A stretch of DNA of 64,000 nt from Pelagicoccus sp. SDUM812005. Its GTDB lineage: Bacteria > Verrucomicrobiota > Verrucomicrobiia > Opitutales > Opitutaceae. The position numbers were made by a program, and so were the translations under genes. Each line of letters begins with the position of its first letter. The first letter of the stretch is position 1. The notes beneath the pieces were generated by a model. The model had not been told where the DNA came from, did no database searches, and saw nothing but the letters and a program-made list of their open reading frames with translations. Shown here piece by piece: positions 1 through 64,000 of the stretch. Location of the stretch: positions 1 through 64,000 of the forward strand of contig NZ_JARXIA010000016.1 of NCBI RefSeq assembly GCF_031127875.1, in the 5' to 3' direction.

Positions 1-58
1 CACGGCTTGCGCCATACGCCCCTCAAGCGTACGTGTCTACCAATTCCACCACCTGAGC
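1..58 (-). tRNA. tRNA-Leu (anticodon GAG), 3' part cut off by the window edge
   Basis: Read on the minus strand, the RNA begins GCTCAGG (acceptor 5' arm, complement of 52-58), followed by TG and a leucine-type D arm ending in GGTAGACACG. The anticodon stem TACGC/GCGTA encloses the loop TTGAGGG, which gives anticodon GAG. The start of the long variable arm typical of class II tRNAs follows (ATGGCGCAAGCCGTG). The T arm and the 3' acceptor strand lie outside the window. Confidence 0.93.
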
Positions 59-270
59 AAGATGATTGAGGTCGCAAAGAAATGGAGATCTAAGGGGCCT
101 TGTAAAGCGCGAAAATGAACATTTCTCATATTTCTTCGTATTGGGTTGATTCTCCCGAAGCAACCTAGTTAAAACCTCTGCCAATATCCCCTTTTCGTCC
201 TTCGTAAGCGACTTCTCTAGAACTACAAATAACAGGATGCCATTTCTGCGGCGCCTTTTCAAAATCTCAG

Positions 271-2103
271 ATGCCTGACTCCACACCCAAGGATTCCAAC
301 GAGGAACCGAAGCAAGACTCGGTTGACCTTTCAGACCTACAAAGCTTCAGCTTCGGTACCCAGTGGACCGCAGCGAGCAAATCCTCTCCTGATTCGGGGA
401 AGCCACGCTCTGGCAGGGGCGGACCTCGGAGCGGCGAGCGCTCCGGTCGCAGGCCCGGCTCGAGTGGCCCAGCCCGCAAGGACCGCCGTCCGCCGCGTTC
501 GCCGCGCCCCGAAGGCGCCGGGGCAGAGCAGCCGCAGGGCGATCGCCAGCCGCGAGAACAAGGCGGCCGTCGCCCAAGAGGTCGCGCTCGTCATGACGCG
601 CCGCGCCCTCCATTCCATCCTTACGAGAGCCCCGTATTCGACGTTTGCTTCTATCCGGAGGACAATTGCTTTTCGGCGATCATCAAGGCGATGCGCGGAA
701 ACCACATGACCTACGAGCTGTTTCAGGTGGCGAAGTTGTTCATGGAGAAGCCGGACCGCTTCATCGCCAGCATCACTCGCAAGGCTGCGGAAGGGCAGAA
801 GCCGGAAAAGGTTTCCATTTGCGCCATCGACAACATGCCTTTCGCGAACGACGAAGAGGCAATTGCCCATGCTATGGCTCACCATGCGGGCGAGTTTTTC
901 ACTATCGAAGAAGTCGAGGTCGAGCCCCCGAGCGGAAACTTCCCCTTCGTGAACCGTTGCCCCTTTACCAAGGAGCTGCTGGGACCGCCTAACTACCACA
1001 AGTACGAGGCAGCCCTGCTGAACCACCACCGTACCCGTTTGCCAAACATGTCGTTCGAAAAGCTGCAAAGCTCGATCGAGACGGTGCGCGAAGAGGAAGT
1101 GGTCGCCCAATGGCTGGAAAGCCAAAAGAAGGCGACTCGCTACACGGCTAAGGAAGCGCCCGAGGGCGAGGAGCCTAAGGTCTGCAACTCCGTGGAGGAG
1201 GCGATGGCCTACTTGCGTACGTCTCTTAAGGGAAAGGTCGTGAAGCAGGTCAATTACGCTCGGGTTGCTGGCAACGTACTCGAGCAGTACAAGGACAGCG
1301 AAGCGTTCAAGGCGATGGACGGCGAGCGTCAGCGTCAGCAGCGATTCCCCTTGGACGCGGCCAACGCGATCCGTGGCCGCATGCGCCGCGAAAAGTTCAG
1401 CATCTATAAGAAGGGAGCGAAGGGGATCACCTACGTTTGCTCTACCAAGAGAAATTTCCGTTCGCCGGGACAAGTCATGTCGCCGGATTTGGATCGGATC
1501 ATCCGCTTCCTCGAGGCGAACCAGTTGACCAAGGCCAAGGAAATGCCTGCCGCCTACCAGGAATGGCTCAAGTCGGAGGGGATCGAAGAGGTGATGGACG
1601 AGAAGAAGGTTGTGCGCGATTTGCATTGGCTCATCGCGGATGGCTACGTCAGTCACTTCGAGGACGACACGCTGTTCGCCCAACCAGTTCTGGAAACAGG
1701 TTCCGCTAAGCCGCAAGCCTCTGCGCCGAAGGCGAAGCCCGCCGAGGCCCCGCAGGCCGCAGCCGAGACGCCCAAAACGGAGGCTGTCGCGGAAAAGCCA
1801 GCTGAAGCGGAAGCTCCAAGCGAGACGGAAGCGTCGGCGACTGCAGTCGAGACGGGCACTAAGGATGAAGCCACAGCTGAGCCTGCGGCTGAAGCGGTGG
1901 CGAGCGAGGCGGAAGTGGCGGCAGCAGGAGCTCAAACTCCCGTTCCAGAAGCTCCGGAAGCGGCTGCCCCGGCAGCGGAAGAGCCGGAAGCATCGAAGGA
2001 AAGCGACGCGCCTGCCGCAGTGAAGCCAACCGCGGAAGCGGAACCGTCCGCCGAAACCGAACCGTCTGCCGAAACCGAAGAGGCGAAGGCGGAGGAGAAG
2101 TAA
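271..2103 (+). CDS. Conserved-looking protein of unknown function, Arg/Gly-rich N-terminus and Ala/Glu-rich C-terminus
   Basis: The product is 610 aa and I do not recognise its family. Three zones are visible. Residues 1-115 are polar and disordered, rich in Arg, Gly and Pro (RGG/SGRR-like). Residues about 117-470 form a normal globular region with motifs such as NRCPFTKELLGPPNYHKYE and many basic patches. Residues about 475-610 are an Ala/Glu/Pro tail ending in short tandem repeats (PSAETE). There is no signal peptide and no membrane segment, so the protein is probably cytoplasmic. The basic N-terminus would suit nucleic-acid or ribosome binding, but that is inference. The gene stands alone and is followed by a good terminator. 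A 592-aa frame on the opposite strand is a shadow of this GC-rich gene. Confidence 0.85.
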   Translation: MPDSTPKDSNEEPKQDSVDLSDLQSFSFGTQWTAASKSSPDSGKPRSGRGGPRSGERSGRRPGSSGPARKDRRPPRSPRPEGAGAEQPQGDRQPREQGGRRPRGRARHDAPRPPFHPYESPVFDVCFYPEDNCFSAIIKAMRGNHMTYELFQVAKLFMEKPDRFIASITRKAAEGQKPEKVSICAIDNMPFANDEEAIAHAMAHHAGEFFTIEEVEVEPPSGNFPFVNRCPFTKELLGPPNYHKYEAALLNHHRTRLPNMSFEKLQSSIETVREEEVVAQWLESQKKATRYTAKEAPEGEEPKVCNSVEEAMAYLRTSLKGKVVKQVNYARVAGNVLEQYKDSEAFKAMDGERQRQQRFPLDAANAIRGRMRREKFSIYKKGAKGITYVCSTKRNFRSPGQVMSPDLDRIIRFLEANQLTKAKEMPAAYQEWLKSEGIEEVMDEKKVVRDLHWLIADGYVSHFEDDTLFAQPVLETGSAKPQASAPKAKPAEAPQAAAETPKTEAVAEKPAEAEAPSETEASATAVETGTKDEATAEPAAEAVASEAEVAAAGAQTPVPEAPEAAAPAAEEPEASKESDAPAAVKPTAEAEPSAETEPSAETEEAKAEEK

Positions 2104-2140
2104 GGCTCCGGCCATTCGTAGTCCGCAGATAGATATTTCG

Positions 2141-2169
2141 AAAGGAGAGCCGTTCGGCTCTCCTTTTTT
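2141..2169 (+). terminator. Rho-independent terminator of the 610-aa protein gene
   Basis: The sequence shows GGAGAGCCG directly followed, after TT, by CGGCTCTCC, and then a run of six T. It lies 38 nt after the stop codon. Confidence 0.9.
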
Positions 2170-2405
2170 GTGTCCCGGTGGTCGGGAGACTTGCTATCTC
2201 GGGATGGTCGCTTGCGAGCGCCGGGCTTTGTCGGGATGTATCCAGAAAGGTGATTCGAGCGGGCTCCTTCGGCTGGGTTATTAGTTAGACTGAACTGTCT
2301 GATTAGAACTTGGGGACTTTTACCTTGCTGGGAATGGGAGGATCCGTTCAGTTAGCGGACACCTTTTCCCCTTTAAGATTTAGCCCCAATCCATCCAATA
2401 CCTTT

Positions 2406-2729
2406 ATGAGTGATCCATCTTCCGTCGGGTCCAGCGCGGGAAGTTCTGCGTCTGGAGAAAAGCAAGACTTGGAACGTCAAATCGTCTACCGGAAGGCGAG
2501 CCTGCGGGTGATATTCGTGCTCTTGCCGATATGGTTCTTCGTTAGCTACGGCTGTGGCATCCTCTTTCGCGACTGGCTGGACGCCAACGCTCCGCGCGTG
2601 GGGAACGCTCCCTTTGGATTTTGGATGGCCCAGCAGGGCGCGGTTATCTGTTTCGTGATCGTGCTGGTGGTTTATGCCGCGTGGATGAACCGGCTTGATC
2701 GCAAGCTCAACCAAGGCGAAGGAAACTAA
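2406..2729 (+). CDS. DUF4212 small subunit of a sodium:solute symporter
   Basis: From the ATG at 2406 (MSDPSS) the product is 107 aa. After a polar N-terminus it has two membrane segments: about residues 39-58 (VIFVLLPIWFFVSYGCGILF) and about residues 72-95, around GFWMAQQGA. The ending MNRLDRKLN is typical of the DUF4212 family. These proteins are encoded just before large VC_2705-type sodium:solute symporters, and the symporter starts 11 nt downstream here. The frame stays open upstream to a TTG at 2310, but that extension is not family-like, so I chose 2406 although no strong ribosome binding site is visible at either start. Confidence 0.88.
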   Translation: MSDPSSVGSSAGSSASGEKQDLERQIVYRKASLRVIFVLLPIWFFVSYGCGILFRDWLDANAPRVGNAPFGFWMAQQGAVICFVIVLVVYAAWMNRLDRKLNQGEGN

Positions 2730-2740
2730 TATTATAAGCG

Positions 2741-4609
2741 ATGTCCCAAGATTTGCTCAATTTCATATTCATCGGACTTAGTTTCGGTTTATACATTTTC
2801 ATAGCGGTCGCCTCCCGCGCTTCTTCCACCAAGGAATACTATACGGCGGGGGGCGGCGTATCTCCTTTTGCGAACGGGATGGCAACTGCGGCGGATTGGA
2901 TGTCGGCGGCGACCTTCATCTCGATGGCTGGTACGGTCGCTATTAGCGGTTACGATGCATCCCGCTTCTTGATGGGCTGGACCGGCGGTTTCGTATTGCT
3001 GACCGTGCTGATGGTGCCGTATCTACGGAAGTTTGGAAAGCCGACCGTTCCGGATTTCATTGGCGATCGCTACTATTCGAAGCTGGCTCGCGGCGTGGCT
3101 GTCGTCTGCGCGATCTTTATTTGCATGACTTATATCATGGGGCAGATGCGTGGCGTTGGCGTGGTCTTCTCCCAGTTGTTTGGGATTAAGATTCAGTCGG
3201 GAGTGCTGGTCGGCGCCAGTATTGTATTTTTCTACGCTGGTTTGGGGGGGATGAAAGGGATCACCTACACGCAGGTTGCCCAATACTGCGTGATGGCGTT
3301 TGCCTATACGATCCCGGCTATCTTTATAGCGATTGCCCTGACGAATAACTTTGTGCCTCAGCTCGGCTTGATCGGCGACTTTACCTTGGAGGGCGCGAAG
3401 ATTCCGTTCTTAGAGAAGATAAATAATATAAACACCGAGCTCGGATTTAGCGAGTTTACGGCGGGCAAGATGGACAAGGTGAATATGTTTTGTATCACTG
3501 CGGCCTTGATGTGCGGCACCGCGGGCTTGCCTCACGTGATCGTGCGCTTCTTCACCGTTAAGAACGTCGCTTCGGTGCGCAAGTCCGCTTGCTGGACCTT
3601 GCTGTTCATCTCGGTCATTTACCTGACGGCGCCTGCCATTGGAGCGTTTTCCCGGGTGAACCTCATTTCGAAGCTGCACAATACCAGCTACCAGGAGGCG
3701 CCGAGCTGGTTTCAAGAGTTCGAGAGCACCGGCCAAATGGCTTGGGTCGACAAGAATGGTGATGGCATGATCCAGTACTTCGGTCCTGGAAAATCCGATA
3801 CGGGATCGAACGATGTGTTCGTGGGCAAGGGGCCGATGTATCCTGCCGACGACGCGCCTGCCAGTCAGCTAAGGGGCGAGTATGGCGAACGACTTTTGGC
3901 CAACAAGGCGGACGTTACCAATCCGAACGAGCTGTGGTTTGGAAACGACATCATGGTGATGGCGAATCCGCAGATGGCTGGCTTGCCGAAGTGGGTGGTT
4001 GCTCTCTTGATGGCTGGTTGTATCGCGGCTGCCCTGTCTACGGCGGCGGGCTTGTTGCTGGTGCTTTCTACTTCGATTTCGCACGACCTGATGAAGAAGA
4101 TCGTGAAGCCGTCGCTGAGCGACAAGGAGGAGGTCAACTACGCTCGTGCGGCCTCCTTCGTGGCCTTGGCGGTAGCGGCGTATTTCGGCATCAATCCGCC
4201 TTCCGCCTTCATCGCCAAGACGGTGGCCTTCGCCTTCGGTTTGGCGGCGTCCTCGTTTTTTCCGACCTTGCTGATGGGGATCTTCTCGAAGCGGGTGAAC
4301 AAGCAGGGGGCGGTGTCCGGAATGCTTTGCGGCATCGTATTCACGATCAGCTACATTATCTACTTCCAGTTCCTGGGCGGAACGGCGAGCCAGTACCTCT
4401 TCGGAATCACGCCGGAAGGGATCGGTTTCGTGGGAATGCTGATCAACTTCGCGGTGACCTTCTTGGTCAGCGCCTTGACGCCTCCGCCGCCTGTGGAGAT
4501 TCAGCGGATGGTCGCAGGCATCCACTTGCCGGGCTCCTCGGACTTGAGCATGGACGATTCGAGCGAATCGGAAGAGCGCGTTTCCGGCGTGGGTGGCGAG
4601 GGCATTTAG
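2741..4609 (+). CDS. Sodium:solute symporter, VC_2705 subfamily (acetate/monocarboxylate-type)
   Basis: The product is a 622-aa multi-spanning inner-membrane protein of the SSS family. It is predicted to take up a small organic acid with Na+, though the substrate cannot be read from sequence. The N-terminal half carries family motifs ([42 protein letters not shown]). A polar loop of roughly 90 residues between membrane segments contains [11 protein letters not shown], which resembles the first part of an EF-hand loop but lacks the final acidic residue. The C-terminal half has [35 protein letters not shown], split here only for description, and ends in an acidic tail. It forms a two-gene operon with the DUF4212 gene and is closed by a terminator. 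Confidence 0.9.
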
Positions 4610-4641
4610 TGTGACAGCTAAGCGTCCCACCTGAATTTAAG

Positions 4642-4673
4642 AACGGTCAGTGTGTCGCACTGGCCGTTTTTTT
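4642..4673 (+). terminator. Rho-independent terminator of the symporter operon
   Basis: The stem AACGGTCAG / CTGGCCGTT (one G-T pair) encloses the loop TGTGTCGCA and is followed by seven or more T. It begins 32 nt after the symporter stop. Confidence 0.9.
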
Positions 4674-4824
4674 GTGTCCGGATACAGGCGAAACTCAAAG
4701 CTCGCAAAATGTTGCAACTTCATAAATATTAGCAGCTTACGGTTTTTATACCCGATAGTCGCGCTGCCCCGTGACGCCGGGTACGGAATGTGCGAAGGAG
4801 AGAAGCGATGGAGGAATACACGAA

Positions 4825-7410
4825 ATGATTGACCCGAACAGACTTACAGAGATGGCCCGCAACGCTTTGACTGCGGCCCAAGCCATTGCCCGGCGCAAGC
4901 AGAACAATGAAGTCGATACGCTTCACCTTTTGGCGGCATTGACGGAACAGGACAAGGGGATCGTGGAGGGCGTGCTGAAGAAGCTGGACTTGTCGTCCAA
5001 CGCTCTCTCGCTGGCTCTGGACCGCGAGCTCGACCGCCTTCCAAAGGTGTCCGGCAGCGTGGACAGCTCCAAGATTTTCATAACGCAGGCGACCAACGAG
5101 GTGTACACCAAGGCCGAGGAGGAAGCAAAGTCGTTGAAGGATGAATTCATCAGCGTCGAGCACCTGCTCTTGGCCCTTGCGACGGTGCAAAAGCCGGTGG
5201 CCTTGGCGAACGTGCTCAAGAGCTTCGGGCTGGATCGGGCCAAGATCATGGGTGCCTTGAAGTCGGTGCGCGGCAACCAGCGCGTGACCTCGCAGAACCC
5301 AGAGGCGACCTATCAGGCCTTGGAAAAGTACGGCACGGATCTGGTGGAGCGTGCCCGGTCCGGAAAGATGGATCCCGTGATTGGGCGCGACGACGAGATC
5401 CGCCGCGTGATCCGGATCCTTTCCCGCAAAACCAAGAACAATCCGGTTTTGATCGGTGAGCCAGGGGTGGGCAAGACGGCCATCGCCGAAGGACTGGCCC
5501 AGCGCATCGTGCGGGGCGACGTGCCCGAAGGCCTGAAGGAAAAGACGGTTTTTTCGCTCGATATGGGAGCCCTTATCGCCGGGGCGAAGTTTCGCGGCGA
5601 GTTCGAGGAACGCTTGAAGGCGGTGCTGCAGGAAGTGAAGTCGAGCGACGGGCAGATCCTGTTGTTCATCGACGAGTTGCACACCATCGTGGGAGCGGGC
5701 AAGACCGACGGGGCGATGGATGCCGGAAACTTGCTCAAGCCCATGCTGGCCCGCGGCGAGTTGCACTGTATCGGCGCCACGACTTTGGACGAATACCGTC
5801 GCTACATCGAAAAGGACGCGGCCTTGGAACGCCGCTTCCAAAGCGTGCTGGTCGACCAGCCTAGCGTGGAAGATACGATATCCATTTTGCGCGGCTTGAA
5901 GGAGCGTTTCGAGGTGCACCACGGGGTGCGGATCCAGGACAACGCTTTGGTGACTGCGACGGTGCTTTCCAATCGCTACATCACGGACCGGTTCTTGCCC
6001 GACAAGGCGATCGACTTGGTAGACGAGGCCTGCGCGGCGATCCGTACCGAGATGGATAGCTTGCCGGAAGAGTTGGATACCTTGACGCGTCGCTTGATGC
6101 AGCTGGAGATCGAAGAGGCTGCCTTGATCCAAGAAACGGATACGGCGTCCAAGGAACGTCTCGCAGGGGTGCAGCGCGAAATCGCTGACTTGAAGGAAGA
6201 GGAAAAGGCGCAGCGCCAGATCTGGAATGCGGAGAAGGAAGTGATTTCCGAACTGCAGAAGCTGCGCGAAGAGATCGAGTCGACGAAAGCCGAGATCGAG
6301 CGGGCGGAGCGAGCCTACGACCTGAACAAGGCCGCGGAGCTCAAGCACGGACGCTTGCCGCAGCTGGAGGCCCGCTTGTCGGCGGCGGAAGCGAAGCACA
6401 GCGAACGCTCCTTGCTGAAGGAGGAGGTTTCGCAGGAAGAGATCGCGGATATCGTATCCAAATGGACGGGAGTTCCTGTCGCGAAGCTGATCGAAGGGGA
6501 ACGCCAAAAGCTGCTCCACCTCGATGACGCATTGGAGAAGCGAGTGATCGGTCAGCCGGAAGCGATCCGCTACGTGACGGAAGCGATTTTGCGAGCTCGG
6601 GCCGGCATCAAGGATCCGAAGCGGCCGATCGGCAGCTTCATGTTCCTCGGTCCCACCGGGGTAGGCAAGACCGAGCTGGTGAAGACGCTTGCCAGCACGT
6701 TGTTCGACAGCGAAGACGCGATTATCCGAATCGACATGAGCGAATACATGGAGCGTCACGCGGTGGCGCGCCTGATCGGCGCCCCTCCGGGGTACGTCGG
6801 CTACGAGGAAGGTGGCCAGCTCACCGAGGCCGTCCGCCGCAAGCCGTATTCGGTCATCCTCTTCGACGAGGTGGAAAAGGCGCATCCGGATGTATTCAAC
6901 ATCATGCTACAGATCTTGGACGACGGACGAGTAACCGATTCCCAAGGTCGCCTGGTGGACTTCAAGAATACGATCGTGATCATGACTTCCAATCTCGGCA
7001 GCCAATTCCTGCTCGAGCAAGGGGGTGGCGAAATCTCGGATTCGACCAAGGAGTCGGTGATGACGGAGCTGCGCCGGAACTTCCGTCCGGAGTTCCTCAA
7101 TCGTATCGACGAGACGGTTATTTTCAGGCCGCTCGACTTGGAGGACATCGAAAAGATCGTGGTGCTCTTGCTGGCCGACTTGAACCGTACTTTGGAAGAG
7201 CGCCGCATTACGGTGGAGCTCGACGAGGAGGCGTTGAAGTGGGTCGCCTTGAAAGGCTTCGATCCGGTTTACGGGGCTCGGCCCTTGAGGCGCTTCATCC
7301 AGCGCTCGATCCAGACGGACCTTGCCAAGGCGATTATCAGCGGCGAGATCGGCGACGGAGACACGGCCCGTTTCACGGTGTCCGACGAGGCTCTGGTATT
7401 GAAAATCTAA
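4825..7410 (+). CDS. clpB: ATP-dependent chaperone ClpB (disaggregase)
   Basis: The product is 861 aa, the usual ClpB length. ClpB is a cytosolic hexameric AAA+ disaggregase that works with DnaK to rescue aggregated proteins. The order is: Clp N-domain (about 1-150); NBD1 with Walker A GEPGVGKT at about 211 and Walker B LFIDELHT; the long coiled-coil middle domain (about 400-525, rich in Glu/Lys/Leu), which separates ClpB from ClpA; and NBD2 with GPTGVGKT at about 609 and [12 protein letters not shown]. The start at 4825 ([10 protein letters not shown]) matches the family and has GGAGG upstream at 4810-4814. An upstream in-frame ATG-less extension from 4771 is unlikely. I see no clear CIRCE or sigma-32 promoter. 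Confidence 0.97.
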
Positions 7411-7418
7411 GCGCCTTT

Positions 7419-9152
7419 CTAGTGGGCGAGGCCTCCACCAGGCTTCGCCCATTTTCTTAGGGTTGCGGCGAGCGGCTTGATCTCGAGCGGTTTGGAAAGG
7501 TAGTCATCCATTCCCGCTTCGAGGCAGCGTTCTCGCGCTCCTTTGAAGGACATGGCGGTGAGGGCGATGATGGGGGTATGGCCGCCGCTCGCCTTCTCGC
7601 TTTGGCGGATTCCGCGGGTTGTCTCGAAGCCGTCCATTTCGGGCATCTGGCAATCCATGAGGATGAGGTCGTACTTGTTCTTGGAGAACAGATCGAGGGC
7701 TTCGAGCCCGTTGGAGGCGGTGTCGGCCGAGAGGCCGATGCGCTTGAGCATGCCGAGGATGAGCTTCTGGTTTCCGATGTTGTCTTCGGCGACGAGCACT
7801 TTGTGGTGGGAGAGCGTTTCGGAAGGCTCCAAGTGCAGCATATTGTCGAAGTATTGCTCTTCCTGCTGGACGCTCGGTTCGAGGTAGGCGGTGAAGGTGA
7901 AGGTAGAGCCGGCGCCCGCTTCGCTTTGGATCGTTATATCGCCGCCCATCATTTCGGCGAGGCGTTTGGAGATTACGAGGCCTAGGCCGGTTCCGCCGTG
8001 TTTCCTGCGGGTGGACGAATCGGCTTGGGTGAAGGGTTGGAAGAGTCGTTTCTGTACGGCTTCGGAGATTCCGATGCCTGTATCTATGACGCTGATACGT
8101 ACGATGGAGTGGCTGCCTGTGGTTTCGTCCGCTCGAGCCCTGAGCCGGACTTCGCCTTCGTTGGTGAATTTGATGGCGTTGCTGACGAGGTTGAGGATGA
8201 CTTGGCGGACTTTGCCTGGGTCTCCGATCACGAACTCCGGCAGCGCGTCCGAGTATTCGAGCTTGAGGGCGAGTCCTTTTCCGGCGGCGATGGGCGAGGT
8301 GATGTTGAGCACCTCCTGGAGCAGTTGCTTTAGGCTGAAACTAACCAGCTCCAGCTCTTCGCGACCGGCTTCGATCTTGGAGAAGTCGAGGATGTCGTTG
8401 ATTATTGTGAGGAGGGCGTCCCCGGAGGTGCGGATGGTTTCGACGAAGTCGCGCTGTTCTTCGTCGACGTTCGTTTCCAGCAAGAGCGAGGCGAACCCGA
8501 TGACTCCATTCATCGGAGTTCGGAGCTCGTGGCTCATCATGGCGAGGAATTCGCTCTTCGCGAGGTTCGCCTTTTCCGCTTCCTCCTTGGCCTTGAGGAA
8601 GGCTGCGGTGCGCTTGTTGACAGTTTCTTCGAGGCTGCGGTTTTGAGCCTGTAGTTCGCTTCTCAATACGAGCGCGTCCAAGGTGGTCGCGGTCAGGGTG
8701 AGAGTGAGAGAAATTTGATTGAGGACGATGTTGTGCTGTCCGCTGGGGTCTACTTCGTCGAAGAGTCCGATAAACATGCCAAGGGTGCGCTCCCGCGTGG
8801 AAAGGGCATGCAGGATGAGTTTTTTTCCTGACTTGTCGTCCGCCCAAAAGAGCGGCTTTTGCTGTCTCAGGGCCCAGGCGAAGGCGCCTTGGCGGATGGC
8901 GCTGCGGACTACGGACTGGAAGGACGCGTACTCGGTGGTGGGGCGGGTCTTGTGAAGTTCGAATCCGCCGGTTTTTTCGTCGACGAGGTAGAATCCGAGC
9001 GTAGCGAACTCTTGGATACTATCGAGCTCGTTTTCGGTGATTTGGATAACTTCGCGCACGTTGGAGGCTTCCCGTAGCTTGCGCTGGAAGAAGTCGAGGG
9101 TTTCGAAGCGGCTTTGAATCTGCTCGTGCTTATCTTGAGGTCTGTTATCCAT
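7419..9152 (-). CDS. Hybrid histidine kinase: GAF-like sensor, HisKA, HATPase and receiver domain
   Basis: The product is 577 aa and soluble. Residues about 25-165 form a GAF-like sensor, followed by a coiled linker (about 165-200). The HisKA H-box is SHELRTP with the phosphorylated His at 208. The ATPase domain shows the N-box region [17 protein letters not shown] and GGTGLGL. A C-terminal receiver domain has the phosphorylatable Asp at 500 ([13 protein letters not shown]) and the conserved Lys in YLSKP. Such kinases signal onward by phosphorelay through a separate Hpt protein or output regulator, which is not in this window. It is the last gene of a three-gene operon, 3 nt after the HDOD gene, and converges with clpB. 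Confidence 0.93.
7423..7455 (+). terminator. Terminator of clpB, nested in the 3' end of the convergent kinase gene
   Basis: TGGGCGAGGCCT and AGGCTTCGCCCA form a 12-bp stem (one G-T pair) around CCACC, followed by TTTT on the plus strand. No T run follows on the minus strand, so it serves clpB. It lies inside the last codons of the minus-strand histidine kinase. Confidence 0.8.
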
Positions 9153-9155
9153 GGG

Positions 9156-10019
9156 CTACTTCTGTCCCGGGTCCGGAGCTAGGAAAACGTGGCAAACGCT
9201 GTCGACTTGGCGGAGCAGCTCCTCGATGACGTGCGAGAGCTTGGATTCGTCGAAGTTTCCGAAACCCCATGCCGCTTCGGAGAACTCGGGCACGAAGCGG
9301 TCGCCGGAGTCTCCTAGGTTGAGGGCGGATACGATGAAGTTGGCAATGTGCACGAAACTCACGCCGCGCACATGGGTGCGGGCGAGGACGGGCTTGTTGT
9401 GGTGGCGGACGAGGGTGCTGATGTTTTCGGGAAATCGCCAGTGCTGCAGGGCGGCGGCTCCGACTTCCGATTCGTCGAAGCCGAGCAGGGATTGGGCAGC
9501 GGTTTGGTAGTGCGTATCCTTTTTGCGGGTACGCTTGTAGATGCTTTTTGCTTCTTCGGGGAAAAGCTGCGCGATGAGGGGGCGGCCGATCTTGTGCAGG
9601 TAGCCGGCAAGGAAGTGGCGCTCCGTATTGGCGTCGCGGCTTTCGAGGGCGATGAGGCGAGCGCAGAGTCCTACCGCTATGCTGTGCCGCCAAAACCTTT
9701 CCGTGGGTACGGGGAACTCGGGTGTGAGCTTGAGGCGAGCTGGCAGGGAGAGGGCGATGCTGATGTTGCGGGTATTGCGAAGTCCGATCACGCTCAGGGC
9801 GTCGGGGATGTTGGCGATGGCGACGGGGTAGTTGTAGAAGCAGGAGTTTGCCAAGGCTAGGAAGCGAGCGGCGAGTTCCGCATCGGACTCGACGATGCGG
9901 GCGATGTCTTCGAACGACGATTCGGGGCTGTCTACGGCGTCCTCGATAGCGAGGGCGATGGGAGGAAGGGGCGGGAACTTGTCTGCGTCTTCGAGTACGG
10001 GATTGAGGAGGGAGTTCAC
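9156..10019 (-). CDS. HDOD-domain signalling protein
   Basis: The product is 287 aa from the GTG at 10017-10019 (VNSLLNPVLEDADKFPPLPP). HDOD domains are degenerate HD-type domains of signalling proteins that usually lack phosphodiesterase activity and act by protein interaction. Residues about 15-205 carry the family pattern FPPLPPIALAIEDAV, ESDAELAARFLALANS, IGLRNTRNISIAL, FWRHSIAVGLCARLIA and FLAGYLHKIGRPLIAQ. The start was chosen because it lies 5 nt after the stop of the upstream gene; the longer open frame to 10232 overlaps that gene and gives a non-family N-terminus. It sits between an HD-GYP-N-like gene and a hybrid kinase, which suggests one signalling unit. Confidence 0.9.
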   Translation of the reverse strand: MNSLLNPVLEDADKFPPLPPIALAIEDAVDSPESSFEDIARIVESDAELAARFLALANSCFYNYPVAIANIPDALSVIGLRNTRNISIALSLPARLKLTPEFPVPTERFWRHSIAVGLCARLIALESRDANTERHFLAGYLHKIGRPLIAQLFPEEAKSIYKRTRKKDTHYQTAAQSLLGFDESEVGAAALQHWRFPENISTLVRHHNKPVLARTHVRGVSFVHIANFIVSALNLGDSGDRFVPEFSEAAWGFGNFDESKLSHVIEELLRQVDSVCHVFLAPDPGQK

Positions 10020-10024
10020 GGCGA

Positions 10025-10363
10025 CTAGATGGGGTGGTCCGACGATTTCGCGGCTTCGAGGACTGCGATTTCCCTGATGGCTACGACGACTGGGTGGGAG
10101 GACTTGACGAGCTTGAAGCGTTTTTGGACTTCCAGCTCCGCGTCGTGTTTGGCGGTGTTGGAAAAGAGTTCGATGGCTACGCTCTGCTGGGAGTCGGGCT
10201 GGCCTTTGATGGGGACGGTTTCCACGCCCCACATCATGAGGATTTCGATCTTCTTTTCCGTTAGTTTCGTCCCGCCGGGGAAGAGCAGCCTGGCGTCCAA
10301 ATTGTAGACGTCGTCTGCGAGTACGGCGCCAGGCTTTACTTCGTGGGGCGAACGGTTTGGCAT
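10025..10363 (-). CDS. Small protein resembling the N-terminal domain of HD-GYP phosphodiesterases
   Basis: The product is 112 aa. The segment VKPGAVLADDVYNLDARLLFPGGTKLTEKKIEILMMWGVETVPI resembles the short domain found before HD-GYP domains and before some HDOD proteins (pattern: basic-P-G-x-V-L-A-x-D-V-Y ... L-L-P-x-G-x-x-L-T). It is described here as two short blocks around residues 9-24 and 27-52. The rest is helical and charged. There is no signal peptide. It is the first gene of the operon with the HDOD protein and the hybrid kinase, so a partner role in that signalling unit is likely, but this is inference. Confidence 0.8.
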   Translation of the reverse strand: MPNRSPHEVKPGAVLADDVYNLDARLLFPGGTKLTEKKIEILMMWGVETVPIKGQPDSQQSVAIELFSNTAKHDAELEVQKRFKLVKSSHPVVVAIREIAVLEAAKSSDHPI

Positions 10364-10424
10364 GGGGGAAGCGTTGTTTTTTGGATACTTAGCTTATTCT
10401 AAGGCGCTTCTTTGGCAACCGCCC

Positions 10425-12311
10425 TTATCCGTTGACTGGGCTTTTCCAGCGGTTTTGCGGGATGTAGGCGAGCAGGATGAAGACGAGCTGCAGTATCCAG
10501 AATCCAGCGAGGTACTGGAATGCTGAATTCATGAATCCGTAGGAGTGCAGTCCGATCCCTAGCATGTTTGTCCCCATCCAGGACCAGCTGGTAACGACGT
10601 TGCCGAAGATGGCCATGGCCATGATGCCACGGGTTTTGGCGAAGCCTCCCCAGCGGGCGTGCAGAATGATGACGTTCCAGAGCACCAGAAGGATGGCTCC
10701 GTTTTCCTTGGGGTCCCAGCCCCAGAAGCGTCCCCAGGACTGGTCGGCCCAGATGCCGCCCGTTACGGTGCCGAAGAAGCTGAACAAGGTGGAGAAGCAG
10801 ACGATGCCGAAGACGACCGAGGAGAGCATCTTGGCGATCTGCTTGGTGATGAGGTTGGTGGTGAGGCCGGCGATGACGTAGAAGATCGCCACGAATCCGG
10901 CGAAGAAGGTGGATGCGTAGCCGAAGGTGACGGTGAGCACGTGTACCGTGAGCCAGAAGTTGGAGTCGAGCACGGCCTTCATTTGCTCGAGGGTGTCCTT
11001 GCCGTCGATGAGGTGGTGGGCGACGATGAGGCTGCCGATGCCGATGACCGAGGCCACGAAGCTGCCGATGCCGTTCTTGAAGAGCTTTTCGATGATAAGG
11101 GCGAGCAAGGTGGCGCCCCAGCCGACGTAGATGGCGGAGGAGTAGAGGTTGATGACGGGGGCGTAGTCGATGATGTAGACGCGGAATCCCATGCCGATGG
11201 TATGGAAGGCGAATACGGCGACGGTGGTCCAGTAGGCGGCTCGGTTGAGACCTTGGGAGGCAAGTGGCCAGGAGAAAACGGCCAAGAGCAGAACGATCAC
11301 GTATCCAACGATGGATACATAGAAGGGGCTTAGGTAGTTGAAGAGCCGCTCCGCCTTGGCCTTGCTCGCTGCCTCGGAGTCGATGCTCTCGATGGCGGAT
11401 AGGAGCTGGGGCACGGCCTGGTTGAAGGTGGCGGCGTCGCCTTGACGATAGGAGTCGACGAGGGTCGCGTAGAGCTGGGTGATTTCGCTGGGTTTGCCGT
11501 CGCGCGTGATTTCATCGAGGGCGACGCTCATCTTCTTCCAAGTCTGCTCGCCTTCCACGGGAGGCATGGGATGGGTGAAGAAGAGGGCTTCGGACTCGAA
11601 AGTGCGGTAGACCTGCATGAAGCCGAGCATGGGGCTCAGCTTGGAGGAATCGAACTCTTCGCCGCGTTGCTGCTTTTCGGTTTCTTCGATCGCGGCAGGG
11701 ATGATTGTCTGCAGGGCGGTGAGCTCGTCGACGAAGCTCGGCGATTCTCCGTGGTGGACGGTGCGGGTCAGGTTGTAGAAGCGGATGACGTTGTTGGCCA
11801 AGTTGACGACCGCGTTTTGGTAGCGGTTGCGCAGCTGGCCTTCAATTTCGGATGCTTCGATGGCGTCTTGGCGAATCTTATCGTAGGCGGTGCGGATCTC
11901 GTTGAGCGAATAGTAGTGGTGGCTGCTGCCTGACCCGAGAATCATTCTCTTGATCATGTTTCCGCTCTGGTCCGGCTCCTTGTAGGGAAGGATGGCCCGC
12001 AGGCCGTCGTCGTGGATTCTGAATACCGGGCGATCGACCGCGAGCTGGGGCTGGAAGAGTACTTCCGCGAGCCATTCGATGGGCTTGTGGCGGCTTCCGT
12101 CCTGGTAGGTGGCGGTGCTTTTTCCGTTGATGGCGAGCAAGGTGTTTCTCGCCACTGAATCCAGTGGTTGGATACGTCCGTTCAGGACGACTGGCACTTT
12201 GCCGAGGGAATCGTAGTCGAGGGGGGACTTGGGAGTCTGCCGCTTGTAGTTCGAGTAGATCGTGCCGAAGAAGAGGCACAGGGCGATTATGGTGAAAAGG
12301 CTGCGTTTCAT
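10425..12311 (-). CDS. ccsA: Cytochrome c biogenesis protein CcsA/ResC family with large periplasmic insert
   Basis: The product is 628 aa. CcsA with ResB forms the system II haem exporter and cytochrome c haem lyase in the membrane. Residues 1-20 are a first membrane segment. Residues about 25-325 are a periplasmic region with the motif GRIQPLDSVARNTL, seen in CcsA-type proteins of Bacteroidetes and Planctomycetes. About eight membrane segments follow (about 330-620), with the haem-binding WGWDPKE at 530-536. The gene overlaps the ResB gene by 4 nt (ATGA). It is the last gene of the operon. Confidence 0.93.
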   Translation of the reverse strand: MKRSLFTIIALCLFFGTIYSNYKRQTPKSPLDYDSLGKVPVVLNGRIQPLDSVARNTLLAINGKSTATYQDGSRHKPIEWLAEVLFQPQLAVDRPVFRIHDDGLRAILPYKEPDQSGNMIKRMILGSGSSHHYYSLNEIRTAYDKIRQDAIEASEIEGQLRNRYQNAVVNLANNVIRFYNLTRTVHHGESPSFVDELTALQTIIPAAIEETEKQQRGEEFDSSKLSPMLGFMQVYRTFESEALFFTHPMPPVEGEQTWKKMSVALDEITRDGKPSEITQLYATLVDSYRQGDAATFNQAVPQLLSAIESIDSEAASKAKAERLFNYLSPFYVSIVGYVIVLLLAVFSWPLASQGLNRAAYWTTVAVFAFHTIGMGFRVYIIDYAPVINLYSSAIYVGWGATLLALIIEKLFKNGIGSFVASVIGIGSLIVAHHLIDGKDTLEQMKAVLDSNFWLTVHVLTVTFGYASTFFAGFVAIFYVIAGLTTNLITKQIAKMLSSVVFGIVCFSTLFSFFGTVTGGIWADQSWGRFWGWDPKENGAILLVLWNVIILHARWGGFAKTRGIMAMAIFGNVVTSWSWMGTNMLGIGLHSYGFMNSAFQYLAGFWILQLVFILLAYIPQNRWKSPVNG

Positions 12312-13474
12312 GCGGCGACTTTCTTTCTTTTCTTGGAGAAGCGTTGCAGGCTGAGTCCGAATTGGACGACTAAGCCCAGTGTCATTATGGTACAGGATAT
12401 GTAGGGAAGGCTGCGGCCGGGATTGCGGACGACTTGCAGGATGGTGGTCTTGTCGTCGTTCATGAATCCTTGCTGGTAGAAGGTTAGGTCGTCGTAGCGC
12501 AGCGGGTTGTTCATGTAGATGAGGAAGTCCTGCTCGAGGCCGGTGGTCTTGTCGTGTACCGTTACGTCGCTAGAGAAGTTCTTCGGAATATTGGTGCCGA
12601 GGTAGCGGTCGTGGCTGAAGTCCTTGAGAGTGATGGCGTAGTTGATCATCTCCCGCTCGCGCCGCATCAGGATCGTGTATTCGCGGTCTTGGTACGTCAC
12701 GGTTTGGTTCGGGATGAACTCGCGGACGAGCCAGGTGCCGAGCACCTCGGGGTCCTCTTGGCCGTTGCTCTTCGAAAAGAGGGTGATGATGGCTGCGGGA
12801 ACGTTGCGGTCGTTCATCTTGCCTGTCTCGGGGACTTGGATGGCGTAGGCTTGGAGGCCGATGCCGCGGTTGGCGAGCCGCGCGAAGTCGGGAGTCGATT
12901 CGTTGCGGCGCTGGACGACGGAGTTGGGCATGAACTCGTCGACGCTGATGTTAAAGGGAAGCTCGTCGATGGCGATCTGCTGCTTGCGTTCCAGCATGGC
13001 TTGCGGGATGGCGTAGACGCGGTCCTTGTCGGGATAGGTGGTGTCGATGATCGCGAGCTCGGAGTCGCGGAAGCTTTCGGTGAAGTCCACGGTTTGCCCT
13101 TCGTCGATGGTGAGGCTGGCTTCTTCCTGGAAGACGCTGGAGATGAATTCGCCGAGCAGCAGGAGAACGAAACCGAGGTGTACCATCCAGATCCCGATCT
13201 TCTGGGTACTGAGGCGGAAGCGGTAGATCATGGCGGCGGTCATGTTGACGAGCAAGGCGAAGCCGATGAGGTAGCCGCCGGGCATGTAGGGCACGTTGAT
13301 ATCGATCGCCGGGATGTATTGCGTGACGAATACAGTATAAAAATACTTTTCGGTGGCTCCGTGGATGCCAAGGTTCGCTTGGTCGATCGTTCCGAAGAGG
13401 ATGAGGACCATGGCGAGCACGAATGCTCCGATGGTCAGCTCGAGCGATGCGAGTAGTTTGAGAAGTGGCTTCAT
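12308..13474 (-). CDS. resB: Cytochrome c biogenesis protein ResB family
   Basis: The product is 388 aa. ResB is the partner of CcsA in system II cytochrome c maturation and holds the acceptor apocytochrome at the outer face of the membrane. It shows membrane segments at about residues 9-28, 66-85 and 94-113 (IWMVHLGFVLLLLGEF). A periplasmic domain of about 220 residues follows, with the family pattern PLRYDDLTFYQQGF near the end. A last membrane segment lies at about 358-378 before a basic tail. It lies 24 nt downstream of the lipoprotein gene and overlaps ccsA, so the three genes are surely cotranscribed. Confidence 0.92.
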   Translation of the reverse strand: MKPLLKLLASLELTIGAFVLAMVLILFGTIDQANLGIHGATEKYFYTVFVTQYIPAIDINVPYMPGGYLIGFALLVNMTAAMIYRFRLSTQKIGIWMVHLGFVLLLLGEFISSVFQEEASLTIDEGQTVDFTESFRDSELAIIDTTYPDKDRVYAIPQAMLERKQQIAIDELPFNISVDEFMPNSVVQRRNESTPDFARLANRGIGLQAYAIQVPETGKMNDRNVPAAIITLFSKSNGQEDPEVLGTWLVREFIPNQTVTYQDREYTILMRREREMINYAITLKDFSHDRYLGTNIPKNFSSDVTVHDKTTGLEQDFLIYMNNPLRYDDLTFYQQGFMNDDKTTILQVVRNPGRSLPYISCTIMTLGLVVQFGLSLQRFSKKRKKVAA

Positions 13475-13498
13475 GTCGTTGAAACGCAGCTGCGTCCT

Positions 13499-14587
13499 TT
13501 AGTGGTTATGCCCTGCGTGGCTGAAGTGGACGCTTTGGAGGAGGGATTTGAATTCATCGCGTTGCAAATCTACCAGAACGGCGTCGCCCTTGAGCTTGAA
13601 GAACCAGGATTTGCCTCCCTTTTCCATGATGGCGACGCGTATCCATTCGTCAGATACCGAATTTTCGCTGTTGGAGTCGGGCTTGAGTTCGAAAACCTTG
13701 AATTCCAGTCCGGCTGGGTTCTTGAGCGTTTGGACGGCGGCCTGGACTTGGGCGGGGCTCCAGGGGGCGAGTCCGATTTGGCCGCGCCAGCGATTGACGT
13801 TGGCTACCAAGCCTCCGGTGTCGCCGGGGAAGGAGGTGATGGCGAAGTCTGCGGGTGGGTAGCCTTCCTTGACGATGGTGTAGCTGGCGATGCGGATAGA
13901 GTTTCCGGGCGATTCGACCCAACCGGCGGGGGCGGTGAAGGCGAGATCGCCGAGGTGTTCGCCGTGATTGTGGCCTGGGATGCTGTTGGCGGACGCGGCG
14001 TCCTCGCCGAAGCGCAATCCGCGTAGGAAGGCGCTGAAAGCGGGGATCTGGCTTTGCACGGTGCTGTAGGGGCCGGACATCTTGAAGAACCAGCTTTGGC
14101 CTTGGTAGGGGACGACGGCGGCGTAGACGCGGTTGGAGGATTGCGCTTTGGCGCTGGCCTTGAGGTCCAGCACGAAGGCGGTGGCCTTGTCGGCTAGGTC
14201 GACTTCGACGGTGATTTTTGCGAGTTCCTCCTCGGTGATTTCGGGAAGGGAGGCTTGGCGGAGCCAACGGTTCGCGTTGGCGAGCAGCCCGCCGGTGTCG
14301 CCGGGAAAGGCGGTGACGGTGATCTCGGCGGAGCCGGCTGGGTCGGTGTAAAGGTAGTTGCCTTTGCGGAACTGGGTGGGCGGCAGCTCTTTCCAATGGG
14401 CGGCGGGAGTCCACGCGATGGGATCCGTTTGGGGCTGGGAGGGAGTCGACTGCGCAAGCGGCAGCTGGGACGCGCTGGAGCCTTTCTCGACGTCGTAAAT
14501 CTTCACTTCGGGTTTACGGCAGCCGGTAGGCAAGGTGAGCGACGCGCTTAAGACGCCGATCCAGATTAGGCACTGATAGGATCTCAT
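13499..14587 (-). CDS. Lipoprotein with a duplicated unknown domain and His-rich segments
   Basis: The product is 362 aa. It begins with a lipoprotein signal peptide whose lipobox ends at Cys23 (LPTGC). Two tandem homologous domains follow (about 59-190 and 217-352). Each contains FPGDTGG(L) plus an AN-x-NRW-x-x-Q segment (from residues 94 and 253) and a later SWFFK. Between them lies HNHGEH (206-211), and the protein ends in HFSHAGHNH (354-362). I know of no named function. Its place as first gene of the ResB/CcsA operon suggests a role in cytochrome c maturation or the related redox chain, and the His clusters could bind metal or haem; both are inference. Confidence 0.85.
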   Translation of the reverse strand: MRSYQCLIWIGVLSASLTLPTGCRKPEVKIYDVEKGSSASQLPLAQSTPSQPQTDPIAWTPAAHWKELPPTQFRKGNYLYTDPAGSAEITVTAFPGDTGGLLANANRWLRQASLPEITEEELAKITVEVDLADKATAFVLDLKASAKAQSSNRVYAAVVPYQGQSWFFKMSGPYSTVQSQIPAFSAFLRGLRFGEDAASANSIPGHNHGEHLGDLAFTAPAGWVESPGNSIRIASYTIVKEGYPPADFAITSFPGDTGGLVANVNRWRGQIGLAPWSPAQVQAAVQTLKNPAGLEFKVFELKPDSNSENSVSDEWIRVAIMEKGGKSWFFKLKGDAVLVDLQRDEFKSLLQSVHFSHAGHNH

Positions 14588-14665
14588 ATGAATCGCGAGT
14601 GAGATAAGGGACTGAATTTACATAAATCAAGCAGGACCGGACTTTGTCGGCGGGACTCTTGAAAT

Positions 14666-14682
14666 CTAATAGTAGCTATTAG
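14666..14682. promoter_or_regulatory. Inverted repeat in the divergent promoter region of the cytochrome operon and the NtrB-like kinase
   Basis: CTAATAG, spacer TAG, CTATTAG is a perfect 7-bp inverted repeat in an otherwise GC-rich region. It lies 79 nt upstream of the lipoprotein start and 81 nt upstream of the kinase start. It has no T run, so it is more like an operator than a terminator. The regulator is unknown. Confidence 0.4.
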
Positions 14683-14762
14683 TTAAGGGTGGCCAAACGC
14701 GTCGAAAGGTTGCCAAGCGGGAATGGAACGGTCTAAACACCTTCGCAGCAGCGTTTTCTATT

Positions 14763-15932
14763 ATGGCAAAGAAAGAATCCTCCCTCGACCGCGTACTGGG
14801 GCGCATCGAAAGTCTCGATACGACCAACCTCACGAACTTGGCCCAAAAACTGGCCCGCGAGCGCGCTTACCTGGAAACGGTATTCAACACGGCCCTGGAG
14901 GGGATCCTGGTGGTGGACGAGGAAGGCGAGGTGCAGTACGCGAACGAGTCCGGGCAGCGCATGATCGGCTTGAGCGACAGCGAGCTGGGCACGACCTTGC
15001 TCTGGCGCCTCATTCCCGGGCTGCGCGACTCTTTGGGACTGGAGGAGGGGGAACCGTTGCGGGACTCCATCAGCTCGCGGGAGTTGGAGCTGACCTATCC
15101 GGAGCGGCGCTTCGTGCGTATCTATTTCCTGCCTTTCAAGGAACCGGTGGGCGACGACGAGAAGCAGTTCGTGGTGATGTTGTCGGATGTTACCAGCGAG
15201 AAGATATCCAAGGACGAGACCATCGAGTCCGAGAAAATCGCGTCGATCCTGCTTTTGGCGGCAGGGGTGGCCCACGAGCTGGGCAACCCGCTGAATTCCT
15301 TGACCATTCACCTGCAGTTGATGGAGCGGCAGCTCAAGAAGTTGGAAGATCGCCCGGGCACGGACAAGCTGAGCCGCTCCCTGAACGTCTGTCGCGGCGA
15401 GGTCGAGCGCTTGGACGGGATCATCAAGAACTTCCTGGAGGCGATCCGTCCGCAGGACCCGGATTTCCAGGTCCTGGACCTCAGCTTGGTCCTGGAGGAG
15501 GTGCTCGAGGTGGTCGGGTCGGAGCTGAACGATCGCGGCATCACCGTAGAAGTGGAAGTGGTGTCCGAGGCTCCGATCGTGCGGGCGGACCGCAACCAGA
15601 TGAAGCAGGTTTTCTTCAATCTAATAAAGAACGCCATGGAGGCCATGGGGCCGGGTGGAACGCTCAAGATCGTCTCCCGTTCGGACGAGGAGCGGATCTA
15701 CCTGCGATTCGGGGATTCGGGGGAGGGCATTCGCCAGTCCGACCTTTCGCGGGTCTTCCAACCTTACCACACTACCAAGAAGTCCGGATCCGGGCTGGGC
15801 TTGATGATCGTGCAGCGCATCGTGCGCGGGCACGGCGGACAAGTCGGTATCGACAGCCAGGAAGGGGTCGGAACCGTAGTGACTATCGAGCTGCCGAAGC
15901 GGAATCGCAAGCTGGTGATGCTGGAAGCTTAA
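14763..15932 (+). CDS. PAS-domain histidine kinase, NtrB-like
   Basis: The product is 389 aa with no membrane segment, so it is a cytoplasmic kinase. A helical start leads into a PAS domain (about 36-145; [19 protein letters not shown] is its beginning). The HisKA motif [11 protein letters not shown] has the phosphorylated His at 171. The ATPase domain shows [18 protein letters not shown] and SGSGLGLMI. The His box (HELGNPL) and the short PAS-HisKA layout match NtrB/AtoS-type kinases that pair with sigma-54 activators. Such an activator gene follows 97 nt downstream. The sensed signal is not evident. The start was taken as the ATG at 14763 (MAKKESS). Confidence 0.93.
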
Positions 15933-16029
15933 GTCCTTGCCCGGAGCGGCGCTCGAAAAGCGCGTTCGAGGTCCTTTGAGACAAACTTGCACACTTGACC
16001 TGCGGGGCTTCTAGCCTAGGTTAGTGGGA

Positions 16030-17394
16030 ATGGTGCCAACTATTCTCATTGTGGACGACGAGCGTCACACCCGCGAGGGCTTGATGCAAGTGCTGGAGGA
16101 CTCCTACGACGTTTACCTCGCCGAAAACGCCGACGAGGCCTTTAATTTGATGGAATCGGAATCCTTCGATCTGGTGCTCACGGACCTGCGCATGCCGGGC
16201 AAGTCGGGCATGAAGGTGATCGACAAGGCTCTAGGCCTAGCGAACCGGCCGCCGGTCATCATGATGACAGCTTACGGAGACGTGGATTCGGCGGTGGAGG
16301 CCATGAAGCGCGGGGCCTACGACTTCCTTACCAAGCCGGTCAACTTGGAGAAGCTGGAGATTCTGATCAAGCGGGCCCTCAAGTCCAAGAGCTTGGAGAC
16401 GGAGGTCGCCCAGCTGCACGAGCGCCTGGATGTGAAGTTCAATTTCGAGGGAATTGTGGGCAACTCCTCGGAGCTGATGAAGGTGATCGACCGGGTCAAG
16501 CTGGTGGCTCCTTCCCGTGCCAGTGTCTTAATAGAAGGCGAGACCGGCACCGGCAAGGAGCTGATTGCCCAGGCCATCCACCAGAATTCGAATCGCTCCA
16601 AGGGGCCCTTCGTGGCGGTACACTGCGCGGCCTTGCCGGCAGCCTTGCTGGAGAGCGAACTGTTCGGCCACGAGCGAGGTGCCTTTACGGGGGCGACGGA
16701 GCGTCGCATCGGCCGCTTCGAGATGGCGGAAGGCGGGACCCTGTTCCTTGACGAAATCGGCGAGATCGACCTTTCGACCCAAGTGAAGCTGCTGCGTTTC
16801 TTGGAGCAACGGACCTTCGAGCGCTTGGGCAGCAGCAAGTCGATCAAGGTGGACACCCGTCTCGTAGCCGCCACCAACAAGGACCTTTTGGCCATGGTGG
16901 GGAAGGGCGACTTTCGCGAGGACCTCTACTATCGCTTGAACGTGGTGCAGATCCGCATGCCGTCGCTGGCCGACCGGGCGGAAGACCTGCCGTTGCTCTT
17001 GAACCATTTTCTCAAGGAGTTTGCGAAGGAGAACGAGATGGAGCCGCCCACGTTCGAGCCCGGGGCCATCCAGGCCCTGCGGCGCTACAGCTGGCCGGGC
17101 AACATTCGCGAGCTGCGCAACTTCGCCGAAAACGCGGTGGTGCTTCATCGCGGCGGAGTGATCCACGACTACGACCTGGAGTCGAAGTTTCGCGGCGAAG
17201 GGCCTTCGGTGGACGGCTCGGGCAAGATCGTCTCGCCTCTGGACAAGGAGGAAAACGAGAAGCGGCTGCTGCGGGAAGCCTTGGCCGACGCGCGAGGAAA
17301 CCGGACGCGGGCAGCGGCCTTGCTGGGGATCTCGAGGCGTACCTTGCACCGCAAGCTGCAGCAATGGCCCGAGCTCGACGTGGTGGACCGCTAG
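16030..17394 (+). CDS. Sigma-54-dependent response regulator, NtrC family
   Basis: The product is 454 aa from the ATG at 16030; a GTG at 16024 would add two residues. The receiver domain (1-120) has the phosphorylated Asp at 52 (LTDLRMPGKSG) and Lys in FLTKP. The AAA+ domain (about 140-380) has Walker A GETGTGKE at 170-177 and the GAFTGA loop at 217-222, which contacts sigma-54. The C-terminal Fis-type helix-turn-helix (NRTRAAALLGISRRTLHRKL) lies near the end. It activates sigma-54 promoters when phosphorylated, presumably by the kinase encoded just upstream. Target genes are not apparent in this window. Confidence 0.95.
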   Translation: MVPTILIVDDERHTREGLMQVLEDSYDVYLAENADEAFNLMESESFDLVLTDLRMPGKSGMKVIDKALGLANRPPVIMMTAYGDVDSAVEAMKRGAYDFLTKPVNLEKLEILIKRALKSKSLETEVAQLHERLDVKFNFEGIVGNSSELMKVIDRVKLVAPSRASVLIEGETGTGKELIAQAIHQNSNRSKGPFVAVHCAALPAALLESELFGHERGAFTGATERRIGRFEMAEGGTLFLDEIGEIDLSTQVKLLRFLEQRTFERLGSSKSIKVDTRLVAATNKDLLAMVGKGDFREDLYYRLNVVQIRMPSLADRAEDLPLLLNHFLKEFAKENEMEPPTFEPGAIQALRRYSWPGNIRELRNFAENAVVLHRGGVIHDYDLESKFRGEGPSVDGSGKIVSPLDKEENEKRLLREALADARGNRTRAAALLGISRRTLHRKLQQWPELDVVDR

Positions 17395-17555
17395 CGGTGG
17401 GCGAGGGCGTTGCCTGTATCCGAAATGTTGGGACTTGCTGGGGAAGGGCCTCGCTTGGAGCGGGGCTTGGAGCGGCTTGGGCGAGCGCGGAGCGCGGTTT
17501 TCGGAGCGTCGATTTTGGGCTTTTCGAGGGAGGTGAAATTTTTGCGGATTTTTTG

Positions 17556-17583
17556 TTGACTTGAGGTCTTCGAAATGGATTCT
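17556..17583 (+). promoter_or_regulatory. Possible sigma-70 promoter of the tRNA-Gly genes
   Basis: TTGACT at 17556-17561 is a good -35 element. GATTCT at 17578-17583 is a weak -10 match at 16-nt spacing, ending 19 nt before the first tRNA-Gly. A T-rich run precedes it. Confidence 0.4.
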
Positions 17584-17602
17584 GACGCACCTCTTTAATG
17601 AG

Positions 17603-17678
17603 GCGGGCGTAGCTCAGTTGGTAGAGCACTACCTTGCCAAGGTAGCTGTCGAGAGTTCGAATCTCTTCGCCCGCTCCA
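17603..17678 (+). tRNA. tRNA-Gly (anticodon GCC), copy 1
   Basis: A complete 76-nt cloverleaf: acceptor GCGGGCG/CGCCCGC, D arm GCTC/GAGC, anticodon stem CTACC/GGTAG with loop TTGCCAA (anticodon GCC), T arm GAGAG-TTCGAAT-CTCTT, discriminator T and encoded CCA. Confidence 0.97.
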
Positions 17679-17714
17679 CTTTCCTTTCGGGAAGGTGCGA
17701 AAACCTCATTTAAA

Positions 17715-17790
17715 GCGGGCGTAGCTCAGTTGGTAGAGCACTACCTTGCCAAGGTAGCTGTCGAGAGTTCGAATCTCTTCGCCCGCTCCA
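17715..17790 (+). tRNA. tRNA-Gly (anticodon GCC), copy 2
   Basis: The 76 nt are identical to copy 1, with encoded CCA. The spacer between the copies is 36 nt, so both are probably processed from one transcript that ends at the terminator just behind. Confidence 0.97.
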
Positions 17791-17799
17791 TTTTTTTAT

Positions 17800-17829
17800 A
17801 AGCCTCTCCGGGATCGGGGAGGCTTTTTT
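17800..17829 (+). terminator. Rho-independent terminator of the tRNA-Gly pair
   Basis: AGCCTCTCC and GGGGAGGCT pair around a short loop (GGGATC), followed by six T. Confidence 0.88.
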
Positions 17830-18138
17830 GCGTTCGGGCAACGGGCAGGCGGGCCGCTAGGAACGCAATGCATAAGCGGTTCACAAGGAGTGTAGCGGGC
17901 AAGCCCTCCGCAATGGTTCGCGCCCGCCCTCCGGCGTCAGGGGCGGGGCGTGCGCAAAATTTCTATAACGTTATGGAAAACTTGCGCAGGCGGGCCTTCG
18001 CGGAGGGTGGCGTGGGGCGGGGGCGTCACGGCGGCGGGGGCCGTTGCGGTGGGTGTAGTTGCGGTGTGGGTAACGCGCGGGGCGGGGGCGTTTCTTTTTG
18101 CGTCTAAGGGCTTGAGGGTTGGCGGGGGAGCGGCTCCA
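17830..18138. other. 309-nt gap without a supported gene; holds a large dyad and a G-rich leader
   Basis: Two parts are visible. The first contains the 38-bp dyad listed separately. The second (about 18000-18090) is strongly G-rich on the plus strand with many runs of three to five G. Open frames through this stretch (including an upstream extension of the next gene to 17950) have no family-like sequence and a Gly/Ala/Val/Arg composition dictated by the G runs, so I treat it as non-coding leader. Confidence 0.6.
17951..17988. promoter_or_regulatory. 38-bp near-perfect dyad with an ATAACGTTAT core
   Basis: The arms begin TGCGCAA and end TTGCGCA, and the centre is the palindrome ATAACGTTAT with no spacer. 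Of 19 base pairs, 16 are Watson-Crick, one is G-T and two are mismatched. It lies about 120 nt behind the tRNA-Gly terminator and 150 nt before the next gene. There is no T run. It is likely a protein-binding site (operator or recombination site). Confidence 0.5.
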
Positions 18139-18825
18139 ATGCGCGGCGTGAAAGCCAGCGACCTTTTCAGTTTTCCCGAGAGCATTCCCTTTGCGGATTT
18201 TTTCGATCCTAACGCGCTGCCGTGGCAGTGGATCCAGCAGATCAAGCCGGCCTTGGCGGCGGGTTTCGAGCAGCGGCTACCTGTCGAGATTCCAGCGGGC
18301 GTTTCCATCAAGGGAGCGGTTTACATCCACGAGTCCGTGGAGCTGCCGGCGTTTTGCTCGATCGAAGGGCCGACTTGGATCGGCGCCCACGTGCAGATCC
18401 GCCCTGGCGCCTACATTCGCGGCAACGTGATCATCGGCGCCGGCTCGGTGGTCGGAAATTCCTGCGAGTACAAGAACTGCCTCCTGCTGGAGGGCGTGCA
18501 GACGCCGCATTTTTCCTACATCGGAGATTCGGTGCTGGGAAACCGCTCCCACCTGGGGGCCGGCGTGATCCTCTCGAACCTGCGTTTGGACCAGAAGCCG
18601 GTTAAGGTGAAGACGCCGGAGGGGATCGTGGATACGGGTATGCGCAAGTTCGGGGCCTTGCTGGGCGACGAGGCGGAAGTGGGCTGCAACGCCGTGCTCA
18701 ACCCGGGCTCGATTTTGGGGAAGCGTTCCTTGGTCGGGCCCTTGACGCCTTTCTTGGGAACCTTGGGCGAGGGGCGCATGCTCTTGAGCAAGCCGAGCAG
18801 TCGCGAGGTCGGCCGTCCGGACTGA
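18139..18825 (+). CDS. Left-handed beta-helix (hexapeptide-repeat) transferase, GlmU/LpxA-like fold
   Basis: From the ATG at 18139 (MRGVKASDLF) the product is 228 aa. Residues about 60-205 carry imperfect hexapeptide repeats that build a left-handed beta-helix ([LIV]-G-x-x-x-x pattern: VSIKGAVYIHES, GPTWIGAHVQIRPGAYIRGNVIIGAGSVVG). HFSYIGDSVLG and HLGAGVILSN resemble the acetyltransferase part of GlmU and the C-terminal region of sugar-nucleotide transferases. It probably transfers an acyl group or nucleotide onto a sugar phosphate, but there is no N-terminal pyrophosphorylase domain, so the reaction is uncertain. The frame is open further upstream to 17950, but that part is G-run-driven sequence and I exclude it. 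Confidence 0.82.
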   Translation: MRGVKASDLFSFPESIPFADFFDPNALPWQWIQQIKPALAAGFEQRLPVEIPAGVSIKGAVYIHESVELPAFCSIEGPTWIGAHVQIRPGAYIRGNVIIGAGSVVGNSCEYKNCLLLEGVQTPHFSYIGDSVLGNRSHLGAGVILSNLRLDQKPVKVKTPEGIVDTGMRKFGALLGDEAEVGCNAVLNPGSILGKRSLVGPLTPFLGTLGEGRMLLSKPSSREVGRPD

Positions 18826-18961
18826 TCCCTTTCGCTTTGAGGGCTGGCGAACTGCGGCGATCGGCCGGCTTTGGCAGGGCCGGTCCCAGCTTCGTTATGT
18901 TTCGCTTGAACCCGTCGCCGCTGGCCGCAAACTCCGGCAGCTTTCCCACCGAACTTTAGAC

Positions 18962-19927
18962 ATGAGAATTCTTTCAGGCATCCAGCCTTCGGGCATCCTT
19001 CACGCTGGCAACTACTTTGGCATGATGAAGCCATCGATCGACCTGCAGGAGCAGGGCGAGGCATTCTACTTCATCGCCGACTACCATTCCATGACTTCGC
19101 TGACCGACGCGAAGCTACGTCGGGAGTACACCCAGCGGGTAGCGATCGACTTTTTGGCCTGCGGCTTGGATCCGAAGAAAGCGGTGCTCTTCAAGCAGTC
19201 GGACGTGCCCGAGCACGTGGAGCTCTCGTGGATGCTCTCCACGGTTTGTCCGATGGGCTTGCTGGAGCGTTGCCACAGCTACAAGGACAAGATCGCCAAG
19301 GGCATCACGCCCAACCACGGGCTCTTCGCCTACCCGGTGCTTATGGCGGCGGATATTTTGATCTACGATGCGGACGTGGTTCCGGTCGGGCAGGACCAGA
19401 AGCAGCACGTGGAGGTTACGCGGGACTTGGCCAACAAGTTCAACGACCTCTACGGAGAAACTTTTGTCGTACCCGAACCGCGGATACGCGGCGACGTCGC
19501 CAAGGTGCCCGGCATCGACGGCGGCAAGATGTCCAAGAGCTACAACAATACCATCGACATCTTCGGCGAGGAGAAGGCCATCAAGAAGCGGATCATGAGC
19601 ATCGTGATGGACAGCCGCGGCATGGAGGAGCCCAAGCCCGACGCGGAGGAGAACAACGCGATCCAGATCCTCAAGTTCGTGACGGACGAGGCGACCTACA
19701 ACGAGACGGTGGAACTGCTCAAGGCCGGCGGCTACGGCTACGGCCACGTGAAGAAGAAGCTTTTCGAGTGCTATTGGGATCACTTCGCGGCTGCCCGCCA
19801 GCGCCGCGAGGAGCTGCTCGCCAACCTCGACTACGTGGACCAGGTGCTGCGCGAAGGCGCGGAGAAGGCTCGCGGAATCGCTTCCGTGGTGAACAAGCGG
19901 GCCCGCGTGGCCTGCGGCCTCGAGTAG
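18962..19927 (+). CDS. trpS: Tryptophanyl-tRNA synthetase
   Basis: The product is 321 aa, normal for bacterial TrpRS. This class I enzyme charges tRNA-Trp in the cytoplasm. It begins with the family N-terminus RILSGIQPSGILHAGNYFG, which contains the HIGH-like nucleotide-binding motif. It also has DILIYDADVVPVGQDQKQHVE (substrate pocket, spread over about residues 137-157) and the KMSKS loop at 189-193 followed by YNN. It is probably transcribed alone. Confidence 0.97.
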   Translation: MRILSGIQPSGILHAGNYFGMMKPSIDLQEQGEAFYFIADYHSMTSLTDAKLRREYTQRVAIDFLACGLDPKKAVLFKQSDVPEHVELSWMLSTVCPMGLLERCHSYKDKIAKGITPNHGLFAYPVLMAADILIYDADVVPVGQDQKQHVEVTRDLANKFNDLYGETFVVPEPRIRGDVAKVPGIDGGKMSKSYNNTIDIFGEEKAIKKRIMSIVMDSRGMEEPKPDAEENNAIQILKFVTDEATYNETVELLKAGGYGYGHVKKKLFECYWDHFAAARQRREELLANLDYVDQVLREGAEKARGIASVVNKRARVACGLE

Positions 19928-20015
19928 CGGAATTCCCTGCAAAGGGCTGCCGAGCCGCTGCTTAGGCTTGTATTTTGCAGCGCTTGAATTCTCCTTGGCC
20001 TTTCCTCCCTTTCTT

Positions 20016-21140
20016 ATGCCGGACCCAAACAAGATCAGCGTCATGATAGTCGACGATTCGTCGACAGCGCGGCGGATACTCACGGACATCGTCAATCGCG
20101 GGCAAAACATGGAAGTCATCGCCGCGGTCGCGGATCCTTACGAGGCGGTGGCCCAGCTCAAGAGGCAGACGCCGGACGTGATGATCCTCGACGTGCAGAT
20201 GCCGCGCATGGATGGGATCACCTTCCTGAAGAAGCTCATGGTGCAGCATCCGTTGCCGGTGATCATGTGTTCCAGCCTGACGGAAGAAGGCTCGAAGACC
20301 TCCTTCGAATGCCTGGAAAACGGAGCCGTGGAAATCATCGCCAAGCCGCGGGCGGCGACCAAGGAGGTCATGCACGAGCTCGAGCTGCGCATCCATGACG
20401 TCATCCGCTCGGCAGCGGTGGCGCGTTTCCGCTCCCGCTCGGGCGGTCTGGTCTCCAGCCGGACCGAGCAAAAGACTCCTCCGCCAGCTTTCACTCCTCG
20501 GGCCAAGCTTTCGCCGGACGAGGTCATTCCGCAGCCGCGGATGGATGCCTATCGCAATATCCCAGTCACGGCCCAGAAGGTCATCGCGGTGGGCGCTTCG
20601 ACGGGCGGGACGGATGCGATCAAGGTTTTCCTCGAAAAGATGCCGCCCAATTGCCCGGGCATCGTCATCGTCCAGCACATGCCGGAAGGCTTTACGGCAT
20701 CCTTCGCCAATCGCCTGAACGCCACCTGCAACGTGCGCGTGAAGGAGGCCCGCAACGGGGACCTGGTGGAGCCGGGGCTGGCGCTGGTGGCCCCCGGTTC
20801 GCATCACATGACCCTGCGACGCGCCGGCAACCGCTACACGGTGGAGGTCAAGGACGGGCCGCTGGTGAGCCGGCATCGCCCCTCGGTGGACGTGCTTTTT
20901 CGCTCCGTTGCCTTGAACGCGGGGCGCAACGCGGTGGGCGTGATCCTGACCGGCATGGGCGACGACGGAGCGCTTTGCATGAAGGAGTTGCGCGATTCCG
21001 GCGCCTATAATTTCGCTCAGGACCGCGATTCCTGCGTGGTCTTCGGCATGCCGAACGAGGCCATCAAGCACGGCGGCGTGCACGAAACGCTGCCGCTGGA
21101 AAAGATCGGCCCCCGAGCTCTCGCCAAGACCTTGGCCTAG
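20016..21140 (+). CDS. cheB: Chemotaxis methylesterase CheB (protein-glutamate methylesterase/glutamine deamidase)
   Basis: The product is 374 aa from the ATG at 20016 (MPDPNKISVMIVDDSSTARR). The N-terminal receiver domain (about 5-125) has the phosphorylated Asp in ILDVQMPRMDG. A linker of about 60 residues leads to the methylesterase domain, with the catalytic Ser at 195 (GASTGGTDAI), the catalytic His in VQHMPEGF, and Asp in ILTGMGDDG. CheB removes methyl groups from chemoreceptors to adapt the signal. No cheR, cheA or receptor gene is nearby, so it is an orphan here and may serve a distant cluster. The upstream extension to 19968 is not family-like. Confidence 0.95.
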   Translation: MPDPNKISVMIVDDSSTARRILTDIVNRGQNMEVIAAVADPYEAVAQLKRQTPDVMILDVQMPRMDGITFLKKLMVQHPLPVIMCSSLTEEGSKTSFECLENGAVEIIAKPRAATKEVMHELELRIHDVIRSAAVARFRSRSGGLVSSRTEQKTPPPAFTPRAKLSPDEVIPQPRMDAYRNIPVTAQKVIAVGASTGGTDAIKVFLEKMPPNCPGIVIVQHMPEGFTASFANRLNATCNVRVKEARNGDLVEPGLALVAPGSHHMTLRRAGNRYTVEVKDGPLVSRHRPSVDVLFRSVALNAGRNAVGVILTGMGDDGALCMKELRDSGAYNFAQDRDSCVVFGMPNEAIKHGGVHETLPLEKIGPRALAKTLA

Positions 21141-21314
21141 GGGCCCGTAGCGCGGAGCTTTCACGTCCGCAATAGCCTTGGCGAAGGCGGAAGCCCGCGA
21201 CCGCGCCGCAAGATCCCAATCAAAGGTCACCGGATGCCAAAGCGCCGCGCCGCGAAAGCAAGCGCAAGGGGTGACGGCGAGCCTGCGGAAGTGATAGGAA
21301 AGCAAGAAAGTCCA

Positions 21315-21863
21315 ATGATCCCAACTCCCACCCAGCTATCGTCCCGCCCCGAGCAAGGCTTCACCTTGCTGGAGCTCATGGTGGTGGCAGCGATCATCGC
21401 GATTTTGGTGAGCATCGGGAGCGTTACCTTTTTCAGCCAGCGGGGCGAAGCGAAGAAGGACCGAGCCCGAGCGGATCTGCAGGTAATCCAGCAAGGGCTG
21501 GAAGCTTACCGGGCGAGGTTCGGCGACTACCCGAGGTATCCGGACAACTTTCCGGCTGGAATTGCCTCGGAGGAAGCCTACCTGCTCAACGCCCTCTGCG
21601 GCCAGATCGGGCCGGCAGGGCATAAGATCAGCGGGAGCGGTATACCGGTAATGTTGAATACATCCTTGTTGAGCTATTCAAATCCAGGCTTGCCGTTCTC
21701 CGGTCTGCAGGAGAACGCCATCGTCGACCCGTGGGGGAAGACTTACGAATATGACGACGAGCCGAAAAACGCGGACGATGAATTGCTTTTTGGATACATC
21801 CTGCGCTCGGCCGGACCGGACGGAGAGTTTAACACGGAGGAGGACAACATCGTCGCCCAATGA
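21315..21863 (+). CDS. Type II secretion-like pseudopilin, GspG type
   Basis: From the ATG at 21315 (MIPTPTQLSS) the product is 182 aa. A short basic leader ends in G, followed by the class III prepilin signature FTLLELMVVAAIIAIL with Glu at position +5. A helix (KKDRARADLQVIQQGLEAYRARFGDYP, spread over the next 40 residues) follows, as in GspG. The C-terminal region has acidic loops (PDGEFNTEEDN) in the place of the GspG calcium site. It starts a tightly packed operon of at least six genes. A prepilin peptidase, ATPase and secretin are not in the window. Confidence 0.88.
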   Translation: MIPTPTQLSSRPEQGFTLLELMVVAAIIAILVSIGSVTFFSQRGEAKKDRARADLQVIQQGLEAYRARFGDYPRYPDNFPAGIASEEAYLLNALCGQIGPAGHKISGSGIPVMLNTSLLSYSNPGLPFSGLQENAIVDPWGKTYEYDDEPKNADDELLFGYILRSAGPDGEFNTEEDNIVAQ

Positions 21864-22651
21864 ACGGCCGAAGCAAGCAGGCGCGGCGATTGTTTTTGCC
21901 GCGAGTTCGAACCAAGGCTGGCTTCACGCTTATCGAGTTGCTGGTGACCCTGGCGGTGATCAGCACGTTGGTGGGAGTCGGCTTTTATTCGATCGCCCGC
22001 GGGACCAACGAACGCGCTTTGGAGAGAGGGGCGGACGTGCTGCACTCGATGATTCGGGTGGCCCGTACGCAAGCCATCACCAATGGGGTGCACGCCCGCT
22101 TGATTATCAATGCCGATGCGAGCGATCCCGAATTCTACCTGCGGCGCATCGGCGTCGTCTTGGAGGGAGATGGGGAGGTGACGATTGATTCGGAAGATCA
22201 CTATACGGTGCAGGCAGTCGAGCGGGGAGCTTTGCTGCCGGAGGGCATCTATATCGTTCCCCAGGGAAGCGGCGCCTTGGTGGGGAGCGGTTTCCCTCGC
22301 AGTATCTATCGCCAGGTGAATGGTGACACTTCGGACGATACGGCGGTTTATTCGTTCGAGTATCCGATGAAGGAGGCGGTGCCGGTAAACGTTTCGGGAA
22401 CGCCAGACTGGATCTGTATCCAATTCGCGCCTAATGGGCGTTTGTCCTCCGCTACGCCTGGGGGCGGGGGCTTGGTTCCCCGCTCCAACCAATTGATCCT
22501 CGCTCGCGGGCATTGGTCGGGCGGGAAGGTGGACTTTCGAAACGCGGAGCGGTTTTTGGGGATCGCCTTCAAGTTGAGTGGAGCGAGTTTCGCTTCCGAG
22601 GATTCCGCTCTTTTCGAGCTCGAGAAGGAAGAAGCGGAGGCAGGGGATTAG
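21860..22651 (+). CDS. Pseudopilin, GspH/FimT-like (Verru_Chthon cassette protein D-like)
   Basis: The product is 263 aa and overlaps the previous gene by 4 nt. A basic leader (about 21 aa) is followed by the prepilin signature GFTLIELLVTLAVISTLVG. The region after it (ALERGADVLHSMIRVARTQAITNGVHARLI) matches the GspH pattern of a helix leading into a beta domain. I assign it by position and layout to the D protein of the four-gene Verru_Chthon cassette described in Verrucomicrobia; this is from memory of the family, not from a search. Confidence 0.8.
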   Translation: MNGRSKQARRLFLPRVRTKAGFTLIELLVTLAVISTLVGVGFYSIARGTNERALERGADVLHSMIRVARTQAITNGVHARLIINADASDPEFYLRRIGVVLEGDGEVTIDSEDHYTVQAVERGALLPEGIYIVPQGSGALVGSGFPRSIYRQVNGDTSDDTAVYSFEYPMKEAVPVNVSGTPDWICIQFAPNGRLSSATPGGGGLVPRSNQLILARGHWSGGKVDFRNAERFLGIAFKLSGASFASEDSALFELEKEEAEAGD

Positions 22652-22652
22652 G

Positions 22653-23135
22653 ATGGTTCTTGCTACAACAGGCTGTGGTCGGACGCGGAAACGGCGTCGC
22701 GCGTTTTCCTTGCTGGAGGTGGTGGTCGCTCTGGCGATGCTCGCTTTGATCGCGATTCCTGCGGTGGGGCTTGCGACCATGGCGGTATCCGGAAGCAAGG
22801 ACCAGATGACGGCGGGACAGGCCTCTGAATTGAAGGGGCGCATCGATACGGCCCTCCGGGCTCATGCGTCGATAGACGTTATGGCGGATACCTACGATGT
22901 CAGCGGCGCGGGTAAGGTCTTTTGGGGTAGTCGGGACCTGATGTATATCGAGGCTCAAGACAGCGAGACGGAAGCTAACGATAAGTACTACAAGGTTGTC
23001 CTGCGGGAGCCGGAAGGCTATTCCTATTCGGACGGAGATGCCTGTCGCGTCTTCGTGTACGAGGTGACCTGGCCGGAGAACACTCAGGAAACCAAGCGAA
23101 ACCAGCTCTTTTTTCCCGCTGTATTCAGAAAATGA
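22653..23135 (+). CDS. Pseudopilin, GspI-like (Verru_Chthon cassette protein B-like)
   Basis: From the ATG at 22653 (1 nt after the previous stop) the product is 160 aa. A strongly basic leader (RTRKRRR) is followed by AFSLLEVVVALAMLALIAIPAVGLA, a prepilin signal where Ala replaces the usual Gly before the cleavage site. A compact soluble domain follows. The SLLEVVVALA core is typical of minor pseudopilins of the GspI group. The open frame extends upstream to 22578, but that overlaps the preceding gene and lacks family sense. Confidence 0.8.
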   Translation: MVLATTGCGRTRKRRRAFSLLEVVVALAMLALIAIPAVGLATMAVSGSKDQMTAGQASELKGRIDTALRAHASIDVMADTYDVSGAGKVFWGSRDLMYIEAQDSETEANDKYYKVVLREPEGYSYSDGDACRVFVYEVTWPENTQETKRNQLFFPAVFRK

Positions 23136-24082
23136 GACTTCGCGGCATTAGAAGAGGGTTTACCTTGGTAGAGCTTATCGTCTCGCTGGCGATCACTGCG
23201 ATCATCGCATTGTTCGTCTTTCAGTTCGCTACCAATCTCGCCAAGATCTGGCGAACGACTGAGGCGGGCGTGAGTACGGAGCTGGACGCTCAAATCGCTC
23301 TCGACCAGATTGCCCGCGATATAGAGTCCGCCATTTTCCAGGAGCGGAAGGGGGCGGACGAGGCCGAGCAAGAGATTGGTTTGCCTATGCTGGCCGCTAC
23401 AGCCTTGGGTGATGGCGACGTCAGCCAATCCAAGCGCTGGGTCGGCAAGGATAATTCGAAGCGTCCCGCGAGCTGGCATTTCGATCCTGCGGCGCACCGC
23501 TATGGCTGGGCAGGCACGTGGCTGCGTTTCTTTACGGCGGCTCCCAGTTTTAACGCGGTTGGCTATCAAATCATTCGCCGGACTCCCTTCGGAGATTCGA
23601 CGGAACCGCGCTACCTGCTGCATCGCACCGTGATCCGCCATGATAATACTGTGAACGGGGGATTTGATATAAGCGCCAACGGATTCAAGGATGGAAATAC
23701 GACGAATGGGCTTTTGAGTCCGCGCCTAGATGGGGTGCTGCTAGAGGATGTTATCGATTTTGGAGTTCGCTTTTATATCTATGACGACGATATGGATGCT
23801 ACCGATGATACGCCGGCGGGGCTGAGGCTGATTTTCCCTGCGGATGATAATGGGAATCTGAGCGCCACGGATACGGAGCACCTTGCGATGTATCATTCGG
23901 AGGGTGACTATGATTCCCGCTATCCGGAGCTGGTTGAGGTCTTTTTGCGGGTCTTGGATGACGTGGGAGCGGACAAGCTGCTGGCCCTCGAAGAAGGGAC
24001 TTCGACGGAAACCTACGAAGGAATTGTGGAGCAGCACGGACACTTGTACCGAAGGATGGTGAGGCTGCCGGGACGTTTTTAG
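23132..24082 (+). CDS. Pseudopilin, GspJ-like (Verru_Chthon cassette protein C-like)
   Basis: The product is 316 aa and overlaps the previous gene by 4 nt. The leader MRLRGIRRG is followed by the signature FTLVELIVSLAITAIIALFVFQF, then by the helix of minor pseudopilins (TELDAQIALDQIARDIESAIFQ). The soluble domain contains acidic, calcium-site-like stretches (YDDDMDATDDT). GspJ-like proteins cap the pseudopilus tip together with GspI and GspK. Assignment to cassette protein C rests on gene order and layout. Confidence 0.82.
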   Translation: MRLRGIRRGFTLVELIVSLAITAIIALFVFQFATNLAKIWRTTEAGVSTELDAQIALDQIARDIESAIFQERKGADEAEQEIGLPMLAATALGDGDVSQSKRWVGKDNSKRPASWHFDPAAHRYGWAGTWLRFFTAAPSFNAVGYQIIRRTPFGDSTEPRYLLHRTVIRHDNTVNGGFDISANGFKDGNTTNGLLSPRLDGVLLEDVIDFGVRFYIYDDDMDATDDTPAGLRLIFPADDNGNLSATDTEHLAMYHSEGDYDSRYPELVEVFLRVLDDVGADKLLALEEGTSTETYEGIVEQHGHLYRRMVRLPGRF

Positions 24083-24085
24083 CGG

Positions 24086-26944
24086 ATGAGGACGAAACGA
24101 AAAGGATTCGCAATTGTATTGGTGGCAGCGCTCGCGGGCTTGATCTTCCTGCTCGGGGCGACGCTGGTGGTGCTGGCGCGGCTGCAGTCCGCATCGGCTA
24201 ACTACGACCAGCGGGTACGCCTCGCCCGCGAGCACGCCCGCGCCGCTCTGGACATGGCCGTGGCCGATTTGCAGGACAAGCTCGGCAAGGACATCGCGGT
24301 GTCCTTCACGGCGGATACGCAAAGCGCGGCCTTGGCGGAGGATTTCAAGGATGAACGGGTGGGGGCAGTTCGGGAACCGTATTGGACGGGAGCCAGCGAT
24401 GGGAATACTACCAGTTGGTTGGTAACTCAGGCTCTAAACGGGACTACTGCGCTCCCTACCGGAGCTGCGCCGAGCGACGAAGTTGAGCTGCTGGGAGAAG
24501 GAACGGTGGGCGCAAACGATTTGCTGAGGGTCAAGGTTCCAACGGAAGCGATCTCGATGAAGGGAGTGGATGGTTTTGCGGCGGATTCGGCACGCACCAT
24601 CGGAAACTACGCTTACTGGGTCGGAGACCTCGGCGTGAAGGCCAGCTACGCTTGGTACGACCAGATCGATTCGGTTTCGCATGAGCCGTACGTTATCGCC
24701 GAGGATGAAGGCGAAGAGATTTATTTTGCTCAAAATCGGCTTCGCCAAGCTACAATCTCTAAACCGGGGTTACGAGAAAACCAGAACCCGGAACCAGGGT
24801 CTCCTTCATGGGAGGACGTCGTAGATAGTGATGATCCAGTCAATTCAGCAAGAATTGATTCTTTTGTTAACGATTTCCAGTTTAGGCATAGATTCGGTGG
24901 ATCAGGAACAGATGAACGATTCTTGGTAGGTCTAGATTCGAGTGATGCTGAATACTATTTTCACGACTTTACTGCACTTAGCAAAGGGATGATGGTGAAT
25001 AGCTCGCTCGGTGGGTTTAGGTTAGATCTTTCGTTGCTGGAACCTGCTTCGGACGCTATATATATACAAGCTTACAAGGCGTATTCCAATTTCTATGCCG
25101 CGGAGTTAGCCTCTTATGAAGATTTTGACGCCTACACCTACCGCCTAAGAGGATCGAGTTTAGGGGTTTTGCCGGTTTTGCCAGCTATATCGCAATTCAA
25201 TTTGAATTACTCTATTAGTTTTTCGTCGGTAATTGCTGGACCTTCAGAATTGTCGATCTCAGTTGAAGCGACATTGGAGCTATGGAATCCCTACGCTAGC
25301 GCTATTGAGTTCGGCGAGGGAGAGTTGGAAATAATCGTCGATGGGCTTCCAGAAGTGCTAGCAATCTGGCTCAATGATGGAAACTCTGAAGGAGGTCCTG
25401 ATTTCGTTTTAAAGGATGGGAACCTGCCTTCCGCTTTGACCTTTAAAATTAGCTCTATTTCAAATGGGTCCAAGCGAATGAGGGCAGGGCAGATTGTCCT
25501 ATTGTCGGGGCCATTGGGAGATGGTAGCGGTGGAGTGGTATACGAATTAAAGTCAGGAGGGACTGGTTTGACGCGCGGAATTGTTTATTCATCAACAGTA
25601 GAGTTAGTTGCGCCTTTAACTCATTTTTATGCTAAATCGGGTTTGGTGGAGGACCCAAGTACTATTGGTATCAATGTAAAGTTAAGGGATGGGGGGACTG
25701 ATTTGTTAACCTATAATCCTCAAGGATTCTCGCTTTCGAAGACTCTATTCGAGAATCCTATGGCAGTGACGCCACCTCGTTTCGGATTCAGTTGGGAGTT
25801 TAAAGATTTATCTTTCCCAATTGTCGACACGACGCAACTTTTCAATCCGTCTTTAGGTTCATCGGTATTGAATGCTTGGGAGCCTAATGCCGCAGCTGAG
25901 GTCAATGTTGACCCAGTATTCCCTACGTCGGGATCGGCACTTTTCGGTGCAGCGGCTACGGTTGACGCTTCTGAATCTGACTTTCCATTGATAAAACTTC
26001 CCAAGCAGGCGTTTACGAATGTCGGACAACTGAGTGTGGCGACAGGAGTACGTCGTGACCCAGTGGTTCCGAGCATTGGCGAGGCTGACGTGTCAACTAA
26101 CCAAAATCGCTTTTTCGACCAATACTATTTTTCTGGTATTCCAAAAGGAATTACAAATTGGAAATTTGGCGATAGCCTACCCAATGCAATTTATAAACCT
26201 CGTGCTGGCATTTCAGGTTTCTCCACGGACTCTGGCGAAGAAATTTTTGTCCATGGGTTGTTTAATGTGCACTCTACGTCGGTTGATTCATGGGCTGCGC
26301 TTTTGAGAGGTGCACCGGTCGAAAAGCATCCCTACTGGAAGGATATTCTTCCGAATGATACCTACTTGTTTATGAATCATCCCTTGGGTGGGGAGGACAT
26401 AAACGTCGTGGTGGATGAAGCCTCCGCGCCGGATGTCGATTCTTTAGATGCGATACGTTTAAGTCTTAAGAAGAACGCTTTCGCCTTAAGCGAGGAGCAG
26501 GTGGACGCTTTGGCCGAGTTGATTGTAGAGAAGATTCGAGGACGCGTAGGTGACGATCCAGTAAACCCTTTCGATTCGCTGGAGGAGTTCGTTAACTCCG
26601 GAGTGCTGCAGGATGCGATCGATGCGCTTGATGAGCACGTGGATCCGTCGTTGCGTATCAATCCTTCTTGGGTGATTGCGGGGACGCCGGCGGAGTTTCG
26701 GCAGTCGACGATCTTGAACCTGATTTCGGGGATCCTTTCGGTGCGTAGCGACACCTTTCTGGTGCGGGCCTATGGGGATGCGGTGGATCCGGCCGATCCG
26801 AGCAAGGTCTGGGCTCGGGCCTATTGCGAGGCGATCGTGCAGCGGACCCACGAGGAGTATAATGGTCCGGCTGCGTCTCTAGCGGATACTGAACGTAAAT
26901 TCGAAGTGGTAGCCTTTCGTTGGCTGTCGCCTGCCGAGATATGA
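24086..26944 (+). CDS. Large pilin-like protein (Verru_Chthon cassette protein A-like), with AT-rich middle
   Basis: The product is 952 aa. It starts MRTKRKGFAIVLVAALAGLIFLL, one N-terminal membrane helix without the usual Glu at +5, as in GspK-like tip proteins. It then has a helical stalk (NYDQRVRLAREHARAALDMAVADLQ). A very large soluble part follows, with many Ser/Asp/Gly-rich beta-type stretches. The last 180 residues are again helical and conserved-looking (VDALAELIVEKIRGRVGDDPVNPFDSLEEF). Codon use changes inside the gene: about 24760-26470 is clearly poorer in GC3 than both ends. The role is presumably the tip or a surface-exposed partner of the pseudopilus. No search was run. Confidence 0.8.
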   Translation: MRTKRKGFAIVLVAALAGLIFLLGATLVVLARLQSASANYDQRVRLAREHARAALDMAVADLQDKLGKDIAVSFTADTQSAALAEDFKDERVGAVREPYWTGASDGNTTSWLVTQALNGTTALPTGAAPSDEVELLGEGTVGANDLLRVKVPTEAISMKGVDGFAADSARTIGNYAYWVGDLGVKASYAWYDQIDSVSHEPYVIAEDEGEEIYFAQNRLRQATISKPGLRENQNPEPGSPSWEDVVDSDDPVNSARIDSFVNDFQFRHRFGGSGTDERFLVGLDSSDAEYYFHDFTALSKGMMVNSSLGGFRLDLSLLEPASDAIYIQAYKAYSNFYAAELASYEDFDAYTYRLRGSSLGVLPVLPAISQFNLNYSISFSSVIAGPSELSISVEATLELWNPYASAIEFGEGELEIIVDGLPEVLAIWLNDGNSEGGPDFVLKDGNLPSALTFKISSISNGSKRMRAGQIVLLSGPLGDGSGGVVYELKSGGTGLTRGIVYSSTVELVAPLTHFYAKSGLVEDPSTIGINVKLRDGGTDLLTYNPQGFSLSKTLFENPMAVTPPRFGFSWEFKDLSFPIVDTTQLFNPSLGSSVLNAWEPNAAAEVNVDPVFPTSGSALFGAAATVDASESDFPLIKLPKQAFTNVGQLSVATGVRRDPVVPSIGEADVSTNQNRFFDQYYFSGIPKGITNWKFGDSLPNAIYKPRAGISGFSTDSGEEIFVHGLFNVHSTSVDSWAALLRGAPVEKHPYWKDILPNDTYLFMNHPLGGEDINVVVDEASAPDVDSLDAIRLSLKKNAFALSEEQVDALAELIVEKIRGRVGDDPVNPFDSLEEFVNSGVLQDAIDALDEHVDPSLRINPSWVIAGTPAEFRQSTILNLISGILSVRSDTFLVRAYGDAVDPADPSKVWARAYCEAIVQRTHEEYNGPAASLADTERKFEVVAFRWLSPAEI

Positions 26945-27633
26945 AAGCCGCGCTGCGTCTCTACTTGTTTTGCTGCTGCGCTTGGGCCAGCGGCGTCTTC
27001 GCCGAGGAGGAAGAGGCTGAGGCGAGCTTTCGCGTGCTTGGCTACGGGAACGGCGATTTTCAAGGCATCTTATTCGAACGGGAGGGGCTGGAGGGGCCGG
27101 AGACGGTGAACTTGGGTTTCGTGCCGGATAGGAAGTCTCGGCCGGTTAAGCTGGCGGAGGCGCCGGGGCGTTTGAGTTTTTTTAAGGAGGAGCTGGATGC
27201 TCGCGGGCGCCGCCAGCGGGTGGACTTGGGCGAGGTGGCTTGGCCGGATGGGGCGGAGCGTGTCTTGCTGGTGTTTTTGGAAAGAGAATCGCTAGGGGAT
27301 TCGCCCCCTGCTTTTGATATCTTGGCCTTGGACGAGTCGCCGGAGGTCTGGGGGCCGCGTTGCGTGCGTTTCCTGAACCTGACCGGGGTTCCGTTGGACG
27401 CTAGGATGCAGCGTTTCGCTTTCGCTTTGGAGGAGGGGCCGAGCGACATTCTGTGTTTCGAGGGAGAGTACTCCGTCCCCATGACCTTGGAGCTTTCGCT
27501 GCCTTGGCGAGGCAGGCGGGAGATCGTCTACTCGGCCCGTTTCGTGGCGGACCAGTATTCGCCGAAGCTGCTGGTGGTGAAGCCTCCGCGTAGCGCGGGC
27601 TCGTTCAAGGTCGAGGTGGAGACGATCTGGTAA
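26941..27633 (+). CDS. Secreted protein of unknown function, last gene of the pseudopilin operon
   Basis: From the ATG at 26941, which overlaps the upstream stop by 4 nt, the product is 230 aa. Residues 1-21 (MKAALRLYLFCCCAWASGVFA) form a signal peptide with an unusual CCC run. The rest is a beta-rich soluble protein without a domain I recognise. The overlap and the operon suggest an accessory role for the pseudopilus, such as an export substrate or periplasmic chaperone; that is inference. Confidence 0.75.
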   Translation: MKAALRLYLFCCCAWASGVFAEEEEAEASFRVLGYGNGDFQGILFEREGLEGPETVNLGFVPDRKSRPVKLAEAPGRLSFFKEELDARGRRQRVDLGEVAWPDGAERVLLVFLERESLGDSPPAFDILALDESPEVWGPRCVRFLNLTGVPLDARMQRFAFALEEGPSDILCFEGEYSVPMTLELSLPWRGRREIVYSARFVADQYSPKLLVVKPPRSAGSFKVEVETIW

Positions 27634-27747
27634 AAAGTTGGGAAAAGCGGCGCTTTCTGCGTCTTCGGGCTGCATGGGGAAGCGCCTTAGTCCGATAGAG
27701 GAAGAGCTCTAGGCTAAGGGTTAAGCTAGCTTAGCGTCACTCTCTCG

Positions 27748-28575
27748 ATGTACCACGAAATCGAATCTCACTCTTGCTCCAAGGAAACCGAGGAGGCGGC
27801 CGCGAGGCCGTCCGTCTTGCCGAACCGAAAGCTGCGTCGCTCGCAGGCGGTGGTTTGGAGCTCCGGCGGTGCCGACCGGCTGCGGCTGGCGTTTTTCATT
27901 CACGGGACGCCGGGGGCTGCCTCGGATTGGTCTCTCGTTTGGGAGGAGTTGGACAAGCTCGGTTTCGATTGCGAAACGCTTTGCTTGGACCGTCCCGGCT
28001 TCGGAGAAAACGAGGCTTGGAAGGCGGCCGAAAACTGGGAGGAGCAGATCGATTGCTTCGAGTCGGCGTTGTTGCCGGAGCTGCAGGAGGGGACGCGCCT
28101 GGTTTTGGTGGGGCACTCCTATGGGGCGGCTTTGGCGTTGGGATTGGCAGAGCGTTTCGCGGACGATGGCCGCGTGGCTGGGCTGGTGTTGGTGTCGGGC
28201 GTTTTGAGTCCGAAGGAAAAACAGCGTCGCTGGTACCATCGGGCTCTACTTCTGCCGCTGGTTTCGCGGGTGGCTCCGCAGCGCTACGTGCAGTCGGCTA
28301 GGGAAATGTCGGCGGTAGCGGGGCAGCTCTCTGTCCTGGAGGCGGTTTGGCGGAGCGACGATCTTGCGGTTTCCTTGATTCACGGCGACGAGGATTCTCT
28401 CATCCCCTTGGCGAATTCCGAATACGCGCGGGATCGCTTCGGCGGCGCTGTGGCGAAGCTTACGGTGGTGCCCGGCGGCGGGCATGCCTTGACGCGAAGC
28501 CATGCCAGCGTGATCGCGAGGGAGATCGTGGCGGTTTACGCCCGCATCGCCGCGGAAGGGGAGGTTGCGTCATGA
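27748..28575 (+). CDS. Alpha/beta-fold hydrolase
   Basis: The product is 275 aa and cytoplasmic (no signal peptide). It shows the oxyanion motif HGTPGAASDW (52-61), the nucleophile elbow GHSYG with Ser124, an acidic residue in HGDEDSLIP (Asp214/216) and the catalytic His in GGGHAL (His246). The substrate is unknown. It overlaps mprF by 4 nt, so the two are translationally coupled. Lipases or esterases are found beside mprF in other bacteria, where they can act on aminoacylated lipids; a similar pairing is possible here but not shown. Perfect short palindromes lie just before the start (27713-27735). Confidence 0.9.
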   Translation: MYHEIESHSCSKETEEAAARPSVLPNRKLRRSQAVVWSSGGADRLRLAFFIHGTPGAASDWSLVWEELDKLGFDCETLCLDRPGFGENEAWKAAENWEEQIDCFESALLPELQEGTRLVLVGHSYGAALALGLAERFADDGRVAGLVLVSGVLSPKEKQRRWYHRALLLPLVSRVAPQRYVQSAREMSAVAGQLSVLEAVWRSDDLAVSLIHGDEDSLIPLANSEYARDRFGGAVAKLTVVPGGGHALTRSHASVIAREIVAVYARIAAEGEVAS

Positions 28576-31157
28576 GAGAAGCGAAGAAAGGTCCTTGGAA
28601 GAAGCGCTTGGCGACGCTTGGCGCCTTCGCCTTGGTGGCGGGGTTGATGTACCTGCTTTTTCAGAATTTGTCGAAGTTCGACTACGGCAGCATTTTGCAG
28701 ACGGTTAAGTCTTACTCGTGGGTATCGATCGCCTTGGCGATCCTGTTCACGGCGGTCAGCTACCTGATCATGGGCGGCTACGACTGGTTGGGGCAGGCCT
28801 ATATCGGCAAGCGCCAGAACTGGAAGCGTACCCTGCTGGTCGCGTTCTACAGCTACGTGCTGAGCTTGAACGTGGGCCTCTCGATCGTGAGCTCCTCGGC
28901 GGTACGCTACAAGATGTATCAAGGCTGGGGATACAAGCCGAAGGACATCGCAAAGCTGATTGTATTCGCTTCGGTGAGCTTTTGGTTAGGCTTGGTCGTG
29001 CTGGCGGGCGTGGCGCTTTGCGCTTCCGGAGCTCGCTTCGATGGGGCGTATCCGATTCCCGATGCCTTGGTGAAGCCGGTCGGCGTCCTGATGGCTCTGG
29101 CGGGCGTGGCTTACGTGGTCGCTTGTCGGGTCTTCAAAGGCGGGCTGAGCTTGCGCGGTCGCGTTTTCGCTTTGCCCGGATGGAAGAGCGGAGTGGGGCA
29201 GATCGGTATCACGGTGGCGGATACGGTAGCGGCTGCGGCGGCCCTGTATTTCTTGATTCCGGACGAGCAGCTCGGTTTCTTCGCTTTTACCAGTATCTTT
29301 TGCATCGCCTTTTTTGGGGGCTTGGTGAGCAGCACGCCCGGCGGGATCGGCGTCTTCGAAACGGTTTTTCTGCTTTTCCTGCCGACGACGGCGAACCAGA
29401 ACGAGTTGATGGCGGCTCTCATCGTCTACCGGGCGATCTACTTCCTGCTGCCGTTGCTGGTGGCCTGTTCGCTGTTCGCGGTGCTGGAGGGCAAGGCGAT
29501 CGCCGGCAAGGCGGGTCCGCGCATGGCGAAGGCCCAGGGCTGGTTGAGCGTGATCGCTCCGCGCGTGCTTTCGGCCCTCATCTTCGCGGGCGGCTTGATG
29601 TTGCTCTTCGCCGGTTCCTTGCCGCAGAACTCGGTGCATGCGGAGTGGTTGCAGGGGCTCTTGCCCTTGATGGTGGTGGAACTGTCGCACTTCGCGGTGA
29701 GCTTGATCGGCTTGGCTCTGCTGTTTCTGGCCTACGGGATCAAGCGCAAGATCGACAGCTCCTATTACTTGACGCTGCTGGTGCTTTGCGTGGGGGCCCC
29801 GCTGTCGCTGCTGCGTGGCGACGGGATCGGCGCCTTTGCGGTGCTCGCTTTGATGGCGGCGGTGCTGGCGCCTTGTCGTCGCTACTTCTATCGCAAGTCA
29901 TCGCTGCTGGACCTGAATATGGAAACCGGTTCCATTCTGGCGGTGCTGCTCGCGGTCGCGAGCTCCATCTACTTGGGCGTATTCGTGTATCAGCATGGCG
30001 CCTACGAGCAGCAGTCCTGGTGGCAGTTCGAGTTCGACGCGGAGAAGCCGCGCTTTTTGCGGACCTCTTTCGGGGTGGCTTTGTTGGGGCTGTTGTTTGC
30101 CTTGTACAAGCTCGTGCACACGGCGCGTCCCGACGCGGGGGAACCCTTCTGGAAAAAGCGGGCGGCGGTGGAGAGGATCCTGGAAGGGAGCTCCGTGGCT
30201 TCGGCGAACCTGGCCCTGATGGGCGACAAGCGATTCTTTTTCAACGAGCAGGAAACTGCCTTCATCATGTTTCGCATCAGCGGCAAGACCTGGGTGTCCA
30301 TGGGGGATCCCGTGGGCGAAGCCGGCGCCTTCAAGGAGCTGATCGCCTCCTTCCGGGAAACGGCAGCCCGCTTCGGCGGCCAGCCGGTTTTCTACCAAGC
30401 CAGCAAGGATCACCTCTTTAACTACGTGGACGTGGGCTTGCGTCCGGTGAAGGTGGGCGAGATCGCCCGCGTGCGGCTGGAAGATTTCACCTTGGAAGGC
30501 TCCAAGCGGCAGAGCATGCGCTCGCGCCTGAAGCGGGTTGCCAAGAAAGGCTGCAGCTTCGAGGTGCTGAGCCAGGCGGAAGCCCTGCTCGAGATGCAGA
30601 CCTTGCGGGCCATTTCCGACGAATGGCTGGCGGCCAAGAAGGCCAAGGAAAAGGGCTTTTCCTTGGGCTACTTCGACGAGTCGTACCTGGCCAACTTTCG
30701 CATCGCGGTGGTGCGGGCGGAAGGGCAGATCGTGGCTTTCACCAATATTTGGGAGACCAAGTCCAAGCAGGAGCTCTCCATCGACCTGATGCGCTATACC
30801 AAGCTCGCTCCGCCCAGCGTGATGGAGTTCCTCTTCGTGGAGCTGATCAAGTGGGCGAAGGAGGAGGACTTCAGGTTCTTCGACCTGCGGGTGGCGCCGC
30901 TGTCGGGGATCACGGTCGGGAACGCGGTACCCTTTGCCCACAAGCTGCTCGATCTGGTCTTCAACCACGGGGAAAATTTCTACGGGTTCCGTGGGATCCG
31001 CTCCTACAAGGACCGCTTCAATCCCGAGTGGGAGCCCATCTACGTGGCGAGCCCCGGAAGCTGGCGATTGCCCTTCGTGACGGCTGACGTGACCCGTGTG
31101 GTCTCCTCGCGGCCTGCGAAACCGATGGCGGCGCCTGCGGGCCTTTCGCTGAACTGA
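28572..31157 (+). CDS. mprF: Bifunctional lysylphosphatidylglycerol synthetase/flippase MprF family
   Basis: From the ATG at 28572 the product is 861 aa, the usual MprF length. The N-terminal half is a flippase of about 14 membrane segments (motifs SYVLSLNVGLSIVSSSAVRYKMY and FFGGLVSSTPGGIGVFE). The C-terminal DUF2156 domain (about 555-845) is a cytoplasmic GNAT-like transferase. It transfers an amino acid from aminoacyl-tRNA to phosphatidylglycerol (FFFNEQETAFIMFRISGKTWVSMGDPVG; RSRLKRVAKKG; FFDLRVAPLSG). The result is a positively modified lipid that raises resistance to cationic peptides. Lys versus Ala specificity cannot be read. The gene is coupled to the hydrolase gene upstream. Confidence 0.94.
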   Translation: MREAKKGPWKKRLATLGAFALVAGLMYLLFQNLSKFDYGSILQTVKSYSWVSIALAILFTAVSYLIMGGYDWLGQAYIGKRQNWKRTLLVAFYSYVLSLNVGLSIVSSSAVRYKMYQGWGYKPKDIAKLIVFASVSFWLGLVVLAGVALCASGARFDGAYPIPDALVKPVGVLMALAGVAYVVACRVFKGGLSLRGRVFALPGWKSGVGQIGITVADTVAAAAALYFLIPDEQLGFFAFTSIFCIAFFGGLVSSTPGGIGVFETVFLLFLPTTANQNELMAALIVYRAIYFLLPLLVACSLFAVLEGKAIAGKAGPRMAKAQGWLSVIAPRVLSALIFAGGLMLLFAGSLPQNSVHAEWLQGLLPLMVVELSHFAVSLIGLALLFLAYGIKRKIDSSYYLTLLVLCVGAPLSLLRGDGIGAFAVLALMAAVLAPCRRYFYRKSSLLDLNMETGSILAVLLAVASSIYLGVFVYQHGAYEQQSWWQFEFDAEKPRFLRTSFGVALLGLLFALYKLVHTARPDAGEPFWKKRAAVERILEGSSVASANLALMGDKRFFFNEQETAFIMFRISGKTWVSMGDPVGEAGAFKELIASFRETAARFGGQPVFYQASKDHLFNYVDVGLRPVKVGEIARVRLEDFTLEGSKRQSMRSRLKRVAKKGCSFEVLSQAEALLEMQTLRAISDEWLAAKKAKEKGFSLGYFDESYLANFRIAVVRAEGQIVAFTNIWETKSKQELSIDLMRYTKLAPPSVMEFLFVELIKWAKEEDFRFFDLRVAPLSGITVGNAVPFAHKLLDLVFNHGENFYGFRGIRSYKDRFNPEWEPIYVASPGSWRLPFVTADVTRVVSSRPAKPMAAPAGLSLN

Positions 31158-31244
31158 GCGGCTTCGGGGAGCTTTCAGAGGGGGAGGCGAAATTTGTTAA
31201 AATTGGGGTTGAAACCGGCGGCCAGACCGTCGAGCTTCTCCAAC

Positions 31245-31341
<97 letters not shown>

Positions 31342-31400
31342 CCTTTTTCCCTTTTTTTCGGGCGACTTGGGTCAAGCCGCCCCATTCCTTTTCCCAATCA

Positions 31401-32546
31401 ATGAGCCAAGGCTATCAGGTAATCGCCCGCAAGTGGCGTCCGCAGAAATTTGACGAAGTCGTCGGACAGGACCATGTGGTCCGCACCTTGAAGAATGCGA
31501 TCGAGCAAAATCGGATCGCCCATGCCTACCTTTTCGTCGGTCCGCGCGGTACTGGAAAAACAACTACCGCCCGTATCTTCGCCAAGTGCCTCAACTGCGA
31601 AGGCGGACCCTTGGCCGAGCCGCCGGAAGATTCCGAGATCTGCCAGGCCATCATGAACGGGACTTGCATGGACGTGCTGGAAATCGACGGCGCCTCCAAC
31701 AACGGCGTCGAGCAGGTCCGCGCCTTGCGCGAGGACGCCCAGTACGCTCCGAGCCAAGGCAAGTACAAGGTCTACATCATCGACGAGGTGCACATGCTCT
31801 CGACCGGCGCCTTCAACGCTTTGCTCAAGATCCTCGAGGAGCCGCCCGAGCACGTTAAGTTCGTCTTCGCGACGACCGAAGCGCACAAGGTGCTGCCCAC
31901 CATTGTTTCCCGTTGCCAGCGTTTCGACCTGAAGCCCATTCCCGAGGACTTGATCCGCGAGCGCCTAGCCTTGATCTGCAAGACGGAAGGCATCGAAGCC
32001 GACGAGGACGCCCTCAAGGCGGTGGCGCGTTTGGCCGACGGCGGCATGCGCGACTCCCAGTCCATCCTCGACCAGATGATCGCCTTTTGCGGCACCAAGA
32101 TTACGGAGCCGGACGTGCTGCAGGTTTACGGGCTCGTGAGCGGCGAGCACATCGACGAGCTCGCCAAGTCCATCGCCACCGGCGACCACCCGCGCTTGTT
32201 GGAATTGAGCGACCAGTTCGACGCGTCGGGACAAGATTTCTACCGCGCCCTGGTAGACCTGCAGGCTCGGGTGCGACGCGCCCTGCTGGAGGCGGTTCGG
32301 GGCGGCGGCAAGACGGCCAGCCTCGGGGAGGAGTTGAGCACGGAGTCCTTGACCCGTTTGCTGGACAGCCTCCGCCAAAGCGAGTCCGGCCTGAAGTTCG
32401 GACTGAGCGAAAAGGTGAATTTCGAAGTGGCCCTTTTGAAAGCCTCGGAAGAGTGCCGGGCCCGTGCCATCGATGGCTTGATTCGCGAGCTTTCCAGCAT
32501 CGCGGAAGGCTTGCCGGAGACCGCTGACGAAAAAAAAAACGACTGA
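31401..32546 (+). CDS. dnaX: DNA polymerase III subunit gamma/tau (DnaX), zero-frame product
   Basis: The product is 381 aa, about the size of domains I-III (the clamp-loader part, gamma-like). DnaX is the ATPase motor of the clamp loader. It shows [13 protein letters not shown], Walker [13 protein letters not shown], a zinc-binding Cys set (CLNCEG, then C in [11 protein letters not shown]), Walker [11 protein letters not shown] and sensor motif [15 protein letters not shown]. The frame ends ADEKKND-stop just after a run of ten A (32530-32539). The sequence stays open in the -1 register to 32884, so a longer tau-like form of about 494 aa is likely made by slippage. Confidence 0.95.
32516..32539 (+). 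promoter_or_regulatory. Candidate dnaX slippage site: A10 run with upstream Shine-Dalgarno-like GGAG
   Basis: Codons run GAC GAA AAA AAA AAC GAC TGA, so the ten A at 32530-32539 contain in-frame A-AAA-AAA and A-AAA-AAC heptamers. GGAG lies at 32516-32519, about 10 nt before the run, the spacing that stimulates -1 frameshifting in E. coli dnaX. Runs of this length also allow RNA polymerase slippage, as in Thermus dnaX. Short GC-rich hairpins are possible downstream (e.g. GCTCCC/GGGAGC near 32605-32620). Confidence 0.65.
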
Positions 32547-32884
32547 CGGTTCCGGAGCGTAAGCCCTACGTCCGCTCGCAGATCGCTCCCGCGCCTGAAC
32601 GGCTCGCTCCCGTGGGAGCGCCCGAGGCCAGCCCCTTCGAGAATCGGGAAACGGAGGGCGACGAAGACTATATCGACGCACCGAGCGAATTTGACCTGGC
32701 GGAAGAGCTGGGCAGTTCCATGCCGATCCGCGACGAGGATATTATTCCCGACGACGGGAAGGAGTTGCCGCCGTTGGAGATGGTGGAGAAGCGGATTCCC
32801 GAAAAGACGCGCGTGCTGATGGAGGAGCTTTTCCGGGCCAAGCTCAGCAAGGTGCAGCGCGTCAACCCGAAGAAGATCAAGTAG
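32540..32884 (+). CDS. Candidate C-terminal extension of DnaX read in the -1 frame
   Basis: Beyond the A run, the -1 frame is open for 114 codons ([14 protein letters not shown]...) to TAG at 32882-32884. Its third codon positions are strongly G/C, as in real genes here. The composition is acidic with a basic end ([15 protein letters not shown]). There is no good independent start with a ribosome binding site; the first possible start in this frame is a GTG at 32612. It therefore looks like the tail of a tau-like DnaX isoform, not a separate gene. An error in the homopolymer length is the main alternative: one more A would fuse the two frames outright. Confidence 0.65.
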
Positions 32885-33121
32885 GGCGGGGAGTCGCCGT
32901 TTGGCGCGTCGCGGCGCGTTTCGCTCTCTATACGCGGGCTTATCTCAACCTTCGTTTCTCGGGCTCAGGTGTTCGAAATTCGAGAGGAAGGGTTATCGCG
33001 GACGCGTCCTTAAGGGAGAATGCGCCAACCGCCTCATAGGCGCCTAACGCTAAACCTGAACGAGCTCGCACGCCCGCTGAAGGCTTTGACCTTGGTGCGG
33101 GAAAACGATATTCGTTTTATT

Positions 33122-33370
33122 ATGAAATCATCACATCCGTTTGTCCTCGGCTCTTTCAAGCGCTTAGCGTCAATTGCCGCAATCATCCTGGGCGCGACCT
33201 TTGGTGCCCTTTCCCTCAACGCCACCGACGACTACTATCCGACTGACGATACGGGCCCGCACGATCCTTTAGAGAAGGTTCCCGATTCTGGAGCGACGAT
33301 GGTTCTCGCATTGATCGGGGCGGCGGCCTTGCTGGGCGCCAAGCGCGCTCTGGGTGAGTCGCGTAAATAA
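33122..33370 (+). CDS. Small secreted protein with VPDSG-CTERM sorting signal
   Basis: From the ATG at 33122 the product is 82 aa. Residues 1-33 are a signal peptide (basic start, hydrophobic IAAIILGATFGALSL). A short acidic, Tyr/Asp/Pro-rich segment (34-52) follows. Then comes VPDSG at 53-57, a hydrophobic helix (MVLALIGAAALLGA) and a basic end (AKRALGESRK). This tripartite tail is the VPDSG-CTERM sorting signal of Verrucomicrobia, thought to be processed by an exosortase (type C), which is not in this window. The mature part would be only about 20-25 residues. A longer upstream frame (to 33020) has no signal character. Confidence 0.82.
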   Translation: MKSSHPFVLGSFKRLASIAAIILGATFGALSLNATDDYYPTDDTGPHDPLEKVPDSGATMVLALIGAAALLGAKRALGESRK

Positions 33371-33446
33371 CATTCGGTAACGATCCGCCCGCAGATCGTC
33401 CCCCGCGCCTGAACAGCTTTTTGCCGGCCTCGAATCGCTGGGCTGG

Positions 33447-33965
33447 CTATTGCGGCTTCTTGGGACGGGGGATTTTGGCGAGCCAATCCTTGAGGGGGCG
33501 GAGGTCTTCGTCCTTCCCGCTCATTTCGAGATAGTTTTCGTCGAGGCTGAAGGAGGTGAGCAAATGGGCTTTGGCCGTATCCAAGTCGTTGCTACAGCAA
33601 GCGTAGCAGCCGAGGTTGTAGTGGATGATGGCTTCCCTGGGGAAGCGCTTGGAGGCGTTTTCAAGAATGATGCGGGCGCCTTCGATGCCGTTCGCCCTGC
33701 GGGTGACGTAGGCGAGGTTGACGAAGTTGCCCGGGTCGGACTCGTGGTTGGCGGCGAGGGTATGGGCGATGGGGAGGGCTTGGTCCCAACGTTTCGCTTC
33801 CATGAGGACGGCGAGCTGCATTTGCTGGTATTCGACCCGCTGGGCGTAGTCGCCGCCGAGGTTTTCCAGTTCCTGGATCGCGTCGTCGAACATGCCCAGT
33901 TCGCGGTAGCCGTTGGCGTAGGTGAGGGCTTTTCTGAAGAGAATCTGTTCGCGTTCGCTAAGCAT
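33447..33965 (-). CDS. Tetratricopeptide-repeat (TPR) protein
   Basis: The product is 172 aa with no signal peptide, thus cytoplasmic. It shows three to four helical TPR-like units, e.g. ANGYRELGMFDDAIQELENL (about 17-36), MEAKRWDQALPIAHTLAANHE (about 55-75), and HYNLGCYACCSNDLDTAKAHLLTSFSLDE (about 115-143). TPRs mediate protein contacts; the partner is unknown. The end is basic with prolines (PRPKKPQ). It is probably monocistronic. Confidence 0.82.
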   Translation of the reverse strand: MLSEREQILFRKALTYANGYRELGMFDDAIQELENLGGDYAQRVEYQQMQLAVLMEAKRWDQALPIAHTLAANHESDPGNFVNLAYVTRRANGIEGARIILENASKRFPREAIIHYNLGCYACCSNDLDTAKAHLLTSFSLDENYLEMSGKDEDLRPLKDWLAKIPRPKKPQ

Positions 33966-34028
33966 GCTTTATGCGGAGCAGCCTAGGATTCCAGCCTTGA
34001 GCTTGGCAATTGCGAATCGCACGCAAAC

Positions 34029-34051
34029 GGGCCCAGCTAAAAGCTGGACCC
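34029..34051 (-). terminator. Hairpin between the EF-hand gene and the TPR gene, probable terminator
   Basis: GGG-C-CCAGCT, loop AAA, AGCTGG-A-CCC forms a stable stem 35 nt downstream of the EF-hand stop on the minus strand. The T run after it is weak (GTTTGCG). Confidence 0.5.
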
Positions 34052-34085
34052 GCCGTGTGTGTATGCTGTGTGTGGAAAAGTTGAC

Positions 34086-34541
34086 TTATTCGGCAGCTTC
34101 GCTGTCCGAGGGAGCGGGGCCGCGGCGTCCGCGCTGGTGCATGCTCGAGAGAGCGTTGAGCAGCTCTTCAGTGTCGAGTTCGCCGTCGCCGCTCGCGTCG
34201 AAATCTTCGACGAGCTTGGGAGCGAGCTCTTCCGGAGAAGGCGGTCCCTTGCGCTTGCCTTGGCGGGCCTTGGCGGGGCGATCGCTGTCGCTTTCGTCGC
34301 CGGATCCCTTGCGTCCCATGCGTGGACGCTCGCCTTGGTGCTTTTCCCGCAATCCGGTGAGGGCTGCGGTGAGCTCGGTTTGGCTGAGGGTGTTGCTTTC
34401 GTCGGTGTCGTAGTCGGCGAACATGTCCACGGCGATGGCTTCGGGATCGGGGCGTGGCGGCGCTCCTTCCGGACGAGCGGAAAGGTTGGCTACGAAGAGC
34501 GTGGCGCTGGCGATAGAGAGTGCGAGTAGTTGTGTATTCAT
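34086..34541 (-). CDS. Exported EF-hand protein
   Basis: The product is 151 aa. It has a signal peptide (MNTQLLALSIASATLFVANLSA) and a Pro-rich start. The first EF-hand loop is at 45-56 (D-T-D-E-S-N-T-L-S-Q-T-E) and the second at 115-126 (D-A-S-G-D-G-E-L-D-T-E-E). Both have ligands at positions 1, 3, 5 and 12. A basic linker of about 45 residues lies between. It is probably a periplasmic calcium-binding protein. It is divergent from an OmpR-type two-component operon, and the shared 171-nt region holds repeated TTAC sites, so it may be a regulatory target or sensor partner of that system. Confidence 0.88.
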   Translation of the reverse strand: MNTQLLALSIASATLFVANLSARPEGAPPRPDPEAIAVDMFADYDTDESNTLSQTELTAALTGLREKHQGERPRMGRKGSGDESDSDRPAKARQGKRKGPPSPEELAPKLVEDFDASGDGELDTEELLNALSSMHQRGRRGPAPSDSEAAE

Positions 34542-34628
34542 TACGGTATTGGTTTTCCTCCTGGGTTTTGTTGAATGGGACGGCTGAAGTGCCGTTCGAT
34601 TTGATGTTGGGAGTAAACCACTCGCGAA

Positions 34629-34666
34629 TTACCGCTTCGTTACCGTTGCGATTACAAAATTGTAAT
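34629..34666. promoter_or_regulatory. Operator-like repeats in the divergent promoter of the EF-hand gene and the two-component operon
   Basis: TTACCG occurs at 34629 and 34640, and TTACAA at 34652, so a TTAC word recurs every 11-12 nt, as in tandem sites of OmpR-family regulators. The last copy is part of the dyad ATTACAA-AA-TTGTAAT (34651-34666), which also occurs with another centre at 61474-61489. This suggests autoregulation by the response regulator encoded at 34713. Confidence 0.5.
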
Positions 34667-34712
34667 GAATCGCGTCCTTGATAGGGGCCCGCTTTTCTAG
34701 CAGGGTTTCGCA

Positions 34713-35384
34713 ATGAAGGTACTGCTCGTTGAGGATGAAAAGAAGATCTCGGACTTCGTGGTCAAGGGCTTGAAGGAGCAAGGTTACGTGGTCGAGCTCG
34801 CGGAGGACGGGAACGACGGTTTTTTGCACGCCAGCACCCAGAGCTACGACGTAGTGGTCTTGGACATCATGCTGCCGGGCCGGGACGGGCTGAGCATCCT
34901 CAAGTCGCTGCGAAAGGCGGGCAATACGGTGCCGGTGATATTGGTTACGGCTCGCGGCGAATTGGACGAGCGGCTGGAGGGCTTGAACCTCGGAGCGGAC
35001 GACTACCTGACCAAGCCCTTTTTCTTGGACGAGCTGGTGGCCCGTATCCAGGCCTTGCATCGCCGTTCGAGCGGGCAGTCCTTGAGCTTGATGCAGATCG
35101 AGGATTTGACGGTGAACCTCAGCACGCGGGAAGTATCGCGAGGCGGGGAGTCGATCGACTTGACCACGCGGGAGTTTAACCTGCTCGAGTACCTGATGCG
35201 GTCGCCCGGGCGCGTTTTGACGCGTACCCAAATTTTGGAGCACGTGTGGGGATACGACTTCGATCCAAGCACGAATGTAGTGGATGTGTGCATACAAAGG
35301 TTGCGCAAGAAGATCGACGCCGGCCACGATATCCCGCTCATCGAAACGGTAAGGGGCGCCGGCTACCGTATGCGCAAGGCATGA
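34713..35384 (+). CDS. OmpR/PhoB-family response regulator
   Basis: The product is 223 aa. The receiver domain (1-118) has acidic pocket residues in VEDE, the phosphorylated Asp at 51 (VVLDIMLPGRDG) and Lys in YLTKPF. The winged-helix DNA-binding domain (about 126-221) shows LTTREFNLLEYLMRSPGRVLTR, NVVDVCIQRLRKKID and TVRGAGYRM. It is translationally coupled (ATGA overlap) to its cognate kinase. The upstream repeats described above are likely its own sites. Confidence 0.95.
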   Translation: MKVLLVEDEKKISDFVVKGLKEQGYVVELAEDGNDGFLHASTQSYDVVVLDIMLPGRDGLSILKSLRKAGNTVPVILVTARGELDERLEGLNLGADDYLTKPFFLDELVARIQALHRRSSGQSLSLMQIEDLTVNLSTREVSRGGESIDLTTREFNLLEYLMRSPGRVLTRTQILEHVWGYDFDPSTNVVDVCIQRLRKKIDAGHDIPLIETVRGAGYRMRKA

Positions 35385-36922
35385 AATCCTTTCGGCTTAG
35401 GATTATCCTTTGGACCAGCGTGATCGCGGGAGCGGTGATGCTAGGCTTTGGCATCGCTGGTAACTTGGCCTTCAAGCACGTGAAGCAGCGCCAGGTCGAC
35501 GACCTGCTCCAGCTCATGATCGAACGCGGCACGCCGCCGCCCAGCCACGAGCGCTTTTGGAATCGCTTCGGAGAGGACGCTTTGGTCGAACTGGAGAATC
35601 GCGTGGGAGCGGACGCGGTGTTGGTCGTTTACGGACGCTTGCGGGCGGAGCCGGATCAGGATCCGGCGGAAAAGGGAGCTTTAACGATTCGCTCCTGGGG
35701 GAAGCTGGAAAACCTGTACCCCAGCGAAGCGGATCTGCCACCCGTTAAGGGACGTTTCGAGCCGAACGAGGAGCGTGGCCGCGGACCGCTGCTGGCTCCT
35801 GGTTTGCCGGGGTTGGGAGGCGGCCGCGAGCGTGGAGGGCGCAGCGAGCAGCGTCCACCGGAGACGGTAGCCTACGACCTCGTGAGTTCGGAGGACGGCA
35901 GCCATTGGCGAATGGCTCGGGCGGAGTACCGCGGTTTTAACGTCCTGCTGGGGGTGAATTTCGAGAAAGTGCGGGAGGACACGGTCCTGATGCGGAACGC
36001 TTTCGCGATCGCCTTTCCAGTCGCTCTGCTGGCGATGGCGGCTTGTATTTGGATTTTCGTGACGAAGGCGATTTCGCCGGTGCGGCGATTGAGCGATACG
36101 ATCGAGTCGGTTTCGGCCAAGAGCTTGGGAGCTCGCTTGGAGAGCGATGGGGAATACAGCGAGTTCGCGGTTTTGATCGAGCATTTCAACCGCATGCTGG
36201 AGCGGCTGGAGAGCAGCTTCACGCAAGCGACCCGCTTCAGCGCGGACGCGGCGCACGAGCTGAAGACGCCGCTGGCCATCTTGCAGGGGCAGCTGGAGGT
36301 GGCGCTGCAGCAAGCGGAAGATCGCAGCGATGCCCAACGCTTGCTGGGCGGACTGCTGGAGGAGACGCAGCGGCTCAAGTCGATTACCCGCAAGCTACTG
36401 ATTTTGGCCAAGGCGGATGCCGGCACTCTGGAAATCCAAGCGGAGCGGGTAGACCTGAAAGCATTGGTGCGGGAGGTGGTGGAACTTGCCCGCGAAGACG
36501 ATCCAAGCGCCTCGCTGCGTCTGGAGGCCGATGGGGAGCGCTTCGAGTCGCTGTGCGACGAAACGCTTTCGCGGCAGATCCTGAACAATCTGGTGGGGAA
36601 CGCCTTGAAGTATCGCATTCCGGAGGATGCGGAGGTGACGATTCGGCTGTCCCGCCAAGGTGGTTTCGTGCGGGTGGAGGTGATCAACCCGTGCGCCGCG
36701 ATGGACGCCGACACGCGCAGCCGACTGTTCGACCGCTTTATTCGGGGAGACGCGGCCCGCAATCGTTCCGTGGATGGGACGGGCTTGGGCTTGAGCCTGT
36801 CCTTGGAGTTCGCCAAGGCGCAGGCCGGCAAGCTGAGCTTGGTCGATAGCGGGGCGGCCGATCGCATGCAGGTCCGTCTGGAGCTGCCGGCAATCGATGC
36901 TTCGGATGTAGCGGCGGATTGA
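35381..36922 (+). CDS. Membrane sensor histidine kinase (HAMP-HisKA-HATPase)
   Basis: From the ATG at 35381 the product is 513 aa. Membrane segments at about 8-28 and 206-226 (AFAIAFPVALLAMAACIWIF) flank a periplasmic sensor domain of about 175 residues that holds a Gly/Pro/Arg-rich stretch. A HAMP linker follows. The HisKA box AAHELKTPLAIL has His292. The ATPase domain shows NNLVGNALKY and DGTGLGLSLSLEFAK. It is the partner of the OmpR-type regulator. The layout resembles sensors of metals or envelope stress (CusS/QseC-like), but the signal is unknown. Confidence 0.93.
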   Translation: MKSFRLRIILWTSVIAGAVMLGFGIAGNLAFKHVKQRQVDDLLQLMIERGTPPPSHERFWNRFGEDALVELENRVGADAVLVVYGRLRAEPDQDPAEKGALTIRSWGKLENLYPSEADLPPVKGRFEPNEERGRGPLLAPGLPGLGGGRERGGRSEQRPPETVAYDLVSSEDGSHWRMARAEYRGFNVLLGVNFEKVREDTVLMRNAFAIAFPVALLAMAACIWIFVTKAISPVRRLSDTIESVSAKSLGARLESDGEYSEFAVLIEHFNRMLERLESSFTQATRFSADAAHELKTPLAILQGQLEVALQQAEDRSDAQRLLGGLLEETQRLKSITRKLLILAKADAGTLEIQAERVDLKALVREVVELAREDDPSASLRLEADGERFESLCDETLSRQILNNLVGNALKYRIPEDAEVTIRLSRQGGFVRVEVINPCAAMDADTRSRLFDRFIRGDAARNRSVDGTGLGLSLSLEFAKAQAGKLSLVDSGAADRMQVRLELPAIDASDVAAD

Positions 36923-36957
36923 CCTAGGGGCCGGAATTTCGTAGCCCTTTGGCGTTT

Positions 36958-37485
36958 ATGAATTCCAAGCTCACCTTGCCCCGCCTTTCCGTCCTTGCCC
37001 GCCTTTGCGTGGGAGCCGTGTTTATGGTTTCGCTTCTAGCCGGTTCCGCAGCCCTCGAGGCCAAGCCGAAGAAGAAGTGGAAATCGGACTATACCTCCAA
37101 GTTTGGCGTGATGTCCCCGGGGCCCGGCGGCAAGTTTCGGGTTTACGCGGAGACGACCTACATCTACCGCAACGTCGACCAGGAGTACGTGCACGGCTTC
37201 GAGGTCGCTCGCAAGGACCAGCAGCGCTTCATGGGCTACTTCGAGATCCGCTTTCCCGAGCCGATCACGGTGACTCCGGAGCTGGAGAAGGCCTATACGG
37301 TAATGGAGGGCGGCAAGTTCATTCGCTCCACGGCGGACATCCACTGGGAGGTTTATTCGAGCCCGTTTTGGTTCTCGGAGGACGATCCGCTCGGCACCTA
37401 CGAACTGACTATCTACATCGACGGGGAGCACTACCGGACCATCAAGTACGAGGTGGTACCCTTCGAAAGCGGACTGACCTTCTAG
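36958..37485 (+). CDS. Exported protein of unknown function
   Basis: From the ATG at 36958 the product is 175 aa; an upstream TTG at 36949 would add three residues. A signal peptide of about 36 residues ends near GSAALEA. The mature protein is beta-rich with aromatic residues (YVHGFEVARKD, HWEVYSSPFWFSEDDPLGTYELTIYIDGEHY). The last part resembles a two-layer or immunoglobulin-like domain that presents an extension ending VPFE. I do not recognise a named family. It starts 35 nt after the kinase gene and could be cotranscribed with it. Confidence 0.72.
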   Translation: MNSKLTLPRLSVLARLCVGAVFMVSLLAGSAALEAKPKKKWKSDYTSKFGVMSPGPGGKFRVYAETTYIYRNVDQEYVHGFEVARKDQQRFMGYFEIRFPEPITVTPELEKAYTVMEGGKFIRSTADIHWEVYSSPFWFSEDDPLGTYELTIYIDGEHYRTIKYEVVPFESGLTF

Positions 37486-37492
37486 GGCGCGG

Positions 37493-38560
37493 CTATCCGG
37501 CTTTCAGTTCGAAAATGGTGATTTCGGGCGGGGCTAGCAGCCTGAGTTGCGGCCCCCAGGATCCGGTGCCGCGGCTGAGGTAGAGGAATTGTTTGGGGGC
37601 GAGTTCGGAGAGGCCGAGCTTGGCCTTGTAGGCCAGCTTGGTCAGAAAGAGGAAGGGGGCGATCTGTCCGCCGTGGGTGTGCCCGGAAAGCTGCAGGTCG
37701 AATTTGCCCTTGGATTTTGGATCGAAGTCGGGGCGGTGCTTGAGCAGCAGGTGGAAGGGCATTTGCGAAAGGGTATCGAGGGCGGCGGCCTCGTCAGGTT
37801 TCAAGGGCGAAGCAGGATCTTCCACGCCGGCGACGGTTAGGAATTCGTTGACCGACTGGGAGCGGTTTCGCAGAGGCGAGAAGCCCGCGAGCTCGGTGAG
37901 GGACATGGCTTCGTCCAGCCCGGCGTAGACCTCGTGGTTGCCGGAGACGGCGAACTTGCCTAACGGCGCCTCCAGCTCGCGCAGGCAATCCACGAAGGGC
38001 GCCATCAGCTCGAGGTAGCCGTCGAAGAGGTCGCCGGTGGAGACGACGAGGTGCGGCTCGTGGAGGTTGATGGTTTGCACGACTTTCTTCGTGCGCTTCA
38101 GGCTGCTGCTGTCGCCGAGGTGGAGGTCCGAGATTTGGGCGATGCGGAGCGGCTTGCCGAGTCCCTTGAGTTTGGGGCTGCGCAGCTCGATGCGGTTCAC
38201 GCGGAAGCGCCTGGCTTCGAAGGCTGCCCAGAGGGAGAGCACCGAGGTGGCGGCAGCGATCCCGATGAATTGGGCGCGGTCGGAAAAGGGAACGCCGAGA
38301 ACCTGAGCCAAGTCGCTGGGAGCGGTCAGGGTGAAGGCGATGCCCGACATGCCCAGCCAAGTGTAGCCGATCCAGGAAAAGGGCAGCGAGAGGGCGAGCT
38401 TGCCCCGTTTTTCCAGGAGGACGGCGGCGAAAAGCGAAAGGTAGAGCAGGGCTACCGAGGTGGCGAAAAAGACTGCGAGGCTTGGAAAGGCGTGGGCGGC
38501 GGTGCGGAACAGGTAGTAGTTGAGCAGGCCGAGTATTAAGGAAACCAATACGAAAAACAT
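37493..38560 (-). CDS. Membrane-anchored metallophosphoesterase (YkuE/YaeI-like)
   Basis: The product is 355 aa. Residues 1-115 hold about four membrane segments. The phosphoesterase domain (about 140-350) shows the metal-binding motifs ISDLHLG, STGDLFDG, SGNHEVY and SGHTHGGQ in the canonical order. Related enzymes act on UDP-sugar lipids or other phosphodiesters at the membrane; the substrate here is unknown. The gene converges with the exported protein gene, with only 7 nt between the stops. Confidence 0.92.
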   Translation of the reverse strand: MFFVLVSLILGLLNYYLFRTAAHAFPSLAVFFATSVALLYLSLFAAVLLEKRGKLALSLPFSWIGYTWLGMSGIAFTLTAPSDLAQVLGVPFSDRAQFIGIAAATSVLSLWAAFEARRFRVNRIELRSPKLKGLGKPLRIAQISDLHLGDSSSLKRTKKVVQTINLHEPHLVVSTGDLFDGYLELMAPFVDCLRELEAPLGKFAVSGNHEVYAGLDEAMSLTELAGFSPLRNRSQSVNEFLTVAGVEDPASPLKPDEAAALDTLSQMPFHLLLKHRPDFDPKSKGKFDLQLSGHTHGGQIAPFLFLTKLAYKAKLGLSELAPKQFLYLSRGTGSWGPQLRLLAPPEITIFELKAG

Positions 38561-38578
38561 ACAAGCGTCGGGCCTAGG

Positions 38579-39364
38579 CTAGCGCCAAATCTCGGCGAAC
38601 AGAGCTTCCATGGCGGCGAAGGAGCGGCGGGCGGTGGTTTCGTGGTAGCGCGAGCCGTCCGAATTTGCCTCCGGGTTGGTGAAGCTGTGAACGGCACCGC
38701 TGTACTGGACGAGCTGCCAGTCGACCTCTGTGTCTTGCATGGTCTTCACGAAGGTTTCCACGTCGGACTGGGGAACGTAGGGATCGTCCGCTCCGTGCAG
38801 CACCAGGACCTTTGCCTGGGTGGCGGCAGCGTCGCTGGCAAGGGTTGGCGATAGTAGGTCGCCATGGAAGCTGACGATGGCGTCTAGCTCTGCCCCGCTG
38901 CGGCCCAGTTCGAGCACGGTGCCTCCGCCGAAGCAGAAACCGATGGCGGCCAGCTTTTTAGTGTCGAGTCCTAGCGGTTTGGCTTCGCTCTTGAAGACCG
39001 AAAGGGCTTTGGCGGCGCGGGCCCGCATGAGGGCTCGATCCGAGCGAATCGCTCCTGCGGCGGCCCCTGCTTCCTTTCCGTTCTGGGGACGGGTTTGCAC
39101 GCCGTACATGTCGACCATCATCACGATGTACTGGTCGCCTGCCACCTTTGCGGCTTTTTCCAGCGAAGATTGGGTCGGGCCCATCCAGTTGGGAACCATG
39201 AGGATACCGGGTTTGCTGCTGTCGCCACGTTCCGAATACACGAGGGTGCTTTCGAAGGTGACTCCATCCAGTTGGTAGGTCACGGTTTTGGTTCGCATCG
39301 GCTCTTGGGCGAAGAGCGATGCGGCGATGCAGAGTAGGGCGGAGAGAAAGGCGAAGGATTTCAT
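38579..39364 (-). CDS. Exported dienelactone hydrolase-family protein
   Basis: From the ATG at 39362-39364 the product is 261 aa. Residues 1-19 form a signal peptide (MKSFAFLSALLCIAASLFA). The alpha/beta hydrolase fold carries the dienelactone-hydrolase catalytic set: Cys144 in GFCFGGG, Asp193/194 in HGADDPYVP, and His226 in AVHSFTNP. The export signal sets it apart from the cytoplasmic catabolic enzymes and points to a periplasmic esterase-like function. The longer frame upstream (to 39451) would bury the signal peptide, so I rejected it. Confidence 0.9.
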   Translation of the reverse strand: MKSFAFLSALLCIAASLFAQEPMRTKTVTYQLDGVTFESTLVYSERGDSSKPGILMVPNWMGPTQSSLEKAAKVAGDQYIVMMVDMYGVQTRPQNGKEAGAAAGAIRSDRALMRARAAKALSVFKSEAKPLGLDTKKLAAIGFCFGGGTVLELGRSGAELDAIVSFHGDLLSPTLASDAAATQAKVLVLHGADDPYVPQSDVETFVKTMQDTEVDWQLVQYSGAVHSFTNPEANSDGSRYHETTARRSFAAMEALFAEIWR

Positions 39365-39437
39365 AGCGTGTCGTGTTAAGGCCAACGAATGCTGGTGGCG
39401 CGAGATTGCAGCGCGGCTGGAGATGGCTGGACCGGGC

Positions 39438-40121
39438 TCAGGCCTGCGCATCCAATCCGAACTGTTCGCGCAGGAAGGGCAGGGCCTCGTTCAAGGTGGG
39501 GAACTGCCAGTCGACTTTTGCCAAGGATTCCGCGTCGTGCGGACACATGTCGGGGATGAGCACCGTGGTCATGCCGGCGGTTTTGGCGGCGTGGATTCCG
39601 TTGACCGAGTCTTCGAAGGCGATGCATCGGTCCGGGGAAATGCCAAGTTTCTGGGCGGCTAGCAGGTAGGGCTCGGGATGCGGCTTGCCTTGGCTGACCT
39701 GGTCGCCGGTCACGGTCGCGTCGAAGAGCTTGAGCAGGTCGTGGTGGGCCAGCTTTTGGCTGGCGTAGCGCTGGGACGAGGAGGTGGCGAGGGCTTGGGG
39801 GACGGGCGAGGCGGCGATGGTCTCCAAGCAGGTCTTGGCTCCTTGCTTGAGCGGAGCTCCTTGGGCGATCAGCTGGTCGTAGCTGGCGCCGGCGGCTTTG
39901 GTGAGAGCCACGACGTCGGTATCCTCGCCGAACTCTGCCCGCAGCTTTTGCTGGATGGCCTGCGCGTTCATGCCGATGAGGGATTGGAAGAGGAGGAGGT
40001 CGATCTCCAGGCCGATCGCTTTGGCTCCCGCTTGCCAAGCGAGGAAGGAAAGGCGTTCCGTATCGAAAATAAGTCCATCCATATCCCAGATGACTGCGTC
40101 GTAGTCTCGGCTTTTAGTCAT
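39438..40121 (-). CDS. HAD-family hydrolase, beta-phosphoglucomutase/phosphatase-like
   Basis: The product is 227 aa and cytoplasmic. It has the HAD nucleophile motif WDMDGLIFDTE with Asp13 and Asp15, a helical cap domain (about 20-90), motif II in ALATSSS, the Lys in GKPHPEPYLLA and motif IV in CIAFEDSVNGIHAAKTAGM. This pattern fits the subgroup that dephosphorylates sugar phosphates or isomerises beta-glucose-1-phosphate. The substrate cannot be told from sequence. The neighbours give no pathway context. Confidence 0.92.
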   Translation of the reverse strand: MTKSRDYDAVIWDMDGLIFDTERLSFLAWQAGAKAIGLEIDLLLFQSLIGMNAQAIQQKLRAEFGEDTDVVALTKAAGASYDQLIAQGAPLKQGAKTCLETIAASPVPQALATSSSQRYASQKLAHHDLLKLFDATVTGDQVSQGKPHPEPYLLAAQKLGISPDRCIAFEDSVNGIHAAKTAGMTTVLIPDMCPHDAESLAKVDWQFPTLNEALPFLREQFGLDAQA

Positions 40122-40217
40122 GGGTGAGGAGGAAGCTGAATTTGCGGCTACCTACAACTCCAAACCTTGCCATTTCGGGGCTCTCACGGTAGAGCTCTGC
40201 CTTTCGCACCCGCTGTT

Positions 40218-43200
40218 ATGACACGTAAAGCTTCATCGAAACATTCCTGGCGCAAACGCCTTTCTATCACGGCCGTCGTGCTTTTCACCCTATATCTGGC
40301 CTTTGGTATCTGGGGGGTGCCGGCGATTCTGGTTTCGCAGATCGAGAGCAAGGGCAGCGAGCTGCTGGGGCGGGAAGTTCTGGTGGAGCGGGCGAGCTTC
40401 AATCCCTTCAGCTTGGAAGCGAAGCTGTACGGCATCGAAATCGGGCCGAAGGCGGGGGAGTCCGGGAATTTGCTCGAGGTGGGAAAACTGTCCGCGAACC
40501 CGCAGCTCTCCAGCGTATTTGGAACCATCACGATCAAGTCGGCGCAAGTGAGCGATGCGGATTTGTGGGTGGAGGTCGACTCTTCCGGGCGTTTCAGCTT
40601 TCAAGATATCCTGGACCGTCAAGCGGCGCCTGCGGACGCGGCAGCTCCTGAGGAGACGGAAATGCCAGCGGTGATCGTCAAGGAGCTGTTGCTGGCGAAT
40701 TTGAATTTCCACTACAAGGATTCGAGCTTGGGAACCCCGTATGAAGAAACGCTGACGGTGGATAGCTTTTCTGGCCGCGACCTTGGAACGGTTGAAAGAA
40801 GCGGTATTTCGGAATTGGATACAGGGGAGGCGCCGCTTCATTGGGATTTCGACGGGACGCTTTCGACTGCGAGCGGGGCGAAGCTCGCGGTGGCGGGCGG
40901 AGCCGAGAGTCTGTCGCCTTGGCGTTTTCGCATCGATACGGAGTTGCTAGGCTTTCCGCTGGAGAGCGTGCAGCCTTATGTGGACGAGTCGGTGGTGGCT
41001 CAGCTAGCGGGGCGTTTCGGTTTCAAGCTGCGGGAAACGGTCGAGTTGGCGGAGACCGGTCCCGAGATCAAGGTCACGGGCGAAGTCGGTCTGGAAGCGT
41101 TCTCGGTATCCGACGCGGAGCAGTCTTTCGCCCGTTGGGAGTCCTTGCGGGTTTCGGGAATCGCCTTGGATGTGGGCAGCAGGCAATTGTCGATCGCGGA
41201 AGTCGCTTGGGTGGCTCCGGTTTTCGAAGGCATTTTGCTGGAGGACGGAAGTCCGCGTTTGCCGGCGATGAAGTCGCTTGCCAGCGCGGAAGCCTCGCCT
41301 GCCGAGCAGCCGAGCGCGCAAGCGGAGCCCTTGGACTTTGCGGCGCGTATCGATTCGGTGGCCCTGTCGCGGGGGCAGGTTTTTATCGAGGATCGCAGCC
41401 TTGCGGCTCCGTTCGAGACGGATTTGCGGGACATCGAGCTGACGCTGAGCAGCTTGCGAGCCGAGCAAAGGGAGGGGGCTTACGACGCGTCGGGCGCCCT
41501 TGCTTTGGCAATGGGCGTTCTCGACGGCCAGCTGGAGATGGAAGCGGCCTTGAAGTCGCTGGAAGGGCTGGCGGAATTCAAGCTCGCCCTGAAGCAGGCC
41601 CAGCTGCAACACCTGCAACCCTACGTTGCCGAGCATGCCCACGCTGTGCTGGAGGAAGGCTTCCTCGATTTGAACTTGGCAGGGAGCGTCGAGGCTTTGG
41701 GCAAGGCAAGGCTGACCGGGTCGCTGGGCTTGCAGCGCTTGAAGGTGAGCGAAGCGTCATCGCAAAAGGACATCGCGACTTTGAGCAGCTTGGCGGTCGA
41801 CGGGATCGTTTTCGACGGCGAGAGCGTAGAGATCGAGAGCGTGACGCTTGTGGAGCCGATCGTGGCCGCCTGGCAGGACGATCTGGGAATCAACCTGAGT
41901 CGCATCGCCAAGATCGAGGAAGAGGTGGAGAAGCAAACGGGAGCCTTGCAGGAGAGCACTGGCTTGAGCTTCGCCCTGCAGCGTTTGGAGTTGAAGTCGG
42001 CGGGTGTTGGTTTTGTGGATACGACGTTGGTTTCCACGCACAACAGCCGCGTGAGCGACTTCGATCTCGTGGTGGAAGGCGTTTCGACTGCGCCTGACCG
42101 GCTGGCGGATTTCAAGTTTTCCGGCGTGGTGGACGGGAGCGCTCGCATAGCGGGCAAGGGAGCGGTGGCGATTGCGGATCCCGGCAAGCACCTCGATTTC
42201 GACATGAGCTTCCGCGGGTACGATCTGACTTCGACCAGCCCTTATTGGGCGACCTATCTCGGCCGCAAGCTGGCGAAAGGCCAGTTCGAGATCATCTCCA
42301 GCTACGAAGTGCGGGACAACCAGTTGAAGGGGACCAACGACTTCAAGATCGACCAGCTAACCCTTGGCGAAAAAGTGGAGAGCGAGCGCGCGATCAACCT
42401 GCCGCTCGGGTTCGCGATCAAGCTGATGCAGGACCCCAGCGGCATGATCGACTATCAGGGCCTGCCGGTTTCGGGCGACTTGGCGGATCCTCAGGTAAAG
42501 CCTTGGGGCTTGGTGGGGAAGGCTTTCCGGAACCTCATTCTGAACGCGGTGGCATCCCCGCTGAAATTCCTAGCCAAGCTCGCGGGGGGACGCGAGGACC
42601 TGGACTCGATCGGTTTTGCGGTCGCGGAGGTTTCGCTGGACCAGGACGATCTGGATAAGGTGGAGACGCTGCGAAAGTTCATGGTGGAGCGTCCCGGCTT
42701 GAGGCTGGAAGCGAGTTTCCTACCGAATCCCGCGGAGACGAAGTATTTGCAGGAGCAATACACCTCGCACCTAATTATCAATCCTGAGTTTCAGGTGATC
42801 AGCGGCTTGGACCTGCTCAAGCCGGTCGATCCGCAGGCCTTGGAGAACGCGGTGCGAAATCGCTACGCAACCTTGGTCGGCGCGGCGGCTCCGGCAGGAG
42901 AGACGCCGCCGGCGGAAGAGATTGCCTCGAAGGATCCGGAACCGGCGAAGCAGGAGGCGGAGGAGCGCAAGGGCTTGGTTAAGCGATTGGCAGGCTTGGT
43001 GGGGCTCGGAAAGAAGGAGACGGTGGCTGCTGCCCCTGCGGCCGCATCACAGAATGCCGAGGCGAAGCCTCAGTCTGAGGAAAAGGGGGAGGAAGCCGCG
43101 GCGCAGGCAGAAGTTGAAGCTCCCAGCTTTGACGAGATGTTGGCGGCCGTGCTCGAATCCATGTCGCCCGTTGGCGTGAACGAAAATTGGGCGGATGACC

Positions 43201-43343
43201 TTGCCGAAGCCCGTATCCGAAATTTCAAGACAGCGCTTTTGGCTGGCGAAACTGTGGAGGGAAGTCGGGTCTTCACTTCGGAACTCGACGAGGCGGAGGC
43301 CAAGGGGCAACTCGGTTCCATTCAGATTCGCCTGGTGGAGTAG
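40218..43343 (+). CDS. DUF748 (AsmA-like) envelope protein
   Basis: From the ATG at 40218 the product is 1041 aa. A basic start and one membrane segment (LSITAVVLFTLYLAFGIWGVPAIL) anchor a very long periplasmic part. That part has the DUF748 pattern of repeated short beta units (LLGREVLVERASFNPFSLEAKLYGIEI; DFKFSGVVDGSARIAGKGAVAI). The relation to AsmA/TamB-like proteins suggests a role in moving or placing lipids between the membranes, but that is inference. After about residue 900 comes a low-complexity Glu/Ala/Pro region, then a short last domain. It seems to be transcribed alone. Confidence 0.87.
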   Translation: MTRKASSKHSWRKRLSITAVVLFTLYLAFGIWGVPAILVSQIESKGSELLGREVLVERASFNPFSLEAKLYGIEIGPKAGESGNLLEVGKLSANPQLSSVFGTITIKSAQVSDADLWVEVDSSGRFSFQDILDRQAAPADAAAPEETEMPAVIVKELLLANLNFHYKDSSLGTPYEETLTVDSFSGRDLGTVERSGISELDTGEAPLHWDFDGTLSTASGAKLAVAGGAESLSPWRFRIDTELLGFPLESVQPYVDESVVAQLAGRFGFKLRETVELAETGPEIKVTGEVGLEAFSVSDAEQSFARWESLRVSGIALDVGSRQLSIAEVAWVAPVFEGILLEDGSPRLPAMKSLASAEASPAEQPSAQAEPLDFAARIDSVALSRGQVFIEDRSLAAPFETDLRDIELTLSSLRAEQREGAYDASGALALAMGVLDGQLEMEAALKSLEGLAEFKLALKQAQLQHLQPYVAEHAHAVLEEGFLDLNLAGSVEALGKARLTGSLGLQRLKVSEASSQKDIATLSSLAVDGIVFDGESVEIESVTLVEPIVAAWQDDLGINLSRIAKIEEEVEKQTGALQESTGLSFALQRLELKSAGVGFVDTTLVSTHNSRVSDFDLVVEGVSTAPDRLADFKFSGVVDGSARIAGKGAVAIADPGKHLDFDMSFRGYDLTSTSPYWATYLGRKLAKGQFEIISSYEVRDNQLKGTNDFKIDQLTLGEKVESERAINLPLGFAIKLMQDPSGMIDYQGLPVSGDLADPQVKPWGLVGKAFRNLILNAVASPLKFLAKLAGGREDLDSIGFAVAEVSLDQDDLDKVETLRKFMVERPGLRLEASFLPNPAETKYLQEQYTSHLIINPEFQVISGLDLLKPVDPQALENAVRNRYATLVGAAAPAGETPPAEEIASKDPEPAKQEAEERKGLVKRLAGLVGLGKKETVAAAPAAASQNAEAKPQSEEKGEEAAAQAEVEAPSFDEMLAAVLESMSPVGVNENWADDLAEARIRNFKTALLAGETVEGSRVFTSELDEAEAKGQLGSIQIRLVE

Positions 43344-43366
43344 CGTCGCGTTCGCTGCGGCGAGGC

Positions 43367-43975
43367 TTAGATGCCGAAGGCGCGATCGATGTGGTGCGTA
43401 GCGAGGAGGCTGCGTACTCGCTCCGAGAGGGCGTCCTTGGAAACGAGGCCGGTGTGGCGGAAGTGGATGCGGCCTTCCTGATCTACGATGAGCAAGGTCG
43501 GGATGGAATCGGCTTGCCCGAAAGTGTCGATGATGGAGGGCGTGACGCGTGCGATCCGGTAGTTGATTCCGGCCGACTTGGCGTAGGCGGCGAGGTCCTT
43601 GTGGGCTTCGTCGACGGAGAGGCCTACGATTTCCACGTCGCTCTGGGCGAATTCCTTGCGCAGGGCCACGAGGGCGGGAATCTCCGACTTGCAGCCGCCG
43701 CACCAGGTCGCCCAGTAGACCAGCACGCCGACCTTTCCTTCGAGGTCGTTGCTGGAGAAAAGCTTTCCGTTGGTGTCCACGGTTGACCAGTTGGCCTTCT
43801 TCACGGGCGCGGCCACGGCTTTGACCTCGGCGGCGTCCGCTGTGGCGAAGGCTTTGTCGGCAAGGTTGGACACCACGCAACTAGGGCAGTCATCGGTACC
43901 GAGCTGTATGCCGATCCAGAATGCTGCTATCGTTATCAAAACGATGGTTGAAAAGTGGCGTTTAAGAAAATCCAT
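43367..43975 (-). CDS. Membrane-anchored thioredoxin-like protein (TlpA/ResA type)
   Basis: The product is 202 aa. An N-terminal membrane helix (about 8-25) is followed by an unusual second Cys pair, CPSC at 30-33, just outside the membrane. The thioredoxin domain (about 60-200) has the active site WCGGC (Cys92, Cys95) and the cis-Pro in SIPTLL. TlpA/ResA-like proteins reduce apocytochrome c or other periplasmic disulphides, and this organism has the system II cytochrome pathway elsewhere in the window. The gene converges with the DUF748 gene. Confidence 0.9.
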   Translation of the reverse strand: MDFLKRHFSTIVLITIAAFWIGIQLGTDDCPSCVVSNLADKAFATADAAEVKAVAAPVKKANWSTVDTNGKLFSSNDLEGKVGVLVYWATWCGGCKSEIPALVALRKEFAQSDVEIVGLSVDEAHKDLAAYAKSAGINYRIARVTPSIIDTFGQADSIPTLLIVDQEGRIHFRHTGLVSKDALSERVRSLLATHHIDRAFGI

Positions 43976-44093
43976 GCGGGAAAAGTGAACTATGCCAGAG
44001 AAACGACTCTATTGCGGGAGTGATTTCGGGTATTTTCCTAGCATCGACCAATCGTCGACCTACTTTATGGGTAAGCCTAAGCGCTTGGATTGC

Positions 44094-46685
44094 TTAGCCT
44101 TGCGAAGGCTTGCCATAGAGCGGCATCAGCTTTTCTTGTCGCAGCCAGCCGGATTCGCCGTTGGGCAGCTGGATTTTCACCCACTTCAGGAAGCTGCGCT
44201 CCTGCTTGACGATGGTGCCCTCCGAGACCGTGCTGCTCACTTGTTCGGCTTGCAGGTCGGTCGGAATGCTGAGCAAGGGCGAGGCGGCGACTACCAGGAT
44301 CGAGTCGGCTTCTCCGAGGCTTTCGTATTTCGAGTGCGCCCATTGGCAGAAGTAGGCGGAGAGGCCGGCGATCACGGCGAAGAGCAGGAAGTATGGCGAA
44401 AGGCGGCGGGCGGGTCGCAGGTAGAGGGCGAGGATGGCTAGCGTCAGCAGGCCGCCCAGGAGCCAGATGGCCTGGGACGAATGCTGCAGCCATTGGGCGG
44501 GCGAGCGCAGGCGAACGATGCGGTAGAGGCCCTCGCTTTCGACGAGGGACTGCAGGATGGGATCGTAGGCGGAGGTGTTCTGGTGGGCGATGCGGAGGTT
44601 CCAGGCGAGCTCCTCGCTTTGCGGGTTCAAGCAAAAGGCGCTGGTCCAGTAGCCCCAGGCGCGGGCCCAGTCCCCGGTTTGGGCGAAGGCCAAGCCCGCG
44701 TTGTAGCGGTGCTCGAAGACGTTGGGTTCCTCGTTCGCGGCGGCGACCCATTTTTCGGCGGCCGCAGCGAAGTTGCCTTCGGAGTAGAGGTCTGCGGGAG
44801 CGCTTGCCGCGTCTTCCTGGGCGGAGCTTTCGTTGCTCAGAGCAAGGGAAAGCAAGGCGAGGGCGAAGGCAGGCAGCCAAGCGCGGGCACGGAAGACGCC
44901 TTTAGGATTGTAGTGCTTGCCTGGGCACATTCCGAGGGCGAGCTTCTGTACGCGGTTCCATTCTTCGGGGTCGCCCGGGTTGACGCCGAAGAGCAGCTGG
45001 TCGGAAAGCTCCCAGGCCTGTTTCCAGTTCTGGGCGAACTCCGCATTGCGAAGCTTTTCCGCGGTCCGGTAGATTTCGATAGGAGTCGGCTCCTGCGCCT
45101 CTAGGTCGAAGTAACGGCTGGCGGCATCCCTCCACTTCGCGTGGTGGCGTTTGAGGGCTGGCAGGTCGGATGGGAGCGGGGCCTTGCTGACCTTCCTGAG
45201 GTCGCGCAGGGCTTGGCGCTGCTTTTTGCGGGGATCGATGACGACGCTTCGCAGCAGGGCGAGGACGAACCAAGCGGCGAGCGGGGCGCTGACGGCGATG
45301 GCCGTGGGCAGGAGCAGCGGTTTGGGGGCGCCGGGGGCCTGGGCTGCGGTGCGCGAGTTCAGGGGATCCTTGAGCAGCTGGGGCGGTTTCTGGAAGGTGT
45401 TTTGCCCGCTGGGTTCCAGGTCGTAGCTTTGGCCGGCGAGTTCTGGCGCGTCTTGGTCCGGGGCGCCGGCTTCGCCGCTCGGAGAGGCGGCGTTGGGGCT
45501 TCGGGAAACGGCAGGCGTGACGGTGACGGTCTTGGAGGGGATGCTGATGGTTTTGTAGCGTTCTTCCTTGGGGTCGAAGTAGGTGTAGTCCAGAGGGCCG
45601 AACTCGAAGGTTCCGGTTTCGGTGGGGATGAGCACGATGTCTTCGCTTTGGCTGCCCACGAAGATGTTGTCTTCGGAAAACTCTTTTTTGACCTCTGGTT
45701 GGATCGCCTTGAACCGGCTGGATACGGAGCGGGCGGGCACGCCGATTCCGGCGGGCCAGTTGCCGGTGCCGCTGAGCTCCAAGGTCCAGGTGACCGGCTC
45801 TCCCACTTGTACTTGCTCGGGCACTACGCGGGACTCGAGCTCGAATTGTCCCACCGCGCCTTTGAAGGATGCCGGGGCGTCCTCGGGGAGGGGGAGGATC
45901 TCGAGAGCGAAGGGTTCGGACTCGATGGTGAAGGAGTCGTAGACCGCTTCTTGAAAGATGTTTCTACGGCGGCCGATTACGACGGTGGCTTCCTGGCTGG
46001 CGGCGGGGAGCTGCTTGATGCCCGGAGTGGTGGCGATCGCTTTGGCGTTGTAGAGCTTAACAAGGTAGGGAGCGCCTTGGTAGTTGACGCGGCTTACTTG
46101 TCCGTCGACGAGGCCGCTGGTGACGATTTCGGTGGGATTCCACTGGGGGACGGAGAGGTCGGCCAACTGGTACTCTTCCTTGGCGCCTGCGATGTATTCC
46201 AGCTCGAAGACTTCGCCAGCATAGATCTTTTCGTCCCTGTTTTGAAAAATGGATACGAAGACTTCGTCCGGGCTCATGCCAGTGTTGCCAACGGTGGCTT
46301 CTACCACTTCGAAGCGCGCGGGCGGGACTTGCATCTCGCCTTCGGACGTTTGCACGCGGATGCTCGGCAAGGTGACGGTGCCCAAGCGCAAGGGGATGGC
46401 TTGGTAGTTGAGGATCACCTTGGAACTGCGGCGTCCGTTGATGATGTTGGTGGAGCTGGATTGGCCGCGGAAGCGCAGTTCCATCCCGTTCAATTGCGGT
46501 ATCTCCGGTTCTCCATCCGGTTGGCAGGAGTCGAAGAAAAGGTCGATGGAGTTTGCCTTGCCCTGTTGCAAGGTTCCGCTGCTAGGCGACCAATAGACCG
46601 ACTGGGCCCAGATTATGGATACGCAGCTGCTGGCGGCGAGAAGGGAGAGGAGGAGTTTAAATAGAGGGAAACGCATGGTTACCAA
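44094..46685 (-). CDS. BatD-BatE fusion protein (oxygen-tolerance operon)
   Basis: The product is 863 aa. It starts with a signal peptide. A BatD-like series of beta domains (about 28-395, e.g. ELRFRGQSSSTNIINGRRS) leads to a membrane segment (about 458-478) and a cytoplasmic helical part. At about 602-625 a second signal-peptide-like stretch (RARAWLPAFALALLSLALS) begins a BatE-like part. This has a TPR region (about 635-695), two membrane segments (about 728-775) and an SH3-like domain (about 795-855; GESGWLRQEKLMPLYG). Bat proteins form a membrane complex with MoxR ATPases. The gene overlaps the next upstream gene by 7 nt. Confidence 0.85.
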   Translation of the reverse strand: MVTMRFPLFKLLLSLLAASSCVSIIWAQSVYWSPSSGTLQQGKANSIDLFFDSCQPDGEPEIPQLNGMELRFRGQSSSTNIINGRRSSKVILNYQAIPLRLGTVTLPSIRVQTSEGEMQVPPARFEVVEATVGNTGMSPDEVFVSIFQNRDEKIYAGEVFELEYIAGAKEEYQLADLSVPQWNPTEIVTSGLVDGQVSRVNYQGAPYLVKLYNAKAIATTPGIKQLPAASQEATVVIGRRRNIFQEAVYDSFTIESEPFALEILPLPEDAPASFKGAVGQFELESRVVPEQVQVGEPVTWTLELSGTGNWPAGIGVPARSVSSRFKAIQPEVKKEFSEDNIFVGSQSEDIVLIPTETGTFEFGPLDYTYFDPKEERYKTISIPSKTVTVTPAVSRSPNAASPSGEAGAPDQDAPELAGQSYDLEPSGQNTFQKPPQLLKDPLNSRTAAQAPGAPKPLLLPTAIAVSAPLAAWFVLALLRSVVIDPRKKQRQALRDLRKVSKAPLPSDLPALKRHHAKWRDAASRYFDLEAQEPTPIEIYRTAEKLRNAEFAQNWKQAWELSDQLLFGVNPGDPEEWNRVQKLALGMCPGKHYNPKGVFRARAWLPAFALALLSLALSNESSAQEDAASAPADLYSEGNFAAAAEKWVAAANEEPNVFEHRYNAGLAFAQTGDWARAWGYWTSAFCLNPQSEELAWNLRIAHQNTSAYDPILQSLVESEGLYRIVRLRSPAQWLQHSSQAIWLLGGLLTLAILALYLRPARRLSPYFLLFAVIAGLSAYFCQWAHSKYESLGEADSILVVAASPLLSIPTDLQAEQVSSTVSEGTIVKQERSFLKWVKIQLPNGESGWLRQEKLMPLYGKPSQG

Positions 46686-47674
46686 TCCTTGGCATTGGGT
46701 TGCTGTTTCTTTTTTCCACCCGTTTGGGCTTCCTGTAAGATCTGGTAAAGTTTGCCGGGCTGGTCCTGCTGGCGGAGTTGTTCTAGCATCTGCTTGAGGG
46801 CGGCAGTCTGGGCGTCGACCGGTTCGCCGGTGCCTTGCTGGCCGCCGAGGGTTTGCATCTGCTCTGGGGAAGGCTGCGGGGCTTCCTCCTGGTTTTCGCC
46901 GTCCAGCTCGACTTGCTGTGGCTCTTCCGCTTGGTCCAGTTCTCCCATCTGGGCGCCGTCCTGGGTGTTGGTTTGCTCGGCGGATTCCCCTTCCTCTCCT
47001 TCTTGGCCGGACTGCGGATCTTGGCTCTCCTGGGATTCCTGCTCGCCGTTTTCGCCTTCTTGCTGCTGGTCGCCCTCTTCTCCGGGCTGGCCTTCCTGCG
47101 AGTCTTCGGAGGCTTCCTCCTGGGATTGGGCATCGCTGTTCTCGGAATTTTCGGACCCTTCTTCGGAGGAGCCCGAACTGCCGTCCTGCTCCTGTTGTTC
47201 ACCGTCCTGCTGCTCTTCCTGGTTTTCGGAGGAGTCGCCCTGCTGCTGTTCCTGCTGGTCTTGGTGGGGCGGGTTGAGCAGGTCGAGCAGGCGCTGCTCC
47301 AGCTTATCCCAGTCGGCGGCTTCTGGGTCGAGGGCACGGCCAGCCGCTACGGCGTCGAGGGCGTCTTCCACGGGGCTGTCCGGCATCTTCTCGCCTTGCT
47401 GCATGACTTGCATGGCGACCTGCATGGTTCCGGAAGCTATTTTCGCGTAGTCTTCCGCGGTGATGTCGTCCTTTTCCGCGATTTCGGAAATGAGATCGGG
47501 CAAGGTGATGCCTTCTTGCCCCGGAATCGTGGCCGGGGAGCTGGGAGTTCGGGGAGCTCGTGGAGCGGGGGCAGCAGGTTCGCTGTCGCTCTCGGAGCTG
47601 GGCGTAGAGCTGGTTATGCCGAAGGCCGAGGCGCCCGCGAACAAGGTCATTGAAAAGAGGATACGGCGGATCAT
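46679..47674 (-). CDS. Exported Glu/Gln/Ser-rich protein in the Bat operon (BatC position)
   Basis: The product is 331 aa. A signal peptide of about 20 residues is followed by a Pro/Ala-rich part and a short folded segment (about 55-133, LPDLISEIAEKDDITAEDYAKI). A very long low-complexity segment of Glu, Gln, Ser, Gly and Asp (about 135-270) follows, then a conserved-looking helical end (LKQMLEQLRQQDQPGKLYQILQ). In other bacteria BatC is a TPR protein at this place; here I see no clear TPR, so the name is only positional. It overlaps both neighbours and is part of the same transcript. Confidence 0.8.
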   Translation of the reverse strand: MIRRILFSMTLFAGASAFGITSSTPSSESDSEPAAPAPRAPRTPSSPATIPGQEGITLPDLISEIAEKDDITAEDYAKIASGTMQVAMQVMQQGEKMPDSPVEDALDAVAAGRALDPEAADWDKLEQRLLDLLNPPHQDQQEQQQGDSSENQEEQQDGEQQEQDGSSGSSEEGSENSENSDAQSQEEASEDSQEGQPGEEGDQQQEGENGEQESQESQDPQSGQEGEEGESAEQTNTQDGAQMGELDQAEEPQQVELDGENQEEAPQPSPEQMQTLGGQQGTGEPVDAQTAALKQMLEQLRQQDQPGKLYQILQEAQTGGKKKQQPNAKDW

Positions 47675-48708
47675 GCGGCCAACTCCTTTCGCTTGAGGGT
47701 ACGGGGCTTAGGCAGGGAGGGGAACTCCCAGTAGATGGAAAGCAGGAGCAGGAAGAATCCGGGGGCGAGGAAGTAGTGGAAGCGCTCGATGAGGGCGTTC
47801 TCGCGTTCCCGTTCCTTGAGGCTGGCCTTTCCTTTTTCGACGGTTTCCTCCACGACTTGGGCGAGGTCGACCCAGACGCTGGCCTCGCGGTAGATGCCGT
47901 CGGTGATGCGAGCGATTTGGGTGAGAGTCTTGGGTTCGAGCTTGCTGAGCACCACGGCGCCTTGCGGGTCCTTTAGGTAGCCGCCGTTTCCGTCTGGGAT
48001 GAGGCTGCCCTCCTTGGTGCCGAAGCCCAGGCAGATGGTGCGGACGTTTTGCTCCTTGAGCTCGCGGGCTTTCGCTTCCCAGCCGCTCTCCAGGCTTTCG
48101 CCGTCGCTGATGATGATGAGAAAGCGGTCGGCCATGCCGTCGGATTGTTCGAATGAGTCGAGGGCGGTGTCCATCATGGCGGCGTAGTTGGTGCCGCCTT
48201 GGGGGATGAAGCTGGGGTTTATGTCGTCCAGGAAGCCCCGCAGGATCTGGTAGTCGGGGCTCATGGGGCTTTGCAGGAAGGCGGTTCCGGCGAAGACGAT
48301 CAAGCCGACGCTTTCGCCTTCGAGGGTGTCGAGCATGCCTTCCACCACTAGCTTCGCTCGTTCCAAGCGGTTCGGCTTGATGTCGTCGGCTAGCATGCTC
48401 TTGGAGAGGTCCATGGCGATGATGACTTCGCGGCTGCGCTCGAAGGTGATCTGTTCTTCGGTTCCCCAGCGTGGTTGGGCGATGGATACGATAAGGAGAG
48501 CGAGGGAGGCGCAGAGCAGGACTTTTGGCGGGCGGGCGGAAGTGCGGCTGGCCTGTTTGATTCCGCTAAATCCGGCGGTGGCCCACTGGGCTTGAGCTCC
48601 TTTGCGGCGGGCGGAATCGCGGCGGCGATGGAAGAGGCTCCAAGCAAGCAGGAGGACGGGCAGCGCGAGTCCCCAGAGAAATTCTTCGTGAGCCCAATCG
48701 ATGTTCAT
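47671..48708 (-). CDS. BatB-like von Willebrand factor A protein
   Basis: The product is 345 aa. Membrane segments lie at about 10-27 and 60-78 and near the end (FLAPGFFLLLLSIYWEF). Between them is a vWA domain (about 90-290) with an intact MIDAS metal site: AMDLSKSMLADD, Thr in GGTNYAAMM, and ISDGESLESG. It is the second vWA gene of the operon and overlaps both neighbours by 4 nt (ATGA). It probably forms a complex with BatA in the membrane. The aerotolerance function was proposed in Bacteroides. Confidence 0.9.
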   Translation of the reverse strand: MNIDWAHEEFLWGLALPVLLLAWSLFHRRRDSARRKGAQAQWATAGFSGIKQASRTSARPPKVLLCASLALLIVSIAQPRWGTEEQITFERSREVIIAMDLSKSMLADDIKPNRLERAKLVVEGMLDTLEGESVGLIVFAGTAFLQSPMSPDYQILRGFLDDINPSFIPQGGTNYAAMMDTALDSFEQSDGMADRFLIIISDGESLESGWEAKARELKEQNVRTICLGFGTKEGSLIPDGNGGYLKDPQGAVVLSKLEPKTLTQIARITDGIYREASVWVDLAQVVEETVEKGKASLKERERENALIERFHYFLAPGFFLLLLSIYWEFPSLPKPRTLKRKELAA

Positions 48709-49736
48709 GCCAAGGCCTCCCGGAATTTGCTAGCGCCTGCGAATACGCTGAGGACCGCGAAGAAGGCGGCTGCGTAGAGCGGGTAGTGGAAAAGTTCGGT
48801 TACAGTGGAGTACTGTTTCACCTCGAATTCGATGGTGCTGGATTCGTCGATCTTTTTGAAGGCTTGGTCGATCGTATCCGAATCTTCGGCACGGAAAAAT
48901 TCGCCATCCGTGAAGTCGGCGATTTTCTTAAGCGTTTCGGTGTCGACGCGCAGCAGCTGCTGGGTGGTGCCGATGCGTTCGCCGCGCTCGTTGCGACGCG
49001 GGAAGGGGACGTATCCGTTTTTTCCTGCCGCGATGGTGTAGACGCGGATGCCTGCATCCTTGGCCAGCTGAGCTCCCTCCATCGGCTCCATCATGCCAGC
49101 GGTGTTTTCGCCATCGGTCAGCAAGACGATAAAGGCGCCCTCGCGTTCGCCGGCTCGTTCCTTGGCGCCTTCCAGGAGTCGCGAGGTGGCGACCGCGAGC
49201 GAATCTCCGATGGCGGTTCCATCTTCGATAAGGCCGATCTGGAGGCGTTCGGTTTGGCGGGCGAGCCACTTGTGGTCGAAGGTCAAGGGAGCGGCGGTGT
49301 AGGCCCGTCCGGCGAAGGCGATGAGGCCGATGCGGTCGTTTTCGCGGCGGTTGATGAAGGCGCTGAGCACGGGTTTGACTGCTTGGAGTCGGTTGGAGCG
49401 CTTGCGGTTGACGAAGTAGTCTTCCGCTTCCATGGAGCCGGAGAGGTCGACGGCGAGAATGATGTCGTAGCCGCGGCTCTTGGAATGGCTTTCGGTGGCG
49501 ACGGACTGGGGACGGGTCAGGGCGAGGATCATGCCGATGGCGGCGAGGAAGACCAAGGTGGTGGCGAGTTTGGTGCCACCGATGAAGCTGGGGCGTCGCC
49601 ACGCTCCGGAGAACGGTAGTATCATGGCGGATACGGCGCGTCGCCCGCGTAGCCATGCGATGAGCGGCAAGGCCAGCAAGGCGAGCAGCCAATAGGGATT
49701 GGCCAATTGGAATTTCGTATCCAGAAGTTCGATCAT
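48705..49736 (-). CDS. BatA-like von Willebrand factor A protein
   Basis: The product is 343 aa. Membrane segments lie at about 14-30 and 56-75 and at the C-terminus (about 313-332). The vWA domain (about 88-280) has the MIDAS motif AVDLSGSMEAED, Thr in EDGTAIGDSL and LTDGENTAGMM. The N-terminus FQLANPYWLLALLALPLIAWL is typical of BatA-type proteins. It follows the DUF58 gene with a 4-nt overlap, in the classical order MoxR, DUF58, BatA, BatB, C, D/E. Confidence 0.9.
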   Translation of the reverse strand: MIELLDTKFQLANPYWLLALLALPLIAWLRGRRAVSAMILPFSGAWRRPSFIGGTKLATTLVFLAAIGMILALTRPQSVATESHSKSRGYDIILAVDLSGSMEAEDYFVNRKRSNRLQAVKPVLSAFINRRENDRIGLIAFAGRAYTAAPLTFDHKWLARQTERLQIGLIEDGTAIGDSLAVATSRLLEGAKERAGEREGAFIVLLTDGENTAGMMEPMEGAQLAKDAGIRVYTIAAGKNGYVPFPRRNERGERIGTTQQLLRVDTETLKKIADFTDGEFFRAEDSDTIDQAFKKIDESSTIEFEVKQYSTVTELFHYPLYAAAFFAVLSVFAGASKFREALA

Positions 49737-50653
49737 ACGCGGGCGAATCGTTTCATGCGTTGATGGAAGAAGTCGGTTACGGCGTCGAGGGCGTCGGAGC
49801 CCGCGGTGAGGCTGAGGCGATCGCTATCCTTTGGAAAAAGCGCTTTGAAGGAGGCGTCCCGTTGGGCAGCCCAGGTTTGGTGGGCGGCGCGCTGGGCGCT
49901 GGAGCCGCCGTTGAGGGTGTAGAGCTCTCCGCTGGTCGGATCGTAGACCGGTTGGCTGCCGGACTTCGGGAGTTCGAGCTCCCAAGGGTCGGAGATGCGG
50001 AAGCCAACGGGTTGGTAGCGGCGACGCAGCACGGGCCAGACGTCCGGTTGGGCGTGGCCGGGGAAGTCGCCGAGCCAGACGAAGATGCTGTGTCGGGGCG
50101 CGGCCTTGAGCACGTATTTCCAAGGGATTTTGGCTTCCTGCTGCTCGAGGATGGGCGGCGCGGGGTGCCCGAGCAAGTTGGCGGCGGTGTGCATGACCCG
50201 TCCGCGTCCGGTGGCGGACTTGGTCAAGGTGTAGCCTTGCGGGGTGGCGTGCAGGAGCGAGATGCGGTCGCCGTTGACGGCGCTGAGCAGCATGAGCAGG
50301 CTGGCGAGCTCCAGCAAGGCTTGGCGTTTGGTGACGCCGCCGGATCCGAACTGCAGGGAAGGCGTGTCTTCGAAGAGCAGCAGGAGGGTGATTTCGCGTT
50401 CCTCGATGAACTTCTTGCGGTAGGCTTCGCCGAGGCGGGCGGTCACGTTCCAGTCGATGTCGCGTACGTCGTCGCCGAACTCATACTTGACGACCTGGTC
50501 GAACTCCATGCCTTTGCCGCGGAAGGACGACTTGTATTCGCCGCCCAGGGCGCTTTGCACGACCAGGCGTGCTCGCCACTCCAAGCGTCGCAGCATGGCG
50601 ACGGTTGCGGAAAGGTTGGCGCTTGAGCCTGGGTTATCTGGCTGTTTCGGCAT
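49733..50653 (-). CDS. DUF58-domain protein of the MoxR/Bat operon
   Basis: The product is 306 aa and soluble. It carries the DUF58 pattern GEYKSSFRGKGMEFDQVVKYEFGDDVRDIDWNVTARLGEAYRKKFIEERE in about residues 37-88, including the conserved DIDWN. DUF58 proteins have a vWA-like fold and accompany MoxR ATPases. It lies 63 nt downstream of moxR and overlaps batA by 4 nt. Its molecular role is not established in general; a link between the ATPase and the membrane vWA proteins is inferred. Confidence 0.9.
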   Translation of the reverse strand: MPKQPDNPGSSANLSATVAMLRRLEWRARLVVQSALGGEYKSSFRGKGMEFDQVVKYEFGDDVRDIDWNVTARLGEAYRKKFIEEREITLLLLFEDTPSLQFGSGGVTKRQALLELASLLMLLSAVNGDRISLLHATPQGYTLTKSATGRGRVMHTAANLLGHPAPPILEQQEAKIPWKYVLKAAPRHSIFVWLGDFPGHAQPDVWPVLRRRYQPVGFRISDPWELELPKSGSQPVYDPTSGELYTLNGGSSAQRAAHQTWAAQRDASFKALFPKDSDRLSLTAGSDALDAVTDFFHQRMKRFARV

Positions 50654-50716
50654 GGGGCGGCTGGCGGTTCTCGCGCTGGCTAGCGGCGAACGAGACGGGC
50701 TGCTGTATCCAATTTC

Positions 50717-51682
50717 TTAGACGGCGGCGGCTCGGCTCGGCAGGGCAGTCTTGTCGAGGATCTTCTGCAGGACTTGGTCCGCGGTGATCTCTTCCGCTTC
50801 CGCTTCGTAGCTTAGGCCGACGCGGTGACGCATGGCGTCGAAGAAAATGTCCTTAACGATGGCGGGGGAGACGTGGTCCATGCCGCGCAGCCATGCGAGG
50901 GCGCGGCTGGCTTGGTAGAGGCTGATGGAGGCGCGCGGCGAGGCTCCGTAGGACAGGAGCCGGTCCTCGGCCTGGGCGGCGTTGGGCATTTCGCGGGTGG
51001 CGCGCACCAGCTCTAGAATATAAGCTTGGATGTCCTCGGATACGTGAACGCTGTCGACTTCGGCCCTCAGGGCGAGCAGTTCCTCGCCGGTGGCGACCGG
51101 CTCGAGTTCCGGCTTCTCGGTGACCTGGCCCCAGCGTCGCATCATCTCGAACTCGTCCTCTTGGCTCGGGTAGTCGACCAGCAGCTTGAAGAGGAAGCGG
51201 TCGCGTTGGGCTTCGGGAAGCGGGTAGGTGCCCTCTTGCTCGACCGGGTTTTGGGTGGCCATGACGAAGAAGGGGCGCGGCAGCTTGTGGGAGGTTGGCC
51301 CCAGGGTGACTTGCTTTTCCTGCATGGCTTCGAGCAGGGCGCTCTGGACCTTGGCGGGGGCGCGGTTGATTTCGTCGGCGAGGACGAGGTTGGCGAAGAT
51401 GGGACCCTTGTGCGGCTCGAACTGGCCGGATTGGGCTTGGAAGATCATGGTCCCGATCACGTCGCTCGGCAGGAGGTCGGGCGTGAACTGCACGCGTTCG
51501 AACTGGAGGCCGAGGGCGGTGCCGAGGCTTTTGATGAGGAGGGTCTTGGCGAGACCAGGCATGCCTTCGAGCAGGACGTGTCCATCGGCGAGGAGAGCGA
51601 CAAGCATTCGTTCGACAACGACTTCCTGTCCGAGGATTGCTTTTCCAACTTCGTTTCTGACTCGTTCAGACCAGCTGCTCAT
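50717..51682 (-). CDS. MoxR-family AAA+ ATPase
   Basis: From the ATG at 51680-51682 (MSSWSERVRNEVGKAILGQ) the product is 321 aa. It has Walker A GMPGLAKT, Walker B LVLADEINRAP, sensor ATQNPVEQEGTYPLPEAQRDRF and the C-terminal lid (SYGASPRASI). MoxR ATPases act as chaperones that assemble or activate vWA-domain partners, here BatA and BatB encoded in the same operon. It is the first gene of the operon. The upstream open frame (to 51757) has no family match. Confidence 0.95.
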   Translation of the reverse strand: MSSWSERVRNEVGKAILGQEVVVERMLVALLADGHVLLEGMPGLAKTLLIKSLGTALGLQFERVQFTPDLLPSDVIGTMIFQAQSGQFEPHKGPIFANLVLADEINRAPAKVQSALLEAMQEKQVTLGPTSHKLPRPFFVMATQNPVEQEGTYPLPEAQRDRFLFKLLVDYPSQEDEFEMMRRWGQVTEKPELEPVATGEELLALRAEVDSVHVSEDIQAYILELVRATREMPNAAQAEDRLLSYGASPRASISLYQASRALAWLRGMDHVSPAIVKDIFFDAMRHRVGLSYEAEAEEITADQVLQKILDKTALPSRAAAV

Positions 51683-51905
51683 ATGGATTTTCGATAAATG
51701 TGTTGTGGGGGATGTGGCAAGTCTAGGCGCCTGCCTTAGGAAAGCTGAGAAGGACACCGTCGAATGACCTTCTAATCAAGACTATGTTTCAGGGGAATTG
51801 AGCAGGATCGTTGCCGAAGTGCATGGAGACGAGCAAGCTGCAGGAATTACGGGCGGAATTGCAAAAGAGCTTGAGGCGGGCGGGGCGGGAGGGCAGGCAT
51901 GGGGC

Positions 51906-52412
51906 ATGGCGAAGAAATTTTGGCTGATCAAAAGCGAGCCGGACGTGTTTGGTTTCGACGACTTAGCGAAGTGCAAGGATCAAACCGAGCACTGGGACGG
52001 GATCCGCAACTACCAGGCCCGCAACTTCATGCGCGACGAGATGCAGCAGGGCGACGTGGCGATCTTTTACCACTCCAACGCAGGTCCGGAGGTCGGGGCG
52101 GTGGGGCTTGCAACGGTTGCGAGCGAGAAGGCCTACCCGGACCACACCCAATTTGATCCAAAATCCAACTACTACGACGCGAAGTCGAGCAAGGAGAATC
52201 CTCGTTGGCTGATGGTGGATTTCAAGTACGGCAAGCCTTTCAAGCGGTTGGTCACGCTGAAGGAGCTCAAGGAAGCTCCGGAGCTGGCTGAAATGCTGGT
52301 GGTGCAGCGTGGGCAACGTCTTTCCATCCAGCCCGTCGACAAGGTTCACTTCAAGGCCGTCTGCAAGATGGGTGGCCTGACGGCGAAGGACCTGAAGGAA
52401 TTCGGAGTCTAG
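51906..52412 (+). CDS. EVE-domain protein
   Basis: From the ATG at 51906 (MAKKFWLIKSEPDVFGFDDL) the product is 168 aa, the normal size for a stand-alone EVE protein. The motifs KSEPD, HWDGIRNYQARNFMRDEM, GDVAIFYHSN and WLMVDFKYGKPF are typical. EVE domains have a PUA/YTH-like fold and bind modified bases in DNA or RNA. They are common in defence loci but also occur as housekeeping singletons, as seems the case here. The frame is open upstream to 51798 without family sequence. Confidence 0.93.
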   Translation: MAKKFWLIKSEPDVFGFDDLAKCKDQTEHWDGIRNYQARNFMRDEMQQGDVAIFYHSNAGPEVGAVGLATVASEKAYPDHTQFDPKSNYYDAKSSKENPRWLMVDFKYGKPFKRLVTLKELKEAPELAEMLVVQRGQRLSIQPVDKVHFKAVCKMGGLTAKDLKEFGV

Positions 52413-52428
52413 GCCACGGCAAGGCGCT

Positions 52429-53067
52429 TCAGTCCAGCAAGGGCTCGAGGTGGGTCCAGACGGTTTCGGCGAGGATCTTGTGTCCGGCGGGATTGGGGTG
52501 GATGCCGTCGGAGATGTTGAGGCTGGGATCGCCCGCGACGCCTTCTAGTAAGAAAGGGATCAGGGGGATTTGGTTGCGTTCGGCCAGGCTCGGATACAGG
52601 GCTCGGAACTCCGAGGTGTAGGCTTCGCCCAGGTTCGGGGGCATCTGCATGCCAGCCAGCACGATCTTGATTTCTGGATACTTCTCGCGGGCGAAATCGA
52701 TAATTCCCTGCAGATTCTTTTGGGTATCCGTAAGCTTGATACCGCGCAGGCCGTCGTTGGCTCCTAAGGCTAGGACGAGAATGTCGACAGGCTTTTGCAT
52801 TACCCAGCTGGCGCGCCTGAGACCGCCGGCGCTGGTCTCTCCGCTGAGTCCGGCCGGGCTGACGGTGTAGTCGTCGCGGCCGCTTTCCTCGAGCTTTTTG
52901 GCGATGAGGGCCGGGTAGGCTTGCTGGGGATCGATGCCGTAGCCAGCGGTGAGGCTGTCGCCGAGAAAGAGGATTCGCTTGGCTTCGGGAGCGGCGCCCG
53001 CGAAGTTTGTGAGGGATAGCAACGTATAGATGGCAATCAAATGCACGGCGAGACGCGTTGGCTTCAT
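52429..53067 (-). CDS. tesA: Exported GDSL-type esterase (TesA-like)
   Basis: From the ATG at 53065-53067 the product is 212 aa. It has a signal peptide (MKPTRLAVHLIAIYTLLSLTNFAGA) and the SGNH hydrolase blocks: GDSLTAGYG (Ser), Gly in SGETSAGG, GAND, and DGIHPNPAGH (Asp and His). TesA-like enzymes hydrolyse thioesters and lysophospholipids in the periplasm. The gene is divergent from a YbbA/YbbP-like ABC transporter, the same arrangement as tesA-ybbA-ybbP in E. coli. An alternative start 63 nt upstream would overlap the ABC gene start. Confidence 0.9.
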   Translation of the reverse strand: MKPTRLAVHLIAIYTLLSLTNFAGAAPEAKRILFLGDSLTAGYGIDPQQAYPALIAKKLEESGRDDYTVSPAGLSGETSAGGLRRASWVMQKPVDILVLALGANDGLRGIKLTDTQKNLQGIIDFAREKYPEIKIVLAGMQMPPNLGEAYTSEFRALYPSLAERNQIPLIPFLLEGVAGDPSLNISDGIHPNPAGHKILAETVWTHLEPLLD

Positions 53068-53128
53068 GATTGAGGAGAAGAGCTTAAGCAGTTGCATGTT
53101 ACAAGATACGAATATTGGGTCGGACCGC

Positions 53129-53824
53129 ATGACGGAATCTAGCGAATCGCTGTCGGTGTTGCAGCTGAAGGAAGTGAAGAAGGCTTACCACAGCGGGCAC
53201 GAGGACTTGGAGGTATTGAAGGACATCTCCTTCGAGGTGAAGGCAGGCGAGACGGTCTCGATCATCGGTCCTTCCGGCAGCGGCAAGACGACCTTGCTGG
53301 GCATTTGCGCGGGGCTGGACCAGCCGACCAGCGGTACGGTTTCGCTCTGCGGCTGCGATATTTCGCAACTGGGAGAGGACGAGCGAGCAGCGGTGAGAAA
53401 CGAGAGCGTGGGCTTCGTTTTTCAGAATTTCCAGCTGTTGCCGACCTTGACGGCCTTGGAGAACGTGATGGTGCCTCTGGAGTTGCGCGGCGAGAAGGGG
53501 GCGAGAAAGCGGGCCGAGGAGCTGCTGGAGAAAGTGGGCCTCGGCGAGCGCAAGTCCCACTATCCGATCCAGCTTTCCGGCGGCGAGCAGCAGCGAGTGG
53601 CATTGGCCCGCGCTTTCGTCAACCGGCCTCGCATCCTCTTCGCGGACGAGCCGACGGGCAATCTCGACTCGGAAACGAGTCTGCCGATCGTGGATTTGCT
53701 CTTCGATCTGAACAAGACGGCCGGCACCACCCTGGTGCTGGTGACGCACGATCTGGAGTTGGCTCGCACGACGAACCGTTTGCTGCGCATCGAGCGCGGG
53801 CGCTTGCAGGAGTTGGAGGCATGA
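53129..53824 (+). CDS. ybbA: ABC transporter ATP-binding protein, YbbA/LolD-like
   Basis: From the ATG at 53129 (MTESSESLSVLQL) the product is 231 aa. It shows Walker A GPSGSGKTTLL, Q-loop FVFQNFQLLPTLT, signature LSGGEQQR, Walker B ILFADEPTGNLD and the H-loop in LVTHD. The family (MacB/LolD type) powers FtsX-like permeases. It overlaps the permease gene by 4 nt, so the two make one transporter. Together with the divergent esterase it suggests a role in envelope lipid handling, as proposed for the E. coli cluster. Confidence 0.94.
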   Translation: MTESSESLSVLQLKEVKKAYHSGHEDLEVLKDISFEVKAGETVSIIGPSGSGKTTLLGICAGLDQPTSGTVSLCGCDISQLGEDERAAVRNESVGFVFQNFQLLPTLTALENVMVPLELRGEKGARKRAEELLEKVGLGERKSHYPIQLSGGEQQRVALARAFVNRPRILFADEPTGNLDSETSLPIVDLLFDLNKTAGTTLVLVTHDLELARTTNRLLRIERGRLQELEA

Positions 53825-56388
53825 GCGCGGTCAAGCCGAAGCGAGCGTCTGGGGCCTGGATCTTTCTGATGGCTTGGCGGGATATGCGCCGGGCCAAGCG
53901 CCAGCTCACTTTGTTCGCCCTAGCGGTGGTCGCCGGGGTAGCGGCTTTGGTCGCGATCAATTCCTTCCGGGCGAACCTGGAGAGCGAGATGGATCGCCAA
54001 TCGCGCAGCTTGCTGGGCGCGGACGTCGAATACGACGCGAAGGTGCCGTTCAGCGCCAAAGCCGAATCGCTGATTTCCATGGTCCCGGCGGAAGCGATCG
54101 CTCGCGAGATCAAGTTCGCCACGATGGCCTATTTCCCGACTAAGGACGATACGCGCATCGTGCGGGCCCATGCCATGGAGGGAGGTTTTCCTTGGTATGG
54201 GAAATTGGATACGGTGCCGCCGGGGCTAAGGGTTGCTGGAAGCAGCGAACCGGTGGCCTTGCTGGAGGAGAGCTTGATGTTGCAGTTCGATTTGAAGGTG
54301 GGGGATCCTATCAAGATCGGAGAGCAGGAATTTGAGATTATAGGGGAAGTGCTGCGGGTGCCCGGGGAAGGATCCTTCACCGGTTCTTTCGCTCCGCGGG
54401 TACTGATTCCAATGAGATTCTTCGAGGCCACGGGGCTATCGCAGTACGGAAGTAGGCTGCAGTACTACGCGTATCAGAAATTCGACGACTTGATGGCGGA
54501 GCCAAGTTTGGAGGTGCTGAAAAGCCTGAAGGACGAACTGGAGGCGATGGATGTCGACGTGGATACGGTGGAGGACCAGCGGCGTCGGGTAGGGCGTACC
54601 TTGGACGGGATGAACAGCTTTCTCAGCATGGTCGGATTTGTCGCTCTCTTGTTGGGCGGCGTGGCCATCGCGGGCGCGGTGCAGGTTTATCTCAAGGCCA
54701 AGACGGATGCGGTGGCCATCTTGCGCTGTCTCGGAGCAAGCACGCGGCAAGCGATGTTGATCTACTGTATCCAGATTTCCGTAGTCGGTTTGCTTGGCTG
54801 CTTGAGCGGGGCGGTGCTGGGCGTATCGATCCAGTCCTTTTTGCCCGAGCTGATGAAGACCTTCCTGCCCTTGGAGCTGCAGGTCGAGATTTCCTGGAGC
54901 AGCATTTTTCTGAGTCTGCTGTTTGGCTGGTTTTTCACGAGCCTCTTCGCCTTCTTGCCGTTGCTGCCGCTGCGACGCGTTTCGCCGCTGCGGGCCATTC
55001 GGGCTTCGGTAGAAGCGAGCGGCAAGGCGTGGCGGGATTTGCCCTTCCTGGGAGTTGTAGTGGGGCTGTTGATACTGGCTGCGGTATTCACCGTTACGCA
55101 AACGCGCACGCTCGAGCAAGCCCTGGGCTTTTTCGGGGGAATTCTGGCCGCGATGCTGCTGTTGGCCGGGATTGGCTGGCTGCTTCGGTTTAGCTTGAAG
55201 CGCATGAGCGTGGCGGGCTTGCCCTACGTTTGGCGGCAAGGCCTTTCCAATCTGCACCGTCCCAACAACCGCACTACCATGCTGGTGGTGACGCTAGGGA
55301 TGGGGGCGTTTCTGATCTATACGATTTACATCAGCGAGCAAAGCATGCTGCGGCAAGGCGAGCTGGCAGACAACGAGGGGCAGCCCAACGTGATACTGTT
55401 CGACATCCAGCCGGACCAAATGGCAGGGGTGCAGAAAGTGATCGATGAGCTAGGCGTCGAGGCGATTCGTCCCGCTCCGATCGTGACCATGCGCTTGCAA
55501 AGCTTGAACGGGCAGACGGCTGAGGAGTTGATCGACGACCCGAACCGGAAGATCGAACGGTGGGCGGCGCGACGCGAGTACCGCTCGACGTATCGGGACT
55601 ACATTCGCGAGGACGAAGAGCTGACCAGCGGAGTCTTTACGCCAGAGGCCACGCTCGATTCCGGGGCTCCGATTCCGGTCTCTGTGGAGCAGCGAGTGGT
55701 CGATGCCCTGAAGCTGAAGCTCGGCGACAGGATTGTTTGGGACGTGCAGGGGCTTCCTATCGAAACGGAAGTGACCAGTATCCGAAAAGTGGATTGGCGC
55801 GAGATGAAGCCCAACTTTTTCGTGGTCTTTCCTGCGGGCGTCTTGGAGGCGGCCCCGGCTTTTTTCGTGACGGCGGCCCATGCTCAAGACAAGGAAACGC
55901 TGGTGGCCCTGCAGTCGAACGTGGTTAAGCAGTTTCCCAACGTGTCGGCGGTCAATCTGACGATGGTGCTGGAGAGCCTGCGGGAGATTTTCGACAAGAT
56001 CAGCTTCGTGATTCGCTTCATGGCTTCCTTTACGATCGTGACCGGCCTGATTGCCCTGATGGCCTCGGTGATCACGAGCCGCTACCAGCGGGCCCGGGAG
56101 AGCGCTTTGCTGCGGACCATCGGCGCATCCGCAAAGCAAATACGCGGCATCATGGGAGTGGAGTACGCCTTGGTGGGAATCATCGCTGGTCTTGCCGGGG
56201 TGGGTTTGTCGTTGATCTCCGGGTGGGCAGTCACGAAATACGCACTGAAGGTCGAACTCTTCATTCCTTGGGGAGTGACGGCGGCGACCGTTTTGCTGGT
56301 GGCAGCGATGACTTGGGCGACAGGCATGCTGAACAGCCTTGGAATCGCCAAGCAGTCGCCCATGGAATCGATTCGCAGCGAAGCTTAA
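53821..56388 (+). CDS. ybbP: FtsX-like ABC transporter permease, YbbP type
   Basis: The product is 855 aa. It has one N-terminal membrane segment (about 29-48), a periplasmic MacB-like domain, then three membrane segments of the first FtsX domain (MVGFVALLLGGVAIAGAVQVYL ... WSSIFLSLLFGWFFTS, about 265-385). Further segments lie at about 408-470, followed by a second periplasmic domain, and the second FtsX domain is near the end (FMASFTIVTGLIALMASVI; GMLNSLGIAKQSPMESIRSE). This double-FtsX layout is that of YbbP. No helper fusion protein is encoded nearby. Confidence 0.92.
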   Translation: MSAVKPKRASGAWIFLMAWRDMRRAKRQLTLFALAVVAGVAALVAINSFRANLESEMDRQSRSLLGADVEYDAKVPFSAKAESLISMVPAEAIAREIKFATMAYFPTKDDTRIVRAHAMEGGFPWYGKLDTVPPGLRVAGSSEPVALLEESLMLQFDLKVGDPIKIGEQEFEIIGEVLRVPGEGSFTGSFAPRVLIPMRFFEATGLSQYGSRLQYYAYQKFDDLMAEPSLEVLKSLKDELEAMDVDVDTVEDQRRRVGRTLDGMNSFLSMVGFVALLLGGVAIAGAVQVYLKAKTDAVAILRCLGASTRQAMLIYCIQISVVGLLGCLSGAVLGVSIQSFLPELMKTFLPLELQVEISWSSIFLSLLFGWFFTSLFAFLPLLPLRRVSPLRAIRASVEASGKAWRDLPFLGVVVGLLILAAVFTVTQTRTLEQALGFFGGILAAMLLLAGIGWLLRFSLKRMSVAGLPYVWRQGLSNLHRPNNRTTMLVVTLGMGAFLIYTIYISEQSMLRQGELADNEGQPNVILFDIQPDQMAGVQKVIDELGVEAIRPAPIVTMRLQSLNGQTAEELIDDPNRKIERWAARREYRSTYRDYIREDEELTSGVFTPEATLDSGAPIPVSVEQRVVDALKLKLGDRIVWDVQGLPIETEVTSIRKVDWREMKPNFFVVFPAGVLEAAPAFFVTAAHAQDKETLVALQSNVVKQFPNVSAVNLTMVLESLREIFDKISFVIRFMASFTIVTGLIALMASVITSRYQRARESALLRTIGASAKQIRGIMGVEYALVGIIAGLAGVGLSLISGWAVTKYALKVELFIPWGVTAATVLLVAAMTWATGMLNSLGIAKQSPMESIRSEA

Positions 56389-56499
56389 TTGGGAGAGTTA
56401 AATTCGGCTGGATTGCGGGTGCCGGTTCGAATAAATTTAGGCTGAGTGGAGTCTTAGCGGTCAACCACTCCTAGGATATTAACTCTACCCAGAAGTCCG

Positions 56500-57399
56500 A
56501 TGTCGCGTACCTTGCTTGCTGTTGTATTCGCCCTTGCTCTGCTTTTCTCCGCTTCCCTGGAGGCGAAGCGGTTCAATATCCTCGTTAACGCTGAGGCGGA
56601 CGAGGAATATTTGGAACGCGTAAAAGACCTGGATTACCAAACCTATCATTTTATCCGCGGCCATTTTTTTGGTGGAGCGACCCGGGACAAAGGAATGGAG
56701 AGCGCTGCCTTTGAGGAACTTGCCGAATCCCTTGCGGCCACGCTGAAGAAGCAGAGCTTCTATCCCGAGCCCGACAAGGAAAAGGGCGATCTGATGATCA
56801 TGCTCTCCTGGGGGAGAACGGCGACGGATCCCGACTACCGCGAGCTCCAGGGTTTCATGAATTATGAGGAAACCCTAACCCAGGCTCAGCGCGAAAAGCG
56901 GGACAAGGAGGGTGGGGAGTTACAGCTCTCGGCTCCGGGCACACCTCAGGAGACTCCCTCGCTTGGCGAAATGTTCGATGCCGCGAACGTGGGACGAAGC
57001 CAATATTGGGGAACGCAGTTCAAGACACCGAATTCGATGAACATTCACCTGCTCGGTCTCGAGGACGATTTGGAGATGGAATTCGAATCGACGGTGAGAC
57101 GGGACAGCCTGTGGGATGTTTTAGATGAGGAGCGATATTTCGTGATCCTGAACGCGTTCGACTACCAGCACTTCCTAGAAAAGAAGGAGCTGAAGCTGGT
57201 GTGGCGGGTGCGTTATAACACGAGGGCGGTGGGGATCGGCTTCAAGAAAGCTTTCGAGTCGATGAACGATGCTGTTTCCGGCGTGATCGGCCTAAATATG
57301 GACAAGATTACAACGGTTAAAGGAGATACGCGAGGCTCGGTGAAGCTGGGTGATATCGAAGTGCTTGAAACGGGAAAGAAGGCGGAGGAGTCACCTTAA
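56500..57399 (+). CDS. Exported protein of unknown function
   Basis: The product is 299 aa with a signal peptide (MSRTLLAVVFALALLFSASLEA). The mature protein begins KRFNILVNAEADEEYLERVKDLDYQTY, which resembles small lipoprotein-like DUF4136 domains (an N-terminal strand, then a helical FEELAESLAATLKKQSF region). The resemblance is weak and I do not assign the family. The middle is charged and contains a Gln/Glu-rich stretch. It lies 111 nt after the permease gene and is probably independent. Confidence 0.78.
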   Translation: MSRTLLAVVFALALLFSASLEAKRFNILVNAEADEEYLERVKDLDYQTYHFIRGHFFGGATRDKGMESAAFEELAESLAATLKKQSFYPEPDKEKGDLMIMLSWGRTATDPDYRELQGFMNYEETLTQAQREKRDKEGGELQLSAPGTPQETPSLGEMFDAANVGRSQYWGTQFKTPNSMNIHLLGLEDDLEMEFESTVRRDSLWDVLDEERYFVILNAFDYQHFLEKKELKLVWRVRYNTRAVGIGFKKAFESMNDAVSGVIGLNMDKITTVKGDTRGSVKLGDIEVLETGKKAEESP

Positions 57400-57461
57400 T
57401 CCCGGATCGATCCTGACGCGCGTCGGCGGGAGTTGGATCCCGCAGGGCGTGCAGGATCGCG

Positions 57462-60329
57462 TCAGTTGACTTTCGGGCTTTGCTGCGGGCCGAGGTAGTT
57501 GGGCTTGAGGTTTCCGGTGTCGATCAGGATCTTCTGCAAGGTGGTGGCGGGATCGACGCAGTAGATGCGCAGGGTGTGGTGGCCCGCTTCTTCAACCGTG
57601 TGATGGGTCGTTGCGGGCCGGACGGCATCCTTGACGGACTCTTGCCAGAGGTGGTGGGCGCGATTTTCGTGCAGGTCGACGATTTGCGGTTCTTCGTCGC
57701 CGAGGGCGATTGAGAAACGGAGCCCGCGATCGGGGGCGATCGGCCAAGTCGGGTTCCAGAGGGTCTGGATGGAAAGCGTTCCGCTGGTGAAGAGGGTGAG
57801 ATCGTATTCCAAGTAAGGAGCTTTGCTCGGGTCTTCGAAGGAACGATCTGTGATCGGAAAAACGGATACGGAATCTCCGGTACGGCCGAGTTCGGGTATG
57901 GCTTCCCAAGCGAGTCCGTCGACGTCGCGCTTGCGGCTGTAGTTGGCCGCGTCGATGGAGAGGTAGCCGTCGGTTTCGACGAAGCCTTTCAGGTTCGCAA
58001 CTGATTGCTGGTGTGCCGTGACGGCGATATGGGCGCCGCCCCAGCCGGTGCCGCGCACCATTACGTGTCCGCTATGCGTGCCTTCTGGGAGTTGGCTCCA
58101 ATCTATGGATACGCTTAGGCGACGCTGGCTTTCGATGGTGCCGGACGATTGGCTGAGCTGGATCCAAGGGGCGGAAGGGCTTGCCTGAAACTCGAAGGGA
58201 AGGGTGCCTTTGTTGAAAACTTCGATATAGTATTCGCTTTGGCCGTTACGATAGAAGTGGGGCAGAGCGTAGGAATTTCCTTCCGCGGGCCAGGCGGCTT
58301 CCATGCCTTCCACTGCGACTCCCATGTCCGCCACGGCGTTGGGACGGTTGTAGAAAAGAGGCGGCAGCGTGTCGGCGGGAGGATTGTTCCAATGCGTGTA
58401 TCCAATGCGTGGTTGCGACATCATGTGGTTCCATTTGCCGCCGGTCGCATCGCCGTGGAAGAGGTCCTGCAATTCCTTGTTCAGGTCGAAATAGGCTTCT
58501 GCTTGTTTCGCCTGTTCGTTGGTGGTGGCCCGGCCTTGCTTGGCGTAGAGGTGGTTCCGGGCTTGGGCAATGTACATCTGAGTGATGGCGGCGGAGGCTT
58601 TCACTGGGTAGTAGACCAGCTGGAAAAAGGCTGACTTGGCAGGTTCGGGAGTGCGGGCGTAGAGAGCTTCGGCGCGTTCGACTAGGTCCGCCAGCTCCGC
58701 TTCGACGCGCTCCGCTTCGCGGTAGTTGAGCAAGCTGTAGGTATCGGCCGCTTGCAGCTCGGGCTTGCGTCGGGCGTTGTGCCGCGTGTAGGCGGTGAGG
58801 AGCTCGCCGATTTCCGCGGCATTGTCCGGGCCGAAGGCGCTTTCGGCGAATAGGCGAGGGTAGTCCGGGATGCGTTCCTTGGGCCAGTCTTCGATGTCCC
58901 AGGCGAGGTCGAGGAAATAGGTGATGGGGAGTTCCTGCGGCTTTAGGTCGCCGACGTTGGTGAGCCAGATCTTGTTGGCGTCGTAGGCGTCGGCGAGGTT
59001 CATCTGTTCCCAGACTTTGGCGATTTGGGTTACGTTGGTCCAGCGGTAGGATCTCGGTCCGCCCACGTAGTCGAAATGGTAATACACCCCAGCTCCGCCG
59101 GCCCGCTTGCGTTCTTCGGGGGTGGGGAGACGGCGAATGTTGCCCCAGTTGTCGTCGCACCAGAGCAGTATCACGTCGTCAGGTACGCGCATGCCGCTCT
59201 CGTAGTAGCCTTGGACTTCCTTGTACAGGGCCCAGACTTGAGGGACCTCGGTGATGTCGCGGTCGTGGAAGACTTCGGTCAGTATTTTCCGTTGAGAGTC
59301 GACGATCTTTTCCAGGAGGTCGATGTCTTCGGTTTCGGACATGGGAGTGTCGGCCTGGCCGCGCATGCCGATGGTGTAGATCGAATCGTAGGGTTTGTTG
59401 CGTTCGGCGCCTTCCTTCCAGAAAGCGTCGAGTCGGTCCGGGTTGCGGGCGTAGTCCCAGGGGCCCTCGCCGTAGCGGTCCCATTCCTTGTCGGCCCGCA
59501 TCATGGGCTCGTGATGGGAGGTGCTCATGACGATCCCGTACTTGTGGGCGAGCACCATGTTTTGCTCGTCGTCGTCGGCGAAGGCGTTGTTCCACATGGC
59601 GGGCCAGAGGAAATTGGACTTGAGCCGCAGGAGGAGCTCGAAAACGTGCACGTAAAATTCGTGGGTGTAGTTTCCATAGTTTTCCTGCACCCATCCGGTC
59701 AAGGCGGGGGCTTCGTCGTTGAGAAAGATTCCGCGGTACTGGACCTTGGGGGCGTCCTGGAGTTTGGTGTCGGCCTTGACGTAGAGCGTAGGAGATTGCT
59801 TCGCCGGCACGTCCGCCCACCAATGCCAAGGGGAAACGCCGATTTGCTCGGAGAGGTCGTAGACCCCGAAAATGGCGCCGCGCCTATCGCTGCCAGCGAT
59901 CACAAGGGCTTTTTCGATGCCTTTAGCGGGCTTGTCTACCAATTCGATGTGGTAGGCTTCCCACTTGTCTTGAATTGCGGATACGTCGATTTTTTCTGCG
60001 GCTACCAGTTGGTCGATCAGCGCGGAGCGCCCGACGGTCCCTACGATAACGGCGGTTTTTCCCAGTTCCTTGGGAGAATGCAGGAGGGCGGGCTTGCGTC
60101 CGGTGACGCGTTGGAAGTCTGTTTGCAGGTCCCCAGTGGCTCGGACCAATCCCCAATGGTCGTCGGCGTCGACGTAGAGGTCGATCAGCTGGCCGTCGGC
60201 CGCGAGCTGGAGTCCGCCGCGCTCCTTCGTCGTGGAGATGTAGGCGGGGTCGCCGAGGGCGTGGCCGCTGCTGGTTGCGAGCAGGGCAAGTAGGGAAGCG
60301 AGGGTGACGCGTAGGGCGAGGCTTATCAT
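57462..60329 (-). CDS. Secreted glycoside hydrolase family 115 (xylan alpha-1,2-glucuronidase)
   Basis: The product is 955 aa with a signal peptide (about 1-24). GH115 enzymes remove glucuronic or 4-O-methylglucuronic acid side chains from xylan. Family patterns are KVQYRGIFLNDEAPALTGW, NFLWPAMWNNAFADDD, STSHHEPMMRADKEW, VWALYKEVQGYYESG and LLWCDDNWGNIRRLPT, in the middle catalytic part (about 195-460). A helical domain follows (about 500-610). The C-terminal beta domains include a part with WNNPPADTLPP and a carbohydrate-binding-like end. No other xylan gene is close, so it is an isolated polysaccharide gene. Confidence 0.92.
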   Translation of the reverse strand: MISLALRVTLASLLALLATSSGHALGDPAYISTTKERGGLQLAADGQLIDLYVDADDHWGLVRATGDLQTDFQRVTGRKPALLHSPKELGKTAVIVGTVGRSALIDQLVAAEKIDVSAIQDKWEAYHIELVDKPAKGIEKALVIAGSDRRGAIFGVYDLSEQIGVSPWHWWADVPAKQSPTLYVKADTKLQDAPKVQYRGIFLNDEAPALTGWVQENYGNYTHEFYVHVFELLLRLKSNFLWPAMWNNAFADDDEQNMVLAHKYGIVMSTSHHEPMMRADKEWDRYGEGPWDYARNPDRLDAFWKEGAERNKPYDSIYTIGMRGQADTPMSETEDIDLLEKIVDSQRKILTEVFHDRDITEVPQVWALYKEVQGYYESGMRVPDDVILLWCDDNWGNIRRLPTPEERKRAGGAGVYYHFDYVGGPRSYRWTNVTQIAKVWEQMNLADAYDANKIWLTNVGDLKPQELPITYFLDLAWDIEDWPKERIPDYPRLFAESAFGPDNAAEIGELLTAYTRHNARRKPELQAADTYSLLNYREAERVEAELADLVERAEALYARTPEPAKSAFFQLVYYPVKASAAITQMYIAQARNHLYAKQGRATTNEQAKQAEAYFDLNKELQDLFHGDATGGKWNHMMSQPRIGYTHWNNPPADTLPPLFYNRPNAVADMGVAVEGMEAAWPAEGNSYALPHFYRNGQSEYYIEVFNKGTLPFEFQASPSAPWIQLSQSSGTIESQRRLSVSIDWSQLPEGTHSGHVMVRGTGWGGAHIAVTAHQQSVANLKGFVETDGYLSIDAANYSRKRDVDGLAWEAIPELGRTGDSVSVFPITDRSFEDPSKAPYLEYDLTLFTSGTLSIQTLWNPTWPIAPDRGLRFSIALGDEEPQIVDLHENRAHHLWQESVKDAVRPATTHHTVEEAGHHTLRIYCVDPATTLQKILIDTGNLKPNYLGPQQSPKVN

Positions 60330-60533
60330 GGTAGGAAATTCGATTCTAGTTAGGGTGGACGGGGGGAGCGGAAAAGGTGCCTAGCGATCTGGGCGAAATT
60401 TGGAACAGCTTTTCAGGTCAACGTTTACCAGGTCGGCGAGCTTCGCAATTAAGCGTCGCCAATTATGCCGATGCATAGCGGGGGAGCGCGCGCGGGCTGG
60501 ACTTGGGCGAATTCTTGAAGCAAGGCTAGGGGC

Positions 60534-61469
60534 GTGTACATGGACTATGCTATAGCGCTGGGAATTGGGGTTGGTTTGGATTTCGTCTTGGGCGATCCGC
60601 GCAAGATGCCGCATATCGTGAAGCTGGTCGGAATGCTGGCGGTCGAAGGTGAAAAGCGATTGGTGGCGAGCTTGGGACGCAGCGTATTCGCCGGACTGAT
60701 ACTTTGGCTAGGGATCGCTGCGATCTGCGTGGGCGGCTACCTGCTGCTCGCTGCGGGGGCGGAGGCGCTGGGCCACTGGGCGAAATTGCTGCTGGATGGC
60801 GTCTTGCTGTTCCAGTGCATCGCCTACCGAGACCTGGTGAAGCACGTGGTGGCGGTGAAGCGCGGGCTGGATCGCAGTCTGCAAGCCGGCCGCCAGCGGG
60901 TTTCCTGGATCGTGGGGCGGGATACGGAGCGGATGGAGGAGGACGACGTTTGCCGCGCCGCTATCGAGAGCGGGGCGGAAAACCTGAACGACGCGGTGAT
61001 CGCCCCGCTGTTTTGGTTTGCCCTTTTCGGCCCGCTGGGAGCCTTGCTGTTCCGCTTGAGCAATACTTTGGACGCGATGGTGGGCCACCGTACGGCGCGG
61101 TTCGAGCAGCTCGGCAAGGTGTCCGCCCGCATCGACGACGCGCTGAACTACTTTCCCGCCCGCCTCTGTTGCTTGCTGCTCTTGAAGCTGAACGAAGCCC
61201 GGCATTGGCGTCGGCTCAAGGGAGATGCGGTGAAGCATCCCAGCTTCAACGCCGGTTGGCCGGAAGCCGCCATGGCCAAGCGGCTCGGCGTGGTTATCGG
61301 GGGCCGCATGTACGAGAAAGGAAAGCTGGTGCAGACGGCGGAGATGAACCAGGGGGCTCGCCAGCCGGGTCGGGCCGACATTCTCAGGGCGACGGAATTG
61401 ATGGGGGTCGCCTACGCGAAATGCCTCGGATTGATCCTGGCGGCATGGCTGGTGGCGGGGGTGCTTTGA
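60534..61469 (+). CDS. cbiB: Adenosylcobinamide-phosphate synthase CbiB
   Basis: The product is 311 aa from the GTG at 60534, or 309 aa from the ATG at 60540. It is an inner-membrane protein with about four to five membrane segments. The family N-terminus LDFVLGDPRKMPHIVKLVG and the central motifs GRDTERM and AAIESGAENLNDAVIAPLFWF identify CbiB. It attaches aminopropanol phosphate to cobyric acid in cobalamin assembly or salvage. It lies just upstream of the cobalamin riboswitch and BtuB-like receptor. No other cob genes are in the window, so they may follow further right. Confidence 0.93.
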   Translation: MYMDYAIALGIGVGLDFVLGDPRKMPHIVKLVGMLAVEGEKRLVASLGRSVFAGLILWLGIAAICVGGYLLLAAGAEALGHWAKLLLDGVLLFQCIAYRDLVKHVVAVKRGLDRSLQAGRQRVSWIVGRDTERMEEDDVCRAAIESGAENLNDAVIAPLFWFALFGPLGALLFRLSNTLDAMVGHRTARFEQLGKVSARIDDALNYFPARLCCLLLLKLNEARHWRRLKGDAVKHPSFNAGWPEAAMAKRLGVVIGGRMYEKGKLVQTAEMNQGARQPGRADILRATELMGVAYAKCLGLILAAWLVAGVL

Positions 61470-61472
61470 ACT

Positions 61473-61490
61473 AATTACAAGTTTGTAATT
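61473..61490. promoter_or_regulatory. Dyad AATTACAA-GT-TTGTAATT between cbiB and the cobalamin riboswitch
   Basis: Perfect 8-bp arms with a 2-nt centre lie 3 nt after the cbiB stop. There is no T run, so it is not a terminator. Its inner 16 nt share both arms with the dyad at 34651-34666. It may be an operator for the downstream btuB transcription unit. Confidence 0.45.
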
Positions 61491-61529
61491 GATTAACCTT
61501 GCTAATGCTTTTCCGATTCGGCTTAAGGG

Positions 61530-61635
61530 AGTCGTTCTTTATCAATTGAATCGATTCGTCGACAGGAAACGCCGTTAGAACCGGCGACAGTCGCGCTACG
61601 GTAACAAGTCACAAGCCCGTGCATCACCTTGGTAA
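61530..61635 (+). promoter_or_regulatory. Cobalamin riboswitch (compact form)
   Basis: The conserved core is visible in order. GGAAAC at 61565 leads into the short stem CGCCG/CGGCG (61570-61586). ACAGTCGCGCTACGGTAAC (61587-61605) corresponds to the conserved CxGTCxCGCxACxGTAA segment. AAGTCACAAGCCCGTGC (61606-61622) is a B12-box-like element. There is almost no insertion between GTAAC and AAGTC, so the usual peripheral stem is absent. The place upstream of a BtuB-like receptor fits. The 5' boundary is approximate. Confidence 0.78.
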
Positions 61636-61863
61636 GGTTTTGCGCTTCGCTCTGCGGAGTAGGGGGAGGTTTCCCAATGGAATTCAATTGGGATGCAAAC
61701 TTGGAGTCCGACCACTGCCTACGAATCCTACCCGCCTTTTCGGTTTCCGGAAAGGCACGCAACTTGTCGCTAGAGCAAGAGGGTAACGCTTATGCTTCGC
61801 ATGGCAGTCGACTGTGGTTGAGCCTTTTTCAAGGAGAAAGGGGAGATCCGGGTCGTTCGGTCC
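61636..61863 (+). other. Long leader of the btuB gene with stable hairpins
   Basis: No gene is supported here, although one short frame is open. Two hairpins stand out: TCCCAAT/ATTGGGA (61672-61693, 8-nt loop) and GCCTTTTCGG/CCGGAAAGGC (61734-61756, 3-nt loop, one G-T pair). A second B12-box-like string (AGTCCGACCACTGCC) starts near 61705. These may form the link between the riboswitch and the start-codon hairpin. Confidence 0.5.
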
Positions 61864-61915
61864 TGTTCGATGCTGGGCGCCTTTTTTTGTTTAGCGGCGC
61901 TCCTCACATCGAACA
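61864..61915 (+). promoter_or_regulatory. Start-codon hairpin of btuB, candidate expression platform
   Basis: TGTTCGATG (61864-61872) pairs perfectly with CATCGAACA (61907-61915), and inside it GCGCC (61877-61881) can pair with GGCGC (61896-61900). The 3' arm ends directly at the ATG of btuB. No Shine-Dalgarno sequence is visible in the exposed parts. The fold would hide the ribosome entry site. Confidence 0.6.
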
Positions 61916-63796
61916 ATGAACCAAAAATCTGAATACAAACTAACATCCGCCAGCGGCCTCTTGCTCGCTGGTCTCAGCCTCGCTTGTTTGGCTGCTCCTG
62001 CGCGATCTCAGGAGAACGCGAGCGACGCTTTCTTCGAGCTCGATGCGTTCTCGATTTCCGCGAATCGCCTCGAATTGCCGGTGCAACAAGTTGGGAGCTC
62101 GGTCACGGTGCTCGACGCTTACGAACTGCAAAACGGCAAAGACCTTTTCCTCGTCGATGCCCTGCGCGAAGTGCCGGGGCTGGTGATGCGCAACAATGGC
62201 GGCCCGGGCGGTACCTTTGGTATTACGACCCGCGGCTTGAGCTCGAATCGCCCCACGGTGCTGCTCAATGGAATCGAGGTCAGCAATCCGTCCAACGGGC
62301 AGATCCTCAATCTCGGCAACCTCTTCACAGCTTCCGCCTCGCGGGTGGAAGTCCTGCTGGGCCCGCAGAGCTCGCTTTACGGGGCCGATGCCTTGGCGGG
62401 CGTGATCTCGGTCGATACCTTGGGTCCGGGAGCATCGAGCGGCGGCCGCGCGGTGGTGGGATATGGTTCCTACGATACTTACGACTACGGGCTCGGGCAT
62501 TCCGGTTCGCGGGGCGGTTTGAGTTGGTCGGTGGACGCTTTGGTCCATGAGTCGGAAGGCTTTTCCGCCCAATCGCCAGAGTATGGCGAAGCCTGGGCCG
62601 ACGACGATACCTACGACAATACCACGCTCAGCGGCGCGGTGGAATATGCTTTGAGCGAGACGGTGAGCGTGCATGCGTCGGCTGTTTACTTGGATACGTA
62701 TTCCGAGTTCGATCCCGGCGATCCAGCCTGGGTTTGGGGGACGCCAGCGGGAGACAATTACGCGACCACGGAACAGCTGTTCGCGCGAGTCGGCAGCGAT
62801 TTCGCTTTGCGCGACAATTGGACCAGCTCCGCAAACATTTCGTATTCGGATGTGGATACGCTTTCTTATTCCGACGGAAGCCCTTACAACGCTACCGGCA
62901 AGCGCTACAAGTACGACTGGATCAATACGATTGAAGCGAACGAGAGCTGGAAGCTGGTTGCCGGAGTCGAGTACGAGGAAGAGGAAAACCTCAGCGACGT
63001 CGGGAATCGCAACGATACCTCTGTCTTCGTCGAAAACGTGTTCCAGTACAGCGACGCGCTCGATCTCACACTTGGCGCCCGCTATGACGACAATAGCGCT
63101 TATGGCGACGAAACGACCTACCGCGCGACCTTTAGCTACCGTCTGGACAATTGGGACGCGCGGGTTCGCGGATCCTTCGGAACGTCCTTCCAGGCGCCGT
63201 CCTTCTATCAGTTGTTCAACCAATGGTACGGAAATGTGGACCTGAAGCCGGAGAGCGGCGAAGGTTGGGACCTCGGTTTCGAGAAGAGCCTGGTCGGCGG
63301 CAAGCTGTTGCTCAGCTCCACGCTGTTCGGAAACAAGGTCGAAGATAAGATCGATTGGGACGGGGTTTACCGAAACCTGAGCTCCTACGAGTCGGTCGGG
63401 ATCGAGAATTCCGCCCGTTATTACGTGAACGATTCGCTTCGCCTGAAGGCTGCCTACACCTATAGCGACGCGGAGGAGGACGGCAGCCTCGAGGCATTGC
63501 GCGTTCCGCGCAGCGTCGCGTCGCTCGGCGCGAACTGGACGGGGCTCGACGGCAAGCTTGGCTTGAACGTGGATGCTCTGTTCGTATCCAGCCAATATGG
63601 CAGCAGCGGATCGCGAGGCTTGGGAGAGAAGCTCGAGGGCTACGAGGTCGTCAACTTCGCCGCGACTTACGAGACAACGGAGAACAGTTCGATCTGGCTA
63701 CGGATCGGAAACGTATTGGATACTGAATACGAAGAGATCTCCGGCTACCAAACTGCGGAAGCGAACGCGAGCGCCGGGATACGCCTGAACTTCTAA
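61916..63796 (+). CDS. btuB: TonB-dependent outer-membrane receptor, BtuB-like (vitamin B12)
   Basis: The product is 626 aa. A signal peptide (about 1-32, ending ARSQE) is followed by the plug domain (about 48-165; VDALREVPGLVMRNNGGPGGTFGITTRGLSSNRPTVLLNGIEV is its start). The 22-strand barrel follows, ending in the outer-membrane signature AGIRLNF with a terminal Phe. BtuB receptors import cobalamin with TonB energy. The size, the cobalamin riboswitch and cbiB upstream support this substrate. The binding-protein gene start just downstream fits a B12 uptake set. Confidence 0.9.
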   Translation: MNQKSEYKLTSASGLLLAGLSLACLAAPARSQENASDAFFELDAFSISANRLELPVQQVGSSVTVLDAYELQNGKDLFLVDALREVPGLVMRNNGGPGGTFGITTRGLSSNRPTVLLNGIEVSNPSNGQILNLGNLFTASASRVEVLLGPQSSLYGADALAGVISVDTLGPGASSGGRAVVGYGSYDTYDYGLGHSGSRGGLSWSVDALVHESEGFSAQSPEYGEAWADDDTYDNTTLSGAVEYALSETVSVHASAVYLDTYSEFDPGDPAWVWGTPAGDNYATTEQLFARVGSDFALRDNWTSSANISYSDVDTLSYSDGSPYNATGKRYKYDWINTIEANESWKLVAGVEYEEEENLSDVGNRNDTSVFVENVFQYSDALDLTLGARYDDNSAYGDETTYRATFSYRLDNWDARVRGSFGTSFQAPSFYQLFNQWYGNVDLKPESGEGWDLGFEKSLVGGKLLLSSTLFGNKVEDKIDWDGVYRNLSSYESVGIENSARYYVNDSLRLKAAYTYSDAEEDGSLEALRVPRSVASLGANWTGLDGKLGLNVDALFVSSQYGSSGSRGLGEKLEGYEVVNFAATYETTENSSIWLRIGNVLDTEYEEISGYQTAEANASAGIRLNF

Positions 63797-63880
63797 TCTC
63801 TTTCTGTGCGGGGGCTCGCTAGTCGTTCAGGCAGTGCTCATGGCTGTTCGACGAGCGCGCTCCCTTTTTTGCCTACGCCG

Positions 63881-64000
63881 ATGAAATCGCTTATTGTTAT
63901 CCTTTTGCTATCGCAGTGCATCGTATCCTTTGCGGGGGAGCTGCGCTACGCCCAAAATTTTTCCATCGCTGCCTTTGAGGGATACAAAGAAATAACGGTT
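63881..64000 (+). CDS. Start of a periplasmic substrate-binding protein, BtuF-like, cut off by the window end
   Basis: Forty codons are visible from the ATG at 63881. A signal peptide (MKSLIVILLLSQCIVSFAG) is followed by ELRYAQNFSIAAFEGYKEITV. The YAxxF-I-x-x-F-x-G-Y-K-x-x-T-V pattern is common at the start of vitamin B12/iron-siderophore binding proteins of ABC importers in Bacteroidetes and Verrucomicrobia. With the BtuB-like gene before it, a BtuF role is likely. The rest lies outside the window. Confidence 0.75.
   Translation, partial: MKSLIVILLLSQCIVSFAGELRYAQNFSIAAFEGYKEITV

Follow-up and report, generated by a model that had tools for sequence, protein, structure and literature searches.

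The dnaX gene in the window, which is the 64,000-nucleotide stretch of Pelagicoccus sp. SDUM812005 analysed here (contig NZ_JARXIA010000016.1, positions 1 to 64,000), is very probably a transcriptional-slippage gene that would give two products, a gamma-like protein of 381 aa and a tau-like protein of about 494 aa. The case rests on four features of the sequence: an A run, stops in both of the frames that do not lead into the tail, conservation of the tail as a protein, and differences in the phase of the tail between relatives. That slippage occurs, how efficient it is and that the tail has the role of tau are what we infer from them.

The zero frame of dnaX extends from 31401 to 32546 on the forward strand, as do all the features given below, and closes over the run as GAA AAA AAA AAC GAC TGA. 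The ten A residues lie at 32530-32539 and are followed by C, and the TGA that ends the short form is at 32544-32546. Beyond the run the -1 frame stays open for 114 codons (32540-32881) and ends in TAG at 32882-32884; the 30 residues encoded at 32792-32881 form a conserved C-terminal motif, identified with a profile of 112 family members. The zero frame closes 2 codons after the run and the +1 frame 7 codons after it. Direct reading of the sequence therefore confirms the initial annotation, which had the A10 run joining the 381-aa frame to an open -1 frame of 114 codons. The GGAG that it reported 10 nt upstream of the run is present at 32516-32519. It had also described the -1 frame as having no start of its own with a ribosome site and this agrees with our reading, because the first start-type codon listed in that frame is a GTG at 32612, which opens a 90-aa ORF, and no ribosome site is seen before it.

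The 381-aa product is clearly a DnaX core (NCBIfam NF004046, 466.8 bits; TIGR02397, 430.5 bits), with an AAA+ ATPase, a lid and domain III. PF13177 and PF22608 are matched in Pfam, and PF12169, which represents domain III, falls just under the Pfam cut-off (22.8 vs 24.4 bits), so the clamp-loader ATPase is recognized outright and domain III narrowly below threshold. This is the sole full-length dnaX in its genome, the two further matches being short and partial. The 114-codon tail has no match in Pfam or NCBIfam. Comparison of the tails with the C-terminus of DnaX from other Verrucomicrobia gave a weak profile match for the -1 tails (23.4%); the values were 2.5% for relatives with the tail in the zero frame and 0.3% for those with the tail in +1. 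The initial annotation had called the tail short, acidic and unlike the classic tau domains IV-V; on this weak match it may or may not correspond to the C-terminal domains with which tau binds polymerase alpha and DnaB.

A run of nine A in 64 kb is not remarkable, since shuffled sequences contain 0.82 on average and 21 of 100 shuffles reach the observed number of 2. The 6.65 Mb genome holds eight A or T tracts of at least 10. By eye, two other A10-A11 tracts in this genome (loci L361 and L362, at about position 1501) lie a few bases after an ATG; no forward open frame of more than 300 nt is listed there. What exceeds chance at dnaX is the conservation of the run, in 8 of 8 genomes of the genus and in 236 of 254 loci of the order, and not the A9 by itself.

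All 8 genus genomes have A10, the same zero-frame stop, a closed +1 frame and a tail in -1. Of the 28 genus pairs, 6 are saturated; in the 22 for which dS can be estimated, the tail read in the -1 frame has dN/dS between 0.03 and 0.28. The core is more constrained than the tail (dN/dS 0.01-0.07 across the genus; pooled pN/pS of 0.07 for the core vs 0.29 for the tail). Differences in the tail are concentrated at third codon positions, with 678, 544 and 1770 at positions 1, 2 and 3 over the 28 pairs. The tail is therefore under purifying selection. This extends to the first 24 codons after the run, 5' of the GTG at 32612, where pooled pN/pS is 0.36 and where 6 of the 8 genomes have no start-type codon.

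The order sample comprises 254 genomes with one dnaX locus each, which is fewer than all genomes with a match (344 genomes matched in one search, for example); in another search 5 of 80 genomes had no dnaX match (G115, G119, G136, G179 and G208). Among the relatives, L001-L006 bear names such as Opitutales, Opitutaceae and Puniceicoccaceae, L007 is Cephaloticoccus primus, and the others are grouped by code. The initial annotation had proposed looking in relatives for a conserved A run and tail, and both are found: the junction carries A9-A13 in 236 of the 254 loci and a homologous tail is assigned in 233. Single run lengths may be wrong, as many of these loci come from draft or metagenome assemblies. 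Shorter runs of A7-A8 occur at 5 further loci, and the other 13, one of them at a contig end, lack a run. These 18 loci without a run of at least 9 include G025, which ends at the contig end; the other 17 are divided between small-genome families (10) and the rest of the order (7). The run is present in 21 of the 26 families sampled. Outside the order, the junction is covered in 62 of 63 outgroup loci, L195 stopping short of it, and a run of at least 9 A is seen at none of these junctions; outgroup L017 has an A10 about 100 codons downstream of the junction.

The same tail is found in all three frames. Frame length and the C-terminal motif place it in -1 at 173 loci, in the zero frame at 38 and in +1 at 22, and at 3 loci close to contig ends no frame could be assigned; the tail classes were defined with a run of at least 9, so the count of 173 is partly a matter of definition. 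The zero-frame stop comes within 15 codons in 173 of the 174 loci first called -1. The exception, G190, was placed in -1 by frame length and moved to the zero-frame class by the motif. The motif profile was built from 112 -1 tails of the window's own family, and on the 121 loci outside this seed set it matched in the assigned frame in 102 (-1, 51; 0, 36; +1, 15) and gave no hit in 19. Profile comparison also joins the classes, at 97.8% for the -1 against the zero-frame tails and 96.8% for the -1 against the +1 tails, although the zero-frame and +1 sets were restricted to loci in which the motif was hit, which leaves the comparison not fully independent.

Changes of phase are frequent. Two core trees require at least 16 and at least 17 of them, the second tree having weak support at 84 of 257 inner branches and joining long branches. 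Phases are mixed within six genera, g32, g92 and g115 among them. In one genus (g92) A9 with the tail in the zero frame stands against A10 with the tail in +1, and in one congeneric pair with similar flanks G038 has A11 and a zero-frame tail whereas G075 has A10 and a -1 tail. An A11 giving one continuous frame was what the initial annotation had taken as evidence against slippage; it is seen in this pair, where it fits slippage, and in the window's genus the run is A10 in 8 of 8 genomes. Whatever the phase, the run is accompanied by stops. In 222 of 233 loci neither non-tail frame stays open beyond 15 codons, and in the remaining 11 at least one does, whereas in the core control both close this early at 1287 of 8854 positions (14.5%); the closure and phase counts come from related loci that are not phylogenetically independent, and they imply no probability.

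These observations are best explained by transcriptional slippage rather than by ribosomal -1 frameshifting. RNA polymerase would slip on the A10 to give a pool of mRNAs with differing numbers of A. Faithful transcripts, or those with a multiple of three extra A residues, would be translated as far as the TGA that closely follows the run, yielding the 381-aa gamma-like clamp-loader subunit. One extra A, or two fewer, would put the -1 frame in register and give the tau-like subunit of about 494 aa with its conserved C-terminal motif. The third class of transcript would meet a stop after a few codons and give another gamma-like form. Because such a pool would sample all three frames, the genomic frame of the tail should matter little, and the tail frame could therefore have drifted among -1, 0 and +1 in the order, with the run and its neighbouring stops preserved. 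If polymerase slips, one expects a long uninterrupted stretch of A, a tail that can be reached by a shift in either direction, and early stops in the two frames that do not carry the tail. The order has a conserved A run of 9 or more, tails in either direction and closure of both non-product frames just after the run, and for this reason slippage is favoured. The gamma-like and tau-like products that the initial annotation had predicted are thus supported by the run, the tail and the stops across relatives. Its mechanism stands as slippage on the A run, with the transcriptional form favoured, but the GGAG does not stand as a signal.

Programmed -1 ribosomal frameshifting into the tail, on A_AAA_AAA or A_AAA_AAC and perhaps aided by the GGAG, is the main alternative and we consider it unlikely. 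Such a slip and a transcript with one extra A can yield identical residues. The window does have a -1 tail, tandem AAA codons and the GGAG 10 nt upstream. Additionally, G follows the run in 124 of the 173 -1 loci, mostly forming A_AAA_AAG, which is a good ribosomal shift site; there, slipping by ribosomes may contribute alongside transcriptional slippage or take its place. However, frameshifting in one direction gives no explanation for a tail that occurs in three frames, with 22 loci in +1 and 38 in the zero frame that retain the run. The run also exceeds what a frameshift heptamer would require: a -1 tail was found by frame or motif in 174 loci, and 173 of these, all but G257, have at least 9 A. 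To reach such a length the run generally has to start one codon ahead of the Lys codons, and among the 173 -1 loci this starting codon is GAA 130 times and TCA 18 times; in the cores GAG (2325) outnumbers GAA (1389), and TCA makes up 170 of 3142 Ser codons. An SD-like element and downstream RNA structure were considered as conserved signals of the window's class and rejected. SD-like words are found in only 29 of the 173 -1 loci, where about 10% would be expected under the null, so the GGAG is probably incidental. Downstream folding is unremarkable both in the window (z 0.55) and across a sample of 27 -1 loci, which average z -0.04 and were drawn with a ceiling of 4 per family and class. SD-like words are enriched in the zero-frame class (16 of 38; null about 10%), but are not read as an SD signal because the same stretch forms a hairpin in families f19 and f20.

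The other explanations are weaker still. Phase variation, in which DNA replication would alter the run length and cells would switch between forms, is very improbable: run length and phase do differ between species, but A10 is constant in the 8 genus genomes though synonymous sites are near saturation, and the non-tail frames are closed whichever phase is present. A sequencing error or pseudogene, with a true run of A11 and a single frame or with a decaying tail, seems scarcely credible. Homopolymers are error-prone and the A10 and A11 of the congeneric pair elsewhere could be read in this way, but the shared junction of all 8 genus genomes and the low dN/dS of the tail argue against it in the window. 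Equally implausible is a separate small gene in the tail, translated by coupling or from the in-frame GTG at 32612 with its 90-aa ORF. Of the 173 -1 loci, 35 do have a start-type codon no more than 5 codons past the run and 47 no more than 10, but the median distance from run to start-type codon is 24 codons, the stretch just after the run is conserved in the genus and mostly lacks such a codon, and 38 loci carry the homologous tail as an in-frame extension of the core. A separate gene or re-initiation is judged unlikely, though less firmly so for the 35 loci with a near start.

One relative differs from the preferred scheme of transcriptional slippage. G257 (locus L307, family f21) has no A run at the junction, near locus position 1117-1170, and its tail is still in -1. 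The junction instead has A_AAA_AAC, with GGGAGAG 8 nt upstream and a stem-loop just downstream (-15.9 kcal/mol; the 61-nt fold has z -2.08, a value matched by 8 of 200 shuffles). This looks like a switch to ribosomal frameshifting of the E. coli type, in a single genome that is 80% complete and whose genus has no other representative among the 17 f21 genomes.

Other families appear to have added an RNA structure to the run. In f19, f20 and f23 (for example L186, L255, L288 and L290) a strong hairpin ends about 1 base 5' of the A run, its register differing in some f19 loci. The mean energy of the 30 nt 5' of the run is -13.1 kcal/mol in f19 and -15.4 kcal/mol in f20, compared with about -5 in their own cores. 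Several other families also fold better there than their cores, such as f1 (-9.5 vs -6.3) and f24 (-12.5 vs -6.0), and in f10, f14, f18 and f26 the stretch folds no better than the cores. The helix pairs in 89.6% of cells in a set of 16 distinct 30-mers of one register. Both partners are altered in three of the pairs, in a single sequence each time; the number of pairs is equalled or exceeded in 5 of 500 shuffles, that of further pair types in 394. The structure of the hairpin is thus supported and the covariation is modest. This count left out identical 30-mers (G230, G212, G231 and G140), f19 30-mers of other registers (G180, G376, G303, G199, G297 and G247, with the copy G139) and the sole f15 sequence, G117; a separate alignment of 23 sequences includes the other registers, and no pairs were counted on it. 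The window has no such 5' hairpin (z -0.03).

Loss of the run is concentrated in lineages with small genomes. No run of 9 is present in any of the 10 loci read from f6, f7, f25, f27 and f28, all of which have small genomes (L344-L348, L350-L352, L355 and L357). In f7 and f25 the motif is kept in frame, with weak hits (E 0.0002-0.04); in f27 the likeness of G161 to the motif is by eye only (E 8.8), and in f28 and G131 the protein ends with the core. Family f26, which has small genomes too, retains A9 and a -1 tail. Outside the small-genome families, the zero frame carries the motif in G294, G107, G110, G187 and G238, none of which has a run of 9, and slippage seems to have been lost in these as well.

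Taken together, the data make it reasonably likely that dnaX in this order is a slippage cassette that is free of phase. The tail frame would have been free to drift many times among -1, 0 and +1, sometimes by a single A, while selection kept the run, the tail and the stops in the other frames. Some families would have added a hairpin in the nascent RNA, at least one lineage, that of G257, would have replaced the run with a ribosomal frameshift signal like that of E. coli, and several lineages with small genomes would have given up the run and retained a single product.

The following comparisons draw on excerpts of the cited papers. The dnaX gene of Thermus thermophilus is expressed by transcriptional slippage and has stops in both other frames (Larsen et al., 2000, as described in PMC1088944 and PMC5009743). 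As in the window, there is an A run of at least 9, the nearby stops lie in both non-tail frames and gamma and tau come from one gene, but Thermus tau is in the zero frame whereas tau in the window would need a slip. The 38 relatives with a zero-frame tail share the Thermus layout. Genes for DnaX that need recoding to make tau were predicted in 2013 as a GeneTack two-ORF cluster, 9 of whose 17 members have A10 (PMC3711429). The window has this two-ORF layout, in which the zero frame gives the short form and the tail follows the poly-A run in -1, and a transcriptional mechanism was proposed for the cluster also. The genera named in the excerpt are Chlorobi and the cluster consists of -1 genes, whereas here +1 and zero-frame tails coexist with -1; Opitutales may already be among the two-ORF genes. 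On this account the window gene is a further case of an already known recoded dnaX. The initial annotation had noted that the zero frame gives the short form and the slip the long form, the reverse of E. coli; this holds, and the arrangement was the one described in 2013.

Escherichia coli dnaX, which uses a -1 ribosomal frameshift (PMC5009743), likewise makes two clamp-loader products from one gene, but its slip leads to the short form and it relies on a heptamer, an SD-like element and a downstream stem-loop that are not conserved here. An unpublished candidate cited in PMC5009743, the reversed dnaX of Chlorobium phaeobacteroides, resembles G257 in that tau would be made by frameshifting with E. 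coli-like stimulatory signals, and is by analogy a precedent for it; it belongs to another phylum, and the window lacks such signals. In a Roseiflexus IS transposase, a nascent-RNA stem-loop stimulates slippage (Penno et al., 2015, as described in PMC5009743). It lies directly 5' of the run, like the hairpins of f19, f20 and f23, but the motif is T5C5 and the product of slippage a one-base deletion, and the window has no hairpin of this kind. In Shigella mxiE slippage is required for the long product, as proposed here, but in another gene and on a run of U residues (PMC1088944).

Retention of the system across the order, the +1 form, repeated switching of phase, the 5' hairpin in some families and the single E. 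coli-like lineage are apparently new. In the open-licence literature we found no description of order-wide retention, of the +1 form or of repeated phase switching, and no paper on Opitutales together with transcriptional slippage or a dnaX frameshift. dnaX is a textbook case of one gene giving two replication proteins by different recoding routes, and the cassette, if real, would connect the Thermus, two-ORF and E. coli solutions as members of one natural series. That the run is retained while the tail frame changes suggests that selection sees the pair of products and not the reading frame. The order also offers closely related gene pairs that allow a direct test of the mechanism. For annotation pipelines there is a warning, in that dnaX here is neither broken nor complete at its first stop.

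Finally, a gene for the bacterial small SRP RNA lies directly 5' of dnaX in the window, at 31245-31343 on the forward strand (Rfam RF00169, 60.1 bits).
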